Source of the DNA: Pelosinus fermentans JBW45
GTDB lineage: Bacteria; Bacillota; Negativicutes; DSM-13327
Direction of reading: 5' to 3'
Length of the DNA stretch: 64,000 bases
Assembly (NCBI RefSeq): GCF_000271665.2
Contig: NZ_CP010978.1
Location: forward strand, 3,378,501 to 3,442,500
This document shows positions 1 through 64,000 of the stretch, in pieces. The notes below the pieces were generated by a model. The model was not told where the DNA came from. It saw only the letters and a list, made by a program, of their open reading frames with translations, and made no database searches. A program made the translations under genes and the position numbers. The first letter of the stretch is position 1, and every line of letters begins with the position of its first letter.

Positions 1-26
1 TTCTTTATCGATAAGGGTGAAATAAA

Positions 27-986
27 ATGAACATGGGAAAATACCGAAAAAGGAAAGGAGCGGGACTTACTGCTGTTCCCGGCATTCTAGTAGGAAACGC
101 TGAAGACAAGAGTGGCCGTACTGGATGCACGGTCATTCTCTGTCCGGCTGGGGCAGTTCCCGGCGTATCCGTAAGTGGAGGTGACCCCAGCACCCAGAAT
201 ACCGATGTCATCCGTCCTGGCACCGCAGAAAATCCTGTATATGGCGTTCTCCTCACCGGCGGCAGTGTGTTCGGGCTACCGGCGTCAGGCGGGGTGATGC
301 ACTGGCTTGTAGAACAAGGGATCGACGATGTACCTATTGTTCCTGCGGCGGTCATCTACGACCTTTCCTTTGCCGAAGGCTCACCCCCGCCTGATGCAGC
401 CCTCGCCTACGCCGCCTGCCAGGCGGCAAATGCGGGTCCTGTGCCGGAAGGAAATGTGGGCGCCGGGGCGGGAGCGACGGCGGGGAAAATCTACGGGAGG
501 CCGATGAAATCAGGACTGGGCACCGCCTCTCTTTGCATTCCCGGCGGCCCTGTGGTAGCAGCCCTAGCGGTGGTCAATCCCGTCGGAGATGTATGGTGTG
601 GAGATCGTATCGTCGTCGGGGCGCTAAATCCCGATGGAACCTTTGTCAATCAGACCCGGGCGATGCTGGCCGGTATACCGGCACCGAAGTCAAGCCAAAC
701 CAGGAACACTACAATCGCGCTAGTGGCTACCACCGCGCGGTTGACTAAGGCAGAGGCCAACCGGGTGGCAGAACTCGCCGAAGACGGAATGGCCCGGGCC
801 ATTTCACCCGATCATACGCAGTGGGACGGTGACACCATCTTCTGCCTCGCCCTGGGTTCATACACCAGCAACCTGACGAGCGACGAACTCGTCACACTGT
901 TGGGCACAGCCGCCGCGGTAGTGTTGGAGGAGGCCATAATCCGGGGGGCATTGGCGGCGCAAGAATCAAGAGCATACACCAAGTAG
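27..986 (+). CDS. P1-family (S58) N-terminal-nucleophile aminopeptidase/amidase
   Basis: The 319-residue protein belongs to the DmpA/NylC (MEROPS S58) family, whose members cleave themselves once to expose a catalytic Ser/Thr and then hydrolyse N-terminal amino acids, beta-peptides or nylon-type amides. Family signatures are visible: the TGGS stretch near residue 79, NVGAGAGAT near 143-151, and N227-T228-T229 followed by a DGMARAI..HT..DGDT block near 253-270. Self-cleavage is expected between N227 and T228 by analogy with NylC. The start is supported by AAGGGTGA upstream. The gene is visibly GC-rich, unlike the AT-rich genes that follow, which suggests horizontal acquisition. It converges with the next gene, ending 9 nt from it. 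Substrate cannot be read from sequence. Confidence 0.9.
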   Translation: MNMGKYRKRKGAGLTAVPGILVGNAEDKSGRTGCTVILCPAGAVPGVSVSGGDPSTQNTDVIRPGTAENPVYGVLLTGGSVFGLPASGGVMHWLVEQGIDDVPIVPAAVIYDLSFAEGSPPPDAALAYAACQAANAGPVPEGNVGAGAGATAGKIYGRPMKSGLGTASLCIPGGPVVAALAVVNPVGDVWCGDRIVVGALNPDGTFVNQTRAMLAGIPAPKSSQTRNTTIALVATTARLTKAEANRVAELAEDGMARAISPDHTQWDGDTIFCLALGSYTSNLTSDELVTLLGTAAAVVLEEAIIRGALAAQESRAYTK

Positions 987-994
987 GACCTCAA

Positions 995-1543
995 TCATTG
1001 CTCATTATCCTCTTGTCTTTCATGGTCTAGTGGTTTGGCTACTTCTGACTGTAAGATTTGCAAATTCTTTGTTCTCTCAGTTCTTTCATAACGAACGAAA
1101 ATACCTTCTTGCCACATTTGATAAGCATATACTAAAGCACCAACGGTAGTAGTAATTAATACATTTATAAAAGGAGTTATACCTACCTCATGAAAAATTC
1201 CTCTACTGCCAAGGAAATAGACATGAAAAAAATATATAAATCCAAAGTTTAGCACTACATCTATTATTATGTATTTCCGAAAGTTACCATAAACAAAGTG
1301 AAAAAGCCAGATAGTAGTGACGCAATTTAATCCGAAGATATGATAAGAAGGTGTCCTTAAAGGATAAGTTGTTTCTCCATAAATAAACCACCCTAGACTT
1401 TCCCCCATCTCTACAGCGAATACACTAGTAAGTGCAGAAAATAGAGCGACAGGCATAAAACGCTTTATCTCTTCTTTCTTCATAAAAAACAAAGTAAGCC
1501 ATGGCAGAAATAGCATAGACCACATTAATATCTGATTATTCAC
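995..1543 (-). CDS. CBO0543-type multipass membrane protein, function unknown
   Basis: A 182-residue protein with about five hydrophobic segments, aromatic-rich, ending in a charged tail (EVAKPLDHERQEDNEQ). The layout and the central GLNCVTTIWLFHF segment resemble the CBO0543 family of small Firmicute membrane proteins, which have no assigned function. The start is GTG: AGGAGG lies 7 nt upstream of it, and no upstream ATG fits. It is monocistronic by position. No catalytic motif or signal peptide is seen. Confidence 0.7.
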   Translation of the reverse strand: MNNQILMWSMLFLPWLTLFFMKKEEIKRFMPVALFSALTSVFAVEMGESLGWFIYGETTYPLRTPSYHIFGLNCVTTIWLFHFVYGNFRKYIIIDVVLNFGFIYFFHVYFLGSRGIFHEVGITPFINVLITTTVGALVYAYQMWQEGIFVRYERTERTKNLQILQSEVAKPLDHERQEDNEQ

Positions 1544-1718
1544 AGCAAGACCTCCTGTAGTTATATTTACTCATGTAGTTTTACCTGATAAGAGTAGATA
1601 TACACCTATAAATGAGCATAATTCTAACAAACATTTACATTCAGCAAGATATAGCTCGCCTAGGCGGTAAACCAAATAAAATTGGCAGTTCACGGTAACT
1701 AGGAGGATTTGTTACTCA

Positions 1719-1757
1719 AAGATAACCCAAAGTCTTATAAGGACTTTGGGTTATCTT
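1719..1757 (-). terminator. Rho-independent terminator hairpin
   Basis: Sixteen-base arms (1719-1734 and 1742-1757) flank a 7-nt loop, with a short T run on either side. It lies downstream of the NmrA-like gene. The stem resembles the terminators at 3894-3937 and 5484-5526, each of which also sits next to sspF sequence. Confidence 0.75.
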
Positions 1758-1763
1758 CTTTAC

Positions 1764-1811
1764 CTATTCAAAATTTTGATGTGCACCATAAGCTTTTGCT
1801 TCACGCGTGTT
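1764..1811 (-). pseudogene. Possible remnant of the 3' end of an sspF gene
   Basis: Read on the minus strand this stretch encodes REAKAYGAHQNFE followed by a stop, close to the C-terminus of the intact SspF-like protein at 5530-5730 (EEAKANGEIHQNAK). It lies between the NmrA-like gene's stop and a terminator of the same type that follows intact sspF. The match is short, so this is a probable remnant and not a certain one. Confidence 0.4.
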
Positions 1812-1816
1812 GTGAT

Positions 1817-2776
1817 TTATCTTAATCCCCAATAGCTACTTACTTTTTCTTTCCATACATAGCTGTATTTATCTACTAGGTCACAAGCACGCAATGGTCT
1901 TCTACCTGTCAATTTTTCAACTGTATCTGTTATAATTGCCATTAAACCATCTCTAATACTTGATTCGTTAGTTACCATGTCATTACTGCACCATGGAACA
2001 GGTGATTTTGAATAATCTCCATGTGAATCACGAGGAATATATATTAAATCCAAATATTTATAAAATTCATCATTATTAACTATCACATATTCATAATCAA
2101 TACCTGATGCTTCATTAATCATCTTACAGATTTCACGCTGGCTGATCAATTCTCCACCCGTTACATCATAGTCCTTATTATGCTCTCCTTTACCTAATAA
2201 TAATGCAGCAGCAACACGAGCACTATCATCTTTTGCAATAAATGTTGCTTTTCCATCACTTGCTGTAGTTATCCACTTGTTGTCGCTTATGTTAGCTAGC
2301 ATAACAGAATTCGTTAAGTAGTTTTCCATATAAAGGTTATTTCTCATAATATTATAATCTACGCCAGTCTCTCGTAAATATTTTTCTGTTTCTGTATGAT
2401 CTGGCAATACATATTGAGTGTACCCTTCACGATTAGCACCTAAGAATGATGTGTATGTAATATGGCTTACCCCAGCTGCAATAGCAGCATCAATTACATT
2501 TTTATGTTGCTGTACACGTTCTGGTCCAATAATTACACCAGATACAATATAAATACGATCTCCGCCTTTAAAGGCTTCTGTCATTTGCTCCTTGTTATCA
2601 TAGTTTGCTTCTCTCAATGCAACACCTTGTTTTTCCCAAGCCTCTGCCTTCTCTTTTGATAACCGATTTAAAAGGGGACATGTAAAGATTAATTGTTCTC
2701 CTGATACCTCATTCAGTATGTTAGCTGCTACTCTTCCACCTAATTGCCCATCTGCTCCTGTAACAATATAGCGCAT
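1817..2776 (-). CDS. NmrA-like / atypical SDR NAD(P)H-binding oxidoreductase
   Basis: A 319-residue Rossmann-fold protein of the NmrA/QOR2-like atypical SDR group. The N-terminal VTGADGQLGG (residues 4-13) is the nucleotide-binding glycine motif, and the YIVSGV and ITYTSFLGAN strands follow at the expected spacing. Such proteins bind NAD(P)H and act as quinone or nitroreductase-type reductases or as redox-sensing regulators; the sequence does not settle which. AGGAGG precedes the ATG. It is divergent from a LysR-type gene across about 196 nt, the usual arrangement for a LysR target, so regulation by that protein is likely. Confidence 0.85.
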   Translation of the reverse strand: MRYIVTGADGQLGGRVAANILNEVSGEQLIFTCPLLNRLSKEKAEAWEKQGVALREANYDNKEQMTEAFKGGDRIYIVSGVIIGPERVQQHKNVIDAAIAAGVSHITYTSFLGANREGYTQYVLPDHTETEKYLRETGVDYNIMRNNLYMENYLTNSVMLANISDNKWITTASDGKATFIAKDDSARVAAALLLGKGEHNKDYDVTGGELISQREICKMINEASGIDYEYVIVNNDEFYKYLDLIYIPRDSHGDYSKSPVPWCSNDMVTNESSIRDGLMAIITDTVEKLTGRRPLRACDLVDKYSYVWKEKVSSYWGLR

Positions 2777-2972
2777 ATTTTTCCCTCCTGCCTATTTTTT
2801 ATTAAAGATATTAAACAAATAATGCAATAAGTTACTAATTGAGCTTAAACCATTATAGTATAATAACTCTCCCTTTATTTATTACTAATCTTAACGCTTT
2901 TCTGTTTGGAACGGAAATTGAAATATGTTATTATTAATAAACAATTTCTATAAGTACAGGAGGACAGTCAAC

Positions 2973-3857
2973 ATGCATATTAAACAACTCGGATGTTTTG
3001 TTCATCTAGCTGAAACTCTTAATTTTTCCAGAACTGCAGAATCTTTATATATCACTCAACCTACTGTTACCCATCAGATTAATACTCTGGAAGATGAACT
3101 TAAATTAAAATTATTTATTAGAACAAAGAGAAAAGTAGAACTTACCCCAGCAGGGATTTCCTTCTATAATGATATAAAAGATATTCTAACAAGAACAAAC
3201 ATAGCAATAGCAAAAGCAAAAAACTACTCTAAGGCATTTGAATCTAATTTATCAGTTTGTTATGACGGAAATATCGAGGTAAAATACCTTCCAAATATAT
3301 TAGATACCTGCAGGGAAAGATATCCTCACGTACATTTTTATTTAAAAATAGCTGATTATAAAGAAAAAAGAAATCTATTTACAAATTATAATTTCGATTT
3401 GATTTTTACTGTCAAAGAAAGTATTGAAGATTTATCAGAGGTTGGTTACGCAGAACTTTTTATTGGAAGATTTGTCTGTGTGGTACCTAAAGACCATCCA
3501 TTATCTTGCAAAACTATTATTAAAATGGCTGAATTACAGGATCAGTCCCTTATTCTACTAGATCCTTTAAAATGTCCCTCTGAAATGGCACGTGTACAAA
3601 AGGATATCCAGATAAAATGCCCTAATGCCACTGTTTATTTTGGTGACAGTGCCCTCATCGCTTATACCATGATTAAAGGAAGACTGGGCATAGCGGTGAT
3701 GCCAAACTTTGTATGTCCAGAAGATTCTCAACTATCCATCATTCCCCTGGATGTAAGAAATTTAATTTCTTATGGAATTGCATGGCATAAGAACAATGAA
3801 AGGAATGAAATAAAAGGTTTCGTTGAAATTACGAAGCAAATTTACAAAACATCATAA
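2973..3857 (+). CDS. LysR-family transcriptional regulator
   Basis: A 294-residue LysR regulator. It has an N-terminal winged helix (FVHLAETLNFSRTAESLYITQPTVTHQINTLE, abridged positions 8-40) and a periplasmic-binding-protein-like effector domain from about residue 90. I chose the ATG at 2973 because CAGGAGGAC lies just upstream and because the LysR fold begins immediately; an upstream in-frame ATG at 2925 has no ribosome-binding site. It is transcribed away from the NmrA-like oxidoreductase and is its likely regulator. The inducer is unknown. Confidence 0.9.
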   Translation: MHIKQLGCFVHLAETLNFSRTAESLYITQPTVTHQINTLEDELKLKLFIRTKRKVELTPAGISFYNDIKDILTRTNIAIAKAKNYSKAFESNLSVCYDGNIEVKYLPNILDTCRERYPHVHFYLKIADYKEKRNLFTNYNFDLIFTVKESIEDLSEVGYAELFIGRFVCVVPKDHPLSCKTIIKMAELQDQSLILLDPLKCPSEMARVQKDIQIKCPNATVYFGDSALIAYTMIKGRLGIAVMPNFVCPEDSQLSIIPLDVRNLISYGIAWHKNNERNEIKGFVEITKQIYKTS

Positions 3858-3893
3858 AGGAAATCTCCAAAAACTAGATTTCAATCCCACATA

Positions 3894-3937
3894 AAAAGAT
3901 AATCCGAAGTCCTGATAGACTTCGGATTATCTTTTTT
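3894..3937 (+). terminator. Rho-independent terminator shared by lysR and the sspF remnant
   Basis: Fourteen-base arms (3898-3911, 3918-3931) are flanked by A and T runs on both sides, so it can work in either direction. It is nearly identical to the terminator after intact sspF at 5484-5526. Confidence 0.85.
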
Positions 3938-3943
3938 AAAAAT

Positions 3944-4062
3944 TTTTAGCGTTTTAATGCATTTCTCCATTAGCCTTAGTTTCTTCCGTTATCGCCTGTT
4001 TGCCACGTTTAATCGCTTCTCTAACCATGGAGCCAACTTCCCTGTCGTTACATCGCTCCAAC
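3944..4062 (-). pseudogene. Truncated, frameshifted copy of sspF
   Basis: On the minus strand the DNA encodes WSDVTTG, then after a one-base deletion GSMVREAIKRG..AITEETKANGEMH. It aligns with the second half of the intact SspF-like protein at 5530-5730. The first half is absent, the frame is broken, and a CAA-to-TAA change ends it early. The copy carries the same downstream terminator, so gene and terminator were duplicated together and the copy then decayed. Confidence 0.8.
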
Positions 4063-4092
4063 GAGATGTATCTGAATAACTCTTTTCTTAAA

Positions 4093-4899
4093 TTACTCTT
4101 CTTCAACCCTCGTTATCCATTCATCAACTAAACAGTTAAATACTTCTACTTGTTCCAACTGCAAATTATGTCCTGCTTTATCTAATACAGCAAAAGTTGC
4201 CCTTGGATAGTTATCCAATATGCTCCATGTATCTTTATAGCCAACACTGGCATCTTGCCGCCCTAAGAGAAATAGGGTAGGTTTGGTAAAGGTCTCGTTC
4301 AGTGTATCTTCAAAAGAAAACTTTGCCTTAAGCTTTCGTAGAAAGCCAAAATCCGCCAAGTTTATACCAGATAAAATTTCATCCCGATATCTCCGCCAAA
4401 TGTCCACATTTTGCACAACATGCATCGCATCAAATGCTTTGGCATCCAGTGGGTCCAGCTTTGCCAGCAAATCGTCATCTCTTTTTAAAACAACATGTGA
4501 CGGAACATCTCTGTTTTCCTTCCCATCCAAAATCTTCGGACATAATAAAAACAGTCCATCAATCCGATGAGCCAGCTTATAAACGATTCCTCTGGATAAA
4601 TATCCACCATAGGATTCACCTGCAAGTAAAAAATTTTCACCAGGAATGGTCATGTCTATAAAATCCAAAAGAATATCCAGAACAACATCCGAACTGTTCA
4701 CCCAGTCTTTACCCTTTGTTTTTCCCATACCTGGCAAGTCGATGTATATCCTTTTGTACCCAACCCTTTTTTCAAAAACAGGTTCCATACATCCCGTCAT
4801 TAATCTGTGATCTGGAGAGTAACCATGCAACATAATTACTGGTTTACCATCACCATATACTTCATAATTTACTGCTACATCTTTCACACTACATTTCAT
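4093..4899 (-). CDS. Alpha/beta-hydrolase
   Basis: A 268-residue alpha/beta-hydrolase-fold enzyme. The oxyanion region (VIMLHGYSPDHR), the nucleophile elbow GESYGG, an acid strand (LFLLGRQDAS) and a late histidine (DKAGHNLQLEQ) supply the full Ser-Asp-His set. It has no signal peptide, so it is cytoplasmic. It lies 62 nt downstream of a MarR-family gene on the same strand, and a near-palindromic copy of that gene's putative operator sits just upstream of its ribosome-binding site (AAAGGAGAG). The pair may respond to a small toxic or aromatic compound. The substrate is not predictable. Confidence 0.88.
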   Translation of the reverse strand: MKCSVKDVAVNYEVYGDGKPVIMLHGYSPDHRLMTGCMEPVFEKRVGYKRIYIDLPGMGKTKGKDWVNSSDVVLDILLDFIDMTIPGENFLLAGESYGGYLSRGIVYKLAHRIDGLFLLCPKILDGKENRDVPSHVVLKRDDDLLAKLDPLDAKAFDAMHVVQNVDIWRRYRDEILSGINLADFGFLRKLKAKFSFEDTLNETFTKPTLFLLGRQDASVGYKDTWSILDNYPRATFAVLDKAGHNLQLEQVEVFNCLVDEWITRVEEE

Positions 4900-4919
4900 T
4901 CTTTTTCTCTCCTTTATTA

Positions 4920-4931
4920 TTAGACATCTAA
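4920..4931. promoter_or_regulatory. Second putative MarR operator
   Basis: TTAGACATCTAA differs by one base from the perfect palindrome at 5404-5415. It lies about 20 nt upstream of the hydrolase start. Two matching sites, one in front of each gene of the pair, argue for a real operator. Confidence 0.5.
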
Positions 4932-4961
4932 CTATATGGCTAATAAATACTCATTTAAAGA

Positions 4962-5390
4962 TTATTCATCTAGATTTCGATTTATTTTTCCTAATACTGC
5001 TTCAATAAATTCAGCTTCTTTGTCTGATAAATCTTTATACACAATAGCATTCATCTTTTCGGAAATCTCCATAAAACTAGGTTTCAATCCTAATCCCTTC
5101 TCTGTTAATTCAACAAATGTAACTCGACTATCCTCATTACTTTTTATTTTGGTTACATAACCAAAATCTACAAGCTTATCAATTAATACAGTCACTGTTG
5201 GTTTTGTTCTATGTATTTTTTCGGCTAAATCCTTCATAGTATACTTCTCACCATTGAGGAGATTCACCAAAATATCCCCATGAGAAGGAACGATACCATC
5301 AATCCCATGAGCTTCAAGTTCTCGGATAATAAGCCTGTGCGCTTTTTCTGTGATTCGGCTCGCAAGAGCAATTACGTTTTTGTGTTTCAT
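4962..5390 (-). CDS. MarR-family transcriptional regulator
   Basis: A 142-residue MarR-type winged-helix dimer. The recognition region MKDLAEKIHRTKPTVTVLIDKLVDFGYV and the wing (KSNEDSRVTFVELTEKG) are plain. MarR proteins usually repress their own operon and let go on binding a small ligand. A perfect 12-bp palindrome lies immediately upstream (5404-5415) and a near-copy before the next gene, consistent with autoregulation together with the downstream hydrolase. No strong ribosome-binding site is obvious before the ATG. Confidence 0.9.
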   Translation of the reverse strand: MKHKNVIALASRITEKAHRLIIRELEAHGIDGIVPSHGDILVNLLNGEKYTMKDLAEKIHRTKPTVTVLIDKLVDFGYVTKIKSNEDSRVTFVELTEKGLGLKPSFMEISEKMNAIVYKDLSDKEAEFIEAVLGKINRNLDE

Positions 5391-5403
5391 AATTTTATTT
5401 TAA

Positions 5404-5415
5404 TTAGATATCTAA
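5404..5415. promoter_or_regulatory. Putative MarR operator (perfect palindrome)
   Basis: TTAGATATCTAA is a perfect 12-bp palindrome 14 nt upstream of the MarR start, where a repressor would block the promoter. A one-mismatch copy lies at 4920-4931. Confidence 0.55.
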
Positions 5416-5483
5416 CGATTGTCAAGTATAGTAATCAAATAACTTCCATCCTATTTTTACTGTTATGGCACCAATAGCGCAAA

Positions 5484-5526
5484 AAAGATAATCCGAAGTC
5501 CTTGTAGAGCTTCGGATTATCTTTTT
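5484..5526 (-). terminator. Rho-independent terminator of sspF
   Basis: Twelve-base arms (5487-5498, 5510-5521) with A/T runs on both sides. It follows the sspF stop directly and is the parent type of the related hairpins at 1719-1757 and 3894-3937. Confidence 0.88.
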
Positions 5527-5529
5527 AAA

Positions 5530-5730
5530 TTATTTAGCGTTTTGATGTATTTCTCCATTAGCCTTAGCTTCTTCCGCCATCACTTGCTCACCGCGTTTTA
5601 TAGCCTCACGTACCATAGATCCGACTTCACCGGTAGTAACATCGCTCCAATCGTGGTCTTCAACTTTTTCCCCAAAACCAAGATCATGAGCTAATTTATA
5701 TTTCGATTCTTCTGACATAACTTTTCCCAT
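5530..5730 (-). CDS. sspF: SspF-like alpha/beta-type small acid-soluble spore protein
   Basis: A 66-residue protein matching the Bacillus SspF pattern: MSEESKYKLAHDLGF, a tryptophan before the second block (HDWSDV), and GSMVREAIKRGEQVMAEE. These proteins coat forespore DNA, protect it and are degraded at germination, so the gene marks an endospore former. GGAGGTGG precedes the ATG. It is a single gene with its own terminator. Two degenerate copies of its 3' half occur at 3944-4062 and, less surely, 1764-1811. Confidence 0.85.
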   Translation of the reverse strand: MGKVMSEESKYKLAHDLGFGEKVEDHDWSDVTTGEVGSMVREAIKRGEQVMAEEAKANGEIHQNAK

Positions 5731-5860
5731 TACGCCACCTCCAGTAATGATTTTTGGAAGCCTATATATATTATTTGCCGATATATTGAAAGCTATTCAT
5801 TTTAAAAAAGGTTATTCAGTTACTTCACACTAATGAGGTGTTATGCTACTGCTGCTGTTA

Positions 5861-6748
5861 TTATCTATTCTCTAACTTGTCTTTCGGCCTTCTCAGAGGC
5901 TCTATCTCAAACTGGCAATTACAAGCACCAATAGTAATTCCAGGCTTGTTTTTACCATGAAAATCACTTCCGCAGGTAATGAAAAGGCTTTCTTCTGTTG
6001 CTTTTTTATAAAAAAATTCGATCTGACCGGGAGTGTGGTAATTGCTAAAAACCTCTATACCCATAACCCCTTCTTGAATGATGTCATCAAGCATATCCAT
6101 CTTGTCTTTTAAGTTATCACCAGGATGCGCAATAATAGGAATACCATTACTATTTTTCACTAGCTCTATTGCCTCTTTCAGCTGCAAATACTGCAACGGA
6201 ACATGCGCAATTTTGCCTTGAGCGAAAAAATCCCGATAAAAATTTAGATAGGGCATATCACTCCTTTCGCCACCTTCTAAATATGGTCTCAACATAGGGT
6301 TTTTCTTAGCATTTTCTTTGTGAAGCAGGACTTCGCCAATCAATTCGCCACACGGTACTTTACCAGCAGCTTCCTTCAATATTTCATCTTCATCAGCAAC
6401 AATTCCAGCAGCTCTTAATTTACGAATCATTTTAGGAAAGGCCGCCATCTCCTGATTATATAAGTTTTCTTCCAGATCGATAAATTCTTTTCTCTTCCAG
6501 TCAATAAAATAGCCTAATAAATGAAGATTAACGGAATGATACGAGCAATCAATTTCAATACCGGGAATTACGTCTATATTCAACTGATTCCCATAATGAA
6601 TTGCAGCTTCTATGCCTTTCACACTATTATGATCCGTTATGGCAATCGTGTTCAACCCCTGTCTTTTACTAATGTCCAAAATTTCTTGGACTTCCAATTC
6701 ACCATCGGCACTATGATTGGAATGAATATGCAAATCAATTTTATTCAT
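5861..6748 (-). CDS. PHP-domain metal-dependent phosphoesterase
   Basis: A 295-residue PHP-family hydrolase, like the TrpH/YciV group that removes phosphates from nucleotides such as 3',5'-bisphosphates. The metal-binding DLHIHSNHSADGEL at the N-terminus, AITDHNSV, PGIEIDCS, IIAHPGD, and GSDFHGK near the C-terminus are the five expected metal-ligand blocks. I placed the start at 6748 because AAGGAGTGG lies ahead and the PHP fold starts at once; the in-frame upstream extension has no ribosome-binding site. It stands alone. The exact substrate is not determined by sequence. Confidence 0.88.
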   Translation of the reverse strand: MNKIDLHIHSNHSADGELEVQEILDISKRQGLNTIAITDHNSVKGIEAAIHYGNQLNIDVIPGIEIDCSYHSVNLHLLGYFIDWKRKEFIDLEENLYNQEMAAFPKMIRKLRAAGIVADEDEILKEAAGKVPCGELIGEVLLHKENAKKNPMLRPYLEGGERSDMPYLNFYRDFFAQGKIAHVPLQYLQLKEAIELVKNSNGIPIIAHPGDNLKDKMDMLDDIIQEGVMGIEVFSNYHTPGQIEFFYKKATEESLFITCGSDFHGKNKPGITIGACNCQFEIEPLRRPKDKLENR

Positions 6749-6887
6749 CAAAACCCACTCCTTTTTCCAAATATATCTTACCGTTAGACTCAAGATAACC
6801 CACTGGTTTTAGATAAAAGGTTATAATCATATTTTGATACTCTTTTCCTACCTGAACAGAGTGAATTTACAAAATGTTACAGCCGCG

Positions 6888-8111
6888 TTATGATTTAGCG
6901 ACAACACGCGAACTGGCTGCCACAATTAGCAGCATTGCGGCGACAATCAAAAAAGCGAAGGAAAGACTCGTTATATGAGCAATAGCACCAATGAGTGCCG
7001 GCCCCACCAGAATACCTGAATAACCAAGAGTAGTAACAGCTGATACTGCCAAGTTTGCCGGCATAACTTTCTGTCGGCCTAGTACGGAATACAATACTGG
7101 CACAATATTGGAGGCCCCTAACCCGACTAGCCCAAAACCAATAAGAGAGGCGATCCAAGTTGGAATGAATATAGCAATGGCAATTCCTGAAGCTGCGCAG
7201 ATTCCCCCGAATATAAGTATCTGTTTTCCTCCAAATTTTTGAACAATACGATCACCACTTAACCTGCCTATCATCATCGTGACTGAAAACAAGGAGTAAC
7301 CAAGTCCCGCTTGAGAAAAATCAACCCCTCTCAGAGAAGTCAAAAATACGGCACTCCAATCCAACATTGATCCTTCTGCAAGAAAAACAATGAAGCATAA
7401 AAATCCTATGAAAAGGACAATTCCTTTAGGAAGAACAAACAGCGGTCCATCCTTCTCTTCCGTTCCATATGGCAGCAAGTGCCTTCCGAACGTTAATAAG
7501 AGTCCTACAATCACCACTATGACACATAATACCGCTACTAGTGGTGATACACCCATCCAAAGAAGACCACTAACACCACCTGCTCCAACAAAACCACCAA
7601 CACTCCACAGCCCATGAAATCCAGACATCATTGCTTTACCACTGGCTTTCTCGACAATCACAGCCTGGATATTGACTACCACATCGACAGCACCAATAGC
7701 AGCACCGAAGATCAGCAGTACAATCACGAGTGCTGGAACGCTTGCGGCTATCGCAAGAAATGGTAAAGAAGCACATATAAGTACAGTAGCAGCCCCAATC
7801 ATTAACCGACAACCAAAACGCGCAGCAAGTGCACCAGCAATGGGCATAGTAATAATAGATCCTGCTCCTAAACACAGCAAAAGAAGTCCCAGAACACCCT
7901 CATCAATACCAAGACGCTCCTTAGCATAGGGAATAAGAGGTGCCCATGCTGCGATCCCGAATCCAGCAATAAAAAATGCTACCCGTGTGGAAATCTGCTG
8001 CAACGGACCTGGTACAGGATACTTAGAAAATGAGCAGTCACCTGACTGCCCTTTGGACTCATTTTTAGTCAGGGCACGCTGAACTATAAAGCTCTCATTC
8101 ATTTTATCCAT
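6888..8111 (-). CDS. Major facilitator superfamily transporter, FucP-like
   Basis: A 407-residue protein with 12 hydrophobic segments and the MFS loop signatures (AARFGCRLMIG; later RLSGDRIVQKFGGK). The overall pattern resembles the fucose-permease/YbjJ-like branch. It lies 71 nt downstream of a ROK-family regulator on the same strand, which points to uptake or export of a sugar or sugar-like compound under that regulator. AGGTGGT precedes the ATG. The substrate is inferred only from this neighbour. Confidence 0.88.
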   Translation of the reverse strand: MDKMNESFIVQRALTKNESKGQSGDCSFSKYPVPGPLQQISTRVAFFIAGFGIAAWAPLIPYAKERLGIDEGVLGLLLLCLGAGSIITMPIAGALAARFGCRLMIGAATVLICASLPFLAIAASVPALVIVLLIFGAAIGAVDVVVNIQAVIVEKASGKAMMSGFHGLWSVGGFVGAGGVSGLLWMGVSPLVAVLCVIVVIVGLLLTFGRHLLPYGTEEKDGPLFVLPKGIVLFIGFLCFIVFLAEGSMLDWSAVFLTSLRGVDFSQAGLGYSLFSVTMMIGRLSGDRIVQKFGGKQILIFGGICAASGIAIAIFIPTWIASLIGFGLVGLGASNIVPVLYSVLGRQKVMPANLAVSAVTTLGYSGILVGPALIGAIAHITSLSFAFLIVAAMLLIVAASSRVVAKS

Positions 8112-8182
8112 TTAATTACCACCTATCATATGAATTAAAATACCTAAGCTTCATCACGTTAAAATTCCTTACATTCTTTTTT

Positions 8183-9193
8183 CTAAATATCACAAGTCAG
8201 ACTTTCTAAAGTAATGGAAACCAAGCCATGAATATAATCACTCTGCATATTCTCTTGTATAATAATCTGTGGCATATGTTCATGAGGTATCAATGCTTCG
8301 CAAGCATTAGAAATATCGTCCATCATATCAGCCCTGATTAATCCTCCTGTCACTACAATTGTTTCAGGATTAATCACTGCGATGATAGATGCAATTGTTT
8401 TCACTATTAAAGGAAAAACAATATCCACATGATTAATCTGCATGATTTGCTCTTCACGTGAATGATCAAAAGGCAGATAGGACACTTCACCTGCAAAGTT
8501 CGTATTGCCCCTAATAATATGTCCATCGACAATTATACCTGCCCCAGAACAATTATCCTGGGGGAAAATTACAACCGCAATCGTTTTATCTTCATCATAA
8601 TTCTGCCTTTTATAGAAGCCATATGAGATGAGATTCATATCATTCTCAACTGTAATTTCCAGATTATATTTAGCCTTTAACCGGCTGGCTAATGGAATAT
8701 CTACCAGTTCTTTAATATCACCGGGACCAATTACACCTCTATGTATAATCCCTGGTACACCAATGCCAATAGCCTTGATATTCTCGTAATTGCAAATCAG
8801 TTTTTCAATCAAATTATCGATGACTTCATAGTTAATAACTTCTACTTCCACCAAATTTTCCTCAATAATCTCACCTGTTAAATTTGTAATTGCATGAATT
8901 ACTTTATAGATTCCGCCTTCATTACTCACATAAATACAAGCAATATAAGAGTAATTGGCATTATACATAAAGCGGCGTGCTGGTCTTCCACCATTGGGCT
9001 GCTCTAAATCAGCTTCTATAACCTCTCCACGTTCTAGTAGTTCATTTAGAATGTTGCCACAAGTTGCTACACTTAACCCGGTCGCATTTGCTATTGTTAA
9101 TTTCGTTCCAAATGTCAAAGCCTTCAAAGCAGTTTTGACAAGCTCAACATTGACCTGTTTAACTCTCATCGTATTGTTGATTATTGGAATCAT
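8183..9193 (-). CDS. ROK-family transcriptional regulator
   Basis: A 336-residue ROK regulator of the XylR/NagC type. An N-terminal winged helix (LTIANATGLSVATCGNILNELLERG) is followed by a sugar-kinase-like ROK domain (GIGVPGII, VENDMNLIS, GAGIIVDGHIIRG). The usual ROK zinc motif (CxCGxxGC) is not apparent after the GEV block, so this may be a regulator with an altered sugar-binding site. GAGGGGTG precedes the ATG. A perfect 13-bp inverted repeat upstream (9206-9236) is a good autoregulatory operator, and the MFS gene downstream is the likely target. Confidence 0.88.
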   Translation of the reverse strand: MIPIINNTMRVKQVNVELVKTALKALTFGTKLTIANATGLSVATCGNILNELLERGEVIEADLEQPNGGRPARRFMYNANYSYIACIYVSNEGGIYKVIHAITNLTGEIIEENLVEVEVINYEVIDNLIEKLICNYENIKAIGIGVPGIIHRGVIGPGDIKELVDIPLASRLKAKYNLEITVENDMNLISYGFYKRQNYDEDKTIAVVIFPQDNCSGAGIIVDGHIIRGNTNFAGEVSYLPFDHSREEQIMQINHVDIVFPLIVKTIASIIAVINPETIVVTGGLIRADMMDDISNACEALIPHEHMPQIIIQENMQSDYIHGLVSITLESLTCDI

Positions 9194-9205
9194 ACTACAC
9201 CCCTC

Positions 9206-9236
9206 AATACTTTTTATAATACTTATAAAAAGTATT
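9206..9236. promoter_or_regulatory. Putative ROK operator (13-bp inverted repeat)
   Basis: AATACTTTTTATA and its exact complement TATAAAAAGTATT are separated by 5 nt, 13 nt upstream of the ROK start. A TTGACA hexamer further upstream (9270-9275, minus strand) suggests that the repeat overlaps the promoter or transcript start. Confidence 0.6.
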
Positions 9237-9364
9237 ATCTTTATTAAGATATCATCTATTTCTATTTTTTGTCAATACTTATATCACAATAAATATCCAA
9301 AGTTTTGAAGTAACCTGTATTACTAACCACTACGAAAGAAATATTTATCATTGATCAAAATAAA

Positions 9365-9399
9365 AAAGAATCCATCCCATATTGCGGGATGGATTCTTT
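9365..9399 (-). terminator. Rho-independent terminator of the ferritin gene
   Basis: Eleven-base GC-containing arms (9368-9378, 9386-9396) lie 9 nt after the ferritin stop, with T runs on both sides. Confidence 0.88.
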
Positions 9400-9407
9400 C
9401 ATTCTAT

Positions 9408-9896
9408 TTACGCGCGTTTGCCAAGCTCTTTATCAATATAAAGAAGGGAACCGCCTTTATCACCAACAAATTTCAATCTTTCTAAAACAGCAGAAGCACT
9501 TGCTTCTTCTTCTACTTGTTCAGCAATAAACCATTGCAAGAAGATTTGTGCAGCATAATCTTTTTCTTCTAAGGCCACTTCATACAATTTGTTAATTAAA
9601 TTGCTAATATGTATTTCATGAGCCAATACTTTTTCGAATAATTCTACTGGCGTTCCATATTCAGCAGCTGGAGCTTCAATAGCTTGCAGCTTAACACTGC
9701 CGCCCCGCTCTAATAAATAATCCATTAATTTGAAAGCATGGCTGTTTTCTTCTTGATATTGAGCTCTAAGCCAGGTAGCAAAACCACTAAGATTTTTAGC
9801 CTCACTTTCTACAGACATTGCCAAGTAAATATGTGCCGAGTTCATTTCAGCTTGAATTTGATTATTAAATGCATTTTGAAGTTTTGTACTAATCAT
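9408..9896 (-). CDS. Non-haem ferritin
   Basis: A four-helix ferritin (162 residues) of the bacterial FtnA type. It stores iron by oxidising Fe(II) at a diiron centre within a 24-mer shell. Ferroxidase ligands are visible: an early Glu in helix A (QIQAEMNSAHIYL), an E-x-x-H in helix B (EENSHAFKLMDY), and Glu/Gln residues in helix C-D (QWFIAEQVEEEASA). I prefer the ATG at 9896, which has AAGGGGAA ahead and starts at MISTKLQ; the longer ORF start lacks a site. It is a single gene with its own terminator. Confidence 0.92.
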   Translation of the reverse strand: MISTKLQNAFNNQIQAEMNSAHIYLAMSVESEAKNLSGFATWLRAQYQEENSHAFKLMDYLLERGGSVKLQAIEAPAAEYGTPVELFEKVLAHEIHISNLINKLYEVALEEKDYAAQIFLQWFIAEQVEEEASASAVLERLKFVGDKGGSLLYIDKELGKRA

Positions 9897-10002
9897 CGTA
9901 TATTCCCCTTTCATTTCAAAACAGTTACATCTTTTATGAGGTTAATTTTAACATATTTCTCAACTCTTATCAATAACTTTTTTTATTTATTGATAATCAT
10001 TA

Positions 10003-12161
10003 TTAGTTAATCTTATTATCATCTTTCATGAGTAGATTGCGCAATTTTTCAACATTAGTAATTGGTGGCTGACAGGCAAAATTCTTACAGATATAAGCAG
10101 TAGCCTTATGATCTATTTCTTTGTATTCCACATTTTCCCGGGAGTGTCTATCATAAAATCGCATTGCTGCAGAAGGCAAGAAACAATTATTAATTACATC
10201 GAACATAGACTTCGTATCAGCAGCCTCTTTATCTCCAACAATTACAATCTTGGTGTTATCAGCTAAGTAGTAATCTACAGCCATCATAAAGTAAGTATAA
10301 CCCGCTGCATATCGGCTGACTTCTCCAGCAAAATGTCCTAACAATCGCTCTGCTGTATCGCTGAAACTCCTATCCTCTGTCATATCAGCTAATTTTTGCA
10401 ATGCGAAGGCCGCAACAGAGTTACCAGAAGGAATTGCACCATCATAGATCTCTTTAGGACGCGCAATCAACTCTTCACCATCATTGCCATAAAAATAAAA
10501 TCCGCCCTCAGTACGATCCCCAAATAATTCTCCCATATCCTTCGCTAATATAGCAGCCTGCTGCAAGTAGTAATCATTGCAGGTTGTCTCATATACTTCA
10601 ATAAGAGCCATAAGTAAGAATGCATAATCATCAAGATATGCCAGATGGGCTGCTTCTCCTTCTCGATAGCGTGCTAACAGACGCCCGTTTGACCCCATGA
10701 GTTTTTCATAAATAAACGCTATCCCTTGTTCCGCCACTTTAGCATACTTACTTTGTTTCAGCACCCGTGCTGCTTTAGCAAATGCAGCAATCATCAACCC
10801 ATTCCAAGCTGTAAGGATCTTATCATCTTTATAGGGATGTATGCGTGCTTCTCGCACCTGATACAGTTTTTCTCGCCCTTTTTTTAGCACCTCAGACAAA
10901 TTCTCTACCGTTTTATTGACAACTCTAGCATACTCTTCTAGATTGCGTCCAATAAGATGTAAAATACTGGTCCCATGTTCAAAATTACCATGAGAAGATA
11001 TATGATAAAAGTCAGCAAAAAGCGCTCCTTCTTCTTCTCCAAGGATCTCTACTACCTGCTTTCTGGTAAAAACATAGAATTTGCCTTCCACCCCTTCGGA
11101 ATCCGCATCTTCCGCCGAATAAAATCCACCATTTTTGTCCATCATATCTCGCATCACATAGGTTAAAATGTCTTCAGCGATTCTAGCAAATTCCTGATTA
11201 CCAGTACACTGATAGGCTTCCAGATAACTAGTACACAATAAAGCATTATCATATAACATCTTTTCAAAGTGAGGCACTAGCCACTTCTGATCGGTAGAAT
11301 ATCTAGCAAAGCCATACCCTAAGTGATCATAAATCCCTCCTTGCCACATAGACATAAGAGTTTTCTCTACCATGGCAAGTGCCTTTGGTTCTTTAAAATG
11401 CTGCCAATACCTTAGTAAAAAAGTTATCTTATGAGGCGTAGGGAATTTAGGCGCAGAGCCAAAACCGCCATACTGGGGATCATAGCTATTTTCTAATTCC
11501 AAGTATGCTTGCTTTAACAAATCCTCTCCGATTTGACCTTCTCCACTTGGCGGCTTTGGTCGCTGCAGGATATTGACAATTTCATTACCAGCCTTTAGGA
11601 TTTCACTCCGATTCTTTTCCCAATGCTGATGTAGTGTTGTTAAAAGCTCTAATAGCCCCATCCTACCCATCTTTCTATGTTTAGGAAAATAAGTTCCAGC
11701 AAAAAAGGGCTTTTTATCAGGAGCCATAATAATCGTCAACGGCCAGCCACCTTGCCCTGTGAGAGCCTGGCATACAGACATATAGATTCCATCCACATCC
11801 GGTCTTTCTTCCCGATCAACCTTAATGGCAATAAAATGCTGATTCAGTAAATCCGCCACTTCCTGATCTTCAAAACACTCTCTTTCCATGACATGACACC
11901 AATGGCATGTAAATTAAAGTAACATCCTATCATTTATTTTAAGCACAGCTAAGAATAGCCTACGGACAAAAATACAGGCCGATTCTCACGCTGTGCTTTC
12001 TGAAACGCTTCTGATCCCCATGGATACCATTCTACTGGATTATTGGCATGTTGTAGTAAATATGGGGATTTCTCGTGAATTAGGCGGTTAGGTTTATTGG
12101 TGTTTTGGCTGTTGATATCGTGGTTTTTTGTTTTGGGGTCGTAGTAGGTTTTATTTTCCAT
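10003..12161 (-). pseudogene. DUF255/YyaL-type thioredoxin-domain protein, interrupted by a 41-bp insertion
   Basis: The N-terminal part (to VFLSVGYS, near 11952) and the part from TCHWCHVMERECFED onward together give the usual architecture of the SSP411/YyaL family: a thioredoxin-like domain with a CxxC and a glycosidase-like alpha/alpha barrel, about 680 residues. Between GYS and TCHWC, where family members are continuous, there are about 41 extra bases (about 11907-11948) that begin with TAG and shift the frame. The inserted bases plus the CHWCHV codons align with an intergenic repeat at 24552-24602. The start at 12161 has GGGAGGCG ahead. As read, it makes only a 71-residue fragment. Confidence 0.85.
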
Positions 12162-12540
12162 GAAAGACGCCTCCCGATAATTTATATGGTTAGATTGTCC
12201 ATTATTATGAAGATATACGCAATAAAACCACATAAAAATGTCTTGTATATATACAAACTCTTATGCAAACTTACAAATATCCCTCTGGATTTATAAAATT
12301 TTTAATATGAGTATCTCATATGTGAATGAGAATGATAACCCGATGCATAAGTATTTATTTGTTTCATTTCTTCTGTTCATAACATGTCATTTCTTATTCT
12401 ATTACATGCCATTGTAAAAACAAGATTCTTTTAAACGATGAGTCATCTACCTTAGAGCTTCTTCCAATTCTCTTCAATGGCAGCAACTTTTATCAGTTGC
12501 CAATCCTATTTGAAGGGTACCACCTGAAGGCATAATTATC
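12162..12540. other. Gene-free AT-rich interval
   Basis: No coding region is supported here. Two copies of a motif with ACATG(T/C)CA(T/C) lie at about 12376-12412 and belong to the dispersed family described among the findings. The rest shows no hairpin of note. Confidence 0.5.
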
Positions 12541-13042
12541 CTATTTTTTTGCTAAAGCCTCAATCACAAATTGGATATGCTCTTTTAAATCAACACCTAA
12601 CAGACTTGCCCCTTCCACTATTGTTTCACGATTAACGGCTCTGGCAAAGGATTTCTTTCAATTTCTTCATTACAGATTTAACTTCTACGTTAGCAATATT
12701 TTTATCTGGGCGAACTAAAGCACATGCCGAAAATAAAGTTTTTTGCAAAAGACTTCTCTCCATGACCCAATCTCTTGCATGAGATTCAATATCCACAATT
12801 AACTGATCTGTATAGCCATGTGGTCTTAACAAGTTTCCTGCATTACTGGGATGTTCATCAGGATATTTTTCAAAATCTACATCATGCAACAAGCCAACAG
12901 CACTCCAATATTCTGCATTTTCTTCGAATTTTTCAGCATATGCACCCATAGCTGCTTCCACAGCCTGACAATGATTTAGAAGACCTTTATCTTTCACATG
13001 ATCAGTTAATATACTCCAAGCTTTTTGTCTAGTTGTGTCCAT
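12541..13042 (-). pseudogene. HD-domain hydrolase, frameshifted near the C-terminus
   Basis: The intact reading frame covers 136 residues: a small HD-type phosphohydrolase-like protein (HCQAVEAAM, LLHDVDFEKYPDEHP). The family's HD segment is present. At about 12650 the frame breaks after KKLKE; in another frame the expected remainder continues as SFARAVNRETIVEGASLLG and on to a stop at 12541. A two-base loss in an A-run explains it. The missing piece is the last third, so the protein may be impaired. A sequencing error in the A-run is the main alternative. Confidence 0.75.
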
Positions 13043-13074
13043 TTTTCATACGCCTCCAAAATAATTACTGTTTT

Positions 13075-13386
13075 TTATAATTTAAAAAGTATATTTACAA
13101 TAAAAACTCCTGCTATGCCTCCAACTACCACGAATATAAGATTCATTTCCCACCAGGCCAGCAGGATTGACACGATACATCCCACAATCGCAGATTCCAA
13201 ATTTCCAGCGCCAGTTGAATTAAGTGCTCCTGGAAAAACAAGCGCCCCCAATGCCGCATATGGGATAAATCCCATAAAACTCTTTATATATCTTGGCAAG
13301 CAGGCATTTTGCAATAAAACCAACGGTAACATACTTGGTATAAAAGTAACGACAGCCATCGCCAAAACCAAATAAGTTAAATTCAT
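13075..13386 (-). CDS. azlD: AzlD-type branched-chain amino acid export subunit
   Basis: A 103-residue protein with four hydrophobic segments matching AzlD, the small partner of AzlC in export of branched-chain amino acids or analogues such as azaleucine. GGAAGGAG precedes the ATG. The ATG overlaps the TGA of an upstream azlC remnant, the usual azlCD coupling. Because AzlC survives only as its last 50 or so residues, this subunit is probably an orphan and non-functional here. Confidence 0.85.
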   Translation of the reverse strand: MNLTYLVLAMAVVTFIPSMLPLVLLQNACLPRYIKSFMGFIPYAALGALVFPGALNSTGAGNLESAIVGCIVSILLAWWEMNLIFVVVGGIAGVFIVNILFKL

Positions 13387-13536
13387 ACTTGCTCCTTCCC
13401 TTCTGAATAAAAGCTTGCACCCACGGCAGCACTAGCTATAGTTGCAATAATTATCCCCCAGCCGTTTGAAAATCCCCAAAGCATAGATGCCCAATAAATC
13501 AAAGAGTTTATAACCACAGCCAACAATGAAACAATA
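13383..13536 (-). pseudogene. azlC: C-terminal remnant of azlC
   Basis: The frame overlapping the azlD start reads VINSLIYWASMLWGFSNGWG and ends ASFYSEGKEQV, the C-terminal membrane segments of AzlC. An in-frame stop at 13537-13539 marks the 5' break; the remaining 180 or so residues are absent. A copy of the dispersed ACATGACAC motif lies just beyond the break (about 13573-13592). Confidence 0.75.
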
Positions 13537-13623
13537 CTACAGGCTTTGACTTATATGGCTTTGAGTCACTACTAAAACTACTTCCATGACATGACACGTT
13601 CAGATGATCAATGCGTTAAAACG

Positions 13624-13658
13624 AATAAACCTTAGTCAGCATTTTGACTAAGGTTTGG
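13624..13658. repeat. Hairpin repeat (third, shortest copy)
   Basis: AAACCTTAGTCA and TGACTAAGGTTT form a 12-bp stem. The hairpins at about 33007-33035 and 33980-34010 have the same stem type (AACCTTTGTCAA) and a similar tail. Confidence 0.5.
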
Positions 13659-13818
13659 TGTATAACTATGCTTGAAGGTTTAGACGGGAAGCAGAATCAC
13701 CCAGAACCCCTAGGCACCTGAAGCAACATGGGCAATAGGAATAATCTGGCATAACACTTTTTGTTAGCATGCTTTAAGCCTTTTCGTGAGTGCCCACTTA
13801 ATAAAATTCAAAAAAGTG

Positions 13819-13847
13819 TTGCTACAAAAAAGGTAGCATGCTACAAT
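13819..13847 (+). promoter_or_regulatory. Promoter of the tautomerase gene with overlapping palindromic operator
   Basis: TTGCTA and TACAAT are spaced by 17 nt. The perfect palindrome GTAGCATGCTAC (13833-13844) overlaps the -10 box, and a second GTAGCATGCATGCT follows at 13852-13865, about two helical turns on. This is a good repressor site; the HxlR-type protein encoded next is a candidate. Confidence 0.6.
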
Positions 13848-13895
13848 GTTAGTAGCATGCATGCTGAAATATACATATGTGAAGGAGGTGCAGTT

Positions 13896-14090
13896 ATGCC
13901 AGTAATTACGATAAAAATGAAAAAAACTCAGGCAGAAAAGAAAAAGGAGTTGATTGAAAAATTAACTTCTGCAGCAGTTGAGGTTACCAATGCTCCAGCA
14001 AACGCTTTTACTGTTTTTATTGAGGAGTATGAGCCTGATAGTATTGGTATCGGCGGGCAGACATTGATTGAAAAACTATCCAACAAGTAA
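13896..14090 (+). CDS. 4-oxalocrotonate tautomerase family protein
   Basis: A 64-residue member of the tautomerase superfamily. After removal of Met, Pro1 of PVITIKM would be the catalytic base; basic residues near 10-12 and in the C-terminal half fit. Such small proteins form hexamers and interconvert enol and keto acids, though many genomic members have no known substrate. GAAGGAGGT gives the start at 13896; the longer upstream reading frame runs through the promoter and is rejected. The gene is followed by a hairpin and then an HxlR regulator. Confidence 0.9.
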   Translation: MPVITIKMKKTQAEKKKELIEKLTSAAVEVTNAPANAFTVFIEEYEPDSIGIGGQTLIEKLSNK

Positions 14091-14103
14091 GATAAAGATA
14101 CCT

Positions 14104-14137
14104 AAGCCCCTCGCTCTTCTATCACGAACGAGGGGCG
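14104..14137 (+). terminator. Weak terminator hairpin
   Basis: GCCCCTCG and CGAGGGGC form an 8-bp GC stem after the tautomerase stop. The T run behind it is short, so read-through into the HxlR gene is possible. Confidence 0.5.
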
Positions 14138-14190
14138 TTTCACAAAATTTATAATTTATATTTCGAGATAGTTATCAAGGAGGAGTTAAT

Positions 14191-14541
14191 ATGTCAGTTC
14201 CATGTGCAGGCAAACCGGTTAGAGGTTCCAAATCGGGAGTTCCAATCATGGCTCTTTTTGATCTTTTGGGCAGAAGCTGGGCAATGGGTATCATCTGGAA
14301 TTTACAGAAAGGCTCTTCTACCTTCAGAGAACTTCAGGCACGGTGCGAGTCGATCTCTCCTACAATATTAAACAAGCGTATCAAGGAGCTTAGAGAAGTC
14401 GACATTATAGAGCGTACTAATGATGGTTACCAATTGACCCAACGGGGAAAAGAGCTCCTGGAATTGTTGCGTCCATTGGGAAAGTGGTCATGGGTCTGGT
14501 CAAAAGAAGTCTTCAACTTTACAGAAACACACGACGGTTAA
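14191..14541 (+). CDS. HxlR-family transcriptional regulator
   Basis: A 116-residue HxlR-type winged-helix protein. It has the Cys-containing N-terminus, LLGRSWAMGIIWNLQKGSSTFRELQ, and the recognition helix ISPTILNKRIKELREVDII. HxlR proteins often sense thiol- or carbonyl-reactive compounds through an N-terminal cysteine; C5 here could do so. CAAGGAGGAG precedes the ATG. It is co-directional with the tautomerase ahead and a ferredoxin-nitroreductase behind, both plausible targets. Confidence 0.9.
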   Translation: MSVPCAGKPVRGSKSGVPIMALFDLLGRSWAMGIIWNLQKGSSTFRELQARCESISPTILNKRIKELREVDIIERTNDGYQLTQRGKELLELLRPLGKWSWVWSKEVFNFTETHDG

Positions 14542-14697
14542 GAGATGAATAGTTAAATGATATGGCCTGAACAACATTATCAAGTAGAACCAGCGCTTTA
14601 TTAAACGAAAGATTGTAAAATGAAGTGCGCTATATAGGACAAGGGGAAAATTTATTTTTGTAATACTATTAGTTTGAAATGGAAAGGAAGAATTAGA

Positions 14698-15510
14698 ATG
14701 AGTTTGCTTACTGTGGATCGAGAAAAATGTATTGGCTGCGGAATTTGTGCCGAGGTTTGCCCGAAGAATTATATCGAAATTACTAAGGAAGGGATTCCGG
14801 CCGATGCCGGGCTTGCCTGTATCACCTGCGGTCACTGTGTCGCTATCTGTCCCCAAGCGGCATTGGATCATGCACACGCGCCACTTAAAGGTCAAGTTTT
14901 GTTAGATAAGACTCCGGTTTTGAACGCTGAGACGGCGGAAAGTTTTCTTCGGGCCAGACGATCTATACGGGTGTATAAAGAAGAGGCAGTTCCCAAAAGC
15001 AAAATTCTAAAGATGCTAGATATTGCCAGGTTAGCCCCTACTGGAAATAATACCCAAGGTGTGCAGTATTTGGTTATAGATAATAAAGATACGCTACAGA
15101 CTATTACCCAAGCCACGGTAGCCTGGATGGATGAAGCAATCACCCAAGGAGAACCATTGGCAGCTTATTTTACCGATTTGGTGGAATACTATCATAAAAC
15201 CGGGCGAGATGTTATTTTGCGGAATGCACCGTGCTTTATCCTGGCACTTACCGAGAAAAGTTTTACGCGTGGGCGTGATAACACTCATTTTTCTCTTGCA
15301 TATGCCGAATTGTTTGCACCAAGTCTTGCATTAGGAACGTGCTGGGCAGGCCTTGTCGAGGCGTGCGCCAGGTCTGGCTATCAGCCGTTGCTTAAAGTAT
15401 TGGATATTCCGGAAGAGTTAATGGTCACCGGCGGGATTATGGTTGGTTATCCTAAATACAGCTATAAACGACTGGTAGATCGGTCTCCGTTGACAGTAAC
15501 TTGGCGTTAA
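14698..15510 (+). CDS. 4Fe-4S ferredoxin-nitroreductase fusion protein
   Basis: A 270-residue protein. The first 60 residues are a 2[4Fe-4S] ferredoxin (CIGCGICAEVCP, CITCGHCVAICP), and the rest is an FMN-binding nitroreductase domain beginning at ARRSIRVYKEE with GTCWAGLVE near the end. Such fusions are common in anaerobes and pass electrons from ferredoxin partners to nitro, quinone or similar acceptors. GGAAAGGAAG gives the start at 14698. It follows an HxlR regulator. A paralogue with the same architecture lies at 18412-19212. Confidence 0.92.
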   Translation: MSLLTVDREKCIGCGICAEVCPKNYIEITKEGIPADAGLACITCGHCVAICPQAALDHAHAPLKGQVLLDKTPVLNAETAESFLRARRSIRVYKEEAVPKSKILKMLDIARLAPTGNNTQGVQYLVIDNKDTLQTITQATVAWMDEAITQGEPLAAYFTDLVEYYHKTGRDVILRNAPCFILALTEKSFTRGRDNTHFSLAYAELFAPSLALGTCWAGLVEACARSGYQPLLKVLDIPEELMVTGGIMVGYPKYSYKRLVDRSPLTVTWR

Positions 15511-15541
15511 CCGACTAATTCTTATAAATGGCTGGAAAAGC

Positions 15542-15584
15542 AAAGTCGCTACTAACGTTTAACAAGGTTAGTAGCGACTTTTTA
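15542..15584 (+). terminator. Strong Rho-independent terminator
   Basis: Fifteen-base arms (15542-15556, 15567-15581) around a 10-nt loop, followed by a T run, close the ferredoxin-nitroreductase unit. Confidence 0.92.
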
Positions 15585-15749
15585 GGCCAATGTTTATGCA
15601 AAAATAAGGACAAAAAATAACATCTAACTTAGGAAGTTTTGTATTATGCGTGCTTTATATTCCTAGAATCAAACCCATAATTTACTGTATAGCTTCTATT
15701 ACTGATTAAACAACAATGCTATTGCCATATAATGCGATACCACTTACCT

Positions 15750-16067
15750 TTACTCTTTTATATATGAGCAGCAATAATCCGATAATTCTTGTGCTACAAT
15801 TTTGAATTTTGAATGTGCTGGAATTTCAAAAGTTCGCCCTGCATCAATTGTAATCCATTCTTCACAATTAGGAAGCAATACTTCTAATTTTCCAGCCAAA
15901 AGTTCCATATGTTCCTTATCTACTGTTTCAAATTCATATTTCCCCGGCATCATAATTCCCAATGTCTTTCTTTCCCCGCCTGTAAGTAAAACGGTACGAC
16001 TTGTCACTTGACCTTCAAAATATACATTAGCCTTTTTTATTATAGAAACATTCTCGAATTGATTCAT
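15750..16067 (-). CDS. ppnP: Pyrimidine/purine nucleoside phosphorylase (PpnP/YaiE)
   Basis: A 105-residue small cupin-fold protein of the DUF1255/PpnP family, which cleaves nucleosides with phosphate to give a base and ribose-1-phosphate. The family blocks FEGQVTSRTV, GERKTLGIMMPGKYEF and IPAHSKFKIV are all present, at typical length. I prefer the start at 16067 (MNQFENV, with GAAGGGT ahead) over an in-frame upstream ATG. No operon partner is obvious. Confidence 0.88.
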   Translation of the reverse strand: MNQFENVSIIKKANVYFEGQVTSRTVLLTGGERKTLGIMMPGKYEFETVDKEHMELLAGKLEVLLPNCEEWITIDAGRTFEIPAHSKFKIVAQELSDYCCSYIKE

Positions 16068-16171
16068 TTTAAACCCTTCTTTCAAATTCTTATTATTTAA
16101 TAATGATTCATATCTCTTCACATCATGAAAGATCGATTCCAAATCACTCGTGATTCAGCTCACGATTTCAG

Positions 16172-17008
16172 TTAATTGAGAATAGAATTGCTAATTTGTA
16201 GTGAAATATCCTTACTACGAGTGATCCCTTTTCTCAATGCAGTTACAAATAATTCACCAGACTTTAAGCTATCTATGATTGCTTCAGTAACACCTCCTTT
16301 TGTTATCATTCTTGCAATATATTCGACTTTTTCATCTTCTGTAGTAAACGATGGTAGAATCATTTTTGCCCACTCATAAAGATCTAAAAACGTAGCCCAT
16401 TCTTTTTCTATTTCATTTATTGCTTCTTTTATTATTACTTCATTATCTTCTTGCAATAATGCTGCGGGTAAACATACGCCAGCTGTAAAAATATCCATAT
16501 CCCTCTCATTTGACATCTCAAAAATACGAAGGCTCATTTTGCTTAAAATACAACCTACCAATTCATTATAAGGGTATATAGTTGCAACTCCTTTTTCTGC
16601 AACTATAGTATCTGGCCCACTTAGCATCATTCTGCAAATATCGGATTTAAATATATTTTTTAATATCTCAACAGATAATCCGGCTAAACATGAAACGATA
16701 AGTTTATTTTGGGAGATAGGTATCTCTTTTAGACTTATAACATCCTGGGGTTTTGTGGTAATAAAAATGACATCTGCTTCATTAAAAATCCTCTCATTTT
16801 CTGAAATACATATAGTAAGACCCATCTTTTTTATTTTTTCATATGTGGATGGATTACCTCTATACGAAATAAAAAGATTCTCTTTATGAAATCCATGGTT
16901 AATCAAAGATTCCAGAATAGCTTGTCCCAAATGCCCACATCCAATAATTCCAATCTTAATTGTATTGAAAATATCCAAATCGTGATTACTCAATTTCCAT
17001 TCCTCCAT
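16172..17008 (-). CDS. NAD(P)-binding reductase, pyrroline-5-carboxylate reductase-like
   Basis: A 278-residue protein whose N-terminal Rossmann domain has GIIGCGHLGQAILESL (from about residue 19) and whose body follows the ProC/ComER pattern (VIFITTKPQDV, SCLAGLSVEILK, GVATIYP). The C-terminal proline-binding helix region is poorly conserved, so it may act on something other than pyrroline-5-carboxylate. The start is uncertain: the ATG at 17008 has a weak site, whereas GGAGG inside the first codons could serve a TTG at 16993. It follows a TrmB regulator by 43 nt and is probably its partner. Confidence 0.75.
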   Translation of the reverse strand: MEEWKLSNHDLDIFNTIKIGIIGCGHLGQAILESLINHGFHKENLFISYRGNPSTYEKIKKMGLTICISENERIFNEADVIFITTKPQDVISLKEIPISQNKLIVSCLAGLSVEILKNIFKSDICRMMLSGPDTIVAEKGVATIYPYNELVGCILSKMSLRIFEMSNERDMDIFTAGVCLPAALLQEDNEVIIKEAINEIEKEWATFLDLYEWAKMILPSFTTEDEKVEYIARMITKGGVTEAIIDSLKSGELFVTALRKGITRSKDISLQISNSILN

Positions 17009-17051
17009 TTACTTCTTATGAATGGATCATCTTCACTTTTTTGATAGCCTC

Positions 17052-17849
17052 CTAACTATTCTCAATAAGGTAGGATAGCATCTCATTGCTATCACACATA
17101 GCATTGAACTTTTCTTTACCGATGGTATCAATCAGAATATTTCCCCAAATATCATGTTTAATATATTCCTTAGCTACTAGAATAATACTTGGTGTTGTTG
17201 TCCAAACACCATCCGTTTCTCCATTTTCGCCAATCTCGCAAATCACCACTTCTTTGGAATCTCCAATTACTATAGTAAGCCTCTTCCCCAGTCTCGCTTG
17301 TGATGATATTCCACAGCTATCCAAATTAATATAATAGCTACTTTCCATTGTTGAATTTCCAAATACCCCTGCAATAACTGTAACGCCTCTTTTTTTTGCT
17401 TTTGCTATAGCATCATGTAATAGAACATCCTCATCTGGCCAAATGGATAGCAAAAGGGATATGTTCGTATTATTAATGATACTTATAGCTTTCTCGACAA
17501 AGGTTTCATATCCAGAAAAATTAAGTGTTATATCAATATCAGGTAAAGGTTCTGTTTGTTTCAGCTGTTTTTCTAGATCTTGTATCATGGAAGTAAATTC
17601 TTGCTTCAATTTAGCTAAAAGAGTTTCTGACGGAACCGGGTAATACTTTCCCGTTTCTGTAGCACTCTCAATAATAGCACCTTTAATCTTAAGTCGGTTT
17701 AATGTCTCATAAATTTTTGCAGATGGAATTTTTCCTATCTTACTAATTTCATAGCCATTAGAAGGATATTTTCGGATTAAGGCATAATAAGCTTTTGCTT
17801 CATAAGACGAAAAACCAAGTTGCTCTAACTTCAACATTATATCGTTCAC
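17052..17849 (-). CDS. TrmB-family transcriptional regulator
   Basis: A 265-residue protein with an N-terminal TrmB winged helix (LGFSSYEAKAYYALI...YEISKIGKIPSAKIYETLNRL) and a C-terminal phospholipase-D-like ligand domain (ISLLLSIWPDED, TVIAGVFGN). TrmB regulators typically sense sugars or other small metabolites. I prefer the GTG at 17849, which has AGGGGG seven bases ahead. It shares a strand with the ProC-like reductase immediately downstream and probably controls it. Confidence 0.85.
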   Translation of the reverse strand: MNDIMLKLEQLGFSSYEAKAYYALIRKYPSNGYEISKIGKIPSAKIYETLNRLKIKGAIIESATETGKYYPVPSETLLAKLKQEFTSMIQDLEKQLKQTEPLPDIDITLNFSGYETFVEKAISIINNTNISLLLSIWPDEDVLLHDAIAKAKKRGVTVIAGVFGNSTMESSYYINLDSCGISSQARLGKRLTIVIGDSKEVVICEIGENGETDGVWTTTPSIILVAKEYIKHDIWGNILIDTIGKEKFNAMCDSNEMLSYLIENS

Positions 17850-18000
17850 TCCATCACCCCCTTCTATCATTTTTATTAATCTATTTCATGCTCCTCGTTA
17901 GTTCCTATCTTAATTCTTAAATTGTATTCTGACAATAACTACTCGGGTACGGTGTATAAAAGTTTTTTTCAAATTATAGCTATCAAAAAAATCCATATGG

Positions 18001-18037
18001 AAAAGCGGTCGAGAAAATAAATCCTTCAACCGCTTTT
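18001..18037. terminator. Hairpin, possible terminator
   Basis: AAAAGCGGT and ACCGCTTTT form a 9-bp stem in the interval between the TrmB gene and the XRE remnant. The T run is short. Confidence 0.4.
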
Positions 18038-18089
18038 CGATAATGCCTTCCTGCTAATAAACGAATATGGTCCACGCTAATCTTAAACA

Positions 18090-18193
18090 AAAATGTTTCT
18101 TTTATGGACATGGCACCAAAGTCACTTAAAACACTGTTTACAAGTTTGGAAAAGCTAGTAAAACCAAGCCCTATAAGGCTCTGTAGTCTGTTC
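18090..18193 (-). repeat. 104-bp repeat spanning the 3' end of an XRE regulator gene (copy A)
   Basis: It matches 31282-31385 closely over about 100 bp, including TTAAAACACTGTTTACAAGT and AGTAAAACCAAGCCC. One half is the last 13 codons of the XRE remnant; the other half is downstream sequence ending in the dispersed GGACATGGCACCAA motif. Confidence 0.75.
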
Positions 18194-18408
18194 TTTAGCT
18201 GGCATAAAAAATTGAATTACATCAACCTCTAAACCGTCAGCAATAGCAAAAAGAACATCAGTGAGTACGCCTTAGTAGAATTAGGTGCTTCAATTTTACT
18301 AAGATAACTTTTGCTAATTGCAATCTTATCAGCTAGTTCATCCTGAGACAGTCCTCGTTTCATACGGTAGTAAGCAATTTTTTTAGCAATCTGTCGATAA
18401 CGAAACAT
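18155..18408 (-). pseudogene. Frameshifted XRE-family regulator
   Basis: From the ATG at 18408 the frame encodes MFRYRQIAKKIAYYRMKRGL and SQDELADKIAISKSYLSKIE, a Cro/CI-type helix-turn-helix. After KAYSL one base is missing; a second frame continues DVLFAIADGLEVDVIQFFMP to a stop at 18155. The intact gene would have had about 85 residues. The 3' end is duplicated at 31282-31385. Confidence 0.78.
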
Positions 18409-18411
18409 GCA

Positions 18412-19212
18412 TTAACTTAAAAATGTAACATCTAATGGATTTCTATCTACTAATCGCTTATAACTATACTTAGGATATCCAACCATAACCGCAGCTGTTA
18501 TCTTTTTTCCTTCTGGAATATTGAATAATTTAAGCATCGGTGAATTCTCAATAAATGCACAAAACTCAAAAATTCCAGCCCAACAGGATCCAAGTCCTAG
18601 TGAAGGAGCATATAATTCTAGATAAGTCAAATATGAAACAGAGTTATCTCTGGCACTTCGAAGATCTTTATCTGCAATAGTTATGATTAAGTTAGGAGCA
18701 CCGCGGAAAATTGAATCAACTCCATCTTCCCTGTAACTTCTAATATCTTCTTCTACTAGATACCTTAATGGGGAATTTTCCATCATCTGAATAGAAATTT
18801 CAGTAGCTTTTTCAATTAATTGTTTATTTTCAACTACCACAAAGGATATACCTTGACTATTTTCTGCAGTAGGAGCTAGCCTTGCAATATCAATTAATTT
18901 TGTTAATTTCTCTCTAGATACTGACTCGTCTTTATAATTTCTTATGGAACGGCGCGACCTTAAAAAATGCTCTGCCTGCTGTGCATTTAACTTAGGAAAA
19001 TCTTTTGTATCAACTTGTTGTATTAAAGGTGTTTTTTTATTATCTATAGCGGCATTAGGGCATATAGCAACACAATGTCCGCAGGCAATACAAGTGGTGT
19101 TTGCTATTTCTTCTGGTCCCTTTTCTCCCATTTTTAGAACATATACTGGACATTCTTTAATACAAAGTTCGCATTTAATACATTTTTCTTCATTTACAGT
19201 TATAAGTTTCAT
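18412..19212 (-). CDS. 4Fe-4S ferredoxin-nitroreductase fusion protein (second copy)
   Basis: A 266-residue paralogue of the protein at 14698-15510. An N-terminal 2[4Fe-4S] ferredoxin (CIKCELCIKECP, CIACGHCVAICP) is followed by a nitroreductase domain (RRSIRNYKDE, LGSCWAGIFEF, and the shared C-terminal YPKYSYKRLVDR). Electrons probably flow from the clusters to FMN and then to a nitro- or quinone-type acceptor. AAAGGAA supports the ATG at 19212. It is followed 4 nt later by the XRE remnant and preceded by a flavodoxin-like gene, so it may form a redox operon with it. Confidence 0.9.
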   Translation of the reverse strand: MKLITVNEEKCIKCELCIKECPVYVLKMGEKGPEEIANTTCIACGHCVAICPNAAIDNKKTPLIQQVDTKDFPKLNAQQAEHFLRSRRSIRNYKDESVSREKLTKLIDIARLAPTAENSQGISFVVVENKQLIEKATEISIQMMENSPLRYLVEEDIRSYREDGVDSIFRGAPNLIITIADKDLRSARDNSVSYLTYLELYAPSLGLGSCWAGIFEFCAFIENSPMLKLFNIPEGKKITAAVMVGYPKYSYKRLVDRNPLDVTFLS

Positions 19213-19398
19213 TTTAATCAATTCCTTTTAGAATAGTTTTTTAGCACTCATATGCTAAAATAAAAAGTCTTAATGCCTTTTTATTCAGTAAATTCAGTAA
19301 TTTCCCGCTGCGATTTACTCCAGATATCTTTTTTACACATCATACAAATAATCTTTTTGTGCCTTTTCTTTCTCTGTCATAACTACCTCCTTTAACTA

Positions 19399-19944
19399 CT
19401 AAATATTATTGCCCATCTCTTCTGCAAGGACAAGAGCTCTAGTAGATAATATATCTCCTTTACTGTTAACACCTGGAACAACCAAATAACCTCTATCTGA
19501 CCATTTTTGATAATAGGCAATCTGTTTATATGTGCTAATAATACCGCTAAATACAGATTCATCATCCTCTTCTCCGCAAACCAGAAGCATACTTTCCTTT
19601 ATATTTAGCTTCTTCTCTCCAATTATAAATGAATAAGTTTTGTCTATGACTGCCTTAAGCTGAGTCGGAAATGAAAACCAATAAAGTGGTGTTATAAAAA
19701 TGATTGCATCTGCCTTTTCTATAAGAGGAGCAATGCTATTAAAATCGTCATCAAATGAACAAGGCTTCCCTTTACTGTAACAAGTATCACAGGCCATACA
19801 CCCCATAATTTTTTTTCTACCAACTTCACATTTAACTACTTCGTGTCCTGCTTTGTTCGCTCCTTTTATAAACGCATCGGCCAATAAATCGCTATTTCCC
19901 CCAATTCTTGGACTACCAGTTAATACTAGAATCTTCTTCTTCAT
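19399..19944 (-). CDS. Flavodoxin-fold NAD(P)H-dependent FMN reductase-like protein
   Basis: A 181-residue flavodoxin-fold protein. The N-terminal phosphate-binding loop TGSPRIGGNSD, the CxxC-containing MGCMACDTCYSKGKPC typical of iron-sulfur flavoprotein relatives, and ITPLYWFSFPTQLKAVIDKT are visible. It likely binds FMN and a metal or cluster, and reduces small acceptors. AAAGGAAG supports the start at 19944. It is divergent from an HxlR regulator at 20064-20405, the usual arrangement for this pair. A truncated second pair lies at 20900-21457. Confidence 0.88.
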   Translation of the reverse strand: MKKKILVLTGSPRIGGNSDLLADAFIKGANKAGHEVVKCEVGRKKIMGCMACDTCYSKGKPCSFDDDFNSIAPLIEKADAIIFITPLYWFSFPTQLKAVIDKTYSFIIGEKKLNIKESMLLVCGEEDDESVFSGIISTYKQIAYYQKWSDRGYLVVPGVNSKGDILSTRALVLAEEMGNNI

Positions 19945-20063
19945 AGTTCTCATTCTTCCTTTCTTAATTATATCGTTGACACTACCCAAAGTATAATTTA
20001 TAATATGATATTAGTAAAGTACGTACATTGAGGTTATGTACTAACCTAAAGGGAAGTGTAAAA

Positions 20064-20405
20064 GTGTCAATTGAAAATTGCAGTCTAACTGGTGTAAATA
20101 TAAACAATACTGGTTTTGGATATACGTTATCACTTATAAACGGTAAATATAAAATGATTATCATGTATTGGCTTGCTGAATATAAGCCAGTTATGAGGTT
20201 CAATGAACTCCAACGTTCTATTGGCACAATTTCCTTCAAAACTTTAAGTAAAACACTTAAAGAAATGGAAGATGATCAACTAATAATACGCGAAGAATAC
20301 CCTCAAATCCCACCAAAAGTCGAATATAGTTTATCAGAACGTGGAAAATCACTCATACCTATCTTAGATATGATGTGTACTTGGGGTGGTAAAAATCGTC
20401 TATAA
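20064..20405 (+). CDS. HxlR-family transcriptional regulator
   Basis: A 113-residue HxlR winged-helix protein (TLSLINGKYKMIIMYWLAEY, RFNELQRSIGTISFKTLSKTLKEME). A GTG at 20064 with AAGGGAAG ahead is the likely start. It is divergent from the flavodoxin gene and is its likely regulator. It is similar to the truncated HxlR copy at 20900-21165 (EIPPRVEYKLSE there, QIPPKVEYSLSE here). Confidence 0.88.
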   Translation: MSIENCSLTGVNINNTGFGYTLSLINGKYKMIIMYWLAEYKPVMRFNELQRSIGTISFKTLSKTLKEMEDDQLIIREEYPQIPPKVEYSLSERGKSLIPILDMMCTWGGKNRL

Positions 20406-20604
20406 AGCATTTTAGCTTTACGTTGTGTTTTCTCACTAGCATGATAAGGATCTCTTGACCATATTTCCCTTTTAAATAAAAATCCAGCATACACAAATGC
20501 TGGTTAATTTCAATATATTTATAGCACATCTATAATTTATACAATTACGAAGATGTAGCAGGAGAGCATTACAAAGCCCTTACAAAACCATGTTTTGAAC
20601 TGAA

Positions 20605-20652
20605 CCCCTTGTATTGGACATTTAAGAAAAAGTCCAATACAAGGGGTATTTT
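20605..20652 (+). terminator. Strong Rho-independent terminator
   Basis: Fifteen-base perfect arms (20605-20619, 20632-20646) are followed by TATTTTT. It lies 200 nt after the HxlR stop, with no gene between. Confidence 0.85.
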
Positions 20653-20695
20653 TGCGTTTATAATCAAGAGTAATACAACGTTCGGAGGATAGATA

Positions 20696-20850
20696 ATGAG
20701 CAAAATATATTACTGAGAAATTCGAATGTGGCTAGAGTATCTGACCGTACTATTTCCTATCATACCGATTTTAAAGTTAAAGCTGTTCAAGAGTAATTAA
20801 CCGGGAAAACACCCAATCAAATTTTTATCGAAAATGATATGATGCAAAAA
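20696..20850 (+). pseudogene. Remnant of an IS3-type transposase helper ORF
   Basis: After a GGAGG-led ATG the frame breaks at codon 7. A second frame then reads NSNVARVSDRTISYHTDFKV, a stop in place of Tyr, and LTGKTPNQIFIEN. This is the N-terminal pattern of the helix-turn-helix protein that goes with IS3-family transposases. The rest of the element is missing. Confidence 0.6.
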
Positions 20851-20857
20851 CAATCGA

Positions 20858-20893
20858 AAAAACCTGCCATTTGTATGCAATGGCAGGTTTTTG
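20858..20893 (-). terminator. Rho-independent terminator of the truncated HxlR gene
   Basis: AACCTGCCATT and AATGGCAGGTT (20861-20871, 20879-20889) with A/T runs on both sides, 7 nt after the HxlR remnant's stop. Confidence 0.85.
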
Positions 20894-20899
20894 GGCAAG

Positions 20900-21165
20900 T
20901 TAGAAAGATGATTTTTTATATTTATAAACTTCACATCCCCATTTATCAAGAGATTCCAAAACAACGGTGAGTTTTTGACCAAATTCTGATAATTTATATT
21001 CTACTCTTGGTGGAATTTCATTGTATTGATGACGAATAACAAGGCAATCTTCTACGAGCTCTTTTAAATTTTTTGAGAGCATCAGACTGGAGATGCCGTC
21101 AACTTTCTTCTGTAGGTCATTAAATCGAATAACTCCATTTTGTGAATCTATTATTACCAATTTAC
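20900..21165 (-). pseudogene. HxlR regulator lacking its N-terminus
   Basis: The frame starts in mid-domain at KLVIIDSQNGVIRFNDLQKK and continues normally to the C-terminus. About 25 N-terminal residues and the promoter are missing. The break coincides with the 5' break of the flavodoxin remnant on the other strand. Confidence 0.8.
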
Positions 21166-21457
21166 AGGTCAAGCAAAAGTTTGGTTAGATCGCACATTCC
21201 CAATGATTGGAGATATGATTGGAGATAATTTTGTACCGAGACATCCAGATAAAAAGGTAATAACGATATTTGCTCAAGCAAACCCAGATCCTAAAATAGG
21301 TGCAGAGGGCATTAACTTTGTTAATAATGTTTTTGCACTTTATGGTTGGGATTTAAAGGATAGCATTCATTGCTGTGGAACTAGTGATTCTAATTTTGCA
21401 ATATCTGAGGAGTTAACTTTAAGAGCATTTAAGGATGGGGAAAATCTAATTGGATAA
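21164..21457 (+). pseudogene. Flavodoxin-family oxidoreductase lacking its N-terminus
   Basis: The frame begins in mid-protein (TGQAKVWLDRTFPMIGD), continues FVPRHPDKKVITIFAQANPD and ends LRAFKDGENLIG. It corresponds to the C-terminal half of a roughly 185-200-residue FMN reductase. It has no start or promoter and directly abuts the truncated HxlR copy. Confidence 0.8.
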
Positions 21458-21947
21458 ACTCCTCGAAAAAACATTAAATATAAAATAAAAAGCGGTTTTA
21501 TCTGCTAAGAACGGAAATAATCGCAAGGGATTCAATATGGTTACAATTGTGCATGCAGCTGAAAATATGCCACTTATACAACAAAACTTCAACTTGGATC
21601 ATGATTTTGGACTAGACATGTCCATTAGCCGATTCTTCTAGATAAATTATTTGTGAATTGCTTAATGATTGTCGAAGATTCCTTAATTCAATTATAAATT
21701 TTGCAAATCCTACTTTACATTCATACTCCAGATCGTTTATTGAGTCCAATGATCTACAGCAAATTGTTTGCACTCTAAGATTCAAAAATCTCTCGCCCCA
21801 AGCTGTTCTCATTGCATTGTCCCACATTCTTGTGTAAGTTCTCGCTGACATACAGGACAAAAAAATTTTCCCTTCATATAAGAGTCCTATCGCCGCAACA
21901 CGGATAGGTATACTTCATTTTGTATCACTTTCATTTCTTTGATTTAT
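21458..21947. other. Interval without a secure gene
   Basis: The only sizeable frame is 21612-21860 on the minus strand (82 codons, no recognisable domain, no ribosome-binding site). Just upstream, in shifting frames, the codons for PCCGDRTL and CPVC suggest a decayed zinc-ribbon (CPCC-type) protein. I would not annotate a working gene here. Confidence 0.4.
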
Positions 21948-22751
21948 CTACCAATATACAATTCTTGACACTTCGAAAGCTAACATTTTTAGCACAGCCA
22001 AATATTCTCGGATAGCATAGTTAATCATAATTGCGCGCGGTGTTTCTGAGGATATCCCATAAACTACAGGATAGTACCTATAAGCTATATGCTTTGCTCT
22101 AAACATATGATAGTCGCTAGTAATAATTAATATTGTTGGCACTTCTGCCCCATACAGTTGGGTCAAAAGCAGCCTTGTATATCTTAGATTCTCATCACTA
22201 GTCGTAGAATTTTCTTCTTTTAATACCCTGGATTCACTTATTCCGTGGACAATTAAGTATCTTTTCATTACTTCAGCTTCTGTTATTATTACTTGCTTTC
22301 CGAAACCACCAGAAGCTATTATCGTAGCATTAGGATTTGCATTAAGGTATTCAATGCTTTTATCAAGCCTTCTCTTAAGCGTAATTGATGGCTCTTCTCC
22401 CTGAATACCAGCCCCTAACACAACTACATAATTGACTCTTACATTATCATTGGATTTTAAGGATTGGAAAACAAGAGTCTCTATCCATATAAAACTAACC
22501 AAGCCGATTACTAGCAACAAAGACAATATTCGATTTAATAGCAGTAATTTATAATTTAAATTTTTATTTACGGATGTTCCAAATGTCATACCATAGAGAA
22601 CTAAAAACAAACCGCTTGTTATTAAAGAAAATGTACCAAAAGTGATACCAAAAACGTTAAATGCCAACACCATTCCGATCATGACAAATCCTACACCAAT
22701 ACTGACTAATCCTAAACCTATTTTCGAATTCAAATTTCTCCGTACTAACAT
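21948..22751 (-). CDS. YdcF-family (DUF218) membrane protein
   Basis: A 267-residue protein with three or four N-terminal membrane segments followed by a DUF218 domain: VVVLGAGIQGEEPSITLKRR, SGGFGKQVIITEAEVMKRYL, EENSTTSDENLRYTRLLL and ITSDYHMFRAK. The family (YdcF, SanA, ElyC) sits at the membrane and is linked to envelope integrity and cell-wall precursor handling. GAAGGTGG precedes the ATG. It lies 167 nt downstream of an Lnt-like gene, also an envelope function. Confidence 0.85.
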   Translation of the reverse strand: MLVRRNLNSKIGLGLVSIGVGFVMIGMVLAFNVFGITFGTFSLITSGLFLVLYGMTFGTSVNKNLNYKLLLLNRILSLLLVIGLVSFIWIETLVFQSLKSNDNVRVNYVVVLGAGIQGEEPSITLKRRLDKSIEYLNANPNATIIASGGFGKQVIITEAEVMKRYLIVHGISESRVLKEENSTTSDENLRYTRLLLTQLYGAEVPTILIITSDYHMFRAKHIAYRYYPVVYGISSETPRAIMINYAIREYLAVLKMLAFEVSRIVYW

Positions 22752-22918
22752 CTAGTCCACCTTCAACCTTTAATTTATCTACCTTTGCATTATATCAATT
22801 CACTTCTATTACATGTTATGGAATGATAATCATCTTGATTGGATAAGGCTTTGAGTCCATAAGTTATCTGACTTTACACTAATTTTCTTTCCTTCCGTGA
22901 CATGCCACATTCATACTG

Positions 22919-24388
22919 CTAAGGTTTAGTCAGCAGTTCATTAGGTTTTCTAAGCGACAGAAAAATACATAGTATAATAAAAGTCCCTAGACATATCCAT
23001 GCAAAACTATCACCCAATTTGCTATATATTGAGTTTCCTTTACCAAGCCTTACTTCACCTACTAAAACAGATCCACCATCCTCTACATCACTAGATACCA
23101 TTTCGATAATACGACCTCTACTATCACTTAAGGTTAATAATCCCCACTGCCCAGCTCGTGCTACTGCGTAATTTCCTTCAACTCCCCGCATAATTGCAAC
23201 ACGCGCATGGCTCCAACCATCATCATGGAAATCCAGTGCAGGAACAAAGACAATATTTACTCCTTGCCTACTGTAATCCAGTGAAGGTTGTGTAAAATCC
23301 ATATCTTTACAAATTTCAATGCCCCATTTATCTATGATTCCAAGATCAGTTCCTGGGGTATACCTACTTTCAAATGCAGATAGCAGATGTTTTTTATCAT
23401 ATTCTAAAAGCACTTCTCCTAACGGCGAAAAGACATAGGAGGAATTGTAAAGTTTCATTTTATCTTTTCTAGTTACTCCTACAATTAAATTTACTTTATT
23501 CTTTTGTGCTGCATTACTCAGGCGCTGAAAATTATCGTCATGAGTCTCTATAGTAATAATCTTTTCTGGCAGCAAGACAACTTCGGCCCCTGACTGTGCA
23601 AGAAAATCAATCTTTTGAATATATCGTTGAATAGTGTCTGCAACTTGTTGTTTATCCCTGTTTGTTGCCACGACTAAGTATTGTTCTAAATTAGTAGAGA
23701 TAGAAGCAATACCGATTTTTATATTGGCCCCCTCAACAGGCGTATGCAAGCGGTAAAATCCAAATAGAATCACAAATAAAAGTAGACTTAATGAAATTAG
23801 ATTCGCTTTTGTGCTTAATCTTCGATTTTGAGGATAATGATAAGTTAAAGCAATACTTGAAGGGAAAAGAGCCATCAAAAAAGTAATTCCCCAGATACCT
23901 GTGATTGATGCAATTTGAATAAAAGATAAGTTAGATACTTGTGTATAAGCAATGCTATTCACAGCTCCATGAGGAGAATATAATGAAGCAATGAATTCGT
24001 AAGCAGTTAAACCGCTCGCAAAAACAAAGCTTGCATACCCACCTCTCCATCTGACAGCAATATGACGGAAAATAGCAAGTACACTTGCAAATGCAGTTGC
24101 ATTAATAACAAGCAAAGGCCAGTAAACAGTAAGGGGAAGCACCGCATGAGGATTGGATGATCCAAATAAGTATGAAAAAAATCCCGTCAGAAATGTGGAA
24201 ACTAATGATCCTTTCAATGCATATGTACAAAGAAGTAAAAGTGCAATCCAAGTAAAATACCAATACTCAGTAGACAAATAATATGAGACTGCAATGAGAA
24301 AAATTGTAAAAATACAATGTAGTAGGCTATAAAAATTACTCCACTTGTAACTATTTATAATATTTTTAAAGCTTTTTCCTAATTGCAT
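22919..24388 (-). CDS. Apolipoprotein N-acyltransferase-like protein with nitrilase domain
   Basis: A 489-residue protein with six or seven N-terminal membrane helices, a C-terminal helix, and between them a nitrilase-fold domain. The catalytic triad is visible as Glu in LLPEKI, Lys in YDKKHLL and Cys in GIEICKDMDF, matching the Lnt arrangement. Lnt adds the third acyl chain to lipoproteins in diderm bacteria. This protein is shorter and more divergent than E. coli Lnt, so a related amidase/acyltransferase function is equally possible. Confidence 0.8.
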   Translation of the reverse strand: MQLGKSFKNIINSYKWSNFYSLLHCIFTIFLIAVSYYLSTEYWYFTWIALLLLCTYALKGSLVSTFLTGFFSYLFGSSNPHAVLPLTVYWPLLVINATAFASVLAIFRHIAVRWRGGYASFVFASGLTAYEFIASLYSPHGAVNSIAYTQVSNLSFIQIASITGIWGITFLMALFPSSIALTYHYPQNRRLSTKANLISLSLLLFVILFGFYRLHTPVEGANIKIGIASISTNLEQYLVVATNRDKQQVADTIQRYIQKIDFLAQSGAEVVLLPEKIITIETHDDNFQRLSNAAQKNKVNLIVGVTRKDKMKLYNSSYVFSPLGEVLLEYDKKHLLSAFESRYTPGTDLGIIDKWGIEICKDMDFTQPSLDYSRQGVNIVFVPALDFHDDGWSHARVAIMRGVEGNYAVARAGQWGLLTLSDSRGRIIEMVSSDVEDGGSVLVGEVRLGKGNSIYSKLGDSFAWICLGTFIILCIFLSLRKPNELLTKP

Positions 24389-24551
24389 AAATCATTTCCT
24401 TCTTCCCAAACCTTTTTTCGTGTTACCTCTGATTCATTAATTCGAATTATATACCATATTTTCCCTGACAACAATAAAAACCAGCATATATAATACTGGT
24501 TCATACTTGCTTATATTTGCTTTTTATGGATCTAATTTAATACTATCAAAG

Positions 24552-24602
24552 TGTTACTTTTATGGACATGGCACCAATGGCAAGTAAATATAGGTTACAT
24601 CA
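24552..24602 (-). repeat. Intergenic repeat resembling the interrupted DUF255 sequence
   Basis: The minus strand reads ATGTAACCTATATTTACTTG followed by CCATTGGTGCCATGTCCAT, which aligns with the 41-bp insertion plus the CHWCHV codons in the DUF255 gene near 11887-11927. Related shorter cores lie at 18094, 31288 and elsewhere. Confidence 0.6.
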
Positions 24603-24656
24603 AGATAACTTGTTACCATATTATTGACCTTCCTTCTTGTAGCGTAACAAAAAAAA

Positions 24657-25238
24657 TTAAATTTTATCATGAAATACAGTAGCAGACTTATCATCTCTCG
24701 TTTTTGCAAAAACCATCGTATTTCGAAGTCGACCATCAGGTGTAAGTGTTTCATTATAAAGAATACCTTCGAGTCGAAATGCTAGTTTCTGAGGTATTGC
24801 TCTACTTCTTAGATTATTGTCATCACAGCGAATTTCTACTCGATTCGCATTTAGTTCATGAAAAGCAAATTTCGTTAACAACTGCACAGCCTCGGTTGCA
24901 TAACCTTGGTGTTGACAGGATGTTCGTATCCAGTAACCAATTTCAAATTTGGGAACTGACCAATCAATATGATGTAATCCAGCTCTACCAATAAAGTTCT
25001 GTTCATCTTTAGTAAAAATATAGAATGGTAAATCTCTCTTTTCTTTAAATGCCTCAAGAGCAGTAGTTGCTCTTTCTTTACACTCCTCCACACTTGGAAT
25101 ATGTGTAGCCCAAGTTAGCCATTTTTTCAGATCATCAATAGATTCTTGAATTGCTTGCTGCATTAATGGCGCATATTCAATGTCAGGAGCTTTTAATGTT
25201 AGTTTACACCCTTCTAAAAGTAGAGGTATACCTTCCAT
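24657..25238 (-). CDS. GNAT-family N-acetyltransferase, RimJ/RimL type
   Basis: A 193-residue GNAT enzyme. It has the acetyl-CoA-binding loop in the degenerate form SCQHQGYATEAVQLL, the preceding FEIGYWI strand and the downstream NANRVEIRCDDNNLRSRAIPQKLAF block of the RimJ/RimL/RimI group, which acetylate protein N-termini or small amines. AAAGGAGG supports the start at 25238. It is monocistronic. Confidence 0.88.
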   Translation of the reverse strand: MEGIPLLLEGCKLTLKAPDIEYAPLMQQAIQESIDDLKKWLTWATHIPSVEECKERATTALEAFKEKRDLPFYIFTKDEQNFIGRAGLHHIDWSVPKFEIGYWIRTSCQHQGYATEAVQLLTKFAFHELNANRVEIRCDDNNLRSRAIPQKLAFRLEGILYNETLTPDGRLRNTMVFAKTRDDKSATVFHDKI

Positions 25239-25391
25239 TATAATCAGAATCCTCCTTTTAACGATTTTCAATTTACTTATAGATTAACTATTTAATTGAT
25301 AAACTAAATATAGGGACTGTTCCGATGAGTCAATCCAAATTTACAAAATCTAACATCCTATATTCTCTTGTAATATTTACCATCAATATAC

Positions 25392-25436
25392 AAAACTCCT
25401 GCAGGATTCTTATTAGAATCCTTACAGGAGTTTTCT
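25392..25436 (-). terminator. Bidirectional Rho-independent terminator
   Basis: Arms at 25392-25409 and 25416-25434 with a 6-nt loop and an A/T run on each side, downstream of the small hypothetical gene at 25467. Confidence 0.88.
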
Positions 25437-25466
25437 CATTGGATAGTTCCTAAATGGCATATCTGC

Positions 25467-25892
25467 CTATAAGTTCCCCATAACCATGCCAATCTTCATG
25501 CCATCAAAGAAGCCCTTGTTATAGTGCATATAGGTAGCCGTTACCATCATTAGAGTAACGGCTTCACTCACTTCCTCCGCCTGCCCTTCTAATAGTAGAT
25601 CAACTTGCTCCATTAGGCTTGTATATTCACTTGAGAAGTTACCAAATTGCAACTTCTCCTCTGCTTTATCCTGACGCATCAGAATAAATTCCTGCCAATC
25701 ACGCAGGGCATCCCCTTTATCCATCCATCGTCCGGTAAGCATACTTTTAATAGGTACAGTGATTTCTTCTTGCCCCTTTTGATCTGGGGGCAGAATCTCC
25801 TTCATTCTATCTGTCAATTTTCTTTGACAGCGCCGGCTTTTCCTCTTTCGCTTCGCTATTACTGATATCAATTTATATCCCCCCATATTCAT
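25467..25892 (-). CDS. Hypothetical helical protein
   Basis: I do not recognise this family. The predicted product is about 140 residues, mostly alpha-helical, with a basic N-terminus (KRKRKSRRCQRK), a Trp-rich middle (GRWMDKGDALRDWQEF) and a C-terminal YNKGFFDGMKIGMVMG segment reminiscent of small Firmicute proteins that end in a GxxDGxK turn. GGGGGG at about 25880 would serve a TTG at 25871; the ATG at 25892 is the alternative. A hairpin (about 25902-25945) overlaps the upstream side. Confidence 0.5.
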   Translation of the reverse strand: MNMGGYKLISVIAKRKRKSRRCQRKLTDRMKEILPPDQKGQEEITVPIKSMLTGRWMDKGDALRDWQEFILMRQDKAEEKLQFGNFSSEYTSLMEQVDLLLEGQAEEVSEAVTLMMVTATYMHYNKGFFDGMKIGMVMGNL

Positions 25893-26089
25893 ACTGCATG
25901 GAGCTTCTTCTATTCCTCTAGCTACATATAGGAATAGAAGAAACCAACACACAGCTACTTAATGGGAGAAATTAAAAAGCCCATGCGAGGTTTTTTAAAC
26001 CTACACATGCGCTTTGCTTCATCTTGATTGCATGCAGACGCTCAGCTTCTGCCAGAACTACAATCCTACTATCCCGAACATACCATCCC

Positions 26090-26118
26090 TTGTTTTCAGG
26101 GAAAGTTCACGGTATAAT
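26090..26118 (+). promoter_or_regulatory. Promoter of a candidate small RNA
   Basis: TTGTTT and TATAAT are spaced by exactly 17 nt, about 6 nt ahead of a strongly structured stretch with a terminator end. Confidence 0.55.
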
Positions 26119-26123
26119 AAATT

Positions 26124-26216
26124 GTCGTCGTAGACAGGTAACTGTTACGTGTAGGTGCTTACCCACCTGCTCGTGCCTGAGAGTGCTCCAACACTCTTAG
26201 GACACGGCGACTTTTT
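26124..26216 (+). ncRNA. Candidate structured small RNA, class unknown
   Basis: About 93 nt. An outer stem pairs GTCGTCGT (26124-26131) with ACGGCGAC (26204-26211). Inside are hairpins ACAG-GTAA-CTGT, AGGTG-CTTACC-CACCT and GAGAGTG-CTCCAA-CACTCTT. The outer stem is followed by TTTTT, so it ends as a Rho-independent terminator. A consensus-like promoter lies just upstream. I could not match it to a known RNA family. The outer group II intron begins about 22 nt downstream. Confidence 0.45.
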
Positions 26217-26732
26217 AATTTCCACCTATTTCTAATTGTGCGCACGTTGTGCGCTTCATATATATTTCACAGAAATCATCGCTCCTGCGTTGCGATGTAA
26301 GACAACCGACTTACCTTATGCGAAAGCCGCTGGGGGACAATAGCATGTCGGTAAAGTCAGGATTAGACAGCAACTGCTATCGAGTAGCCTGGCGAGTCAG
26401 GCCATATATGGTAAAGCCTGTGGGCTGAATCCGGGTCTGTGGCTGTGTAGGCGCTGCCGGACGTAAACTCCGGTATCAATGGGTATCTCCAATATTAATT
26501 AGATTGGGTATAAGCAGGCCTATTGACGCACCTGCGGTAAGTAGGGAAACGACCAACCGGGTACCTACGTATGGAAACACTATATGGAGCTGCCAAACGT
26601 GACCTGCCTAAGTACCGGCTGACGGTATATGGCAGAGAGCCCTAATAGTAGCCTAACGGCCTTCTGTAATGGGAGGCACATGGTGAAGGGGGGCAGTATT
26701 CCAAGTTCCAACCTTGAAAGGAGTTGCTTTGG

Positions 26733-27645
26733 ATGGAGCAATCAAAACTCATGGAAAGACTGGAAGGTTATCGTCGTCGGAATAACGCCGACCATGGCTA
26801 TGTCAACGGTGACCTCTATCGGTTGTTCTACGATAGGGACTTGTACATCATCGCCTACAATTCCGTAAAGTCTAACGACGGGGCGGAGACCTCCGGTGCT
26901 GATGGCACCTCCCTACATGGCTTTTGCCAAGAGTGGATTACTGAACTTATTACATCCATGCGCGCTGAGTCATACCAGCCTCAGCCAAGCAGAACAACGA
27001 TGATCCCTAAAAGCAATGGTAAGATGCGCAAGCTCAGTTTTCCAAACGGAAAGGATAAACTGGTTCAGGAAGCAATCCGCATTATCTTGGAGTGCATATA
27101 CGAACCTACCTTCTCCAACCTCGCGCACGGCTTCCGGCCAAAACGTTCTACACAAAGCGCCGTCGCTGAAGTGGAGACTTGGGGAGGTACGATTTGGTTT
27201 ATCGAGGGGGACATCTCCGCTTGCTTTGATGAAATTGATCATCGCATACTTGAAACAATACTTCGGGAACGTATTAACGATGAACGTTTTATCCGGCTCA
27301 TCAATAAAATTCTTAAGGCCGGCTACTTCGACATGCAGCACAACTGTCATAGAGCTAAAACTGGGAACGCACAAGGCTCCTGCTGCAGCCCTATACTCTG
27401 CAATATCTATCTCGATAAGCTGGACAGATTTATGGAATGCACTATAGAGCGAGACACGAAAGGCAACTGCCGCAGACAAAACCCTGACTATTCCAAAGCG
27501 AGATATCAATACAAAAAGGCAGTCAGCAACGGCAGCGACCCGCAGAGCATTAAGTCCCTTTTCAACAAAATGAAAACCATCCCGTCAGGTGACAGATACG
27601 ACCCTAACTTTCGCCGGGTAAAGTATGTACGCTACGCTGACGATT
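26733..27645 (+). CDS. Outer group II intron reverse transcriptase, 5' part
   Basis: It encodes the RT fingers and palm: the substrate-binding TMIPKSNGKMRKLSFPNGKD, HGFRPKRSTQSAV, FIEGDISACFDEIDH (first metal Asp), GNAQGSCCSPILCNIYLD, and finally VRYADD. The frame is cut immediately after YADD by the inner intron at 27646. AAAGGAG gives the ATG at 26733. Joined to 29515-30371 it forms one roughly 590-residue maturase-RT. Without splicing of the inner intron only a dead fragment (ending CAPRRSVQVA) would be made. Confidence 0.88.
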
Positions 27646-28192
27646 GTGCGCCACGAAGGAGTGTCCAAGTAGCGTAGCTACTTGAAGGCAGCCATGCTGT
27701 ACAGATGATGGTGGTAGGTCCACCGAAATCGCCATACAGGTGGAGGTTTCAAACTACCTTAAGGTGCTGTGGCCAAAATCCATGGTATTGAGCGTTAAGG
27801 AAAAGGCAGTGATAAAACTGTCAAGTGCGTATTAAGGAGATGAATGAACAAATGAACCACTTACGAAAATGTCGATAGCGTAGAGATTCCATCAAAACCA
27901 GGGGGTAGTCGTTAATCTGGGATAAGTCTAGGGGAAACCTGTTTACTGCCTAGACGGTGGGCGGCATAAAGGTGGCATGAACTTAATACAGGCGTCTGTA
28001 CGGAACGTGGGAACCCACGGGCTGATGTTAAGGGAGTATATCAAGCGGAAGAACCGCAAGATAAGAGTACCAATGCAGTCATGGGGGCAGATTGGGTTGT
28101 AGTAGTGATGAAGTTTCTGTAATGGGAATGGAGCGAAGAACCCGAATTATTCAGTTTCAAGAATAAGTCAACTTTGAAAGGAGGAGGAACTT

Positions 28193-29437
28193 ATGCAAGA
28201 AACAAAGCCATACAGTATTTCCAAAAGAGCAGTAATTACTGCTTATGAAAGAGTGAAAGCAAATAAGGGAACCTATGGAGTGGATGAGCAATCTATTGAG
28301 GATTTTGAGAGAAAGCTAAATAATAATCTCTATAAGATTTGGAATAGAATGTCGTCAGGAAGTTATTTCCCGAAACCTGTAAAGGCAGTAGCAATTCCAA
28401 AGAAGAATGGTGGAACTCGTATTTTAGGAATACCAACCGTAGAGGACAGGATAGCGCAGATGGTAGCGAAGTTATACTTTGAGCCATGCGTGGAACCGAT
28501 ATTTTACGAAGATTCCTATGGATACAGGCCGAATAAATCAGCAATACAGGCAATAGAAGTAACAAGGAGAAGGTGTTGGAGAAAAGACTGGGTTTTAGAG
28601 TTTGATATAAAGGGTCTATTTGATAACATCAGACATGATTACTTAATAGAAATGGTAAAACACCAAACAAAAGAAGAATGGATTCTTCTGTATGTACAAA
28701 GGTGGTTGACAGCACCGTTTCAAATGGAGGATGGAACGATTGTTCTAAGAACTTCAGGAACGCCACAAGGTGGGGTAATCAGTCCTGTACTTGCCAATCT
28801 ATTTTTACACTATGTATTTGATGATTATATGACGAAAGAGTTTCCAGCAATACCGTGGGCAAGATATGCGGATGATGGAATTGCACACTGTGTGTCTCTT
28901 AAACAAGCGAAATATTTGCAACGCAGACTACAGGAACGATTTGAGTGTTTTGGATTAGAATTAAATTTGGATAAGACAAGAATTGTATATTGTAAAGATG
29001 ATGACCGAATAGGAAATCATGAATACACCTCTTTTGATTTTCTGGGATATACATTCAGACCAAGACATGCAAAGAATAAATGTGGAAAGTTCTTCACTAA
29101 CTTTCTGCCAGCAATGGGAGAAAAGGCGAAGAAATCCATAAGAAAAGTAGTTAGAAAGTGGAAGTTGCAGTTGAAACCGGATAAGGACTTATTGGACATA
29201 GCAAATATGTTCAATAGCCAAATACAGGGATGGATTAATTACTACACGCATTTTTATAAATCAGAGATATATGAAGTATTAAGATATATTAATGGACGTC
29301 TTGTTTACTGGGTTCGCAAGAAATACAAGAATCGAAAATCAAGACAAAGAGCTGAACATTGGCTTGGAGAAATAGCAAAGCGTGATAGAAAACTGTTTGC
29401 ACACTGGAAATTTGGGATACTGCCAACGGCTGGATAA
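28193..29437 (+). CDS. Inner group II intron reverse transcriptase/maturase
   Basis: An intact 414-residue LtrA-type protein. RT motifs are present in order: AVAIPKKNGGTRILGIPTVEDRI (abridged), YGYRPNKSA, LEFDIKGLFDNIRH, SGTPQGGVISPVLANLFLHYVFD and ARYADDGIAHC, then the maturase X domain (FDFLGYTFRP, GWINYYTHFY). No HNH endonuclease domain follows; the protein ends near LFAHWKFGILPTAG, so integration would rely on pathways that need no endonuclease. AGGAGG precedes the ATG. It looks functional. Confidence 0.93.
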   Translation: MQETKPYSISKRAVITAYERVKANKGTYGVDEQSIEDFERKLNNNLYKIWNRMSSGSYFPKPVKAVAIPKKNGGTRILGIPTVEDRIAQMVAKLYFEPCVEPIFYEDSYGYRPNKSAIQAIEVTRRRCWRKDWVLEFDIKGLFDNIRHDYLIEMVKHQTKEEWILLYVQRWLTAPFQMEDGTIVLRTSGTPQGGVISPVLANLFLHYVFDDYMTKEFPAIPWARYADDGIAHCVSLKQAKYLQRRLQERFECFGLELNLDKTRIVYCKDDDRIGNHEYTSFDFLGYTFRPRHAKNKCGKFFTNFLPAMGEKAKKSIRKVVRKWKLQLKPDKDLLDIANMFNSQIQGWINYYTHFYKSEIYEVLRYINGRLVYWVRKKYKNRKSRQRAEHWLGEIAKRDRKLFAHWKFGILPTAG

Positions 29438-29440
29438 TGG

Positions 29441-29474
29441 GAGCTGTATGAGCTGAGAGGTTCACGTACAGTTC
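29441..29474 (+). ncRNA. Domain V of the inner group II intron
   Basis: A 34-nt helix with the catalytic AGC near the 5' side and the UUCA-containing loop. It lies 4 nt after the inner RT stop. Confidence 0.85.
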
Positions 29475-29514
29475 TGAGAGAGACTTAGGGGGAAGTTCCC
29501 TAGGTCTACTTGCT

Positions 29515-30371
29515 TCCTGATTGGCCTGATTGCTCCCAAAGCCTATGCAGTCGTTTTGAAACAGAGAATCAAGGAATTCCTGAAAAACAATCTTTGCCTC
29601 AGGTTAAGTGACGAGAAAACTAAAATCACACACGCCGCAGATAAAAACGTAGTTTTTCTCGGATATATCATCCGCAAGGGCTACGGCAACCACAACAGAT
29701 TTAAATGCGATCCTTTTGACCCAACCCTCCGCATTTACATGAATGTGGAGGGTATCCTGAAAAAGCTGCGTGAAAACGGCATGTGTATAGCCAATGACTA
29801 TCCCGTTGGTATCGCTCGTCTTCTTAGAGAACCCCCGGAAGAAATCATCAGATATGGCAACCAGGTACTCCGTGGACTACTGACTCAGCAACGCGGCTGC
29901 TACAACTTCTTTAAGGGCGGACACATCCAATACATCGTGCAGTTTTCCATAGCTAAAACTCTAGCTCGCAAATTCGACATAAGCTTAAAGAAAATTTTCG
30001 CACGCTACGGCAAGTCTCTTTCGGTCAATTATGAAAACGCCAAAGGCTACACCCGCTCAATTAGTTTGGCACTGTACAAGTCTTTTTCAAGGCAAAAGAG
30101 CTTCTTCGCTACTGTCAAATCGGCAATTACATCATTTCACCTGCCGAGTTACAGCTTGGTAAACCCGCTTACCCGTGCTTGCTACATCTGCGGTAATCCG
30201 CATCTTCATGTCAGCATGTATCACAGGCAAACAAAGAAAAAGCTCATTAAGCCCTATCCACCGATTGTCACTGTCATGCTGACGATCAACCGGCGTCAGA
30301 TACCCTTATGCAACCACTGTTTTGCCAATATCGAAACCAACAGGTTTCATCTTAATCAACTCAGTCGATGA
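29515..30371 (+). CDS. Outer group II intron reverse transcriptase, 3' part
   Basis: The frame resumes as FLIGLIAPKAYAVVLKQRIK and continues through the RT thumb (CLRLSDEKTKITHAADKNVVFLG) and maturase X domain. It ends with a Cys/His-rich tail, CYICGNPHLHVSMYH and IPLCNHCFANIE, which resembles a degenerate HNH/zinc endonuclease region. It has no own start and depends on removal of the inner intron. Together with 26733-27645 it makes a full-length protein. Confidence 0.88.
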
Positions 30372-30391
30372 TAACTCATTTGGAATATGGA

Positions 30392-30425
30392 GAGCCGTAT
30401 GCGGTGAAAATCGCTTGTACGGTTC
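30392..30425 (+). ncRNA. Domain V of the outer group II intron
   Basis: A 34-nt helix pairing GAGCCGUAUGCGGU with its 3' side around a GAAA loop. It is typical in length and in its 5' AGC, and is followed by domain VI. Confidence 0.85.
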
Positions 30426-30587
30426 GGGAAGGGGCGGATTACTTTGTTAATCCGCCTATTTCATATATTACTTTTCTTTGGGATTGCAAGCAAAAAGTAC
30501 TGTGGAAAATCAGCTCTTACAGTAAGACTTAGGTTGTTACAACATGGAAACTAAAAATCCGATATCATACATTATCTTAATTAAAAT

Positions 30588-30624
30588 ATAATCCTGCAAA
30601 GCCAAAGCTTTGCAGGATTTTTTT
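30588..30624 (-). terminator. Rho-independent terminator
   Basis: Thirteen-base arms (30590-30602, 30607-30619) followed by a T run. It can serve the region downstream of the intron (plus) and, less well, the PNPOx gene (minus). Confidence 0.8.
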
Positions 30625-30710
30625 CAGGAACGTAATTGACTTACGCCATTGCCGCCCATAACGACCACTCCACTCTTATTGTACTTTTTCGTTTCATTAG
30701 GTACATATTA

Positions 30711-31187
30711 TCAATTATCATACTGCTCCCCATGATAATATTCTCTGACTGCTCTACGCTTATCTACATATATATAATCCCGACACGGCTTGGAGTCAAC
30801 ATATTTCCACATAGTAATCTTTACTGGTTGCACCTTAATAAACACTTGTTCCTCTAACCCCTGCCAACGTTCATATGATTGTTTGTGATGTACACAGTAA
30901 ATTTTACGAATTTTTTCATTTTCCCGGCTTGCCACTTGTCCTTTTGATTCAGCTTTACCCTCAATTTGTACGTTATGGAAACACATCGCTATATTGGGAT
31001 TTATAAGAATCTGTTTATACTTATCCAACAACGTTTCTGTCTGAAAATAAATGTTTAATCCATCATTCACTGTGCTCATAGAGCGCGCTGTTACCCGGTT
31101 ATCTGCTGAGGTTGCCAATACCCAGTACTTATTGCTCCCTAATACATTCAAGATTTCTTGTTCCAACTGCTCTTAATTAAGATCCAT
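30711..31187 (-). pseudogene. PNPOx-family flavoprotein gene with a stop at codon 5
   Basis: The main frame (151 residues from a TTG at 31166) is a pyridoxamine-5'-phosphate-oxidase-like FMN split barrel (YWVLATSADNRVTARSMSTV; QILINPNIAMCFHNVQIEG). The good ribosome-binding site AAGGAGGAAG belongs to an ATG at 31187, in frame, but codon 5 is TAA (ATG GAT CTT AAT TAA). A single base change in a former sense codon is the simplest reading. Translation from the TTG without a proper site is possible, so the gene may be weakly active. Substrate unknown. Confidence 0.7.
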
Positions 31188-31281
31188 AAGCTTCCTCCTT
31201 CTATCATGGCTTTACATACATGTAAGAACATTTGTTCTGAATACTGTATGAAGAATATAAATTATAGTCAACACTGACAAC

Positions 31282-31385
31282 AAAATGTTACTTTTAAGAA
31301 CGTGCCACCAATGTCATTAAAACACTGTTTACAAGTTCTGAAAAGCCAGTAAAACCAAGCCCAGCGAGGATATATTGTCTGTTCC
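31282..31385 (-). repeat. 104-bp repeat, 3' end of an XRE gene (copy B)
   Basis: Copy of 18090-18193. It retains the last codons of the XRE regulator (EQTIYPRWAWFY, with the stop changed to TGG) and the downstream sequence, but none of the rest of the gene. Confidence 0.75.
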
Positions 31386-31423
31386 ATGACAATATATTTA
31401 TTCTTCCTATATATTGAAATTTA

Positions 31424-31461
31424 AAATCCACCAATTTTACAAGTGTAAATTAGGTGGATTT
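31424..31461 (-). terminator. Terminator hairpin
   Basis: AAATCCACC and GGTGGATTT with further pairing inside, T-rich on both sides. It lies between the XRE-end repeat and the broken MFS gene. The rest of 31188-31587 holds no gene. Confidence 0.65.
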
Positions 31462-31587
31462 TATTATGTTATCTTTTCAGAAAAATAACATTCAACTAGC
31501 TGAAAATTGTCAAACTACCACCGCATATCTATGATCGACTTCATACAACATATTTTTATATTAACCCTGGTAATTTAAAAGTATCTC

Positions 31588-32770
31588 CTATTTTTTGATA
31601 TTTGCTCTATTAGGCACACCTCTTTTAGAATTCAAAATTATAGCCATTCCAGATGCAGTAATAATTAAAATTAGAGCATAAGCAACCAGTGCTAATTTAA
31701 AAGTAATATATTGAGCAATCATAGATAAGACAGGAGGACCAAAGAACATACCGATTCCCCAAAATAAATAGTATGCTCCTGAAATTGTCCCTTTTAAAGA
31801 TTCCGCCACAGTTTCGTTTAAAAATGCCATTGATGCAAGATAAAAAATACCTAAGCCAAGACTAGCAAAGGTTAGCATAATCAATATCCATGATGAACCT
31901 AGTAGAGGAACTGCAAATATTCCAACAGCTGCTAAAATTAGCCCTATTATCATAAATAAATTAGGACCAAATTTGTCTGATAAAGAACCTGTAATAACCT
32001 GCGAAATACTTATAGCAACATAAAATAATGAAAAGAATATTCCAATGTATACTGAACTAAAACCTTTATCCTGTAATAAAAACGTAGGAATTGACGTAAG
32101 AAAAATACCATATCCTGCTCCATACAAAGTGATTCCTACTAAGGCTAGTAATGCTTGCCTATCACTTATAAGCTTAAAGATATTATTAAAATCAACAGAA
32201 TTATTTAATTTAATATCCCGTTTATTGGAATTATCAACAAATAAATAGATTATGACTGCGCCTAATAAACATAATATAGCATAAACGAGAAAAACTTCAT
32301 TTGCCTTCCATACTTTAGCTAATAATACTCCTAATATAGGACCTACGGTAAGTCCAAGGTGAATCACTGCATTATACATTCCCATTACTTTTCCCTTTGC
32401 AAGAGGAAATTTTAATGATAACAAAGCATGCTAAAGCCCATATTGGTGCTTCTCCAGCCCCTTGAAGAAGTCTTGATAAAAAAATCATAATTGAGCTACT
32501 TGAGAAATAAAATGAGAGACCAGTGATAAAACATAGTAAATATCCTAGTATAAGAAAAGGCTTAAAGCCTAACTTATCCGATAAAGTACCTATGGGTACT
32601 TGCAGTACAATGTAAGAAATTGCAAAGGCAGATGCTAAATACCCTACTGACTGACCATTTCCATCTAAATCAACAATCCTTTGAGGCAATAATGCAACAA
32701 TCATACCTACTCCTACCATCATTAAAAAGACGGCCGATATTAATCCTAAGAGAGTTTTATCTCGAAACAT
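31588..32770 (-). pseudogene. Frameshifted MFS drug-efflux-type transporter
   Basis: Two overlapping frames make one 12-TM transporter of the DHA1/TetA-like group. The N-terminal part (32372-32770) ends in GEAPIWALAC; the remainder (31588-32424) picks up at LLSLKFPLAKGKVMGMYNAV. The break at about 32425 is the loss of two bases or gain of one. AGGAGGGAC precedes the ATG at 32770. As read, no full transporter is made; sequencing error is the alternative. Confidence 0.82.
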
Positions 32771-33052
32771 ATAATGTCCCTCCTTACAAATAAAAAATCG
32801 TACAGCAAAAAAATAAATTTATATAAGAAAGAATAACGCTTTCACTTACTATATTTTAAAAACAGTTTATTGCATAATTATTCGCCCTCAATTTAAAAAT
32901 ATGCACCAAGTATATAATGGATGTAATATAATGTCAACATTGTAAAACTAATCCTTATATTTAGCCATGATGGATAACGGCTCTAGCGTATTTTCATGCA
33001 GAAAATAACCTTCGTCAAAGTCATTGACAAAGGTTTGATACTTGTTACTTAT
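32771..33052. other. Gene-free interval with a hairpin repeat
   Basis: AT-rich, no coding signal. The hairpin AACCTTCGTCAA...TTGACAAAGGTT lies at about 33007-33035; the same hairpin and flank recur at 33980-34035. ACGGCTCTAGCG is repeated at about 32978 and 33229 (there with an extra G). Confidence 0.5.
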
Positions 33053-33184
33053 TTAATATTCATCTAGCAGCAACATCATACAATCATTATCCATTACCCA
33101 GATTGTTAATCCACAAGCGATTAAACACGGAATCGTTACGAATGTTCCTGTAACGAAACATATCAAAGAAGTATGATTACTCCC
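33053..33184 (-). pseudogene. C-terminal remnant of a small membrane protein
   Basis: An open stretch of 43 codons reads SNHTSLICFVTGTFVTIPCL and IACGLTIWVM, then DNDCMMLLLDEY and a stop. No start or ribosome-binding site is present. The last codons (CMMLLPDEY) recur at 34033-34062, each time followed by the same hairpin. The family is not recognised. Confidence 0.5.
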
Positions 33185-33455
33185 TTAGTTGCTATGCTTA
33201 TAGTATCCTCTTGCTCACCCTGCGTAAACGGGCTCTAGCGAATTTATATATATTTATTTGTTGTATCACTTATTTCCCAAAATAAGGTTATAATGTTAGT
33301 CAGAGATAACTTTTAAATGGGGGCATTAATTTGAATTTTGAATATCTAGTTGAAGACCAAAAATATATACCTTTAATAGCTATAAAATTTCATGAATAGA
33401 CTTTTCTTCTTTAAAACTAATTTTTAAAATATCATTATAGGAAGGGATTGATGAT

Positions 33456-33920
33456 ATGAAGATCATAATAGTTCCTGCCACTCTAAGTCATATAAATGAA
33501 TGTAAAAACGCGATTATGGATTCAGAGTTAGGAAATCGATATGCTACAAATAATGAACAATCTTCTATACTTTTTACTAAGGGTATAAATGATGAGGAAA
33601 TTTATATTGCTACTGATATGAATGGTCAGTTCTTAGGTTATATCTGGATTGACTTAGATGGCGTCTTTTCAAATTTTCCATATGTACGAAGTATTGCTGT
33701 AAGCAAAAAATATCGTGGTCAAGGCATCGGAAAGAAGTTACTATCTCATTTCGAAGAACTAGGGTTCAAGCAAAGTTCTAAATTATTCCTATTAGTTAGC
33801 GATTTTAATACACGCGCCCAAAAACTATATACCGAACTCGGTTATCAGGAAATGGCTATTATACCAGATCTATTTAAACCCGAAATAAGTGAGTTCTTAA
33901 TGATGAAGGTAAAAATATAA
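33456..33920 (+). CDS. GNAT-family N-acetyltransferase
   Basis: A 154-residue GNAT enzyme. The central YVRSIAVSKKYRGQGIGKKLLSHFEE contains the R/Q-x-x-G-x-G/A acetyl-CoA loop (RGQGIG), and the NTRAQKLYTELGYQE motif closes the fold. The acceptor is unknown. GGAAGGGATT precedes the ATG. It stands alone and faces the bio genes tail to tail. Confidence 0.88.
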   Translation: MKIIIVPATLSHINECKNAIMDSELGNRYATNNEQSSILFTKGINDEEIYIATDMNGQFLGYIWIDLDGVFSNFPYVRSIAVSKKYRGQGIGKKLLSHFEELGFKQSSKLFLLVSDFNTRAQKLYTELGYQEMAIIPDLFKPEISEFLMMKVKI

Positions 33921-33979
33921 CTGCTTCAAATTTCCTTAAATTAGTACTAGGTAAAGGCTCTTATATCTTTTTACACCAA

Positions 33980-34062
33980 AGAACCTCCGTCGAATGATTG
34001 ACAAAGGTTCAATACTTATTCCTTATTTAGTATTAGTATTCATCCGGTAACAGCATCATACA
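33980..34062 (-). repeat. Second copy of a gene-end plus hairpin repeat
   Basis: It contains CMMLLPDEY and a stop (minus strand), about 20 nt of spacer and the GAACCT..AGGTTC-type hairpin. It matches 33007-33083. Confidence 0.55.
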
Positions 34063-34125
34063 TGAGTCCACTAGCCATCTGCCTTAGACTCTTTCATTTC
34101 TCTTCTATAACATGCCACTGAATGG

Positions 34126-34992
34126 TTATTTCTGAATAACCTTTTTGCTAAAGGTGTCTACCAAATCATAACGCAAGTATTGCCCCCAAAAAGTCCTCTT
34201 TTTTTTTTTATGGCTGCCATAAATAATATGATATGTAGCAGGTATTTGCCCAAACTGCTCAAATGTATTTTTATAAAAATCCATCATCGATAACATAAGC
34301 CGTCGATGAATTAATATATTCTCCCCTTTAGAAGAATTGTTAGCTCCTATTTTTTTTACTGACGTCAAAAACTCCCGAACACCTTTGAACTTTTCTGTTA
34401 TATTTTCCTCCTCAAGGTGAACTGAAAGCCCTAGACCACAAGTAATATCAGTTAATTTTCTCATAGAAATAAACTCAGGGCCATGGTGCACCCTTTTAAT
34501 TTCTAAAGACCTATGCGCAGCTTGAAAGGACTGATTTAATTCATAAAAAGTTTGTTCACCAAAAGTAGCATAGATAAGACACCCTCCAGGTAATAAATGA
34601 CGCTCCATTTGCGTAAAAGCCTGCTGATAATCATTAAACCACTGAAACGCAGCATTAGAAACAATCAAATCAAACTTCTCAGACAACTTCAGATTTTCTC
34701 CATCTTCCAGCGCGAAACTTACATTCTCATATTGAGATAAGTTTTTAGTAGCCACAGTTAACATTTCTGACGAAATATCGCTCGCGGTAATTTTCGCCAT
34801 AGGATACCTTTGTGCTAGAAGTGTTGTCAAAAATCCTGTACCGCAGCCAATTTCTAGGATATTCTGAAATACCCCGGCTTCTTTAACCAATTCCAATAAA
34901 GAATATCCCATGCTTTTTTGTACAACTGCATATTCATCATAAGCTTGAGACCTTCTGCCAAAATGACAGCTTACCTGGGTTTTGCTAATCAT
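34126..34992 (-). CDS. bioC: Malonyl-ACP O-methyltransferase
   Basis: A 289-residue class I SAM-dependent methyltransferase of the BioC type. It has the N-terminal FGRRSQAYDEYAVVQ, SAM motif ILEIGCGTG (45-53), ITASDISSEML and IVSNAAFQWFND. BioC methylates malonyl-ACP, disguising it for fatty acid synthesis at the start of pimelate formation. The start at 34992 has GGAGGGGG ahead and overlaps the BioH-like stop by 4 nt (ATGA). It is under the BirA operator upstream of bioH. Confidence 0.92.
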   Translation of the reverse strand: MISKTQVSCHFGRRSQAYDEYAVVQKSMGYSLLELVKEAGVFQNILEIGCGTGFLTTLLAQRYPMAKITASDISSEMLTVATKNLSQYENVSFALEDGENLKLSEKFDLIVSNAAFQWFNDYQQAFTQMERHLLPGGCLIYATFGEQTFYELNQSFQAAHRSLEIKRVHHGPEFISMRKLTDITCGLGLSVHLEEENITEKFKGVREFLTSVKKIGANNSSKGENILIHRRLMLSMMDFYKNTFEQFGQIPATYHIIYGSHKKKKRTFWGQYLRYDLVDTFSKKVIQK

Positions 34993-35687
34993 GATACCCC
35001 CTCCATTACTAGATCTTTTACATACTTTTCTTGCGTTATAAAGGGAACATGCCCTGTGCCATGCAGCAATCTTAGCTCGCCCTGCGGTAAATGCTGCAAC
35101 AAGTATTGAGCAGCACTTGGGGGGCAAATCTTATCTTCCATACCATGGATAATGAGACAGGGAAGATTAACTTTCGCCAGTTCCTGCCGTAAATCTTGTT
35201 CCATTAAATAAGTAAGCCCTGCTTGCAAACTACTAACATTAATGTTAGAAAAATGAGGCGCTATGTAAGTAATAAATTTTTGGTGCCATTCTTTTTCCAT
35301 TGGGGAAAACATTAAATGATAAAATTCCATTTGCGTCTCCCACGAATTACGAGCAAGCTTACGGCTTAAGTTTTTTACTACACTTCCAGGTAATCCCCCC
35401 TCATAACTCTGGCACAAAGTAAATCGCGGTGTAGTTGACAGAAGAATCAGCCGCGCAATTTTCGCGGTATACTCAGCTGCTAATTGCAACGCTAACATTC
35501 CTCCTAAAGACCATCCCACCAGTGTAATTTTTTCCTCTTCCTGCTTGCATATCTCCAAAAAAGTTTTTGTCAAGTGTTGATAATCAGGGTAGTTTGCACA
35601 ATCATAGATATGCTTTTTCTCCCCTGTAAAGCTTTGCGGCCAAATGGCTTTATTAGTTGCCCAACCATGAATGAAAAGAACTGACAT
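34989..35687 (-). CDS. bioH: Pimeloyl-ACP methyl ester esterase, BioH-type alpha/beta hydrolase
   Basis: A 232-residue alpha/beta hydrolase: oxyanion HGWATN, nucleophile VGWSLGG (S60), acid strand IIHGMEDKI and H213 in GTGHVPF. Its overlap with bioC and the BirA operator upstream argue for the BioH role, removal of the methyl group from pimeloyl-ACP methyl ester. Sequence alone would leave the exact esterase type open. AAGGAGTG precedes the ATG. The rest of the biotin pathway is not in the window. Confidence 0.85.
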   Translation of the reverse strand: MSVLFIHGWATNKAIWPQSFTGEKKHIYDCANYPDYQHLTKTFLEICKQEEEKITLVGWSLGGMLALQLAAEYTAKIARLILLSTTPRFTLCQSYEGGLPGSVVKNLSRKLARNSWETQMEFYHLMFSPMEKEWHQKFITYIAPHFSNINVSSLQAGLTYLMEQDLRQELAKVNLPCLIIHGMEDKICPPSAAQYLLQHLPQGELRLLHGTGHVPFITQEKYVKDLVMEGVS

Positions 35688-35709
35688 CTAGACACTCCTT
35701 CATGCAGTA

Positions 35710-35741
35710 TTGTTAACCTTTAAATGCGATTAGGTTAACAA
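35710..35741. promoter_or_regulatory. BirA (biotin repressor) operator
   Basis: TTGTTAACC-N14-GGTTAACAA, the known BirA box of Firmicutes. The symmetric arms extend to 35706-35745. It lies just downstream of the -10 box, so biotin-loaded BirA would block bioH-bioC. Confidence 0.9.
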
Positions 35742-35745
35742 TACT

Positions 35746-35774
35746 ATTATAGTAATAATTGGAAAAATAATCAA
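35746..35774 (-). promoter_or_regulatory. Promoter of bioH-bioC
   Basis: On the minus strand TTGATT, 17 nt, TATAAT, directly ahead of the BirA box. Confidence 0.7.
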
Positions 35775-35935
35775 GCTATTAATTTCACACCTGATAATTC
35801 ATTTTATTCCATAAAAAAACCCTCTCCCGTTCTGGAAAAACGGGTATGCGCCACTCTATTCCACAAAAGAAGAATCCATCCCAGCTACGGAAGTGCTACT
35901 TTATCAGGTTAGACCTCGGAGGCAATTTGCATTAT

Positions 35936-36769
35936 TTATGCTTCTATTTTTCTAGCAATTATGCTATGCACCGCATGCTGGTGGGATATACCTGCCGAGT
36001 TGCAGTCTATAATTTGCTCATCACACCGAAGTATCTCCCAGTCATGATAATACCTAGCCAAATCACCAGATAGATAGAAAAACTCGTCTTTTTGCCAGTC
36101 AGGTGCAATTTTGATAAACGGCTTTTCAACAAAGATCAAATGTGCGTTAAGTCCACCAACGCATGTATGACGCTTATATTTTTCAAAATGATTTTTCCGT
36201 TGATCCAGCGGCAAAAATTGAAGTGACCCATGAGAATAAATTACGTCATAAGAAGCCTTGAGTTCATATCCGATCATATCACTATGAAGAACATTAACAT
36301 CATAGCCTGACGACTGACTATACTGCCTGATTTTTTCGATGCCAGGAGTTGAATTTTCTAACGCATCTACCTGGAAGCCACATTTGGCAAAATAGATGGC
36401 ATCTCGCCCTTCCCCGCTACCAATATCTAATAAACGCTTGTTGGCCTTATCATCTTGCATGATCTCTACAATTCGCTCAGCAAGTAAAGAATGTTGTAGT
36501 CCCCAATAATATTCTTCTTTTTTATATTCCCCATCATAGGGGCTTGTTTTTTCCATTATGCTACCTCCTGTCAGCAAACGATCAATTGATATCCCGAGCG
36601 TCTTCGCTAAGAGCGGCAGCAATGAGGTATCTGGCAAAGCATTACCTTTTTCCCATTTAGAAACCGCTTGCGGGGTAACATTCAAAATGAAGCTGATTTG
36701 TTCTTGAGTATATCCTCTTTCCTTTCGCAACAAGGCAATCCGTCGCCCAATCTGGTTATCGTTAAGCAT
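35936..36769 (-). CDS. XRE helix-turn-helix fused to a SAM methyltransferase
   Basis: A 277-residue two-domain protein. Residues 1-65 are a Cro/CI helix-turn-helix (IALLRKERGYTQEQISFILN, TPQAVSKWEKG), followed by a TehB-like class I methyltransferase (LLDIGSGEGRDAIYFAK, DVIYSHGSLQFL). Such fusions occur in Firmicutes; the methylated substrate is unknown, and a role in sensing or resistance to an electrophile or metalloid is only a guess. A small dyad (ATCAGCACTGAT, about 36794-36805) upstream could be its own operator. Confidence 0.85.
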   Translation of the reverse strand: MLNDNQIGRRIALLRKERGYTQEQISFILNVTPQAVSKWEKGNALPDTSLLPLLAKTLGISIDRLLTGGSIMEKTSPYDGEYKKEEYYWGLQHSLLAERIVEIMQDDKANKRLLDIGSGEGRDAIYFAKCGFQVDALENSTPGIEKIRQYSQSSGYDVNVLHSDMIGYELKASYDVIYSHGSLQFLPLDQRKNHFEKYKRHTCVGGLNAHLIFVEKPFIKIAPDWQKDEFFYLSGDLARYYHDWEILRCDEQIIDCNSAGISHQHAVHSIIARKIEA

Positions 36770-36943
36770 AATTTCTCTTCCTTTTCAATAATATCAGCAC
36801 TGATAATATCATTGTATCTTCGCCTGCCGTTAAAGTCCACCAAACAGTAGTTGCAGACATATCCAGAGAATTCAACTAGGAGTTGAATTCTCACCATCCG
36901 GCCTAGTAAGCCGCAAAAGCAAAACCTCAACTCCCTAATTGTG

Positions 36944-37016
36944 ATATGCTCCTCTTGTGGTCTCTTGTGGTAGACAGTTAAAATAAAAAAACTGTCTCTG
37001 GCAAGGAGGAGCATAT
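36944..37016. repeat. Nested palindromic element
   Basis: Outer arms ATATGCTCCTC (36944-36954) and GAGGAGCATAT (37006-37016) are perfect; inner arms AGACAGTT (36972-36979) and AACTGTCT (36990-36997) as well. It is a 73-bp foldback in an otherwise gene-free 375-bp interval, which may be a MITE-like remnant or terminator. A shorter dyad, GAATTCAACTAGGAGTTGAA, lies at about 36868. Confidence 0.55.
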
Positions 37017-37144
37017 TTTTATGGTTGAAAGATTCATATTAAATTTTTTTATTCATTTTGTGACTTTTAAAATTCTGCGCCTTCTTTAAATGCCTGACCT
37101 ACTATTGTCCCAAATTAAAGTAAGTTAACCCCATCATAATACAA

Positions 37145-37564
37145 CTAGTCCTCCACATACGAATCGGTAATTTTTTTGCATAACTGTATAAAACAATCCA
37201 GCTCTTTTTCTGTCAACGTATTCTCAATTAAATTCATGATTTTATTTCTAAACTTCTCTGATCTTACAAGAAAATCTTTACCATCGGGAGTAATGAGGAT
37301 GTCATAAGCTCTCCGGTCAGTCTCCTGCTGTTTTTGAATGATGTAGTTTTTCTCTAAAAGCCTTTTTATTAATTTAGACATTCCAGCTTGAGAAATCCCA
37401 CGAATCTCTGCTAACTTCTTAGTGGTTTTAGAGCCTTTCTTATCTAAAATGTCCAATACATTATACTGTGCTGTCGTCACTCCCTGAATATTAAAGCGAT
37501 TAATATTACTGATAATCATACATTGAAAAGGGATATAGTAATCTTCTAATTCCTTTTTTGCCAA
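37145..37564 (-). CDS. MarR-family transcriptional regulator
   Basis: A 139-residue MarR protein (TTKKLAEIRGISQAGMSKLIKRL, wing QQETDRRAYDILITPDG). The start is TTG with AAGGAG ahead. It begins 10 nt after the UvrA-like stop on the same strand, so it is co-transcribed with that ABC protein and is its likely regulator. The pair looks like a drug-responsive unit. Confidence 0.88.
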   Translation of the reverse strand: MAKKELEDYYIPFQCMIISNINRFNIQGVTTAQYNVLDILDKKGSKTTKKLAEIRGISQAGMSKLIKRLLEKNYIIQKQQETDRRAYDILITPDGKDFLVRSEKFRNKIMNLIENTLTEKELDCFIQLCKKITDSYVED

Positions 37565-37574
37565 AATAGTCTCC

Positions 37575-39842
37575 TTACTTAATATATTTTTTTAAATATT
37601 GTCCTGTAATGGAGTAATTACAATTTAATAAATCCTTTGGTGATCCTTCAAAAATTACATTACCACCATTTTGTCCTGCAAAAGGTCCTAAATCAATAAC
37701 CCAATCCGCTTGACTAATAACATTTAAATTATGTTCTATCACAATTACTGTACTGCCTTTTTCAACAAGGTGATCTAAAATCTTAAGAAGCTTTGATATG
37801 TCTGACATATGAAGTCCAGTTGTCGGCTCGTCCAGCACATAGATATTCCCTTTGCTTTCCAGTTCAACAGCAAGCTTCACTCTTTGTAATTCTCCGCCAG
37901 ATAAAGTATTTAATGGTTGTCCGAGTTTAATATAATTTATTCCTACATCTGCCAGCCTTTTTAAGGTTGCTGCTATTTCTTTTTCATAGAAAAAGTCTAA
38001 GGCTTCTTCAACTGTCATGTTTAAAACATCGCTTATGCTTTTGCCACGTAATTTGTAACTTAATACTTCATCTATAAATCTATTGCCTTGGCAAACCTCA
38101 CATACATTTACCACCGTATCCATGAATGCCAAATCGGTATATATTACTCCCAACCCCTTACAGCTTGGGCAGGCTCCTTGTGAATTGAAGCTGAATAAAG
38201 CAGGCTTTACACCATTTTCTTTTGAAAATAGTTCTCTTATTATATCAAATATTTCTGTAAAAGTAGCGATATTAGAACGCTTTGAGGTTTTGATTGGCTT
38301 CTGATCGATAAAAATTGTATCAGGGTAAAATTGGGGTAACACCTGATTGATTAATGTGCTTTTTCCTGAGCCTGCAACCCCAGTTACTACCGTCATAACA
38401 CCTTTAGGAATATTCACATCAATATTTTTAAGGTTATGCAAATACGCATTTTTTAGTGATAACCATTCAACTGCGTTTCTTATTTTCTTTTTCAAATTTG
38501 TTTGATTGCATAAATATTCTCCTGTAAGTGTGTCTAATTGCGCCAAGCCGCTTAAAGCGCCTTGATATATAATTTTGCCACCATTTGTACCAGCTCTAGG
38601 CCCCATATCAATAATATAGTCTGCAATTTTAATAATGTCCGGGTCATGCTCGACTATCAATACGGTATTCCCTTTATCACATAAGAGTTTTAATAGAGCA
38701 TTAATTTTATTTACATCGTGAGGATGTAACCCAATGCTTGGTTCATCAAAAATATAAGTAATATCTGTTAAACTGCTTCCTAACTGTCGAACCATTTTTA
38801 TTCGTTGTGATTCGCCGCCCGAAAGAGTTGAGGTTTCGCGATTTAAACTCAAATAGCCTAAGCCAATCGAAACTAGATGTTCTAGCCGATTAGCTATAGC
38901 CGTGACCATGGTTACTGCTTTTGGGATATTAATTGTACGAATGAAATCTACCAAATCAGTAATTTGCATTTCAACGCAATCCGCTATATTTTTATTGTTT
39001 ATTTTGCACTGAAAAACGGTTTGATTTAATCGAGCACCACCGCAAATAGGACATTTTTCTTTACCAACAATCCTAGCTATTTCTTTTTTATATTTGGTCG
39101 ATTGTCCTTCCTCTTTTTTCAGAAAGCTTCTTGTAATTCTCGGTATAAGGCCTTCATAAAGTGAAGTCTTCGGCCATTCTGGATCAAAGGTAGTTACTTT
39201 AATATCTGATTTGTATAAAAGCAAGTCTAATTCTTCCTCAGTAAAGTCTTGTATTTTCTTATCATTATCAAAAAATCCTGAATGGATATATCTTTTTAAT
39301 CTCCATCCTCCCGGCTCAAAGGTAGGAAATAAAATGGCTCCCTCATTGAGAGACTTATTTCCATCCAGCAACCGTTCAATACTTATCGTATCAATTTTAC
39401 CTAATCCTTCACATTTCGGGCACATTCCTGAAATGTTATTAAATGAGAAAACATCAGAAAAACCAACAAAGGGTTTCCCTATACGCGAAAACAATAATCT
39501 TAGCAACGAATATATATCTGTAATCGTTCCAACGGTTGACCTTACATTTCCTCCAATTCGTTTTTGATCGATGATAATTGCAACAGATAAGTTTTCAATA
39601 GCGTCCACATTGGGCTGCCCATAGTGCGGCAAGCGATGGCGAATAAAACTTGAATACGTTTCATTTAGCTGTCGTTGTGATTCTGCTGCTATTGTATCGA
39701 ATACTAGCGATGATTTTCCAGAGCCTGAAACACCGGTAAAGACAGTTATTTTTTTCTTTGGGATTTTCACATCAATATTTTTAAGATTTTTTTCTCTAGC
39801 TCCAATTACATGTATATATTCTTGATCATTTTTCTTATCCAT
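37575..39842 (-). CDS. UvrA2-like ABC ATPase (drug-resistance type)
   Basis: A 755-residue protein with two ABC modules: Walker A GVSGSGKSS and GVAGSGKST, signatures LSGGESQRIKMV and LSGGELQRVKLA, and zinc ligands in CPKCEGLG, CPICGG and CPSCKG. It is about 190 residues shorter than UvrA and seems to lack the UvrB-binding region, as in UvrA2/DrrC, which bind DNA carrying intercalated drug. GAAAGGTG supports the start at 39842 over an in-frame ATG at 39914. A MarR gene follows at 10 nt, fitting a drug-inducible role. Confidence 0.88.
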   Translation of the reverse strand: MDKKNDQEYIHVIGAREKNLKNIDVKIPKKKITVFTGVSGSGKSSLVFDTIAAESQRQLNETYSSFIRHRLPHYGQPNVDAIENLSVAIIIDQKRIGGNVRSTVGTITDIYSLLRLLFSRIGKPFVGFSDVFSFNNISGMCPKCEGLGKIDTISIERLLDGNKSLNEGAILFPTFEPGGWRLKRYIHSGFFDNDKKIQDFTEEELDLLLYKSDIKVTTFDPEWPKTSLYEGLIPRITRSFLKKEEGQSTKYKKEIARIVGKEKCPICGGARLNQTVFQCKINNKNIADCVEMQITDLVDFIRTINIPKAVTMVTAIANRLEHLVSIGLGYLSLNRETSTLSGGESQRIKMVRQLGSSLTDITYIFDEPSIGLHPHDVNKINALLKLLCDKGNTVLIVEHDPDIIKIADYIIDMGPRAGTNGGKIIYQGALSGLAQLDTLTGEYLCNQTNLKKKIRNAVEWLSLKNAYLHNLKNIDVNIPKGVMTVVTGVAGSGKSTLINQVLPQFYPDTIFIDQKPIKTSKRSNIATFTEIFDIIRELFSKENGVKPALFSFNSQGACPSCKGLGVIYTDLAFMDTVVNVCEVCQGNRFIDEVLSYKLRGKSISDVLNMTVEEALDFFYEKEIAATLKRLADVGINYIKLGQPLNTLSGGELQRVKLAVELESKGNIYVLDEPTTGLHMSDISKLLKILDHLVEKGSTVIVIEHNLNVISQADWVIDLGPFAGQNGGNVIFEGSPKDLLNCNYSITGQYLKKYIK

Positions 39843-40074
39843 AAAATCACCTTTCAAAGCTGCTATCTTAAAACAGATTACATTACCGCGTAAATGCATA
39901 ACCAGGTTAAGCATATTTTACTACTTTTCTTTTTTGATTGCAAATTTATACACTTGCAATTTACAGTAATTACAATAAATTTAAATGGCAACTATACTTG
40001 TTATCCACTTATAAAACTGAGTATCCATGTATCATGACGTGGGGCATTTCCAAAAAAAGTCTTTAAAAATAGTA

Positions 40075-40114
40075 GCAGCCTACTACCCCATTAAGGTAGT
40101 AGGCTGCATTTTTT
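40075..40114 (-). terminator. Rho-independent terminator
   Basis: GCAGCCTACTACC and its complement (40095-40107) with a T run after it on the plus strand. It lies between the uvrA-like and chrA genes. The rest of 39843-40177 is gene-free and holds two ATGACGTGG motifs (about 40034 and 40142). Confidence 0.75.
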
Positions 40115-40177
40115 TATCTCGTTCGCGAATTGCTATGTTTTAATGACGTGGCGTTTTAACCCGAGGAAGCTATGAGT

Positions 40178-41353
40178 CTATAAGGCTAGCAGGCACGCTA
40201 CAATTACCACACACCAGGGCGGCACACGCCAGAATTGAAGCAGTCCAAAACATATAATTGCAATTGTAAAGTCTGCTGTGCTACGGATTGCTGATGTCCA
40301 TACCGGGTCATATAGGGCTGCAAACAATATACCAACTACTGCCGCATTGATTGCCCACAATGCAGATTGTAGACAAGACTTTGTTCTTAGGGTATCCCAA
40401 AAAGGTATTACACCAATAACGAGCAGGAAAGAAGGCAAAAATATCGCAATGGTTGTGATTATAGCACCAGGCCACCCGCCCATGACTGCCCCAAGATATG
40501 AAGCGAAAGTGAATAACGGACCAGGCACCGCTTGCGTTAACCCATAACCTGTTAAAAATTGGCTCCGTTCTACCCATCCAATAGGAACAACCTCTTTTTC
40601 AAGCATTGGCAAAACAACATGCCCCCCACCGAATACCAGGGAGCCAATCCTATAGAAGCTATCGAATGCACCCACCCATTCGTTAGTCGTTATTTGACGC
40701 AGTAACGGTAACCCAATAAGCAGCCCTATAAATAAGAAAAGCGCAATAGCACCGGTACGTTTCCTAAGGGGAAAGACCATATTGGGGTGTTGACTAGTTA
40801 CTCTATGTTTCCCGAAAACCGTACCTGCCAAACCCGCTACCATGATGGTCAATATTTGCATATATGCGTTAGGCCATAGCAAAGTAATCACTGCTCCCAA
40901 GAGAGCAATAGTAGCCCGCTCTTTATCAGGGGTTAATTTAGTACTCATACTCCATACAGCTTGGGCAACAACTGCGACCGCAACAATTTTTAGACCATGT
41001 ATCCAGACCAATCTAGCTGGGTCGATCTCTCGTAAACCATAGAACGCAAACACCAGGATGAGGACGGACGGTACGGTAAAACCGAGCCAAGCTAAAAATC
41101 CGCCTAATATACCGCCCTGGTAAGTTCCAATAGCTATACCTACCTGGCTACTGGCAGGACCAGGCAAGAACTGGCATAAAGCGACTAAATCACTATATAT
41201 TTCTTCCGTAATCCATTTTCTGTTCTTGACGTACTCAGTATGGAAATATCCAAGGTGTGCGATTGGTCCCCCGAAAGAGGTAAGACCCAAATAAAGTGAA
41301 ACTAAGAAGATCTCTTGTAGCTGCCAGATATAGTTTTGTTTATTCTTTGGCAT
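40178..41353 (-). CDS. chrA: ChrA-type chromate/anion transporter
   Basis: A 391-residue two-domain CHR transporter with about 11 membrane segments. The duplicated signature is visible: FGGPIAHLGYFHTEYV...LPGPASSQVGIAIGTYQGG in the first half and FGGGHVVLPMLEKEVV...GLTQAVPGPLFTFASYLG in the second. ChrA proteins export chromate or move related oxyanions. GAGG seven bases ahead supports the ATG at 41353. It follows an EamA gene by 31 nt, so the two may be co-transcribed. Confidence 0.9.
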   Translation of the reverse strand: MPKNKQNYIWQLQEIFLVSLYLGLTSFGGPIAHLGYFHTEYVKNRKWITEEIYSDLVALCQFLPGPASSQVGIAIGTYQGGILGGFLAWLGFTVPSVLILVFAFYGLREIDPARLVWIHGLKIVAVAVVAQAVWSMSTKLTPDKERATIALLGAVITLLWPNAYMQILTIMVAGLAGTVFGKHRVTSQHPNMVFPLRKRTGAIALFLFIGLLIGLPLLRQITTNEWVGAFDSFYRIGSLVFGGGHVVLPMLEKEVVPIGWVERSQFLTGYGLTQAVPGPLFTFASYLGAVMGGWPGAIITTIAIFLPSFLLVIGVIPFWDTLRTKSCLQSALWAINAAVVGILFAALYDPVWTSAIRSTADFTIAIICFGLLQFWRVPPWCVVIVACLLAL

Positions 41354-41384
41354 AATGTACCTCATATTTTTCTTTAAGACATGT

Positions 41385-41807
41385 CTAATACTTTAAAAGA
41401 ACTATTCCTGAGGTGATTAGAAAAGCCGCAACAATTTTATAAAATGTCACCTTTTCTCCCAAAAACACGATACCTAAAAGCAGGGCAACTAGCGGAAACG
41501 CTGCAACAATCGGTGATACACGACCAACTTCACCGAATTTTAGTGCATAATAATAAGCCAGTTGCCCTAATAAAGCGGCGCAAATGCCTTCAAGCACAAT
41601 GTATGTAGTATCTTTTGCTGTTACTTCGGCAATATTACCCCACTGCCCAGACACAGTCATCGTTATAAGAAGAATGACGCTAATAACCAGACTACGAATA
41701 GTGAGTGCGACTATCGGTTGCATTTCACCTAGCCCCAATTTCCCAAAGATCGGAGCAATACCCCAAAATACCATCGCTAGACCAGCCATTAGATAGGCAT
41801 TGAACAT
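41385..41807 (-). CDS. EamA/DMT-family half-size transporter
   Basis: A 140-residue protein with four or five membrane segments and one EamA repeat (LAMVFWGIAPIFGKLGLGEM, LEGICAALLGQLAYYYALKFGEVGRVSP). It is half the usual DMT length, like paired small multidrug or cation exporters, and probably works as a homodimer. GGGAG precedes the ATG. Substrate unknown; it heads the chrA unit. Confidence 0.85.
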   Translation of the reverse strand: MFNAYLMAGLAMVFWGIAPIFGKLGLGEMQPIVALTIRSLVISVILLITMTVSGQWGNIAEVTAKDTTYIVLEGICAALLGQLAYYYALKFGEVGRVSPIVAAFPLVALLLGIVFLGEKVTFYKIVAAFLITSGIVLLKY

Positions 41808-41915
41808 TTTATCTCAACTCCCTGTCTCATTTATATTCAAACACTCGATGACTCTAAAAACCATTAGCTCTCGGACCAGGATTCTCAGCATCGTATTTTT
41901 CACCGTTAATGAAAT

Positions 41916-42296
41916 TCACCAGTCTTCCTGATCTCCCATCCTCTTTCTCCGGGGAAGTGATTTATATACCAGCTCATAAGAATGATCAATTAAGCCTCTT
42001 ATTTCTCTTTCTGGAATACTACCGTCGAGCAGTAACGTATTCCAGTGCCGTTTATTCAAATGGTATCCGGGTGTTATGCTTGGGCATTGTTGTCTTAATA
42101 GCTCAGAATAGTCCGGATCACATTTCAACGAAAGAATATCCTGACCGTGCCTACGTGATAGTAGTGCAAATATCTTGGATGCTACTTTAATAACAATCAC
42201 ATCGGCGCCGAAAGGATAATCCTCAATTGATCCGGGTTTAGTTAGACAGTATAAATATAGGTCTCTTGAATTCAAATTAAGTCTCTCTTCTTCCAT
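41916..42296 (-). CDS. MmcQ/YjbR-family protein
   Basis: A 126-residue protein of the MmcQ/YjbR family: LTKPGSIEDYPFGADVIVIK near the N-terminus, KCDPDYSELLRQQCPSITPG, and the NKRHWNTLLLDGSIP segment. These small proteins have a CyaY-like fold and are often described as DNA-binding, without an assigned role. It stands alone. Confidence 0.88.
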   Translation of the reverse strand: MEEERLNLNSRDLYLYCLTKPGSIEDYPFGADVIVIKVASKIFALLSRRHGQDILSLKCDPDYSELLRQQCPSITPGYHLNKRHWNTLLLDGSIPEREIRGLIDHSYELVYKSLPRRKRMGDQEDW

Positions 42297-42334
42297 ACAT
42301 TCCTCACATCCAAAAAATTTCGTACATGATATTA

Positions 42335-42460
42335 TTACTTTACAATAATAATATCATACTCCATACGCTTTGCAGTCATTCTCGCAACATTTTCACCCAA
42401 TAGCCGCTTAATGATGTGAAATGACATATTTATTCCAGCAGAAATTCCGCCAGAAGTAAA
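42335..42460 (-). pseudogene. C-terminal remnant of a DJ-1/PfpI-family protein
   Basis: On the minus strand the DNA reads FTSGGISAGINMSFHIIKRL and LGENVARMTAKRMEYDI, the C-terminal part of DJ-1/PfpI (GATase1-like) proteins. Everything before it, including the nucleophile elbow, is absent; a terminator hairpin (42465-42497) abuts the break. Confidence 0.7.
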
Positions 42461-42464
42461 ATAC

Positions 42465-42500
42465 AAACTCCTGCAAAGCTGAACTTTGCAGGAGTTTTCA
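42465..42500 (-). terminator. Terminator of the OPT transporter gene
   Basis: AAACTCCTGCAAAG and CTTTGCAGGAGTTT with a 5-nt loop, 31 nt after the OPT stop; T run on the plus side, A/T-rich on the other. Confidence 0.8.
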
Positions 42501-42530
42501 CTATTATAGATGATACAGCTCCCTGATTCA

Positions 42531-44573
42531 TTAATTAGTTTCAAATTTTACACTAACAATGCGATAAATAAATATAGCAATCATCGCAATAAATATGAGT
42601 AAGCCGAGCCAATCGGCTGTGGGGCCAAAATCCTTACCTACGATTGCCAGCGGCGAATCACTGCCACCGCCTGTTACTGAAAGTACAATAATAATGGCAA
42701 TGATGACTCCCATTATACTTTCGCCAACTATCAGCCCAGACGCAAACAATACACCATGGCGGTTGCACTTCTCCACATCTTCTTCTATGTTTTTCGGACT
42801 CCGCTCAATCGCCCGATTACGTAGATAACGATTCACAAAATAACCCATGACAGCACCTATGATAAGGGGCACTTCCAAAGTAGGCGGCAAATAAATACCC
42901 ATTCCTACAGCTAACGGCGGCAGACAGTATTTTGCCGAGTTCTTTTTCAATAGTACATCTACAATAATGATTGAAATCCCAACTCCCACGCCGAAAAGAA
43001 TATAATTCCAATCCAAATTATGACTGAAAATCCCTTGGGCGATCGTAGTCATCAAAGTCGCCTGCGGTGCAGATAGGACTTGGCTTTCGTCCATTCCAGT
43101 GCGTGGCATAGCCCCGACAAAACCATACGCCTCATATAATAAATTCAATACCGGTGCAATGGCAAATGCTCCGACGACGCAGCCCACCAACAGAGCTACT
43201 TGCTGTTTCCATGGCGTAGCGCCAACAAGATAACCAGTTTTTAAATCTTGCAAATTATCGTTCGAAATAGCAGCAATACTGACAATCACGCTCGTCATGA
43301 ATATAGCTAAAGCAATGGCGAATTTACTTCCTATTTCTGTGTCAAAAAGATTGACTGCAGTACCTATTCCAAGTACCACAAGAGAAGATACAATAATTCC
43401 CAAGATGCCGATCCCCGAAATCGGGCTGGCTGATGTTCCAATTAGTCCGGCCATGTAACCACATGCAGCAGCTACAAAAAATCCCATGCAAATAGAGATA
43501 GCAACACCTGTAACAACAAAAATTCCTGTGGTACCTGCTGACAGGTTCGCATCTGCAATAAAGGAATAAAATGTTCCCAGCAACCCAATAACAATAATAC
43601 TCAAAACCATGGCTGTCGTTTTCGGAGACAAATCCGTATCCATGCGGTGCAAACTTTTTCCGGTTTCAGAACGACTCATAGCTTGTATCGAAATGCGCAT
43701 ACCATCTATGATTGGTTTTATAAGCGTAATCAGTGTCCATATTGCAGCAATCCCTATCGCACCAGCACCGATAAGGCGCACCTTTTGTGCCCATATAGCA
43801 GATGCAAACGCACTGGCACTCTGCCCAGCTGCCGGAGACATGACAGATGTAAGATAGGGCACAAATACGCCCCATGATAAAATAGTCCCTGCTAACATTG
43901 CCATACCACTGGCAATACCTATTAAATAGCCAGCTCCCAATAAAGCAGAAGAAAATCCGAGAGGCAGCTGCGAAGTAACCTTGCCGAAACTGAACCAATA
44001 GTGCACTCCCGACGAAATAGCGTGAAAACCCTCTGCACATAAACTGACAATCGCCGAGAAAATACCACCAAACATAATATCTTTTATACCATTATCTTTG
44101 GATCCCGCAGCATTACCACTGCCTACTTTCAAAATTTCTGCAGCTGCGAGCCCCTCAGGATAAGGCAAATCACTATTGACAATCATAGCACGGCGCAATG
44201 GGATTGTGAACAACACGCCAAGGCCGCCGCCGCAAGCACAAATCATCAAAGTTTGCCAGAAAGCAAATCCTTGCCAATACCCGAGCATCAGTAAGCCGGG
44301 AATAATAAATATAACTGCTGAAAGAGTGCCTGCTGCCGATGCCTGGGTCTGAACCATATTATTTTCCAAGATATTGGAATCTTTAAACATTTTCAAAATT
44401 GCCATAGAAATAACAGCTGCAGGAATAGACGACGAAAACGTGAGTCCTACTTTTAAGCCCAAATAAACATTGGATGCCGTAAAAATGACCGTAATTATCA
44501 TTCCCAGCAATATTCCCCGAAGCGTAAGCTCAGGAACATTTAGTTCATGACTCATAAAATCTACTTGTTTCAT
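42531..44573 (-). CDS. OPT-family oligopeptide transporter
   Basis: A 680-residue protein with about 16 hydrophobic segments, matching the prokaryotic OPT family (ELTLRGILLGMIITVIFTAS, NVYLGLKVGLTFSSSIPAAV, and DLKTGYLVGATPWKQQ). OPT proteins import peptides or metal chelates. GAGGAGT supports the start at 44573. Its stop is followed by a terminator. Substrate not predictable; length is typical. Confidence 0.9.
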   Translation of the reverse strand: MKQVDFMSHELNVPELTLRGILLGMIITVIFTASNVYLGLKVGLTFSSSIPAAVISMAILKMFKDSNILENNMVQTQASAAGTLSAVIFIIPGLLMLGYWQGFAFWQTLMICACGGGLGVLFTIPLRRAMIVNSDLPYPEGLAAAEILKVGSGNAAGSKDNGIKDIMFGGIFSAIVSLCAEGFHAISSGVHYWFSFGKVTSQLPLGFSSALLGAGYLIGIASGMAMLAGTILSWGVFVPYLTSVMSPAAGQSASAFASAIWAQKVRLIGAGAIGIAAIWTLITLIKPIIDGMRISIQAMSRSETGKSLHRMDTDLSPKTTAMVLSIIVIGLLGTFYSFIADANLSAGTTGIFVVTGVAISICMGFFVAAACGYMAGLIGTSASPISGIGILGIIVSSLVVLGIGTAVNLFDTEIGSKFAIALAIFMTSVIVSIAAISNDNLQDLKTGYLVGATPWKQQVALLVGCVVGAFAIAPVLNLLYEAYGFVGAMPRTGMDESQVLSAPQATLMTTIAQGIFSHNLDWNYILFGVGVGISIIIVDVLLKKNSAKYCLPPLAVGMGIYLPPTLEVPLIIGAVMGYFVNRYLRNRAIERSPKNIEEDVEKCNRHGVLFASGLIVGESIMGVIIAIIIVLSVTGGGSDSPLAIVGKDFGPTADWLGLLIFIAMIAIFIYRIVSVKFETN

Positions 44574-44937
44574 ACCTATACTCCTCATCTAATAAGTTTT
44601 TATCCATTTGGATTGGTCACACTTTCCTATAAAAAATTCAAGGGCAATTCCCCCAATCTATTACTGCGTTATCATACAAGTTCCTTGTTGAGGTTCGCAG
44701 TAAATTGCATTATATTCTCACAAGGCTTATTTTACTCATTTTCTATATTTTTCCACAAATTCCTTCATTATTTTTATGTAACCGCGGCAATTTGATATAA
44801 AAATATGTTGTCATTACAATTTTCAACTTCTATCTATATATATTCGAAATCGAAAAAACTAGTATTACATATTAAAGACAAATCTAGAAAATAAATTTCT
44901 TCCTTTGTTTGCGCAAAAAAAAAGTATCAGCATTACA

Positions 44938-45062
44938 CTAATACCTCATAAGATTCAAATCACTGTGCATAATCACGAGACCGACAATGGCGCCAATAAT
45001 AGCCAGCGGCAGTGATAACATGATAGAACAAGGGATACTATTTTCAACATAGTGTAGAAGAT
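44938..45062 (-). pseudogene. Remnant of an RND-type efflux pump
   Basis: The minus strand reads RGYLLHYVENSIPCSIMLSL then PLAIIGAIVGLVIMHSDLNL and ends in a stop. This matches the transmembrane stretch SIPLALIGAxxGL typical of AcrB-like RND pumps. Nothing else of the thousand-residue protein remains. It lies in an otherwise gene-free interval (44574-45095). Confidence 0.6.
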
Positions 45063-45095
45063 AGCCCCTATCAAAATGGAGCATGGAACTATCAC

Positions 45096-45530
45096 CTAAC
45101 TCATTCTATTCCAGAACATTATATACTCTCTAAATGCAGAATCTTCATTGACCTGCTCTGTTTGAAATTCAAAGCCACACCGCTTATAAAAGTCAACTGC
45201 ACCAATATTGTCTACATAAACGGCTAATTCTAATTTGGGATATAAAGATTTACAGTGATTGATTAGCTTTAAGCCTATCCCTTGGCCCTGATACTCTTTC
45301 GCAACAAATAACGCTCCAATAAAAGAGTCGTTAATAATACTGATAAATCCCTTAATGACACTATCCTCTTTATAAACAAAGGTTTCCGATATCGGCAGGT
45401 ATTGCTCTTTAACAACATTATAGTTATCTATCCAGTATTTCTCTGGCAAAAAATTGTGAGCATTAATATTAGTTACAAGCCAAATATTCATAACTTCATC
45501 TATTTCAGATTTCTCAAATTCTTTAATCAT
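45096..45530 (-). CDS. GNAT-family N-acetyltransferase (YjaB-like)
   Basis: A 144-residue GNAT enzyme resembling E. coli YjaB. The N-terminal EIDEVMNIWLVTNINAHNFL, the acetyl-CoA loop KEYQGQGIGLKLINHCK and NIGAVDFYKRCGFEF are present. Acceptor unknown. It is monocistronic. Confidence 0.85.
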   Translation of the reverse strand: MIKEFEKSEIDEVMNIWLVTNINAHNFLPEKYWIDNYNVVKEQYLPISETFVYKEDSVIKGFISIINDSFIGALFVAKEYQGQGIGLKLINHCKSLYPKLELAVYVDNIGAVDFYKRCGFEFQTEQVNEDSAFREYIMFWNRMS

Positions 45531-45581
45531 ACTTTCTCCTTATATATTCTTACATGTCATGTTCGTATTTAGTATGTATAA

Positions 45582-45618
45582 AAATCAGTATCAGCATTAC
45601 GCTGATACTGATTTATTC
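45582..45618 (-). terminator. Terminator of the dynamin-like gene
   Basis: AAATCAGTATCAGC and GCTGATACTGATTT (45582-45595, 45601-45614), 14 nt after the dynamin stop, with A runs on the left that read as T's on the minus strand. A degenerate copy lies at about 44923-44945. Confidence 0.85.
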
Positions 45619-45631
45619 TTATGAATCAACA

Positions 45632-48600
45632 TCATCCTTTATTAAGTTCTGTTAAGCTTTGCTGGATCTCTATTAGCTGTTCGGCTGGAACTCCGCCATC
45701 TAAGGCTGAGAGCAAACTTAAATAAAAGTCATCAGCTTGTTCCGTCATGTGCGAGATTAATTGTTCAAACTCATCTTCCATGACATGTCCATATAGAGCC
45801 TGTATCCGTTTTTGTTCATTCTGCAAATACTCATCTGCTGCAGAGCTCAGCACACGATACATCTCATCACTCATTAATTTGCTTTCATTTTTTTCGAAAA
45901 ATGATTTTGGATTTTTAAAATAAGTCATTGCTTTCGAAAACAACCCATACTGAATATCTTTGAAAGCGACTTCAAAATCAATTTGTGCTTTATTCTCAAA
46001 TTCAAAATGGGAAAAGGATAAATCCTGATTCATCTCAAGAATCCTTTCGACAAGCACTATCTGATACTCTGCTGTTATTTTTTCAGCAAAGCGATCCAGT
46101 CTTACCGTGGTTGCTCTCATTTCCTGGGCAAAGTCAAATCCAATTTGTTCAAGTAATTCGTCCAGTGCATTCTGCAATACTTTTTTCAAGTCACGGCCAT
46201 CATCGCGTAACACTGTAGGATTGAATGCTTCTTTAAAGAAATCAGTAAAACGTAAAAATACCCGCTGCTTGATATAATAAATTAATTCTTCTGTTTCCTG
46301 ATACAGACGATTTTTTAAATCTTGTGACGTCTGCTTAACAAGAATTTCGTGTATAGCCACTTTCTCGGCGACCATATTTTCCCGCTTTTGCTTTTTAACT
46401 GCAGCATCTTCTCTGGTACTATCAATGAGCTTTGCTACTAAACGAGAAACACGGTTCATTTCATTTTCAGATGCTCGAGCCGCCAAGTTAGCCAAATCAT
46501 TGGTAATAAAATGATAAAAAGCCTCTTCAAAAGCCGACATTCCTGAAACGGGAAGGGTTGTCTTTTCCTCTTTTTCTTTCAGTGCCTGTAAGCTTGATAA
46601 TGGATATAAGTGAGGATTTCTGACTCCATATTTTATTAGCTGCTCGTGGACATATAGAGTAACGGTTTCCTTTTCTTCCTCGTTATCAGCCAAATCAATG
46701 GCATTTATCATAAAAAACATTTTATCTAATTGAAATGAATCTTTTACACGCCCCAGCTGAATTAAAAACTCTCGATCTGCTTTTGAAAATGCATGATTAT
46801 AGTAGGTTACAAACAATATAGCATCTGAATTTTTGATAAAGTCAAAGGCCACTCCCGTGTGACGGGCATTAATGGAATCCGCCCCCGGGGTATCGACTAG
46901 AGTAATCCCTTTGCGGGTTAACGGACAATCATAATAAAGATCAATCCATTCAACAAAGCAGGATTTTTCTTCTATTGCAACATAATCACTAAATTCCGTT
47001 ATCGTTTTTTTGAGTACTGTACCTAGCTGTTCGCTAAAAGCAGCATACCCCCGGGTAAATGCCTGCAAAAAAGCATAATTTGTCTTCTCGGCTGCCCCCT
47101 GCTGCCCCAAATGCTCATTGAGCTTTTCTACTTGTCTCCTTGCATCGGCTAAGCTCTCCCCATGCAAATCAAATAGCTTCAAGGAATGATTTACCTCTTC
47201 AAGCATCACACCTTCCTCTTTAAGCTTAATGAGAACAGTCCCATGTGAATATGATTCATTGATCGGCTTAATTTTGTTTATTGCCGCTGTCATTGGATTT
47301 GGTGAAACAGGTAACACTCTTTCTCCGATTAACGCATTCGCAAAAGAAGATTTACCAGCACTAAATGCCCCGAATAAGGCAACAGTAAAACCTTTATGAT
47401 CTAATCTTTCCGCTTTTTCCTTGAGTTCACCTGCAAGCTTCTTAAAGCCCGGCAAACCCTGAACAAGCTGCGCCGTCTTCTTTAATTTTTCAGCTGTTTG
47501 TTTCATCCGGTCTGATGATGCGTCGGGTAATGGAGTTTTTTCTTTTAGGATCGGCTTGTTCATCGGGAGACTCGATTTTTTCTGTACCTGCGGAGCTTGC
47601 CCGTTTTCCCCATAGACGACCTCAAATTCCTCTTCTTCTAGCTCAAACAACTGAAAACGGTCATCCTCCAAGCCATTTGCCTCGATAAGCAGCGTTTCCA
47701 GCGACCTTCGCTCAAGATTCTCAGCTGACTCATATTTTTTCACCTGCTCAAGTGCGGTGATATACCGTTCCAAGCTTGCTGATTTTTGGCTTAATCGTAC
47801 TTGGATGGCAGCATTTTTATCATGCAGGGCATTGAGTATTTCGATCTTAAGCTCAGCTAAAACGCTTTTAGCCAAAAGTTTAATTTCGGTTGCAACATTA
47901 TCCGTGTAATTTATAACATAAGTGTCGGATAAACGGGCCCCCGTTTTTACAGCGGCAGCTAATAATTCACTTGAAAAATGAACAGTAAAGCTCTGGATTT
48001 TGGCAAGCAATTCTTTATTGTCGACCCGTTTCTCCTTTAAAAATCGTAACAGAAAATCACGAAGATGCCACTCTACCTGTGATTTTGTTTTTTCGAGTAT
48101 ACCCTGGTAAAAGAGATCCAGTCTTTCCTGTCTTTCAGCTAACGTTTTTTGTTTTGTATACAGCCATCCAACCTTAAATTCGCTCTGACACGATTCAAGA
48201 TAGCCTTGCGCAAGCGCCCTGGTTTCAAACGGCATCAAATAGGCATTTGCCATGATTTTATTGACCCCGGCATCAAATTGCCTTTCTGCCTTTTCAGGTC
48301 CCTCGCTTAAAGCGTTTTTCTCTTCACTCAGCCTGTTGTAGTTATCTGCTAACTCTTCCTGCTCCGTAGCAGATAATTCATTTAAGATATCCTTGAACGG
48401 CTCTAGCTCCAGTTCATTCTTTTTCTTTGTTACATCCAAATGGTCTTTGATGATTTTTTGCAGTGAATGAGAAATAGATTGAAGGAGTAAGCTATCTTTT
48501 TCCTTTAACCGCTCCGCTAAAAAAGCCTGTAACTCAGAAAATTGATTATATTCATGGTCATCTTTTTTTAAAGAGGTATAAAAAATAGCAGCCGGTTTTA

Positions 48601-49294
48601 CTCCCCATGATGAGAATGATTCAACCACACTTGTTTTAAATTCCGAAAAAGAAAGTTCCTGATTGGAATGCTTATCAACTTGATTAATAACAAGATAAAC
48701 CTCTTTGCCGGCTTCTGTTAGCTCTTTTGTAAACATAAAATTCAATTCGGATTGAACATGATTATAATCCATTACATAAAAGATCAAATCAGCAAGGTGA
48801 ATGGCGGATTCTGTGGCAATACGATGGGCGTCATCTGCAGAATCAATACCAGGCGTATCCATAATAACGGTTTGACTTGGCAGCTGGGAATCTGAATGGC
48901 TAATTTCAATTGCCTGGATTTGGTCCCCATCCTTGCAATAGTTTTTTACCATTTCATAATCATAGGGAGCGAGATATAAACGAGGTTTGTCCTTTTTAAA
49001 AAATACCTTTACATACTCTTCTCCCGCTTTAACTTTTACAAGATTAGCACTGGTTGGAATAGGGCTTGACGGCAGTAAATTTTCCCCCACCAAGCGATTA
49101 ATTATCGTTGATTTTCCTGCAGAGAAATGTCCGCAAAATGCAATAGCAAATTCCTCATTTGCTAATTTACCCGCTAATTGCTTAACTTTGACCGCATTTT
49201 CTTGATCATTGTGTTCTACTAAATATTCATAAGCAGCTAAAAGCTTCCCCTTTAATGATCGAATTGTCATTTGACGATTCGCAGTTTGAATCAT
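45632..49294 (-). CDS. dynA: Double dynamin-like GTPase (DynA type)
   Basis: A 1220-residue fused dynamin with two complete GTPase modules. The first P-loop GHFSAGKST is at residues 55-63 with G3 DTPGID and G4 NQVD; the second P-loop GAFSAGKSS is near residue 645 with DTPGAD and NAID. Long coiled-coil stalk regions follow each. Length and layout match Bacillus subtilis DynA, which tethers and fuses membranes and protects against pore-forming agents and phage. It is monocistronic, with its own terminator. Confidence 0.9.
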   Translation of the reverse strand: MIQTANRQMTIRSLKGKLLAAYEYLVEHNDQENAVKVKQLAGKLANEEFAIAFCGHFSAGKSTIINRLVGENLLPSSPIPTSANLVKVKAGEEYVKVFFKKDKPRLYLAPYDYEMVKNYCKDGDQIQAIEISHSDSQLPSQTVIMDTPGIDSADDAHRIATESAIHLADLIFYVMDYNHVQSELNFMFTKELTEAGKEVYLVINQVDKHSNQELSFSEFKTSVVESFSSWGVKPAAIFYTSLKKDDHEYNQFSELQAFLAERLKEKDSLLLQSISHSLQKIIKDHLDVTKKKNELELEPFKDILNELSATEQEELADNYNRLSEEKNALSEGPEKAERQFDAGVNKIMANAYLMPFETRALAQGYLESCQSEFKVGWLYTKQKTLAERQERLDLFYQGILEKTKSQVEWHLRDFLLRFLKEKRVDNKELLAKIQSFTVHFSSELLAAAVKTGARLSDTYVINYTDNVATEIKLLAKSVLAELKIEILNALHDKNAAIQVRLSQKSASLERYITALEQVKKYESAENLERRSLETLLIEANGLEDDRFQLFELEEEEFEVVYGENGQAPQVQKKSSLPMNKPILKEKTPLPDASSDRMKQTAEKLKKTAQLVQGLPGFKKLAGELKEKAERLDHKGFTVALFGAFSAGKSSFANALIGERVLPVSPNPMTAAINKIKPINESYSHGTVLIKLKEEGVMLEEVNHSLKLFDLHGESLADARRQVEKLNEHLGQQGAAEKTNYAFLQAFTRGYAAFSEQLGTVLKKTITEFSDYVAIEEKSCFVEWIDLYYDCPLTRKGITLVDTPGADSINARHTGVAFDFIKNSDAILFVTYYNHAFSKADREFLIQLGRVKDSFQLDKMFFMINAIDLADNEEEKETVTLYVHEQLIKYGVRNPHLYPLSSLQALKEKEEKTTLPVSGMSAFEEAFYHFITNDLANLAARASENEMNRVSRLVAKLIDSTREDAAVKKQKRENMVAEKVAIHEILVKQTSQDLKNRLYQETEELIYYIKQRVFLRFTDFFKEAFNPTVLRDDGRDLKKVLQNALDELLEQIGFDFAQEMRATTVRLDRFAEKITAEYQIVLVERILEMNQDLSFSHFEFENKAQIDFEVAFKDIQYGLFSKAMTYFKNPKSFFEKNESKLMSDEMYRVLSSAADEYLQNEQKRIQALYGHVMEDEFEQLISHMTEQADDFYLSLLSALDGGVPAEQLIEIQQSLTELNKG

Positions 49295-49413
49295 AACTAA
49301 TTCCCCTTATAACAAACTCTATAATTCATTTATTTTACACTATATAGTGACGTATAGGCAATGTTATGTTCTCCACTACGCGTAGTGTCCTACTTAATTA
49401 TAAAAATCAAGAT

Positions 49414-49447
49414 CAAGAAACCCGCGAAATTCGCGGGTTTCTTGGTT
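49414..49447. terminator. Rho-independent-type hairpin
   Basis: CAAGAAACCCGCGA and TCGCGGGTTTCTTG (49414-49427, 49431-49444) form a perfect 14-bp stem. It separates the PLP enzyme gene's end from the dynamin promoter region. Confidence 0.7.
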
Positions 49448-49500
49448 TATTGGTATTTTGACTGTGGATGTCGTGATTTTGGTTTAAGCATTTTTGGGGC
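49443..49500 (-). pseudogene. Sequence resembling the N-terminal codons of the DUF255 gene
   Basis: GGTTTATTGGTATTTTGACT with the following TGGATGTCGTGATTTT aligns, at roughly 80-85% by eye, with 12089-12130 inside the first codons ([13 protein letters not shown]) of the interrupted DUF255 gene. It is too short to be a gene. Confidence 0.4.
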
Positions 49501-49525
49501 TTATGATTTAGGCGCCCATGTCCCA

Positions 49526-50560
49526 TTATAATGCCTCAATATCCTTTGTCAGCATTTCAACATTTTTCTTATTCGTAGCCCAGCTGGTACAAAACCTTAC
49601 AGCACTGTGTGCAGCATCGACCTTTTCCCAGAAGGAATAAGAATACTTTTCGCTTAATTCCATTAAGACATCATCCGGCAAAATTGGAAACTGCTGATTT
49701 GTTGTAGAATCATATCGAAAAGAAAATCCTTTTTTAGCAAATGCCTCTCGAATCATAATCGCCATATCCACGGCGTGCTTAGAAATTTCATAATATAAGC
49801 CATCTTCAAATAAGGTTTCAAACTGAACACCCAATAATCTCCCCTTAGCCAGCATTCCTCCATTTTGCTTGATAAAATACCGAAAATCTTTTTTCAAAGC
49901 ATTATTTATAATTACTACTGCCTCACCAAACATTGCTCCAACTTTCGTTCCTCCTATATAAAATACATCACATAGCTTTGCAATATCTGCCAAAGATAAA
50001 TCACTGCCTTTGGCAGCCAGACCATATCCTAATCTGGCGCCATCCATAACCAGCGGTAAACCACATTCCCGGCAAACTTTACTTAAAGCTTCCAATTCGG
50101 ATCTACTATAAGTGGTTCCATTCTCGGTAGGGTGAGAAATGTAAACCAATCCGGGCTGTACCATATGCTCATGATTGACATCATTCCAGTGAGCATCATA
50201 TAAATCTTTTACCTGTTCTGCCTGGATTTTCCCATCATCACTCGGCAAAGTAAGTACTTTATGACCAGTAGCTTCAATCGCCCCAGTTTCATGTACTGTG
50301 ATATGTCCAGTAATTGCAGCAACTGCGCCTTGATGCGGGCGCAAAATGGAAGCGATAATAGTAGTATTCGTCTGTGTTCCTCCAACTAAAAAGTGTACAT
50401 CTGCATTCTCTGCATGACACGCTTTTCTAATACAAGCTCTAGCTTTTTCACAGTGTTCATCCATACCATAACCGGGTGTCTGCTCTTCATTGGTTTCCAA
50501 TAATCGTTTCATAATTCGCTCATGAGCACCTTCTGTATAATCACTTTCAAATCGTATCAT
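49526..50560 (-). CDS. Threonine aldolase / beta-eliminating lyase family PLP enzyme
   Basis: A 344-residue fold-type I PLP enzyme of the low-specificity threonine aldolase group. The N-terminal FESDYTEGAHERI, HFLVGGTQTNTTII, MDGARLGYGLAA and the PLP-lysine segment YIGGTKVGAMFGE are diagnostic. It cleaves threonine-like beta-hydroxy amino acids to glycine and an aldehyde, though related lyases share the signatures. GGAG ten bases ahead and a stop codon one base before the ATG tie it to the 39-codon ORF and the glycyl radical enzyme upstream. Confidence 0.88.
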   Translation of the reverse strand: MIRFESDYTEGAHERIMKRLLETNEEQTPGYGMDEHCEKARACIRKACHAENADVHFLVGGTQTNTTIIASILRPHQGAVAAITGHITVHETGAIEATGHKVLTLPSDDGKIQAEQVKDLYDAHWNDVNHEHMVQPGLVYISHPTENGTTYSRSELEALSKVCRECGLPLVMDGARLGYGLAAKGSDLSLADIAKLCDVFYIGGTKVGAMFGEAVVIINNALKKDFRYFIKQNGGMLAKGRLLGVQFETLFEDGLYYEISKHAVDMAIMIREAFAKKGFSFRYDSTTNQQFPILPDDVLMELSEKYSYSFWEKVDAAHSAVRFCTSWATNKKNVEMLTKDIEAL

Positions 50561-50561
50561 C

Positions 50562-50681
50562 TTATATCGTCTCCAATCTATCCAATTTCTTCTGAATTAA
50601 CAACATAGAAGCATGTATTTCTTTAATTTCTTTTTGTGATAATCCTTCCAGATTATCGACCAAATTATGACTACAATACAT
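50562..50681 (-). CDS. Small ORF coupling the glycyl radical enzyme to the PLP enzyme
   Basis: A 39-codon frame that starts at an ATG overlapping the stop of the glycyl radical enzyme gene and ends one base before the aldolase ATG. It reads MYCSHNLVDNLEGLSQ, then a charged amphipathic helix (KEIKEIHASMLLIQKKLDRL). The tight packing on both sides and the codon pattern look like a real gene or at least a translational coupler. I do not know the family. No strong ribosome-binding site is seen, as expected if translation is coupled. Confidence 0.6.
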   Translation of the reverse strand: MYCSHNLVDNLEGLSQKEIKEIHASMLLIQKKLDRLETI

Positions 50682-53076
50682 GTTCTGTTCTTTTGATAAT
50701 ATCGTCTTGTGTCGTTTTAGACAATACATTGAAGAATGCGGAGTATCCTGCTACACGTACAATGAGATCTCTGTGTTTTTCTGGATGATTTTGAGCATCT
50801 ATTAAAGTATCTCTGGAAACTACATTGTATTGAACATGGAATCCTTTTAATTTGTTAAAGAATGTGCGTAGCATTGCTATTAATTTCATCTTGGCATCAT
50901 CGTTTTCTAACACTTGTGGCGTTACCTTTTGATTTAATAGCACTCCACCCGTAATATCTTTAGTTGGAAGCTTTGAAACTGTCTTAAATACCGATGTAGG
51001 ACCATTCTTATCCATAGCATGAGTTGGGGAACATCCTTCTGCAAGTGGTGTGAATGCTTTCCTTCCATCTGGAGTAGCCATAGTTCCGAGACCTTGACCA
51101 ACGTTAGCAGAAATCGATGATGTTCCCGCATACCGAGTTCCACCTACTGGTCCTCTTCCAAAGCGTGTATTAGGATATTTCACTACTTCGTCAATATAGC
51201 TGTTATAAGCTTCTGTAACAAGTAAATCTACATAATCGTCGTCATTTCCGTATTTAGGTGCAGCAAGGAGCATATTTTGAATTCTTTCTCCGTCTTGACC
51301 TTCAAAGTTATTTATTAATGCATTCCACAGCTCGTCACGACTGATTCTCTTCTCTTCATATACACATTTTTTAATTGCCGCTAAAGAATCTGCTAAGTTA
51401 GCAATCCCGACTTGTAGCCCACTAATAAAATCATATATGGCTCCGCCTTCTTTCAGAGTTTTTCCTCGTCCAATACAATCTTCACTTAATGCGGAACATA
51501 GTACATCAGGAACATCTGCCTCTAAGACCATGTCACATGCATTCTCTATAATTACGCTGTGCCTAGTAAAGTCTCTTATTAGCACATCCCATGCCTTTTG
51601 AAGATCTTCAAAATTTTCCATATCTTTAAAGTGTCCAACACCTTCTGCTATTTTCACACCGGATTTGGGATCCACTCCATCATTCATGGTAATCAATAAG
51701 GACTTAGGAAAGTTCAAAAAGCTCATTCCAGTACAACGATATCCCCATTTTCCAGGAACCGCAACTTCAACGCAACCGATGGCGCTGTAATTGTACGCAT
51801 CCTCTTCTTTGATACCCTTTTCGATGAAGGATGGAATGATAATTTCATCGCTGTTGAAAGCTGGCATGCCAAATCCTTCTTTGATAACTTCGACACATTC
51901 TTTCATGAATCTGTCATCTAGTCCTGCATGATAACGAACTGTCAAGTTAGGTTGAGGAAGCTTTGTTTGTGCAACGCTCCTCAAAATCAGATAGGAAAGT
52001 GGATTTACTGCATTCTTCTTATCTACAGTTTGACCTCCTATGGTAACATTTTGATAAAGGGGGCTACCTGCACTAAATTGAGTATGAGCCCAACTTCTAA
52101 TTTTATTGATTGTCATTGTTTTAATCCATAAATTCGTTAGCAGCTCTACAGCGCTTTCCTCAGTAATTACACCCGCATCAATATCTTTTTTATAATAAGG
52201 ATACAGGAACTGGTCCATTCTACCATATGATAGAGAATGACCATTAGACTCGATTTGAAGGACTAACTGAACCAACCACATAGATTGAATTGCTTCATAA
52301 AAAGAATCAGCTGGTTCATAAGGAACCTTAGTCAATATGCTGGCAATTTCACGTAATTCCACTGCTCTTACAGGATTTTTTTCTTTTTCTGCCATTGAAG
52401 TTGCTAAGTCTGAATATCTCTTTGCAAATGCTGTAACTGCATCAATAACAATGATGATTGACTGATAAAAATATAGTTTCTTAAGATTCTTAAAATCAGT
52501 CAAATCTAAGGAATCCATCACAGCAAGAGTTCTTTTCTTATAATCTTTTAACCCATCTTTCATCACTTTTCCATAATCAACTGCAATATGAGCATCTCCA
52601 GATGTGATATTTCCTTCAGCTTTTATGATTCCTAAATCATAAAAAACTTTGCTAGCTGGTGGTATTGCTGCAAGACCTCGCTCCTTTGTTGTATTGTGCT
52701 CCCAAAAGGGTGCAATATCCCTCAACTGCTGTTTCGTATCTTCTGTAATATAGAAGATATCTCCATTTCTTTTTTCAAATTCATCAAGTTCTTTTACTAC
52801 CCAGTCCATGGCATACTCTGGAAAAATAGGCGCTGAACGGTTTTCTGTGGCTTGATTTCCAACAATAAGTGTATCTTCTTCTATAAAGATACTCATTTTC
52901 TTAAGAATATTCTCAAGCATATAGGCCCTTCTTAAAACTATTGGCTTATCAAAATGTTCTTTATAGCTTTCAGTGGTATAGACTGCTCTTTCTGCACATA
53001 CCTTGGGTTTTGCAGTTAACACTTCTTCTCTAAATTGATTCATTCTTTTCGTTAATAGTCCAAAATATTCACTCAT
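50671..53076 (-). CDS. Glycyl radical enzyme, YbiW-like (probable anhydroglucitol-6-phosphate dehydratase)
   Basis: An 801-residue glycyl radical enzyme. The radical glycine is G777 in RVAGYSAFF; the active-site thiol and base are C435 and E437 in IGCVEVA, so it is a GCVE-type eliminase and not a pyruvate formate-lyase, which has CC. Its GIIKAEGNITSGDAHIAV, QIESNGHSLSYGRMDQFLYP and NKIRSWAHTQFSAGSPLYQN closely follow E. coli YbiW as I recall it, an enzyme reported to open 1,5-anhydroglucitol-6-phosphate to 1-deoxyfructose-6-phosphate. AGGAGGAA precedes the ATG. Its activase lies upstream beyond a terminator. Confidence 0.88.
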   Translation of the reverse strand: MSEYFGLLTKRMNQFREEVLTAKPKVCAERAVYTTESYKEHFDKPIVLRRAYMLENILKKMSIFIEEDTLIVGNQATENRSAPIFPEYAMDWVVKELDEFEKRNGDIFYITEDTKQQLRDIAPFWEHNTTKERGLAAIPPASKVFYDLGIIKAEGNITSGDAHIAVDYGKVMKDGLKDYKKRTLAVMDSLDLTDFKNLKKLYFYQSIIIVIDAVTAFAKRYSDLATSMAEKEKNPVRAVELREIASILTKVPYEPADSFYEAIQSMWLVQLVLQIESNGHSLSYGRMDQFLYPYYKKDIDAGVITEESAVELLTNLWIKTMTINKIRSWAHTQFSAGSPLYQNVTIGGQTVDKKNAVNPLSYLILRSVAQTKLPQPNLTVRYHAGLDDRFMKECVEVIKEGFGMPAFNSDEIIIPSFIEKGIKEEDAYNYSAIGCVEVAVPGKWGYRCTGMSFLNFPKSLLITMNDGVDPKSGVKIAEGVGHFKDMENFEDLQKAWDVLIRDFTRHSVIIENACDMVLEADVPDVLCSALSEDCIGRGKTLKEGGAIYDFISGLQVGIANLADSLAAIKKCVYEEKRISRDELWNALINNFEGQDGERIQNMLLAAPKYGNDDDYVDLLVTEAYNSYIDEVVKYPNTRFGRGPVGGTRYAGTSSISANVGQGLGTMATPDGRKAFTPLAEGCSPTHAMDKNGPTSVFKTVSKLPTKDITGGVLLNQKVTPQVLENDDAKMKLIAMLRTFFNKLKGFHVQYNVVSRDTLIDAQNHPEKHRDLIVRVAGYSAFFNVLSKTTQDDIIKRTEHVL

Positions 53077-53100
53077 TTCTATTCCTCCTACTCATTTTAT

Positions 53101-53120
53101 TAAATGTGAATTCACATTTA
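53101..53120. promoter_or_regulatory. Perfect 20-bp palindrome upstream of the glycyl radical enzyme
   Basis: TAAATGTGAATTCACATTTA is fully symmetric and lies 25 nt before the start codon, close to the expected transcript start. It is a likely operator for a dimeric regulator; DeoR (54400) or a Crp/Fnr-type protein are candidates. Confidence 0.6.
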
Positions 53121-53222
53121 TCATTAATCAAATGGTATCATCGCCGCTTACAAAAGTAAACATTTCATCTTCATTTGTAATTATTTTTTTACGTTTTTAA
53201 CAAACTTCAAATTACCATTACG

Positions 53223-53262
53223 AAAAAACAAACCCATTCTACTGTATTAAGCAGAAATGGGT
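53223..53262 (-). terminator. Terminator between activase and glycyl radical enzyme genes
   Basis: ACCCATT (53232-53238) pairs with AATGGGT (53256-53262), extended by imperfect pairs, and on the minus strand is followed by a T run (53223-53228). It lies 9 nt after the activase stop, so the enzyme gene probably needs its own promoter. Confidence 0.7.
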
Positions 53263-53270
53263 CATTTAAA

Positions 53271-54173
53271 TTAAAATTTACAATTCAATCCATTGCGAAT
53301 AAAAACTTCTTGATAATCCATTAAATCTTCTGGATGAAGTTGTTTTACATCCTTCATCTTATACTCCATACAGAGCAAATCATATTTTTTCTGACCAAAC
53401 TGATGAAATGGCAACAGATCTACATTTTTGATGCCAATCTCATTTAAGCATTTACTAAACCCTTCTGCATCCTGTAAACTATCATTAAAGTTAGGGATTA
53501 CTGGAATCCTTGCGACTATTTTCTTGCCTTTTTTCACAGCTGCTTTCATATTTTCTAGGATTATCATATTGTCTACACCAGTTCCTTCTTTGTGCTTGAC
53601 GGGATCATAGTGTTTCAAATCAAATAATAATAGATCTATATGCTCCAAAAATTTCTCAAATACCTTAGGAGCTGCGTATCCAGTAGTCTCAACAGCTCTA
53701 TGAATATTATGCTTTTTCAATTCCTTTAAAATTTCAATGGCAACATCAGCTTGTTGTAGAACCTCTCCACCAGTTAAGGTAACTCCTCCACCTGACTCTT
53801 CATAGAAAGCTATATCCTTTAGTACTTCAGAGACAATTTTATCTACCGTTTTATATTCTCCTTCTATTTGAAAGGAATCTGTAGGACACTCTTTAAGACA
53901 TTCTTGCCAACCCTTGCATCTCTCACCATCTATAACAATACTCCCCTTCGCTTCAGATATGGCGCCCTCAGGACATCCTTTTACACATTTTTGGCAACTT
54001 ATACATTTTAAAGAATTCCATGCAACTTGAATTTTACCAATTTGAGATTCAGGATTGGAACACCAATGACATCGAAGAGGACACCCTTTAAAAAACACAG
54101 TAGTTCTAATCCCAGGACCATCATGTATACTGAATTTTTGTATATTAAATAGTAAGGCTTTCTCCTGATTCAT
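53271..54173 (-). CDS. Radical SAM glycyl radical enzyme activase (first)
   Basis: A 300-residue activase of the PflC/YbiY type. The SAM cluster cysteines are C31, C35 and C38 (CPLRCHWC), followed by an inserted ferredoxin-like domain (CISCQKCVKGCP; CKGWQECLKECP). SGGGVTLTGGE and LLLFDLKH complete the family. It abstracts the glycine hydrogen of its partner, most likely the YbiW-like enzyme downstream. The ATG at 54173 with AAGGGGTG ahead is preferred to a GTG three codons earlier. It is divergent from deoR. Confidence 0.93.
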   Translation of the reverse strand: MNQEKALLFNIQKFSIHDGPGIRTTVFFKGCPLRCHWCSNPESQIGKIQVAWNSLKCISCQKCVKGCPEGAISEAKGSIVIDGERCKGWQECLKECPTDSFQIEGEYKTVDKIVSEVLKDIAFYEESGGGVTLTGGEVLQQADVAIEILKELKKHNIHRAVETTGYAAPKVFEKFLEHIDLLLFDLKHYDPVKHKEGTGVDNMIILENMKAAVKKGKKIVARIPVIPNFNDSLQDAEGFSKCLNEIGIKNVDLLPFHQFGQKKYDLLCMEYKMKDVKQLHPEDLMDYQEVFIRNGLNCKF

Positions 54174-54337
54174 ATGCCACACCCCTTTTTAAATAATACA
54201 ACAATGATAACTCGGTCTATTATTTTTGTAAACAAAACAATTTCGTATTAATATTTTTTTATTCCATTCATAACTAAACAATGTTACAATTACATGCAAT
54301 TTGTTTTGAGATAAATTCATTGTTCTTATAGACTTTA

Positions 54338-54367
54338 TTGTAATAGTTAAAACTATTATGTTATAAT
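54338..54367 (+). promoter_or_regulatory. deoR promoter with inverted repeat
   Basis: TTGTAA, 18 nt, TATAAT. TAATAGTT and AACTATTA (54341-54358) form an inverted repeat within the spacer, a likely autoregulatory operator that could also affect the divergent activase gene. Confidence 0.55.
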
Positions 54368-54399
54368 TTTAAAAATACATCCTTACTGGGGAGGAAAAT

Positions 54400-55146
54400 A
54401 TGACAGCTAGAATGACAAAAATATTAAATTTAATAAATGAAAATAAAAAAATAGAAGTATCAAAGCTTTCCGATCTCCTAGGAGTTTCTCAAGTGACTGT
54501 TCGTAAAGATTTGGATAATTTGGTTGAAAAGGGACTCATTTGCAGAGAACATGGTTACGCTGTTTTGAATGACAGCGAAGACATTAACAATCGTCTTGCA
54601 TTAAATTACAATGTAAAACAAAAGATTGCAAAACATGCGACCCAGATGGTCTTAAATGGAGAAACAGTAATGATAGAATCAGGCTCCATTTGTGCTATTT
54701 TTGCAGAAGAGCTAGCAAAAAGTAAAAAGGATGTCACGATTATCACAAATTCAGCTTTTATTGCATCTTATATTAGACAATATTCTAATTGCAAAATTAT
54801 CTTACTCGGTGGCGAATATCAAAAGGAATCTCAAGTCAACGTAGGGCCCATTACAAAAATTTGCGCAAATGAATTTTACGTAGATAAGCTTTTTGTAGGA
54901 ATCGATGGATTTTCAGCAGATTCAGGATTCATGAGTGGTGACCTAATGAGAGCCGAGGCAGTAAAATCTATGGCAGAGTCAGCCAAAAAAGTGATATTAC
55001 TTACTGATTCATCTAAGTTTAACAATCATGGTTTGGTTGTTTTGTTTCCTTTAAAAGAAGTAGATTATTTATTTACCAATAACACGATATCTGCTGATAC
55101 CAAAGCTCTGATAGAAAGCAGTAATATAAATCTAAGCATCGTTTAA
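54400..55146 (+). CDS. DeoR-family sugar-phosphate-responsive regulator
   Basis: A 248-residue DeoR regulator. The N-terminal helix-turn-helix (VSKLSDLLGVSQVTVRKDLDNL) is followed by the sugar-phosphate-isomerase-like effector domain (LNGETVMIESGS, IITNSAFIASYI, LLGGEY, LFVGIDGFSADSGF, LLTDSSKF). Such proteins sense phosphorylated sugars. It is divergent from the first activase gene and lies amid the PTS and glycyl radical genes, so it likely senses an intermediate of that pathway. GGGGAGGA precedes the ATG. Confidence 0.92.
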   Translation: MTARMTKILNLINENKKIEVSKLSDLLGVSQVTVRKDLDNLVEKGLICREHGYAVLNDSEDINNRLALNYNVKQKIAKHATQMVLNGETVMIESGSICAIFAEELAKSKKDVTIITNSAFIASYIRQYSNCKIILLGGEYQKESQVNVGPITKICANEFYVDKLFVGIDGFSADSGFMSGDLMRAEAVKSMAESAKKVILLTDSSKFNNHGLVVLFPLKEVDYLFTNNTISADTKALIESSNINLSIV

Positions 55147-55227
55147 AATTATATTTCAAAAGAACTCTAACTAGGTAATGATGAGGAATTCAGCAAAAGC
55201 TTATCACTATCATATTGCTAGGTTTAT

Positions 55228-55277
55228 GAGAAGAGAGCACCCCACAGTAATCATAGGGTGCTCTCTTCTCTTTTTTA
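55228..55277 (+). terminator. Strong Rho-independent terminator of deoR
   Basis: Fifteen-base perfect arms (55228-55242, 55256-55270) followed by six T's. Confidence 0.92.
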
Positions 55278-55280
55278 ATT

Positions 55281-55375
55281 CTATTTCGCTTCTTGTTCCT
55301 GCTTGTAAGTGATAGCATTCTGTTTCTTAAAGAAAGGATAGTATATAACCACTGACATTACAAGTATAATAATTT
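55281..55375 (-). pseudogene. C-terminal remnant of a lactose/cellobiose-type PTS IIC
   Basis: The minus strand encodes IIILVMSVVIYYPFFKKQNA and ITYKQEQEAK with a stop. The YYPFFK pattern near a Glu-rich end is typical of CelB/LacE-type IIC proteins. Only about 30 codons remain, 10 nt downstream of the IIB gene. Confidence 0.6.
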
Positions 55376-55385
55376 GTTAAAGTGC

Positions 55386-55703
55386 TTACTTCTTACTATT
55401 AACATAAGCTTGAACTTTTTCCAGTATCTGATCTGCTTTTTTTACAGCGTCGCTAATTGCAACTTTAACAATGGGGAGTCCGTTAAATCGTTCAGCGTTC
55501 TTAATTCCCATATCTTTCGTTAGAATTACTGCATCCGTACCTTTGAGATCATTTCCCGTAATTGTGTTTTCAATTCCGATAGAACCTTGCGTCTCCACTT
55601 TAATTTCAATACCTTTCGCCTTTGCCGCTCTTTCTAATGCCTCAGCAGCCATATAAGTGTGTGCAACTCCCGAAGGGCATGCTGTTACTGCTAAAATTTT
55701 CAT
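55386..55703 (-). CDS. PTS fructose-type EIIB
   Basis: A 105-residue IIB of the fructose family. The phosphorylated cysteine is C9 in ACPSGVAHTYMAAEAL. It takes phosphate from the IIA protein and passes it to the sugar carried by IIC. AGGAGATG precedes the ATG. It is the last gene of the IIA-IIC-IIB set, like FrwB of E. coli. Confidence 0.92.
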   Translation of the reverse strand: MKILAVTACPSGVAHTYMAAEALERAAKAKGIEIKVETQGSIGIENTITGNDLKGTDAVILTKDMGIKNAERFNGLPIVKVAISDAVKKADQILEKVQAYVNSKK

Positions 55704-55821
55704 TTTAAATCATCTCCTGTTATATCTTTTGCTCTTTCATTCAGCAATTTGCAAAAATAGAATGCGATCCATTCCATTGTAACCAACTGATATTACAATC
55801 ATCAATTTGACAATAAACGTA

Positions 55822-56922
55822 TTATTCAAAAGTCAATTCCACTTCTTCACTACTACCTACAGCTGTCTTAGCAGCCGTTTCTGTCACTTTTGGCTTTAAA
55901 GTATTGACCATAAGAGCTGTTACGGCTACACCCACTAAAGTAGCAATCACATAGGAACCTGCTCCGATAGAAACTGGCAATACGATCCATCCGCCCCAGG
56001 GTGCTGGATTTCCCGCTCCTAAAAACATGGCTGTAGCGGCCCCTGCTGCAGCACCTACCATTATGGAAGGTATAACCTTTAACGGATCTGATGCTGCAAA
56101 AGGAATCGCCCCTTCGGTTATTCCAATAAGACCCATTAACACAGCTGCTTTTCCAGCTTCCTTTTCTTCACTAGTATACTTTTTTGGTGCCAGGAACGTA
56201 GCAACTCCCATTCCAATTGGTGGTACACAGATAGCCACACCGATACCTGCCATTATTTTCAATGCCATTGGAGCTGCCATACCAGTAGCCTGATCAATGG
56301 TACCAACCATAGCTGTACCAAAACCGTATGCAACTTTATTTATAGGCCCCCCCATATCAAAGGCAATCATTAAACCTAATATAATTCCTAATGCAATTAT
56401 ATTGCCAGTCCCGAGTCCCGCTAACCAAAGTTTTAATCCAACCATCGCAGCTGCGATTGGAGCACCTAAAACCCACATCATAAGTCCGCCAACGATGAAT
56501 GTACCTACTAATGGGATAACAAAGATTGGCATAACGGAACGCATAACTGCTGGAACTTTTATCTTCTTTATATAAAAAACAACAACACCGGCAAGTATAC
56601 CTGCCACTATACCACCTAAGAAACCTGCGCCAATTTTATTTGCCAAGGCGCCACCGATAGCTCCCGGCGCAATCCCAGGCCGATCTGCCATTGAGAATGC
56701 TATGAAGCCCGCAAGAATTGGTACCATAAGTCCTAAACCAGCTGCACCGATATTAAATAAGTCATTTAGTGTTGTACCATCTGGTGGTACTGCTGCTGAG
56801 CCATACAATAGTACCGAAAGTGCTAATAGTACACCTCCTGCGACAACAAAGGGAATCATGTATGATACCCCTGACATCAGATGCTGTCTAGTGTTTTTAA
56901 ATAACCCTTTTAAATCATCCAT
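55822..56922 (-). CDS. PTS fructose-type EIIC membrane subunit
   Basis: A 366-residue IIC with about nine membrane segments. GVSYMIPFVVAGG, PGIAPGAIGG, FDMGGPINKVAYGF and GITEGAIPFAASDP are the fructose-family signatures. It is a separate subunit rather than a IIB-IIC fusion, as in E. coli FrwC. With the glycyl radical enzymes in the locus, an anhydrohexitol is a more likely substrate than fructose itself. The gap to IIA is 81 nt and to IIB 118 nt. Confidence 0.92.
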   Translation of the reverse strand: MDDLKGLFKNTRQHLMSGVSYMIPFVVAGGVLLALSVLLYGSAAVPPDGTTLNDLFNIGAAGLGLMVPILAGFIAFSMADRPGIAPGAIGGALANKIGAGFLGGIVAGILAGVVVFYIKKIKVPAVMRSVMPIFVIPLVGTFIVGGLMMWVLGAPIAAAMVGLKLWLAGLGTGNIIALGIILGLMIAFDMGGPINKVAYGFGTAMVGTIDQATGMAAPMALKIMAGIGVAICVPPIGMGVATFLAPKKYTSEEKEAGKAAVLMGLIGITEGAIPFAASDPLKVIPSIMVGAAAGAATAMFLGAGNPAPWGGWIVLPVSIGAGSYVIATLVGVAVTALMVNTLKPKVTETAAKTAVGSSEEVELTFE

Positions 56923-57003
56923 TTTCTCTTCCTCCTAATCTATTTTAACTTGGCATAAGTAGAACCCATAATTAATTGAATCCTATCTTCATTACAATTA
57001 GGT

Positions 57004-57441
57004 TCACATTGTCAATATTTTTAAAAGTTCATCGATTTCTGATGAATTCTTTAATTGATCTCTAAATTCTTCTCTCATTATCTTTCGAGAAAGTTGTGCC
57101 AGAATTTGTAGGTGCATGTCCCCTGCCTCTGTTTCTGGCACTGCGATTAAAAATATATATCTAGCATTTTCTTCATCACTCCACTTAACTTCACTTTTTA
57201 GTCTTGCAAAAGCAACAGTAGGTTTTTTGACTGTATCAGTCTTTCCGTGTGGAATAGCAACTTCAAATCCTATTGCTGTAGGAAAGGTTTCTTCTCTTTT
57301 ATACACTTGTTCCATATAGCCTTGCAAGTCATGCAACCGCTCCTGTGCTTCTATCAGTTTTGCCATATCTTTGATTACTTCTTCTTTAGAAGAAGATTCT
57401 AAATCTAATACAATTAAATCCCTCGTGATTATTTTTTCCAA
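57004..57441 (-). CDS. PTS fructose-type EIIA
   Basis: A 145-residue IIA. The phosphoryl histidine is H65 in EVAIPHGKTD, and LIAVPETEAGDMHLQILAQL completes the fold. It accepts phosphate from HPr and gives it to IIB. It begins 13 nt after the regulator gene on the same strand, so all four PTS genes are probably one transcript. Confidence 0.93.
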   Translation of the reverse strand: MEKIITRDLIVLDLESSSKEEVIKDMAKLIEAQERLHDLQGYMEQVYKREETFPTAIGFEVAIPHGKTDTVKKPTVAFARLKSEVKWSDEENARYIFLIAVPETEAGDMHLQILAQLSRKIMREEFRDQLKNSSEIDELLKILTM

Positions 57442-57454
57442 TTTCTTTATCCCC

Positions 57455-59497
57455 CTAATCGAATAAATACGTTATATCATTTATACTTTGAGCGTTTTTG
57501 ATTTTACTTATCATTTCATCATTTTCTAATAAGGAATAAAACTTTTTAAAAAAATTCTTTGTGTTATTAGCATCATTAAATTTTAAGCACAATATAAAGA
57601 TAACATCCACTTTGTTGCCCTGCCAGGTTATAGGCTTGATAAACTTCACTATACATATCTTTGATTTATTTACAAATATATCTTTTGCATGAGGTATTGC
57701 TATACCTTTTCCAATGTATGTTGACCCTATTTTTTCCCTCTTCAAGATATCCTCATGAAAACCAATTTTTGCATAGCCCTTTTTCTCCATCAACTTACCA
57801 TAATAGATTATTGCTTGCGGAAAATCGGTAATGTCACTATCCAAGAAGCATAATTCTTTTCCAAGGATACTTTCTTGGTACTCATCATCATCCAATTCCT
57901 TTACGTCTTCGGAATTTGAAAGAGGAATACCCAATCCATCTCTTTTTAGACTTTTAATCGTATTTGTTATATTCATATAATCATTTTCACTAACAAGAGC
58001 TGATATATATATAACCTTTTCATCCTTCTTGATATTTCTTATGGTTGTAATAATCAAATCAGCTTCTTCTATTATTTTTTGACTTAATAGATTATAGGGC
58101 AGTATATGTGTTATATCTAAGTTGTCAAATTTCTTAACCAGTTTAGACGCAACCAACTGAGAGGTACCTATACCACTCGAGCAAACAATTACAGTCTTTA
58201 TCTTACTCCTTATCTTATCAACGGATAGTGCTAAATGAAGAACTAAATATCCAACCTCATCTTCATTTATAGTGACTCCAAATTTGTTTTCAAAGATACT
58301 GTTACAAGCCCAAGCAACGCCAAATATGTTTGTGTATTCTTCTTTTATCCTACTAAGGATGGGATTTGTTAATCTGAGGCCATATTTTAACCTCATAACC
58401 GTTGGTCGTAAGTGGAGCACTAATCTGGTTAAAAGACCCTCATCCTTTGTTAAATCTACATCCAATATTTCAGAAGACATTGAAATTATGCTTTTAGCCA
58501 TATCCGTAAAATCAACATCATAATTTTCAATAATAGCGCTGGATTCCTCAGCATCATAGTGTTCTTGAATTTTTGCCCCCATCATATGGATCGATATATA
58601 GCCAATCTCTTCCTCTGGAAAGCTCACTTTAAACTCTTTTGACAGCTCATTTACAACCCATCTTGCAACGGTATATTCCCGTTCCTTCTTTAAACTTTCA
58701 AAATAATTTTCAGTGCTTGATACGGACTTATGATTTTTTAATCTTTCAATGGTTATAGCCATATGAGTAATCAAATTAAGGAAAGCCTGATCGGTAAAAT
58801 AAAGTCCTAATTCTTTTTCAGCTTCTTGAATAATTCGTTGAATCGTATACAAGTTTATTTTAGGAAACATACTTTTGATTTTTTCATAGTCAACTATGTC
58901 AATTCTATAATCTAATCCTACATCGCTGACAATAAAATCATCAACTTCATGTTCCTTATCTTGTATATCATCAATCAAATCCTTGAAAGCCCTTCTATAA
59001 TCCTTTTCATCCCCTTCTATCCATAGACCTTGGTTTTGTTTTCTTTGCAGGATAAGATTATATCTTTCAACCCATGCTTGGACATGAACCAATTCATTCA
59101 CGATAGTACTTTTACTGCAATATAAATCATCCGCAAACATTTGAATAGTATAGGAAAACTTATCTTCAAAGAGAGTCTTTAGGATATATATCTGCCGGTA
59201 TTTAGATGAAAAATTATCAGCGTTAAAAGAACCTACCTTATCCTTTTCAAACAAATTTAATAGTTCTTCTTTATCTTTGTCATCCATAGTAATGTAAACA
59301 CCAACATTTGTCTTCCTAACAATTTCTATACGGAATTCCTTATACTCATCTTGAATCTCGTCCAAATAGTTTCTCATTGTTCTACCAGTCTTATTAAATA
59401 GATTGGCCAAGTTTGTTATTGTAATGGGAACGGTTCGATTCAGTAACTCAACGAGCATTTTTTTCTTAATTGTTTCTTTATGATTAATTACTATCAT
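57455..59497 (-). CDS. PRD-containing BglG/MtlR-type PTS-controlled transcription activator
   Basis: A protein of about 680 residues with the LicR/MtlR/ManR layout: N-terminal helix-turn-helix region (ITNLANLFNKTGRTMRNYLD), two PRDs with conserved histidines (LITHMAIT; ISIHMMGA; RLVLHLRPT; LVLHLALS), a IIB-like domain (VIVCSSGIGTSQLVASKL) and a C-terminal IIA domain (GIAIPHAKDI). PTS phosphate on these domains would set activity according to sugar supply. It heads the IIA-IIC-IIB genes. The start is uncertain (ATG 59497, or TTG 59503). Confidence 0.9.
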   Translation of the reverse strand: MIVINHKETIKKKMLVELLNRTVPITITNLANLFNKTGRTMRNYLDEIQDEYKEFRIEIVRKTNVGVYITMDDKDKEELLNLFEKDKVGSFNADNFSSKYRQIYILKTLFEDKFSYTIQMFADDLYCSKSTIVNELVHVQAWVERYNLILQRKQNQGLWIEGDEKDYRRAFKDLIDDIQDKEHEVDDFIVSDVGLDYRIDIVDYEKIKSMFPKINLYTIQRIIQEAEKELGLYFTDQAFLNLITHMAITIERLKNHKSVSSTENYFESLKKEREYTVARWVVNELSKEFKVSFPEEEIGYISIHMMGAKIQEHYDAEESSAIIENYDVDFTDMAKSIISMSSEILDVDLTKDEGLLTRLVLHLRPTVMRLKYGLRLTNPILSRIKEEYTNIFGVAWACNSIFENKFGVTINEDEVGYLVLHLALSVDKIRSKIKTVIVCSSGIGTSQLVASKLVKKFDNLDITHILPYNLLSQKIIEEADLIITTIRNIKKDEKVIYISALVSENDYMNITNTIKSLKRDGLGIPLSNSEDVKELDDDEYQESILGKELCFLDSDITDFPQAIIYYGKLMEKKGYAKIGFHEDILKREKIGSTYIGKGIAIPHAKDIFVNKSKICIVKFIKPITWQGNKVDVIFILCLKFNDANNTKNFFKKFYSLLENDEMISKIKNAQSINDITYLFD

Positions 59498-59710
59498 CCC
59501 CAATGTTGTACTGCAATTTTATCTATTTGGATTGTCTCAATAATAACATGAGCGTTAAGCAAATAGATATAATGCATTGTTCAGTTCTATTTCCACAATA
59601 ATGTGGAATTTTCAATCTATTCAATTTATGGCAATATCTTTTATACAGATGCAAGTTCCGGTCTGACATAAGAAAATGCTTCGCTTCCTTTAAAACATAT
59701 AAAACAATCG

Positions 59711-59777
59711 AACCACAAAGACGCAAAGTACACGTACTCCTTTGTGTGCTGCATCGCAGCATTGCGTCTTTGTGGTT
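59711..59777. repeat. Long hairpin repeat with ACCACAAAGACGC arms
   Basis: Sixteen-base perfect arms (59711-59726, 59762-59777) enclose 35 nt that themselves contain GCTGCATCGCAGC. The ACCACAAAGAC arm is of a kind seen scattered through many bacterial genomes, so this is probably an intergenic palindromic repeat. Confidence 0.65.
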
Positions 59778-59818
59778 CAGTGGTTTTACCCCAAAAAACT
59801 TATACGTTCTGATGAACT

Positions 59819-59879
59819 AAAAATTCTTCCTTACTGGCTTGAATAGTTATTTGCTATTCTGGGCAGTAAGGAAGAATTC
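59819..59879 (-). terminator. Terminator of the fsa unit
   Basis: Fifteen-base perfect arms (59822-59836, 59864-59878) and, on the minus strand, a T run at 59823-59819. It separates the fsa unit from the PTS regulator gene. Confidence 0.8.
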
Positions 59880-59919
59880 TATACTTTTAACAATGAATCT
59901 GTCTGCAGATTTGCTTTGA

Positions 59920-60597
59920 TTAGCAATCTAACATGGATTTACCTTTACCACATAAACCTTCAAAATCTTTTGTAAATGCTGCCACTGCACAGGTAACTGA
60001 ATCCAACTTGATTAATCCTTCAATTACATCAGGAGAGATTGTTGCAGCACCAACACCATACTTTGCCAATTCTAATACTTGTTGTGAATTTTTAAAACTT
60101 GCCGCAAGAACTTCTGTTTTTAAATCATTCTTTTTAAAGATATCATGAATCTCTTTTGCGACTTTCACCCCGTCAGCACCTAAGTTATCAATTCTATTTA
60201 CATAGGGAGCGGCATAGTGAGCTCCCGCTTTTCCTGCCAAATAAGCTTGCATTTGTGTGTAAATAGCAGTTGCCGTAATGTTAGCGCCTTCTGCCGCAAG
60301 AGTTTTCATTGCCTTTAGACCTTCTTTTGTCACGGGAACTTTTACGTAAGTATTAGCGCCTAATTCCTTTTGAATTCTATGAGCTTCTTGCATCATACCT
60401 TCAGCATCTAATGAAATAACTTGAACGTGAAGCTCAGCATTTACTCCGATAAATTCTCTAATTCCTTTTAATACTTCGTAAGGATTTTTTCCTTCCTTTG
60501 CTAGGATCGATGGATTGGTTGTAACACCATCAACTGGATAATAAGCATATAATTCCTTAATTTGGTCTAAATTTGCAAAATCCACTATAAATTTCAT
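59920..60597 (-). CDS. fsa: Fructose-6-phosphate aldolase / transaldolase-like protein
   Basis: A 225-residue class I aldolase of the FSA/TalC group. The Schiff-base lysine is K86 in NTYVKVPVTKEG; D6 (FIVDFAN) and GVTTNPSI are the other signature sites. E. coli FsaA/FsaB cleave fructose-6-phosphate-type ketoses, and are reported to cleave 1-deoxyfructose-6-phosphate into glyceraldehyde-3-phosphate and hydroxyacetone. Position after a glycyl radical enzyme and its activase fits that role. AGGAGAAA precedes the ATG. Confidence 0.93.
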   Translation of the reverse strand: MKFIVDFANLDQIKELYAYYPVDGVTTNPSILAKEGKNPYEVLKGIREFIGVNAELHVQVISLDAEGMMQEAHRIQKELGANTYVKVPVTKEGLKAMKTLAAEGANITATAIYTQMQAYLAGKAGAHYAAPYVNRIDNLGADGVKVAKEIHDIFKKNDLKTEVLAASFKNSQQVLELAKYGVGAATISPDVIEGLIKLDSVTCAVAAFTKDFEGLCGKGKSMLDC

Positions 60598-60638
60598 ATT
60601 TTTTCTCCTTTGTATCTTGCATCTGGTGCAAAATTTTT

Positions 60639-61568
60639 TTACACCTCAATGATGAGGTGTTTGACTCCGACATTTCTTGCTGCTTGTCTAAACTCATTCA
60701 TTTCATCTTCGGTATACATCCTTGGGTTTTCTGCAAAACAGTATTCTCTTTCCACTAAGTTATATTTGGCTTTTGCCAGAGGGTTATAATTCAGCAATTC
60801 GTACTTCACCTCAGGATAAATACTCGTGATAAATTTCCCTATAGCAGAAATATTTTCTTTATCTGCTGTCATGGTTGGAATCAACGGTGTTCTAATAATG
60901 ACTTGGTCCTTTTTGTTTGATTCTAAAATAAACCTTATATTCTCTTTTATTTTATCGTTAGTAAACCCAATCCATTCTTTATGCTTATTTTTATCGAACA
61001 CTTTAAAATCTACATAGATCAGATCCAAATATAGAAGTGCATCCTTAACTACATTTTGCTCTACATAACATGAAGTCTCTATAGCGGTATGGATACCTTC
61101 TTCTTTGAACGCTTTTAACAATGCGATTGCAAAATCCTTTTGAAAAAGAGGTTCTCCTCCCGATAAGGTAATCCCTCCACCATGCCGAAAAAATGCTGCA
61201 TCTCTTACTGTAAGTTTTACTAATTCCTCTACTGTATATGATTTAGAGTCCATAGTTAGGCAAGCCGCTGGGCAGGAATCGATTGCCTCTTCCCAATCAT
61301 CCGCAGCGCCTTTATCAATACAAAGCTTGCCTTCTTGCAAGGTAATGGCATGGTTTTTACACACAGTAGTACATCTTCCACAATGTATACACTGATTTTC
61401 CAAATATATAAGCTGTGATTTTAGCGAAAGTCCTTCTGGATTCTGACACCAAACACAACGCAATGGACAACCTTTTAAAAAAATGGTTGTTCGAATTCCA
61501 CCACCGTCATGTGTGGAAAATCTTCGAACATCGAATACTTTCCCCCTTAGCTTTTCATGTGTATTCAT
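60639..61568 (-). CDS. Radical SAM glycyl radical enzyme activase (second)
   Basis: A 309-residue activase. The SAM cluster is C34, C38, C41 (CPLRCVWC), with a ferredoxin-like insert (CIHCGRCTTVCK and a CPAAC segment) and GGGITLSGGEPLF. It starts 4 nt after the glycyl radical enzyme stop, with GGAG lying in the enzyme's last codons, so the two are translationally linked. The longer frame start at 61628 overlaps the enzyme gene and lacks a site. Its partner is the PflD-like enzyme upstream. Confidence 0.93.
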   Translation of the reverse strand: MNTHEKLRGKVFDVRRFSTHDGGGIRTTIFLKGCPLRCVWCQNPEGLSLKSQLIYLENQCIHCGRCTTVCKNHAITLQEGKLCIDKGAADDWEEAIDSCPAACLTMDSKSYTVEELVKLTVRDAAFFRHGGGITLSGGEPLFQKDFAIALLKAFKEEGIHTAIETSCYVEQNVVKDALLYLDLIYVDFKVFDKNKHKEWIGFTNDKIKENIRFILESNKKDQVIIRTPLIPTMTADKENISAIGKFITSIYPEVKYELLNYNPLAKAKYNLVEREYCFAENPRMYTEDEMNEFRQAARNVGVKHLIIEV

Positions 61569-61572
61569 TGTG

Positions 61573-63927
61573 TCATAGATCTCCATAACTTGTTCTAGCA
61601 ATAATTTCATTTTGAAGTTCACCCGCAAGTTCTGTAAAGTAAGCAGTATATCCTGCCACTCTAACGGTTAGACTTCTATACTTCTCAGGATCTTTTTGTG
61701 CTGCAAGTAAATCTTCTTTCCTTAGTACATTAAATTGGATATGTGGTATTTCCAAATCCACAAAGGTCCTTAAAAACTTAGCAAACTTATCAATATTGTT
61801 TTCCGTTTTAAAGAATTCAGGTAAGAATTTCATATTTAGCAGTCCTCCATTAGTCGTCAAATGATTATCTAATAAAGAAACTGATTTTAATACCGCTGTT
61901 GGCCCGGCAATATCTCTTCCATATACAGGAGACATACCACCATCGGCTAACGGTGTTGCGGCATATCTTCCATCTGACGAGGCTCCCACATTTTCACCCA
62001 TAGGTACATGAGCCGAAACGGTATACATTCCCGTATGATATCTTCCCCCACGATAATTGGTATAATGACTTAATTTTTCACTGAAAAATCTCGCCCATTT
62101 TGCACCAAGTTCATCAACATAAGCAACATCATTACCATATTTGGGTGCACGTTTAAGCAGCATGGTACGAATAATTTCATAACCTTCGAAGTTATTTTGT
62201 AAGGCCTTTAATAGCTCTTCTTTTGAAATTCTTTTTTCTTCATATACTAAAAGCTTAATGGCTGCCAGACTATCGGCTAAATTAGCAACTTGAATCATTT
62301 GAATTCCAGAAAAATTGTAGACGGCTCCCCCCACAGTAACATCTTTTCCTTTTTGTATACAATTATCAATTACAGCCGATAAAAATGGCGAAGGTAAAAT
62401 ATCTATATGAGCTTTTTCTACTTGTTCACAAGCCAAAATCATTTTATCGATAAAATAGCTGATATTCTTAGCAAAAGCATCTTCTAATTCTTCGAAAGTT
62501 TTATAGTCCATTAGATTTCCTAAATCAGGTCCAATAGCATTTCCCGTTAATAGGCATTTCCCATTGTTTAAGGTTAATTCTAAAACCTTATTTAAATTAA
62601 ACATAGCAGCATCACTCCAGCCAAGGTTATTCCCTTGGGAAGTAAGCTCAACACAACCTACAATGGCATAATCTCTTGCATCTTTTTCTGACACACCGAA
62701 ATTCATCATGGAAGAAATAATAGCTTCATCGTTAAAAAATTGTGGCATTCCACTGCCTTTGGCTACTACTCTCACTGCTTCTTTTAATAAAGGTTCATTG
62801 GTTCCTTTATGAAGTCTGACTGATAAGTTGGGTTGTGGTAAGCCTAAATGCTCCTGTGCTTTTAAAAATAGAAAAGATAATTCATTCGAAAAATCATTAC
62901 CATTTTCATCTTGCCCTCCAATTGCAATATTAAAACCAATGGGAAACCCAGCAAAGAACTTTGCGCTATGTGAATTTCTTAAATAAACAATTTGATTAAA
63001 CTTTAACCAAATACATTCGATGATTTCTAAGGCTTTTTGCTTGTCAATGCTGCCACTCTTCATATCTTTCTTGTAAAAAGGATATAAGAAATCGTCCATC
63101 CTTCCCGGCGAAAAAGAAGATGCATTGGATTCCATATGAAGAATTACAAACAAAAACCAAATCGATTGAACCGCTTCATGGAAAGAATTTGGCGGGTTCA
63201 TGCATAATTTTTTACAAATAACTGCAACTTCACGCATATTAACCTGATTCGCAGCGTCTGTTTCTTGCCCTGCTTTTTCCACTAGCAGATCATGATATCG
63301 CATCATAAATGCTTGAGTACCTTCCATGACTAAAATAACGCTCTTATAAAAATCCTGTTGATCCTTGGTTCCACTTTGAAGTTTTGCAATGGCTTCTTGC
63401 TTTAACCCTTCTGGTCCATATGTCAGCCATTTTTCACAATCCGGACAAATATGTCCTTGGGCATGATCTTTTTGATTAATTTTGACGACCTTAGCAATCT
63501 CGTCAATTTCTGTCCCATATCGAGTTCTGATTATATCTTCTAAGGATTTCTCTTTAAAATAAGGTGCAATTATTTTCTTGAAATTGATAATATCTTCTTC
63601 TCTAACATTGAATTTATCTTGTGGTCTTATTGGAAGAGTTTCAAATTCTCGGTCAATCCAAGAGCTTCCGCTCTCTGGGAAAACAACACCGTGCCTTACC
63701 CCTATCGTACGATTCCCTACAATCTTCTCCTCCGGTTCTACTGCAATCCCCATCTGTAACAATGCATTTTTTAAAGCCAGTGCTCTTTTAATGATAACTG
63801 GCTTCTCTTGATTTTCTTCATATGTCTTTGTAATAATTAATGCTTGTTCAATGGATACGTATCTGGGTTCAGCCATCATCTTTTCCTTCAAAAGAGCAAC
63901 TCGTTTTGTTTTAATTAACGTTTCCAT
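61573..63927 (-). CDS. Glycyl radical enzyme, PflD-like (probable anhydromannitol-6-phosphate dehydratase)
   Basis: A 784-residue glycyl radical enzyme with G759 in RVAGYTAYF, C425 and E427 in VGCVELT. It is clearly different from the 801-residue enzyme: MESNASSFSPGRMDDFLYPF, NSHSAKFFAGFPIGFNIAIG and WSDAAMFNLNKVLEL follow E. coli PflD as I recall it, reported to act on 1,5-anhydromannitol-6-phosphate. AGGAGGTGG precedes the ATG. It is the first gene of the unit with activase and fsa; its promoter lies in the AT-rich end of the window. Confidence 0.88.
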   Translation of the reverse strand: METLIKTKRVALLKEKMMAEPRYVSIEQALIITKTYEENQEKPVIIKRALALKNALLQMGIAVEPEEKIVGNRTIGVRHGVVFPESGSSWIDREFETLPIRPQDKFNVREEDIINFKKIIAPYFKEKSLEDIIRTRYGTEIDEIAKVVKINQKDHAQGHICPDCEKWLTYGPEGLKQEAIAKLQSGTKDQQDFYKSVILVMEGTQAFMMRYHDLLVEKAGQETDAANQVNMREVAVICKKLCMNPPNSFHEAVQSIWFLFVILHMESNASSFSPGRMDDFLYPFYKKDMKSGSIDKQKALEIIECIWLKFNQIVYLRNSHSAKFFAGFPIGFNIAIGGQDENGNDFSNELSFLFLKAQEHLGLPQPNLSVRLHKGTNEPLLKEAVRVVAKGSGMPQFFNDEAIISSMMNFGVSEKDARDYAIVGCVELTSQGNNLGWSDAAMFNLNKVLELTLNNGKCLLTGNAIGPDLGNLMDYKTFEELEDAFAKNISYFIDKMILACEQVEKAHIDILPSPFLSAVIDNCIQKGKDVTVGGAVYNFSGIQMIQVANLADSLAAIKLLVYEEKRISKEELLKALQNNFEGYEIIRTMLLKRAPKYGNDVAYVDELGAKWARFFSEKLSHYTNYRGGRYHTGMYTVSAHVPMGENVGASSDGRYAATPLADGGMSPVYGRDIAGPTAVLKSVSLLDNHLTTNGGLLNMKFLPEFFKTENNIDKFAKFLRTFVDLEIPHIQFNVLRKEDLLAAQKDPEKYRSLTVRVAGYTAYFTELAGELQNEIIARTSYGDL

Positions 63928-64000
63928 AATAAGCCACCTCCTCTATTGTTTTTCCGATTATTTTATCTTTATTGTTATTGTTTATTATTGTTTTAACTTA

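Follow-up and report, generated by a model that had tools for sequence, protein, structure and literature searches.

A repeated element with a predicted antisense RNA opposite the mRNA start of small genes in Pelosinus and related bacteria

According to the accessible part of PMC5703833, the 87-nt antisense RNA of plasmid pT181, RNAI, is complementary to an untranslated leader, and in pT181 and pIP501 the binding of the antisense RNA allows a terminator to fold immediately ahead of the gene, whereas otherwise a pre-emptor segment pairs with the 5' arm of that terminator. The same excerpt mentions staphylococcal plasmids that are thought to be pIP501-like, with a leader of about 320 nt and the antisense promoter midway along it, and it describes RNAI of pSK41 as an RNA of about 83 nt whose complement is a part of the leader some 100 nt ahead of the translation start; this RNA is proposed to make the leader form a stem that masks the ribosome-binding site, transcription being described there as not attenuated (PMC5703833). 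For the SymE/SymR pair, the available portion of PMC1891008 places the SymR promoter inside the symE reading frame.

The element described here was found in Pelosinus fermentans JBW45, in a stretch of 64,000 nt (contig NZ_CP010978.1, positions 3,378,501 to 3,442,500; hereafter the window), where a hairpin RNA lies beside a group II intron. Judged by its sequence, this RNA is one copy of a repeated antisense element that faces the mRNA start of a small gene. As in pT181 RNAI/repC and pIP501 RNAIII/repR, an antisense RNA with its own promoter appears to be fully complementary to an mRNA leader, and an intrinsic terminator lies in that leader ahead of the gene. Antisense RNAs of the pT181/pIP501 type are roughly 80-140 nt long. 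Unlike those systems, the present element is chromosomal, with up to 25 copies per genome and loops diversified between copies, there may be a second switch at its ribosome-binding site, and the genes behind it are SymE, DUF6809-like or without family rather than plasmid rep genes. Being chromosomal, multicopy and linked to other genes, it is not a member of the pT181, pIP501 or pSK41 plasmid systems. By its anatomy it shares with pSK41 RNAI a translational side at the ribosome-binding site, but its family also has a conserved leader terminator, a difference that holds as far as the accessible part of PMC5703833 describes pSK41. Like SymE/SymR, it has an antisense RNA directed at the 5' region of an mRNA and, in several genomes, a SymE-family protein; unlike in SymE/SymR, its sRNA promoter precedes the start codon by about 200 nt or more, within the leader, and many copies, the window's included, do not stand ahead of symE, four of the proteins behind other copies being SymE. 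The open-licence literature searched on chromosomal antisense attenuators and on small RNAs of Sporomusa and Pelosinus yielded nothing on this antisense RNA. Our best reading, by analogy, is that of a multicopy chromosomal system that would work like the pT181/pIP501 antisense attenuators, and whose switching we infer.

A predicted plus-strand hairpin RNA with its own promoter

The RNA gene lies at 26090-26217 of the window on the plus strand. Its promoter (26090-26118) consists of TTGTTT (26090-26095), 17 nt and TATAAT (26113-26118), as the first-pass annotation of this DNA had proposed, and TATAAT and the TTG of the -35 box recur in nearly all of the 135 copies compared. The -35 box matches the consensus at 3 of 6 positions, and because of this poor match a mechanical promoter scan did not list the promoter. 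The predicted transcript of about 93 nt runs from 26124 to 26216, the limits already assigned to it from sequence, with its 5' end placed to within +/- 3 nt. When the segment 26122-26217 was folded, the layout formerly described, with three hairpins inside an outer stem that closes as a terminator, was reproduced, with a cloverleaf-like form: the outer stem (26124-26131 / 26204-26211) is followed by the T-run TTTTT (26212-26216) and encloses hairpin A (26133-26146), hairpin B (26147-26174), with a hypervariable loop at 26158-26163, and hairpin C (26176-26201), with a hypervariable loop at 26186-26191. The 5' arm of hairpin B (26147-26156) is the antisense of a segment of the opposite mRNA, termed b (ACCUACACGU). 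The folding energy was -45.6 kcal/mol, compared with -25.4 +/- 3.3 for shuffled sequences (z -6.1; 0 of 200 as good). At the gathering cut-off, neither the window element nor four related loci matched any family of Rfam 15, in agreement with the description of the RNA as unclassified, and a permissive Rfam scan of the region returned two chance-level matches only (E 3.7 and 5.1), neither of them on the sRNA.

A covariation search, the check suggested with the first description, did not refute the RNA gene. It was carried out on an alignment (A3) of 91 distinct copies picked by the pattern ACGTAACAG.{0,6}CTGTC, which had given 105 matches before duplicate removal, two copies at contig ends being left out. 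Standard pairs filled 99.2% of the 3003 cells of the 33 pairs of the fold, and 8 pairs had changed on both sides, a number not reached in any of 500 shuffles; the covariation score was 0.144, against 0.078 for the shuffles and 0.024-0.049 for versions in which the alignment was slid. The bulk of this covariation came from hairpin C, with compensatory changes in 7 of its 10 pairs, and hairpin A was invariant in A3, in part because the copies had been selected by its sequence. The second set, A5, comprised 30 matches of a covariance model, selected without the A3 pattern and aligned by fitting to the model; it is not wholly independent of the first, L128, L132, L134 and L135 being the same or nearly the same places as first-set records. 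In A5, 96.2% of cells were paired and 10 pairs had changed on both sides. The outer stem had one pair with compensatory changes in 10 sequences and another in 2, and hairpin A had a compensatory A-U to G-C change in 9 of the 30 copies.

The strand that folds is, by the asymmetry of its wobble pairs, the plus strand, i.e. that of the sRNA: read on the plus strand, the alignment contains 372 G.U cells and 6 A.C cells, and read on the opposite strand the same cells become 372 mismatches and 6 wobbles. Of the 372, 272 come from three U.G/G.U pairs that hardly vary. The sRNA promoter has been kept as well, with TATAAT in 134 of the 135 copies and TTG 17 or 18 nt upstream of it in 133, over 85 distinct spacers. 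L088 and L132, which depart from this pattern, are also without the leader motif b' described below; along with L085 and L103 they are damaged or incomplete copies in which the mRNA 5' end or the terminator is lost.

These observations bear on the possibility that the fold belongs to the minus-strand mRNA, as a riboswitch or another ligand- or protein-sensing leader, and that the plus-strand promoter is incidental. The conservation of the minus-strand promoter, terminator and ribosome-binding-site hairpin would fit such a leader, as would stems and junctions that are kept around variable terminal loops, and a conserved leader hairpin (GCAG..GCATGCA) is unexplained. We nevertheless hold this reading to be very unlikely, given that the fold is better on the plus strand, that the plus-strand promoter persists despite its many different spacers, and that copies with 98% identity elsewhere already have divergent loops, as does one pair of copies whose linker is identical. 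By comparison of its copies, the plus-strand RNA is real, i.e. conserved, structured and equipped with its own promoter and terminator; the fold, the plus-strand G.U bias, the conservation of pairs and the kept promoter all agree with the initial proposal of an RNA gene in its own right. That proposal had missed both the antisense relation to the minus-strand mRNA leader and the repetition of the element, eight times in this genome.

The minus-strand leader and the proposed switch

Opposite the sRNA, a predicted mRNA is transcribed from the minus strand, and the 5' part of its leader is complementary to the sRNA. A promoter for this mRNA, TTGCAA-16/17-TATAAT, was found in at least 99 of the 135 copies, a lower bound since TTGCAA was seen by eye in 6 of 14 inspected misses out of 36. 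In the window this promoter is split by a plus-strand group II intron (26238-30464) that itself contains a second, nested one: the outer intron divides the minus-strand -10 box into two halves (26235-26237 and 30465-30467; TATAAT in empty copies), so that the -35 box TTGCAA (30484-30489, minus strand) is now beyond it. L012 of G002 shows the site without the intron. The intron had been suggested to have inserted behind the sRNA terminator, and it does begin 21 nt past the T-run, but the actual site is inside the minus-strand -10 box. A second copy (L003/L156) carries the same nested intron pair at the same place, 99.6% identical over 4446 bp including the flank, and in these two of the eight copies of the genome the intron has broken the mRNA promoter and left that of the sRNA intact. 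Because its mRNA promoter is broken, the window copy is a poor one for testing the switch.

The leader, about 300-450 nt long, contains an intrinsic terminator and then a ribosome-binding site that is sequestered; a small ORF follows it. In the window, on the minus strand, the 5' end of the leader is segment a (GGUGGAAAUUAAAAAG, 26211-26226), whose complements are the sRNA tail and, further downstream, segment a'. The leader terminator (25968-26012) has the stem GCGCAUG..AGG / CCU..CAUGGGC followed by UUUUUAAUUUC; its 5' arm contains segment b' (AUGUGUAGGU, 25999-26008), complementary to b, and its U-tract is a' (25968-25979). A further hairpin (25879-25967) joins the C-run behind a' (25964-25967) to the G-run of the Shine-Dalgarno sequence (25879-25884). 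The ORF itself spans 25467-25871 (minus strand), the TTG start at 25871 being assigned from the conserved GGGGG-N6/7-TTG, with an in-frame ATG at 25892.

Among 91 leaders, 88 contain the b' core GTGTAGG, its positions having been found by searching for GTGTAGG itself, and a stem and T-run come after it in the rows inspected; two of the three leaders without it are at contig ends, and L088 truly lacks it. The terminator arms and the a/a' pair were analyzed in 86 of the 88 leaders, one pattern miss and one incomplete copy being left out. The terminator 5' arm was identical in 84 of the 86, the 3' arm being variable, and the b' core was retained where the remaining terminator stem had changed (L068, G074). 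The leader alignment A4 covered 74 of the 88 leaders, 14 similar ones being left out, and it contains an extra conserved stretch, GCAG..GGCT.nGCG.CTGCATGCA, at about 26020-26060 (minus strand), between the sRNA complement and the terminator, to which the model assigns no role. In many genera outside Pelosinus and Propionispira the leader is about 100 nt longer and has inverted repeats of its own, and b' lies about 220-300 nt past b (L021, L064, L067).

We consider it probable that the plus-strand RNA acts as a cis-encoded antisense RNA (countertranscript) and represses the small minus-strand gene by refolding of the leader. In the proposed mechanism, the sRNA and the nascent leader would meet by kissing of the variable loops of hairpins B and C, which would make the pairing copy-specific. 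Without the sRNA, segment b (ACCUACAC) would capture the terminator 5' arm b' (GUGUAGGU) once this is made, and segment a would pair with a' and with the C-run behind the terminator, leaving the ribosome-binding site open. An sRNA covering a and b would let the terminator form and the C-run close the ribosome-binding site, turning expression off. Since the region complementary to the sRNA includes b and most, if not all, of a, binding of the sRNA would favour both of these off structures.

The predicted pairing of a with a' is better between cognate than between swapped segments, the cognate duplexes averaging -17.97 against -16.60 for swapped ones (0 of 2000 permutations) and -8.5 for shuffled ones, and a and a' change together in length and in bases (L025, L068, L089). 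Segments 25968-25979 and 26211-26222 were also considered as the terminal inverted repeats of a mobile repeat; this was rejected as the main reading because the arms covary as a pairing and because conserved promoter and ribosome-binding-site sequence extends past both of them.

For the attenuation branch of the antisense switch, pairing of b with b' before the terminator 3' arm exists was predicted in 62 of the 86 leaders, and since b and b' are invariant, they offer complementarity without covariation. In equilibrium folding the whole terminator is predicted to win in all 86 leaders, whether or not the 5' domain is blocked; this is therefore no proof of attenuation, which must be kinetic, unless the main effect is translational. 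At the ribosome-binding site, the Shine-Dalgarno sequence was predicted to pair with the C-run in 90 of the 99 copies scored, 33 further copies being unsuited to scoring. On blocking of the 5' domain, the mean predicted C-run/Shine-Dalgarno pairing rose from 0.60 to 0.85 across 91 copies: the Shine-Dalgarno sequence was predicted to close by more than 0.1 in 42 of them and to open by as much in 2, and its accessibility shifted by 0.1 or less in the other 47. A second switch at the ribosome-binding site is possible.

The same sequestration could serve a plain type I toxin-antitoxin pair of the SymE/SymR type, in which the sRNA would only block translation or trigger mRNA decay, with no attenuation. 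SymE lies behind several copies at scores above the Pfam cut-off (29 bits), and the accessible text of PMC1891008 reports that E. coli SymR affects translation more than mRNA degradation. We regard this explanation as unlikely, since in it the leader terminator, with its 5' arm better conserved than the 3' arm, would be superfluous, and many of the downstream genes, including that of the window, are not SymE.

Loop divergence between copies

Copies within one genome share the hairpin B stem at 99.5% identity, but the loop of this hairpin at 41% and that of hairpin C at 50%. Divergence appears early. Across 263 within-genome pairs (105 copies, 24 genomes), in which related copies are counted more than once, the 13 pairs that are less than 3% apart elsewhere differ by 1.9% outside the loops and by 44% in them, and in all wider divergence bins the loops differ by 48-57%. 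The G000 copies L005 and L007 have no differences at 81 positions of the two promoter spacers and the linker, and 6 of their 13 loop columns differ. The U-turn motif YUNR is typical of fast-pairing antisense loops. It was present in loop C of the mRNA in 45 of 91 copies (14.9 in shuffled sequences; 0 of 500) and in loop B of the sRNA also in 45 of 91 (26.0 in shuffled sequences; 0 of 500).

Near-invariant stems with divergent loops are the signature of antisense specificity, and on this pattern each RNA apparently regulates its own gene only. The argument uses the rate of divergence alone, because the statistic for avoidance of loop sharing within genomes has no power; it revealed no avoidance, single shared loops being slightly commoner than in shuffles (5 against 1.4 for loop B, 7 against 5.8 for loop C). 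Loops also differ between strains at what is apparently the same locus (the window copy and L012 of G002), and such differences go beyond what specificity within a genome requires by itself. Loop inversion as a source of this variety was looked at by eye only.

Loop identity also bears on the idea of an sRNA that works in trans against other mRNAs, its overlap with the leader being a by-product; we give this idea hardly any weight. RNAs with nearly identical stems in all copies could indeed share targets, and in two G000 copies the sRNA promoter is the only intact one; against this, the loops, which are the usual seed, differ within genomes, no pair out of 148 sharing both of them and all 25 copies of G082 having different loop pairs.

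Distribution, downstream genes and significance

The genome of the window contains 8 copies of a 149-bp stretch, with identities of 88-100%, and copies were found in 20 of 60 genomes (the window's own and 59 relatives). Among 300 genomes of the class, the covariance model detected the element in 30; among 299 evenly sampled genomes of the phylum, that of the window was the only one in which it was detected. In these two scans 10 candidates were scored per genome, so that the copy numbers obtained there are lower bounds. With more candidates scored, 25 copies were found in G082. Scanning named genomes by pattern yielded 68 stretches, which come from Pelosinus, Sporomusa, Propionispira, Propionispora, Anaerospora, Desulfosporosinus and several metagenome bins. 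The copies in Desulfosporosinus are L051, L067, L071, L102 and L108, and since this genus sits in what we take to be another class, its possession of the element suggests lateral transfer. A plasmid or phage origin was considered and set aside: searches of 72,556 plasmid records, at the sensitivity used, and of 50,697 phage records gave no match, and a single IMG/VR contig holds a copy, followed by a SymE-like reading frame.

The genes behind the element belong to several families, not one. When 20 downstream proteins were compared with Pfam, SymE was above the cut-off of 29 bits in four of them (43.8, 49.0, 33.5 and 33.8 bits), and DUF6809 was clear in one (85.8 bits against a cut-off of 27) and just under the cut-off in six (20.7-25.7 bits); the remaining proteins, that of the window included, gave nothing convincing in Pfam. 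Six of the downstream proteins were compared with NCBIfam as well, and the window protein matched neither Pfam nor NCBIfam. Family matches were likewise absent for the Pelosinus proteins of the MYRTYRTTKDT type and for the downstream proteins of Sporomusa and Desulfosporosinus. In Sporomusa, L049 and L076 precede a protein of 60-70 aa with LSEELDRL or LSQELDRL, which by eye resembles a Spo0E motif, although the L049 protein has no Pfam match; L064 has a different frame downstream than these two. Most of the 25 copies of G082 precede one protein family (QAFDQYVFTRVDHILNLAGTNDAGY...), two members of which had no Pfam match when tested, and by eye one copy precedes a SymE-like and another a helix-turn-helix-like protein. 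DUF6809 is named in no paper of the open-licence literature searched.

With somewhat less than even confidence, we propose that these chromosomes carry up to 25 dispersed, mutually insulated antisense attenuator cassettes, the loops of which diversify faster than neutral after each duplication. An incompatibility-like RNA identity code of the kind known from plasmids would thereby give SymE- and DUF6809-like genes separate, gene-by-gene control, possibly as addiction modules that escape silencing by their relatives. The loop pattern raises the question of whether each RNA silences its own gene only, and whether new duplicates diverge because of the cost of cross-silencing. If the model is true, it would add an RNA family absent from Rfam 15, it would link to it gene families without described regulation, such as DUF6809, and it would provide a natural set of parallel antisense attenuators.
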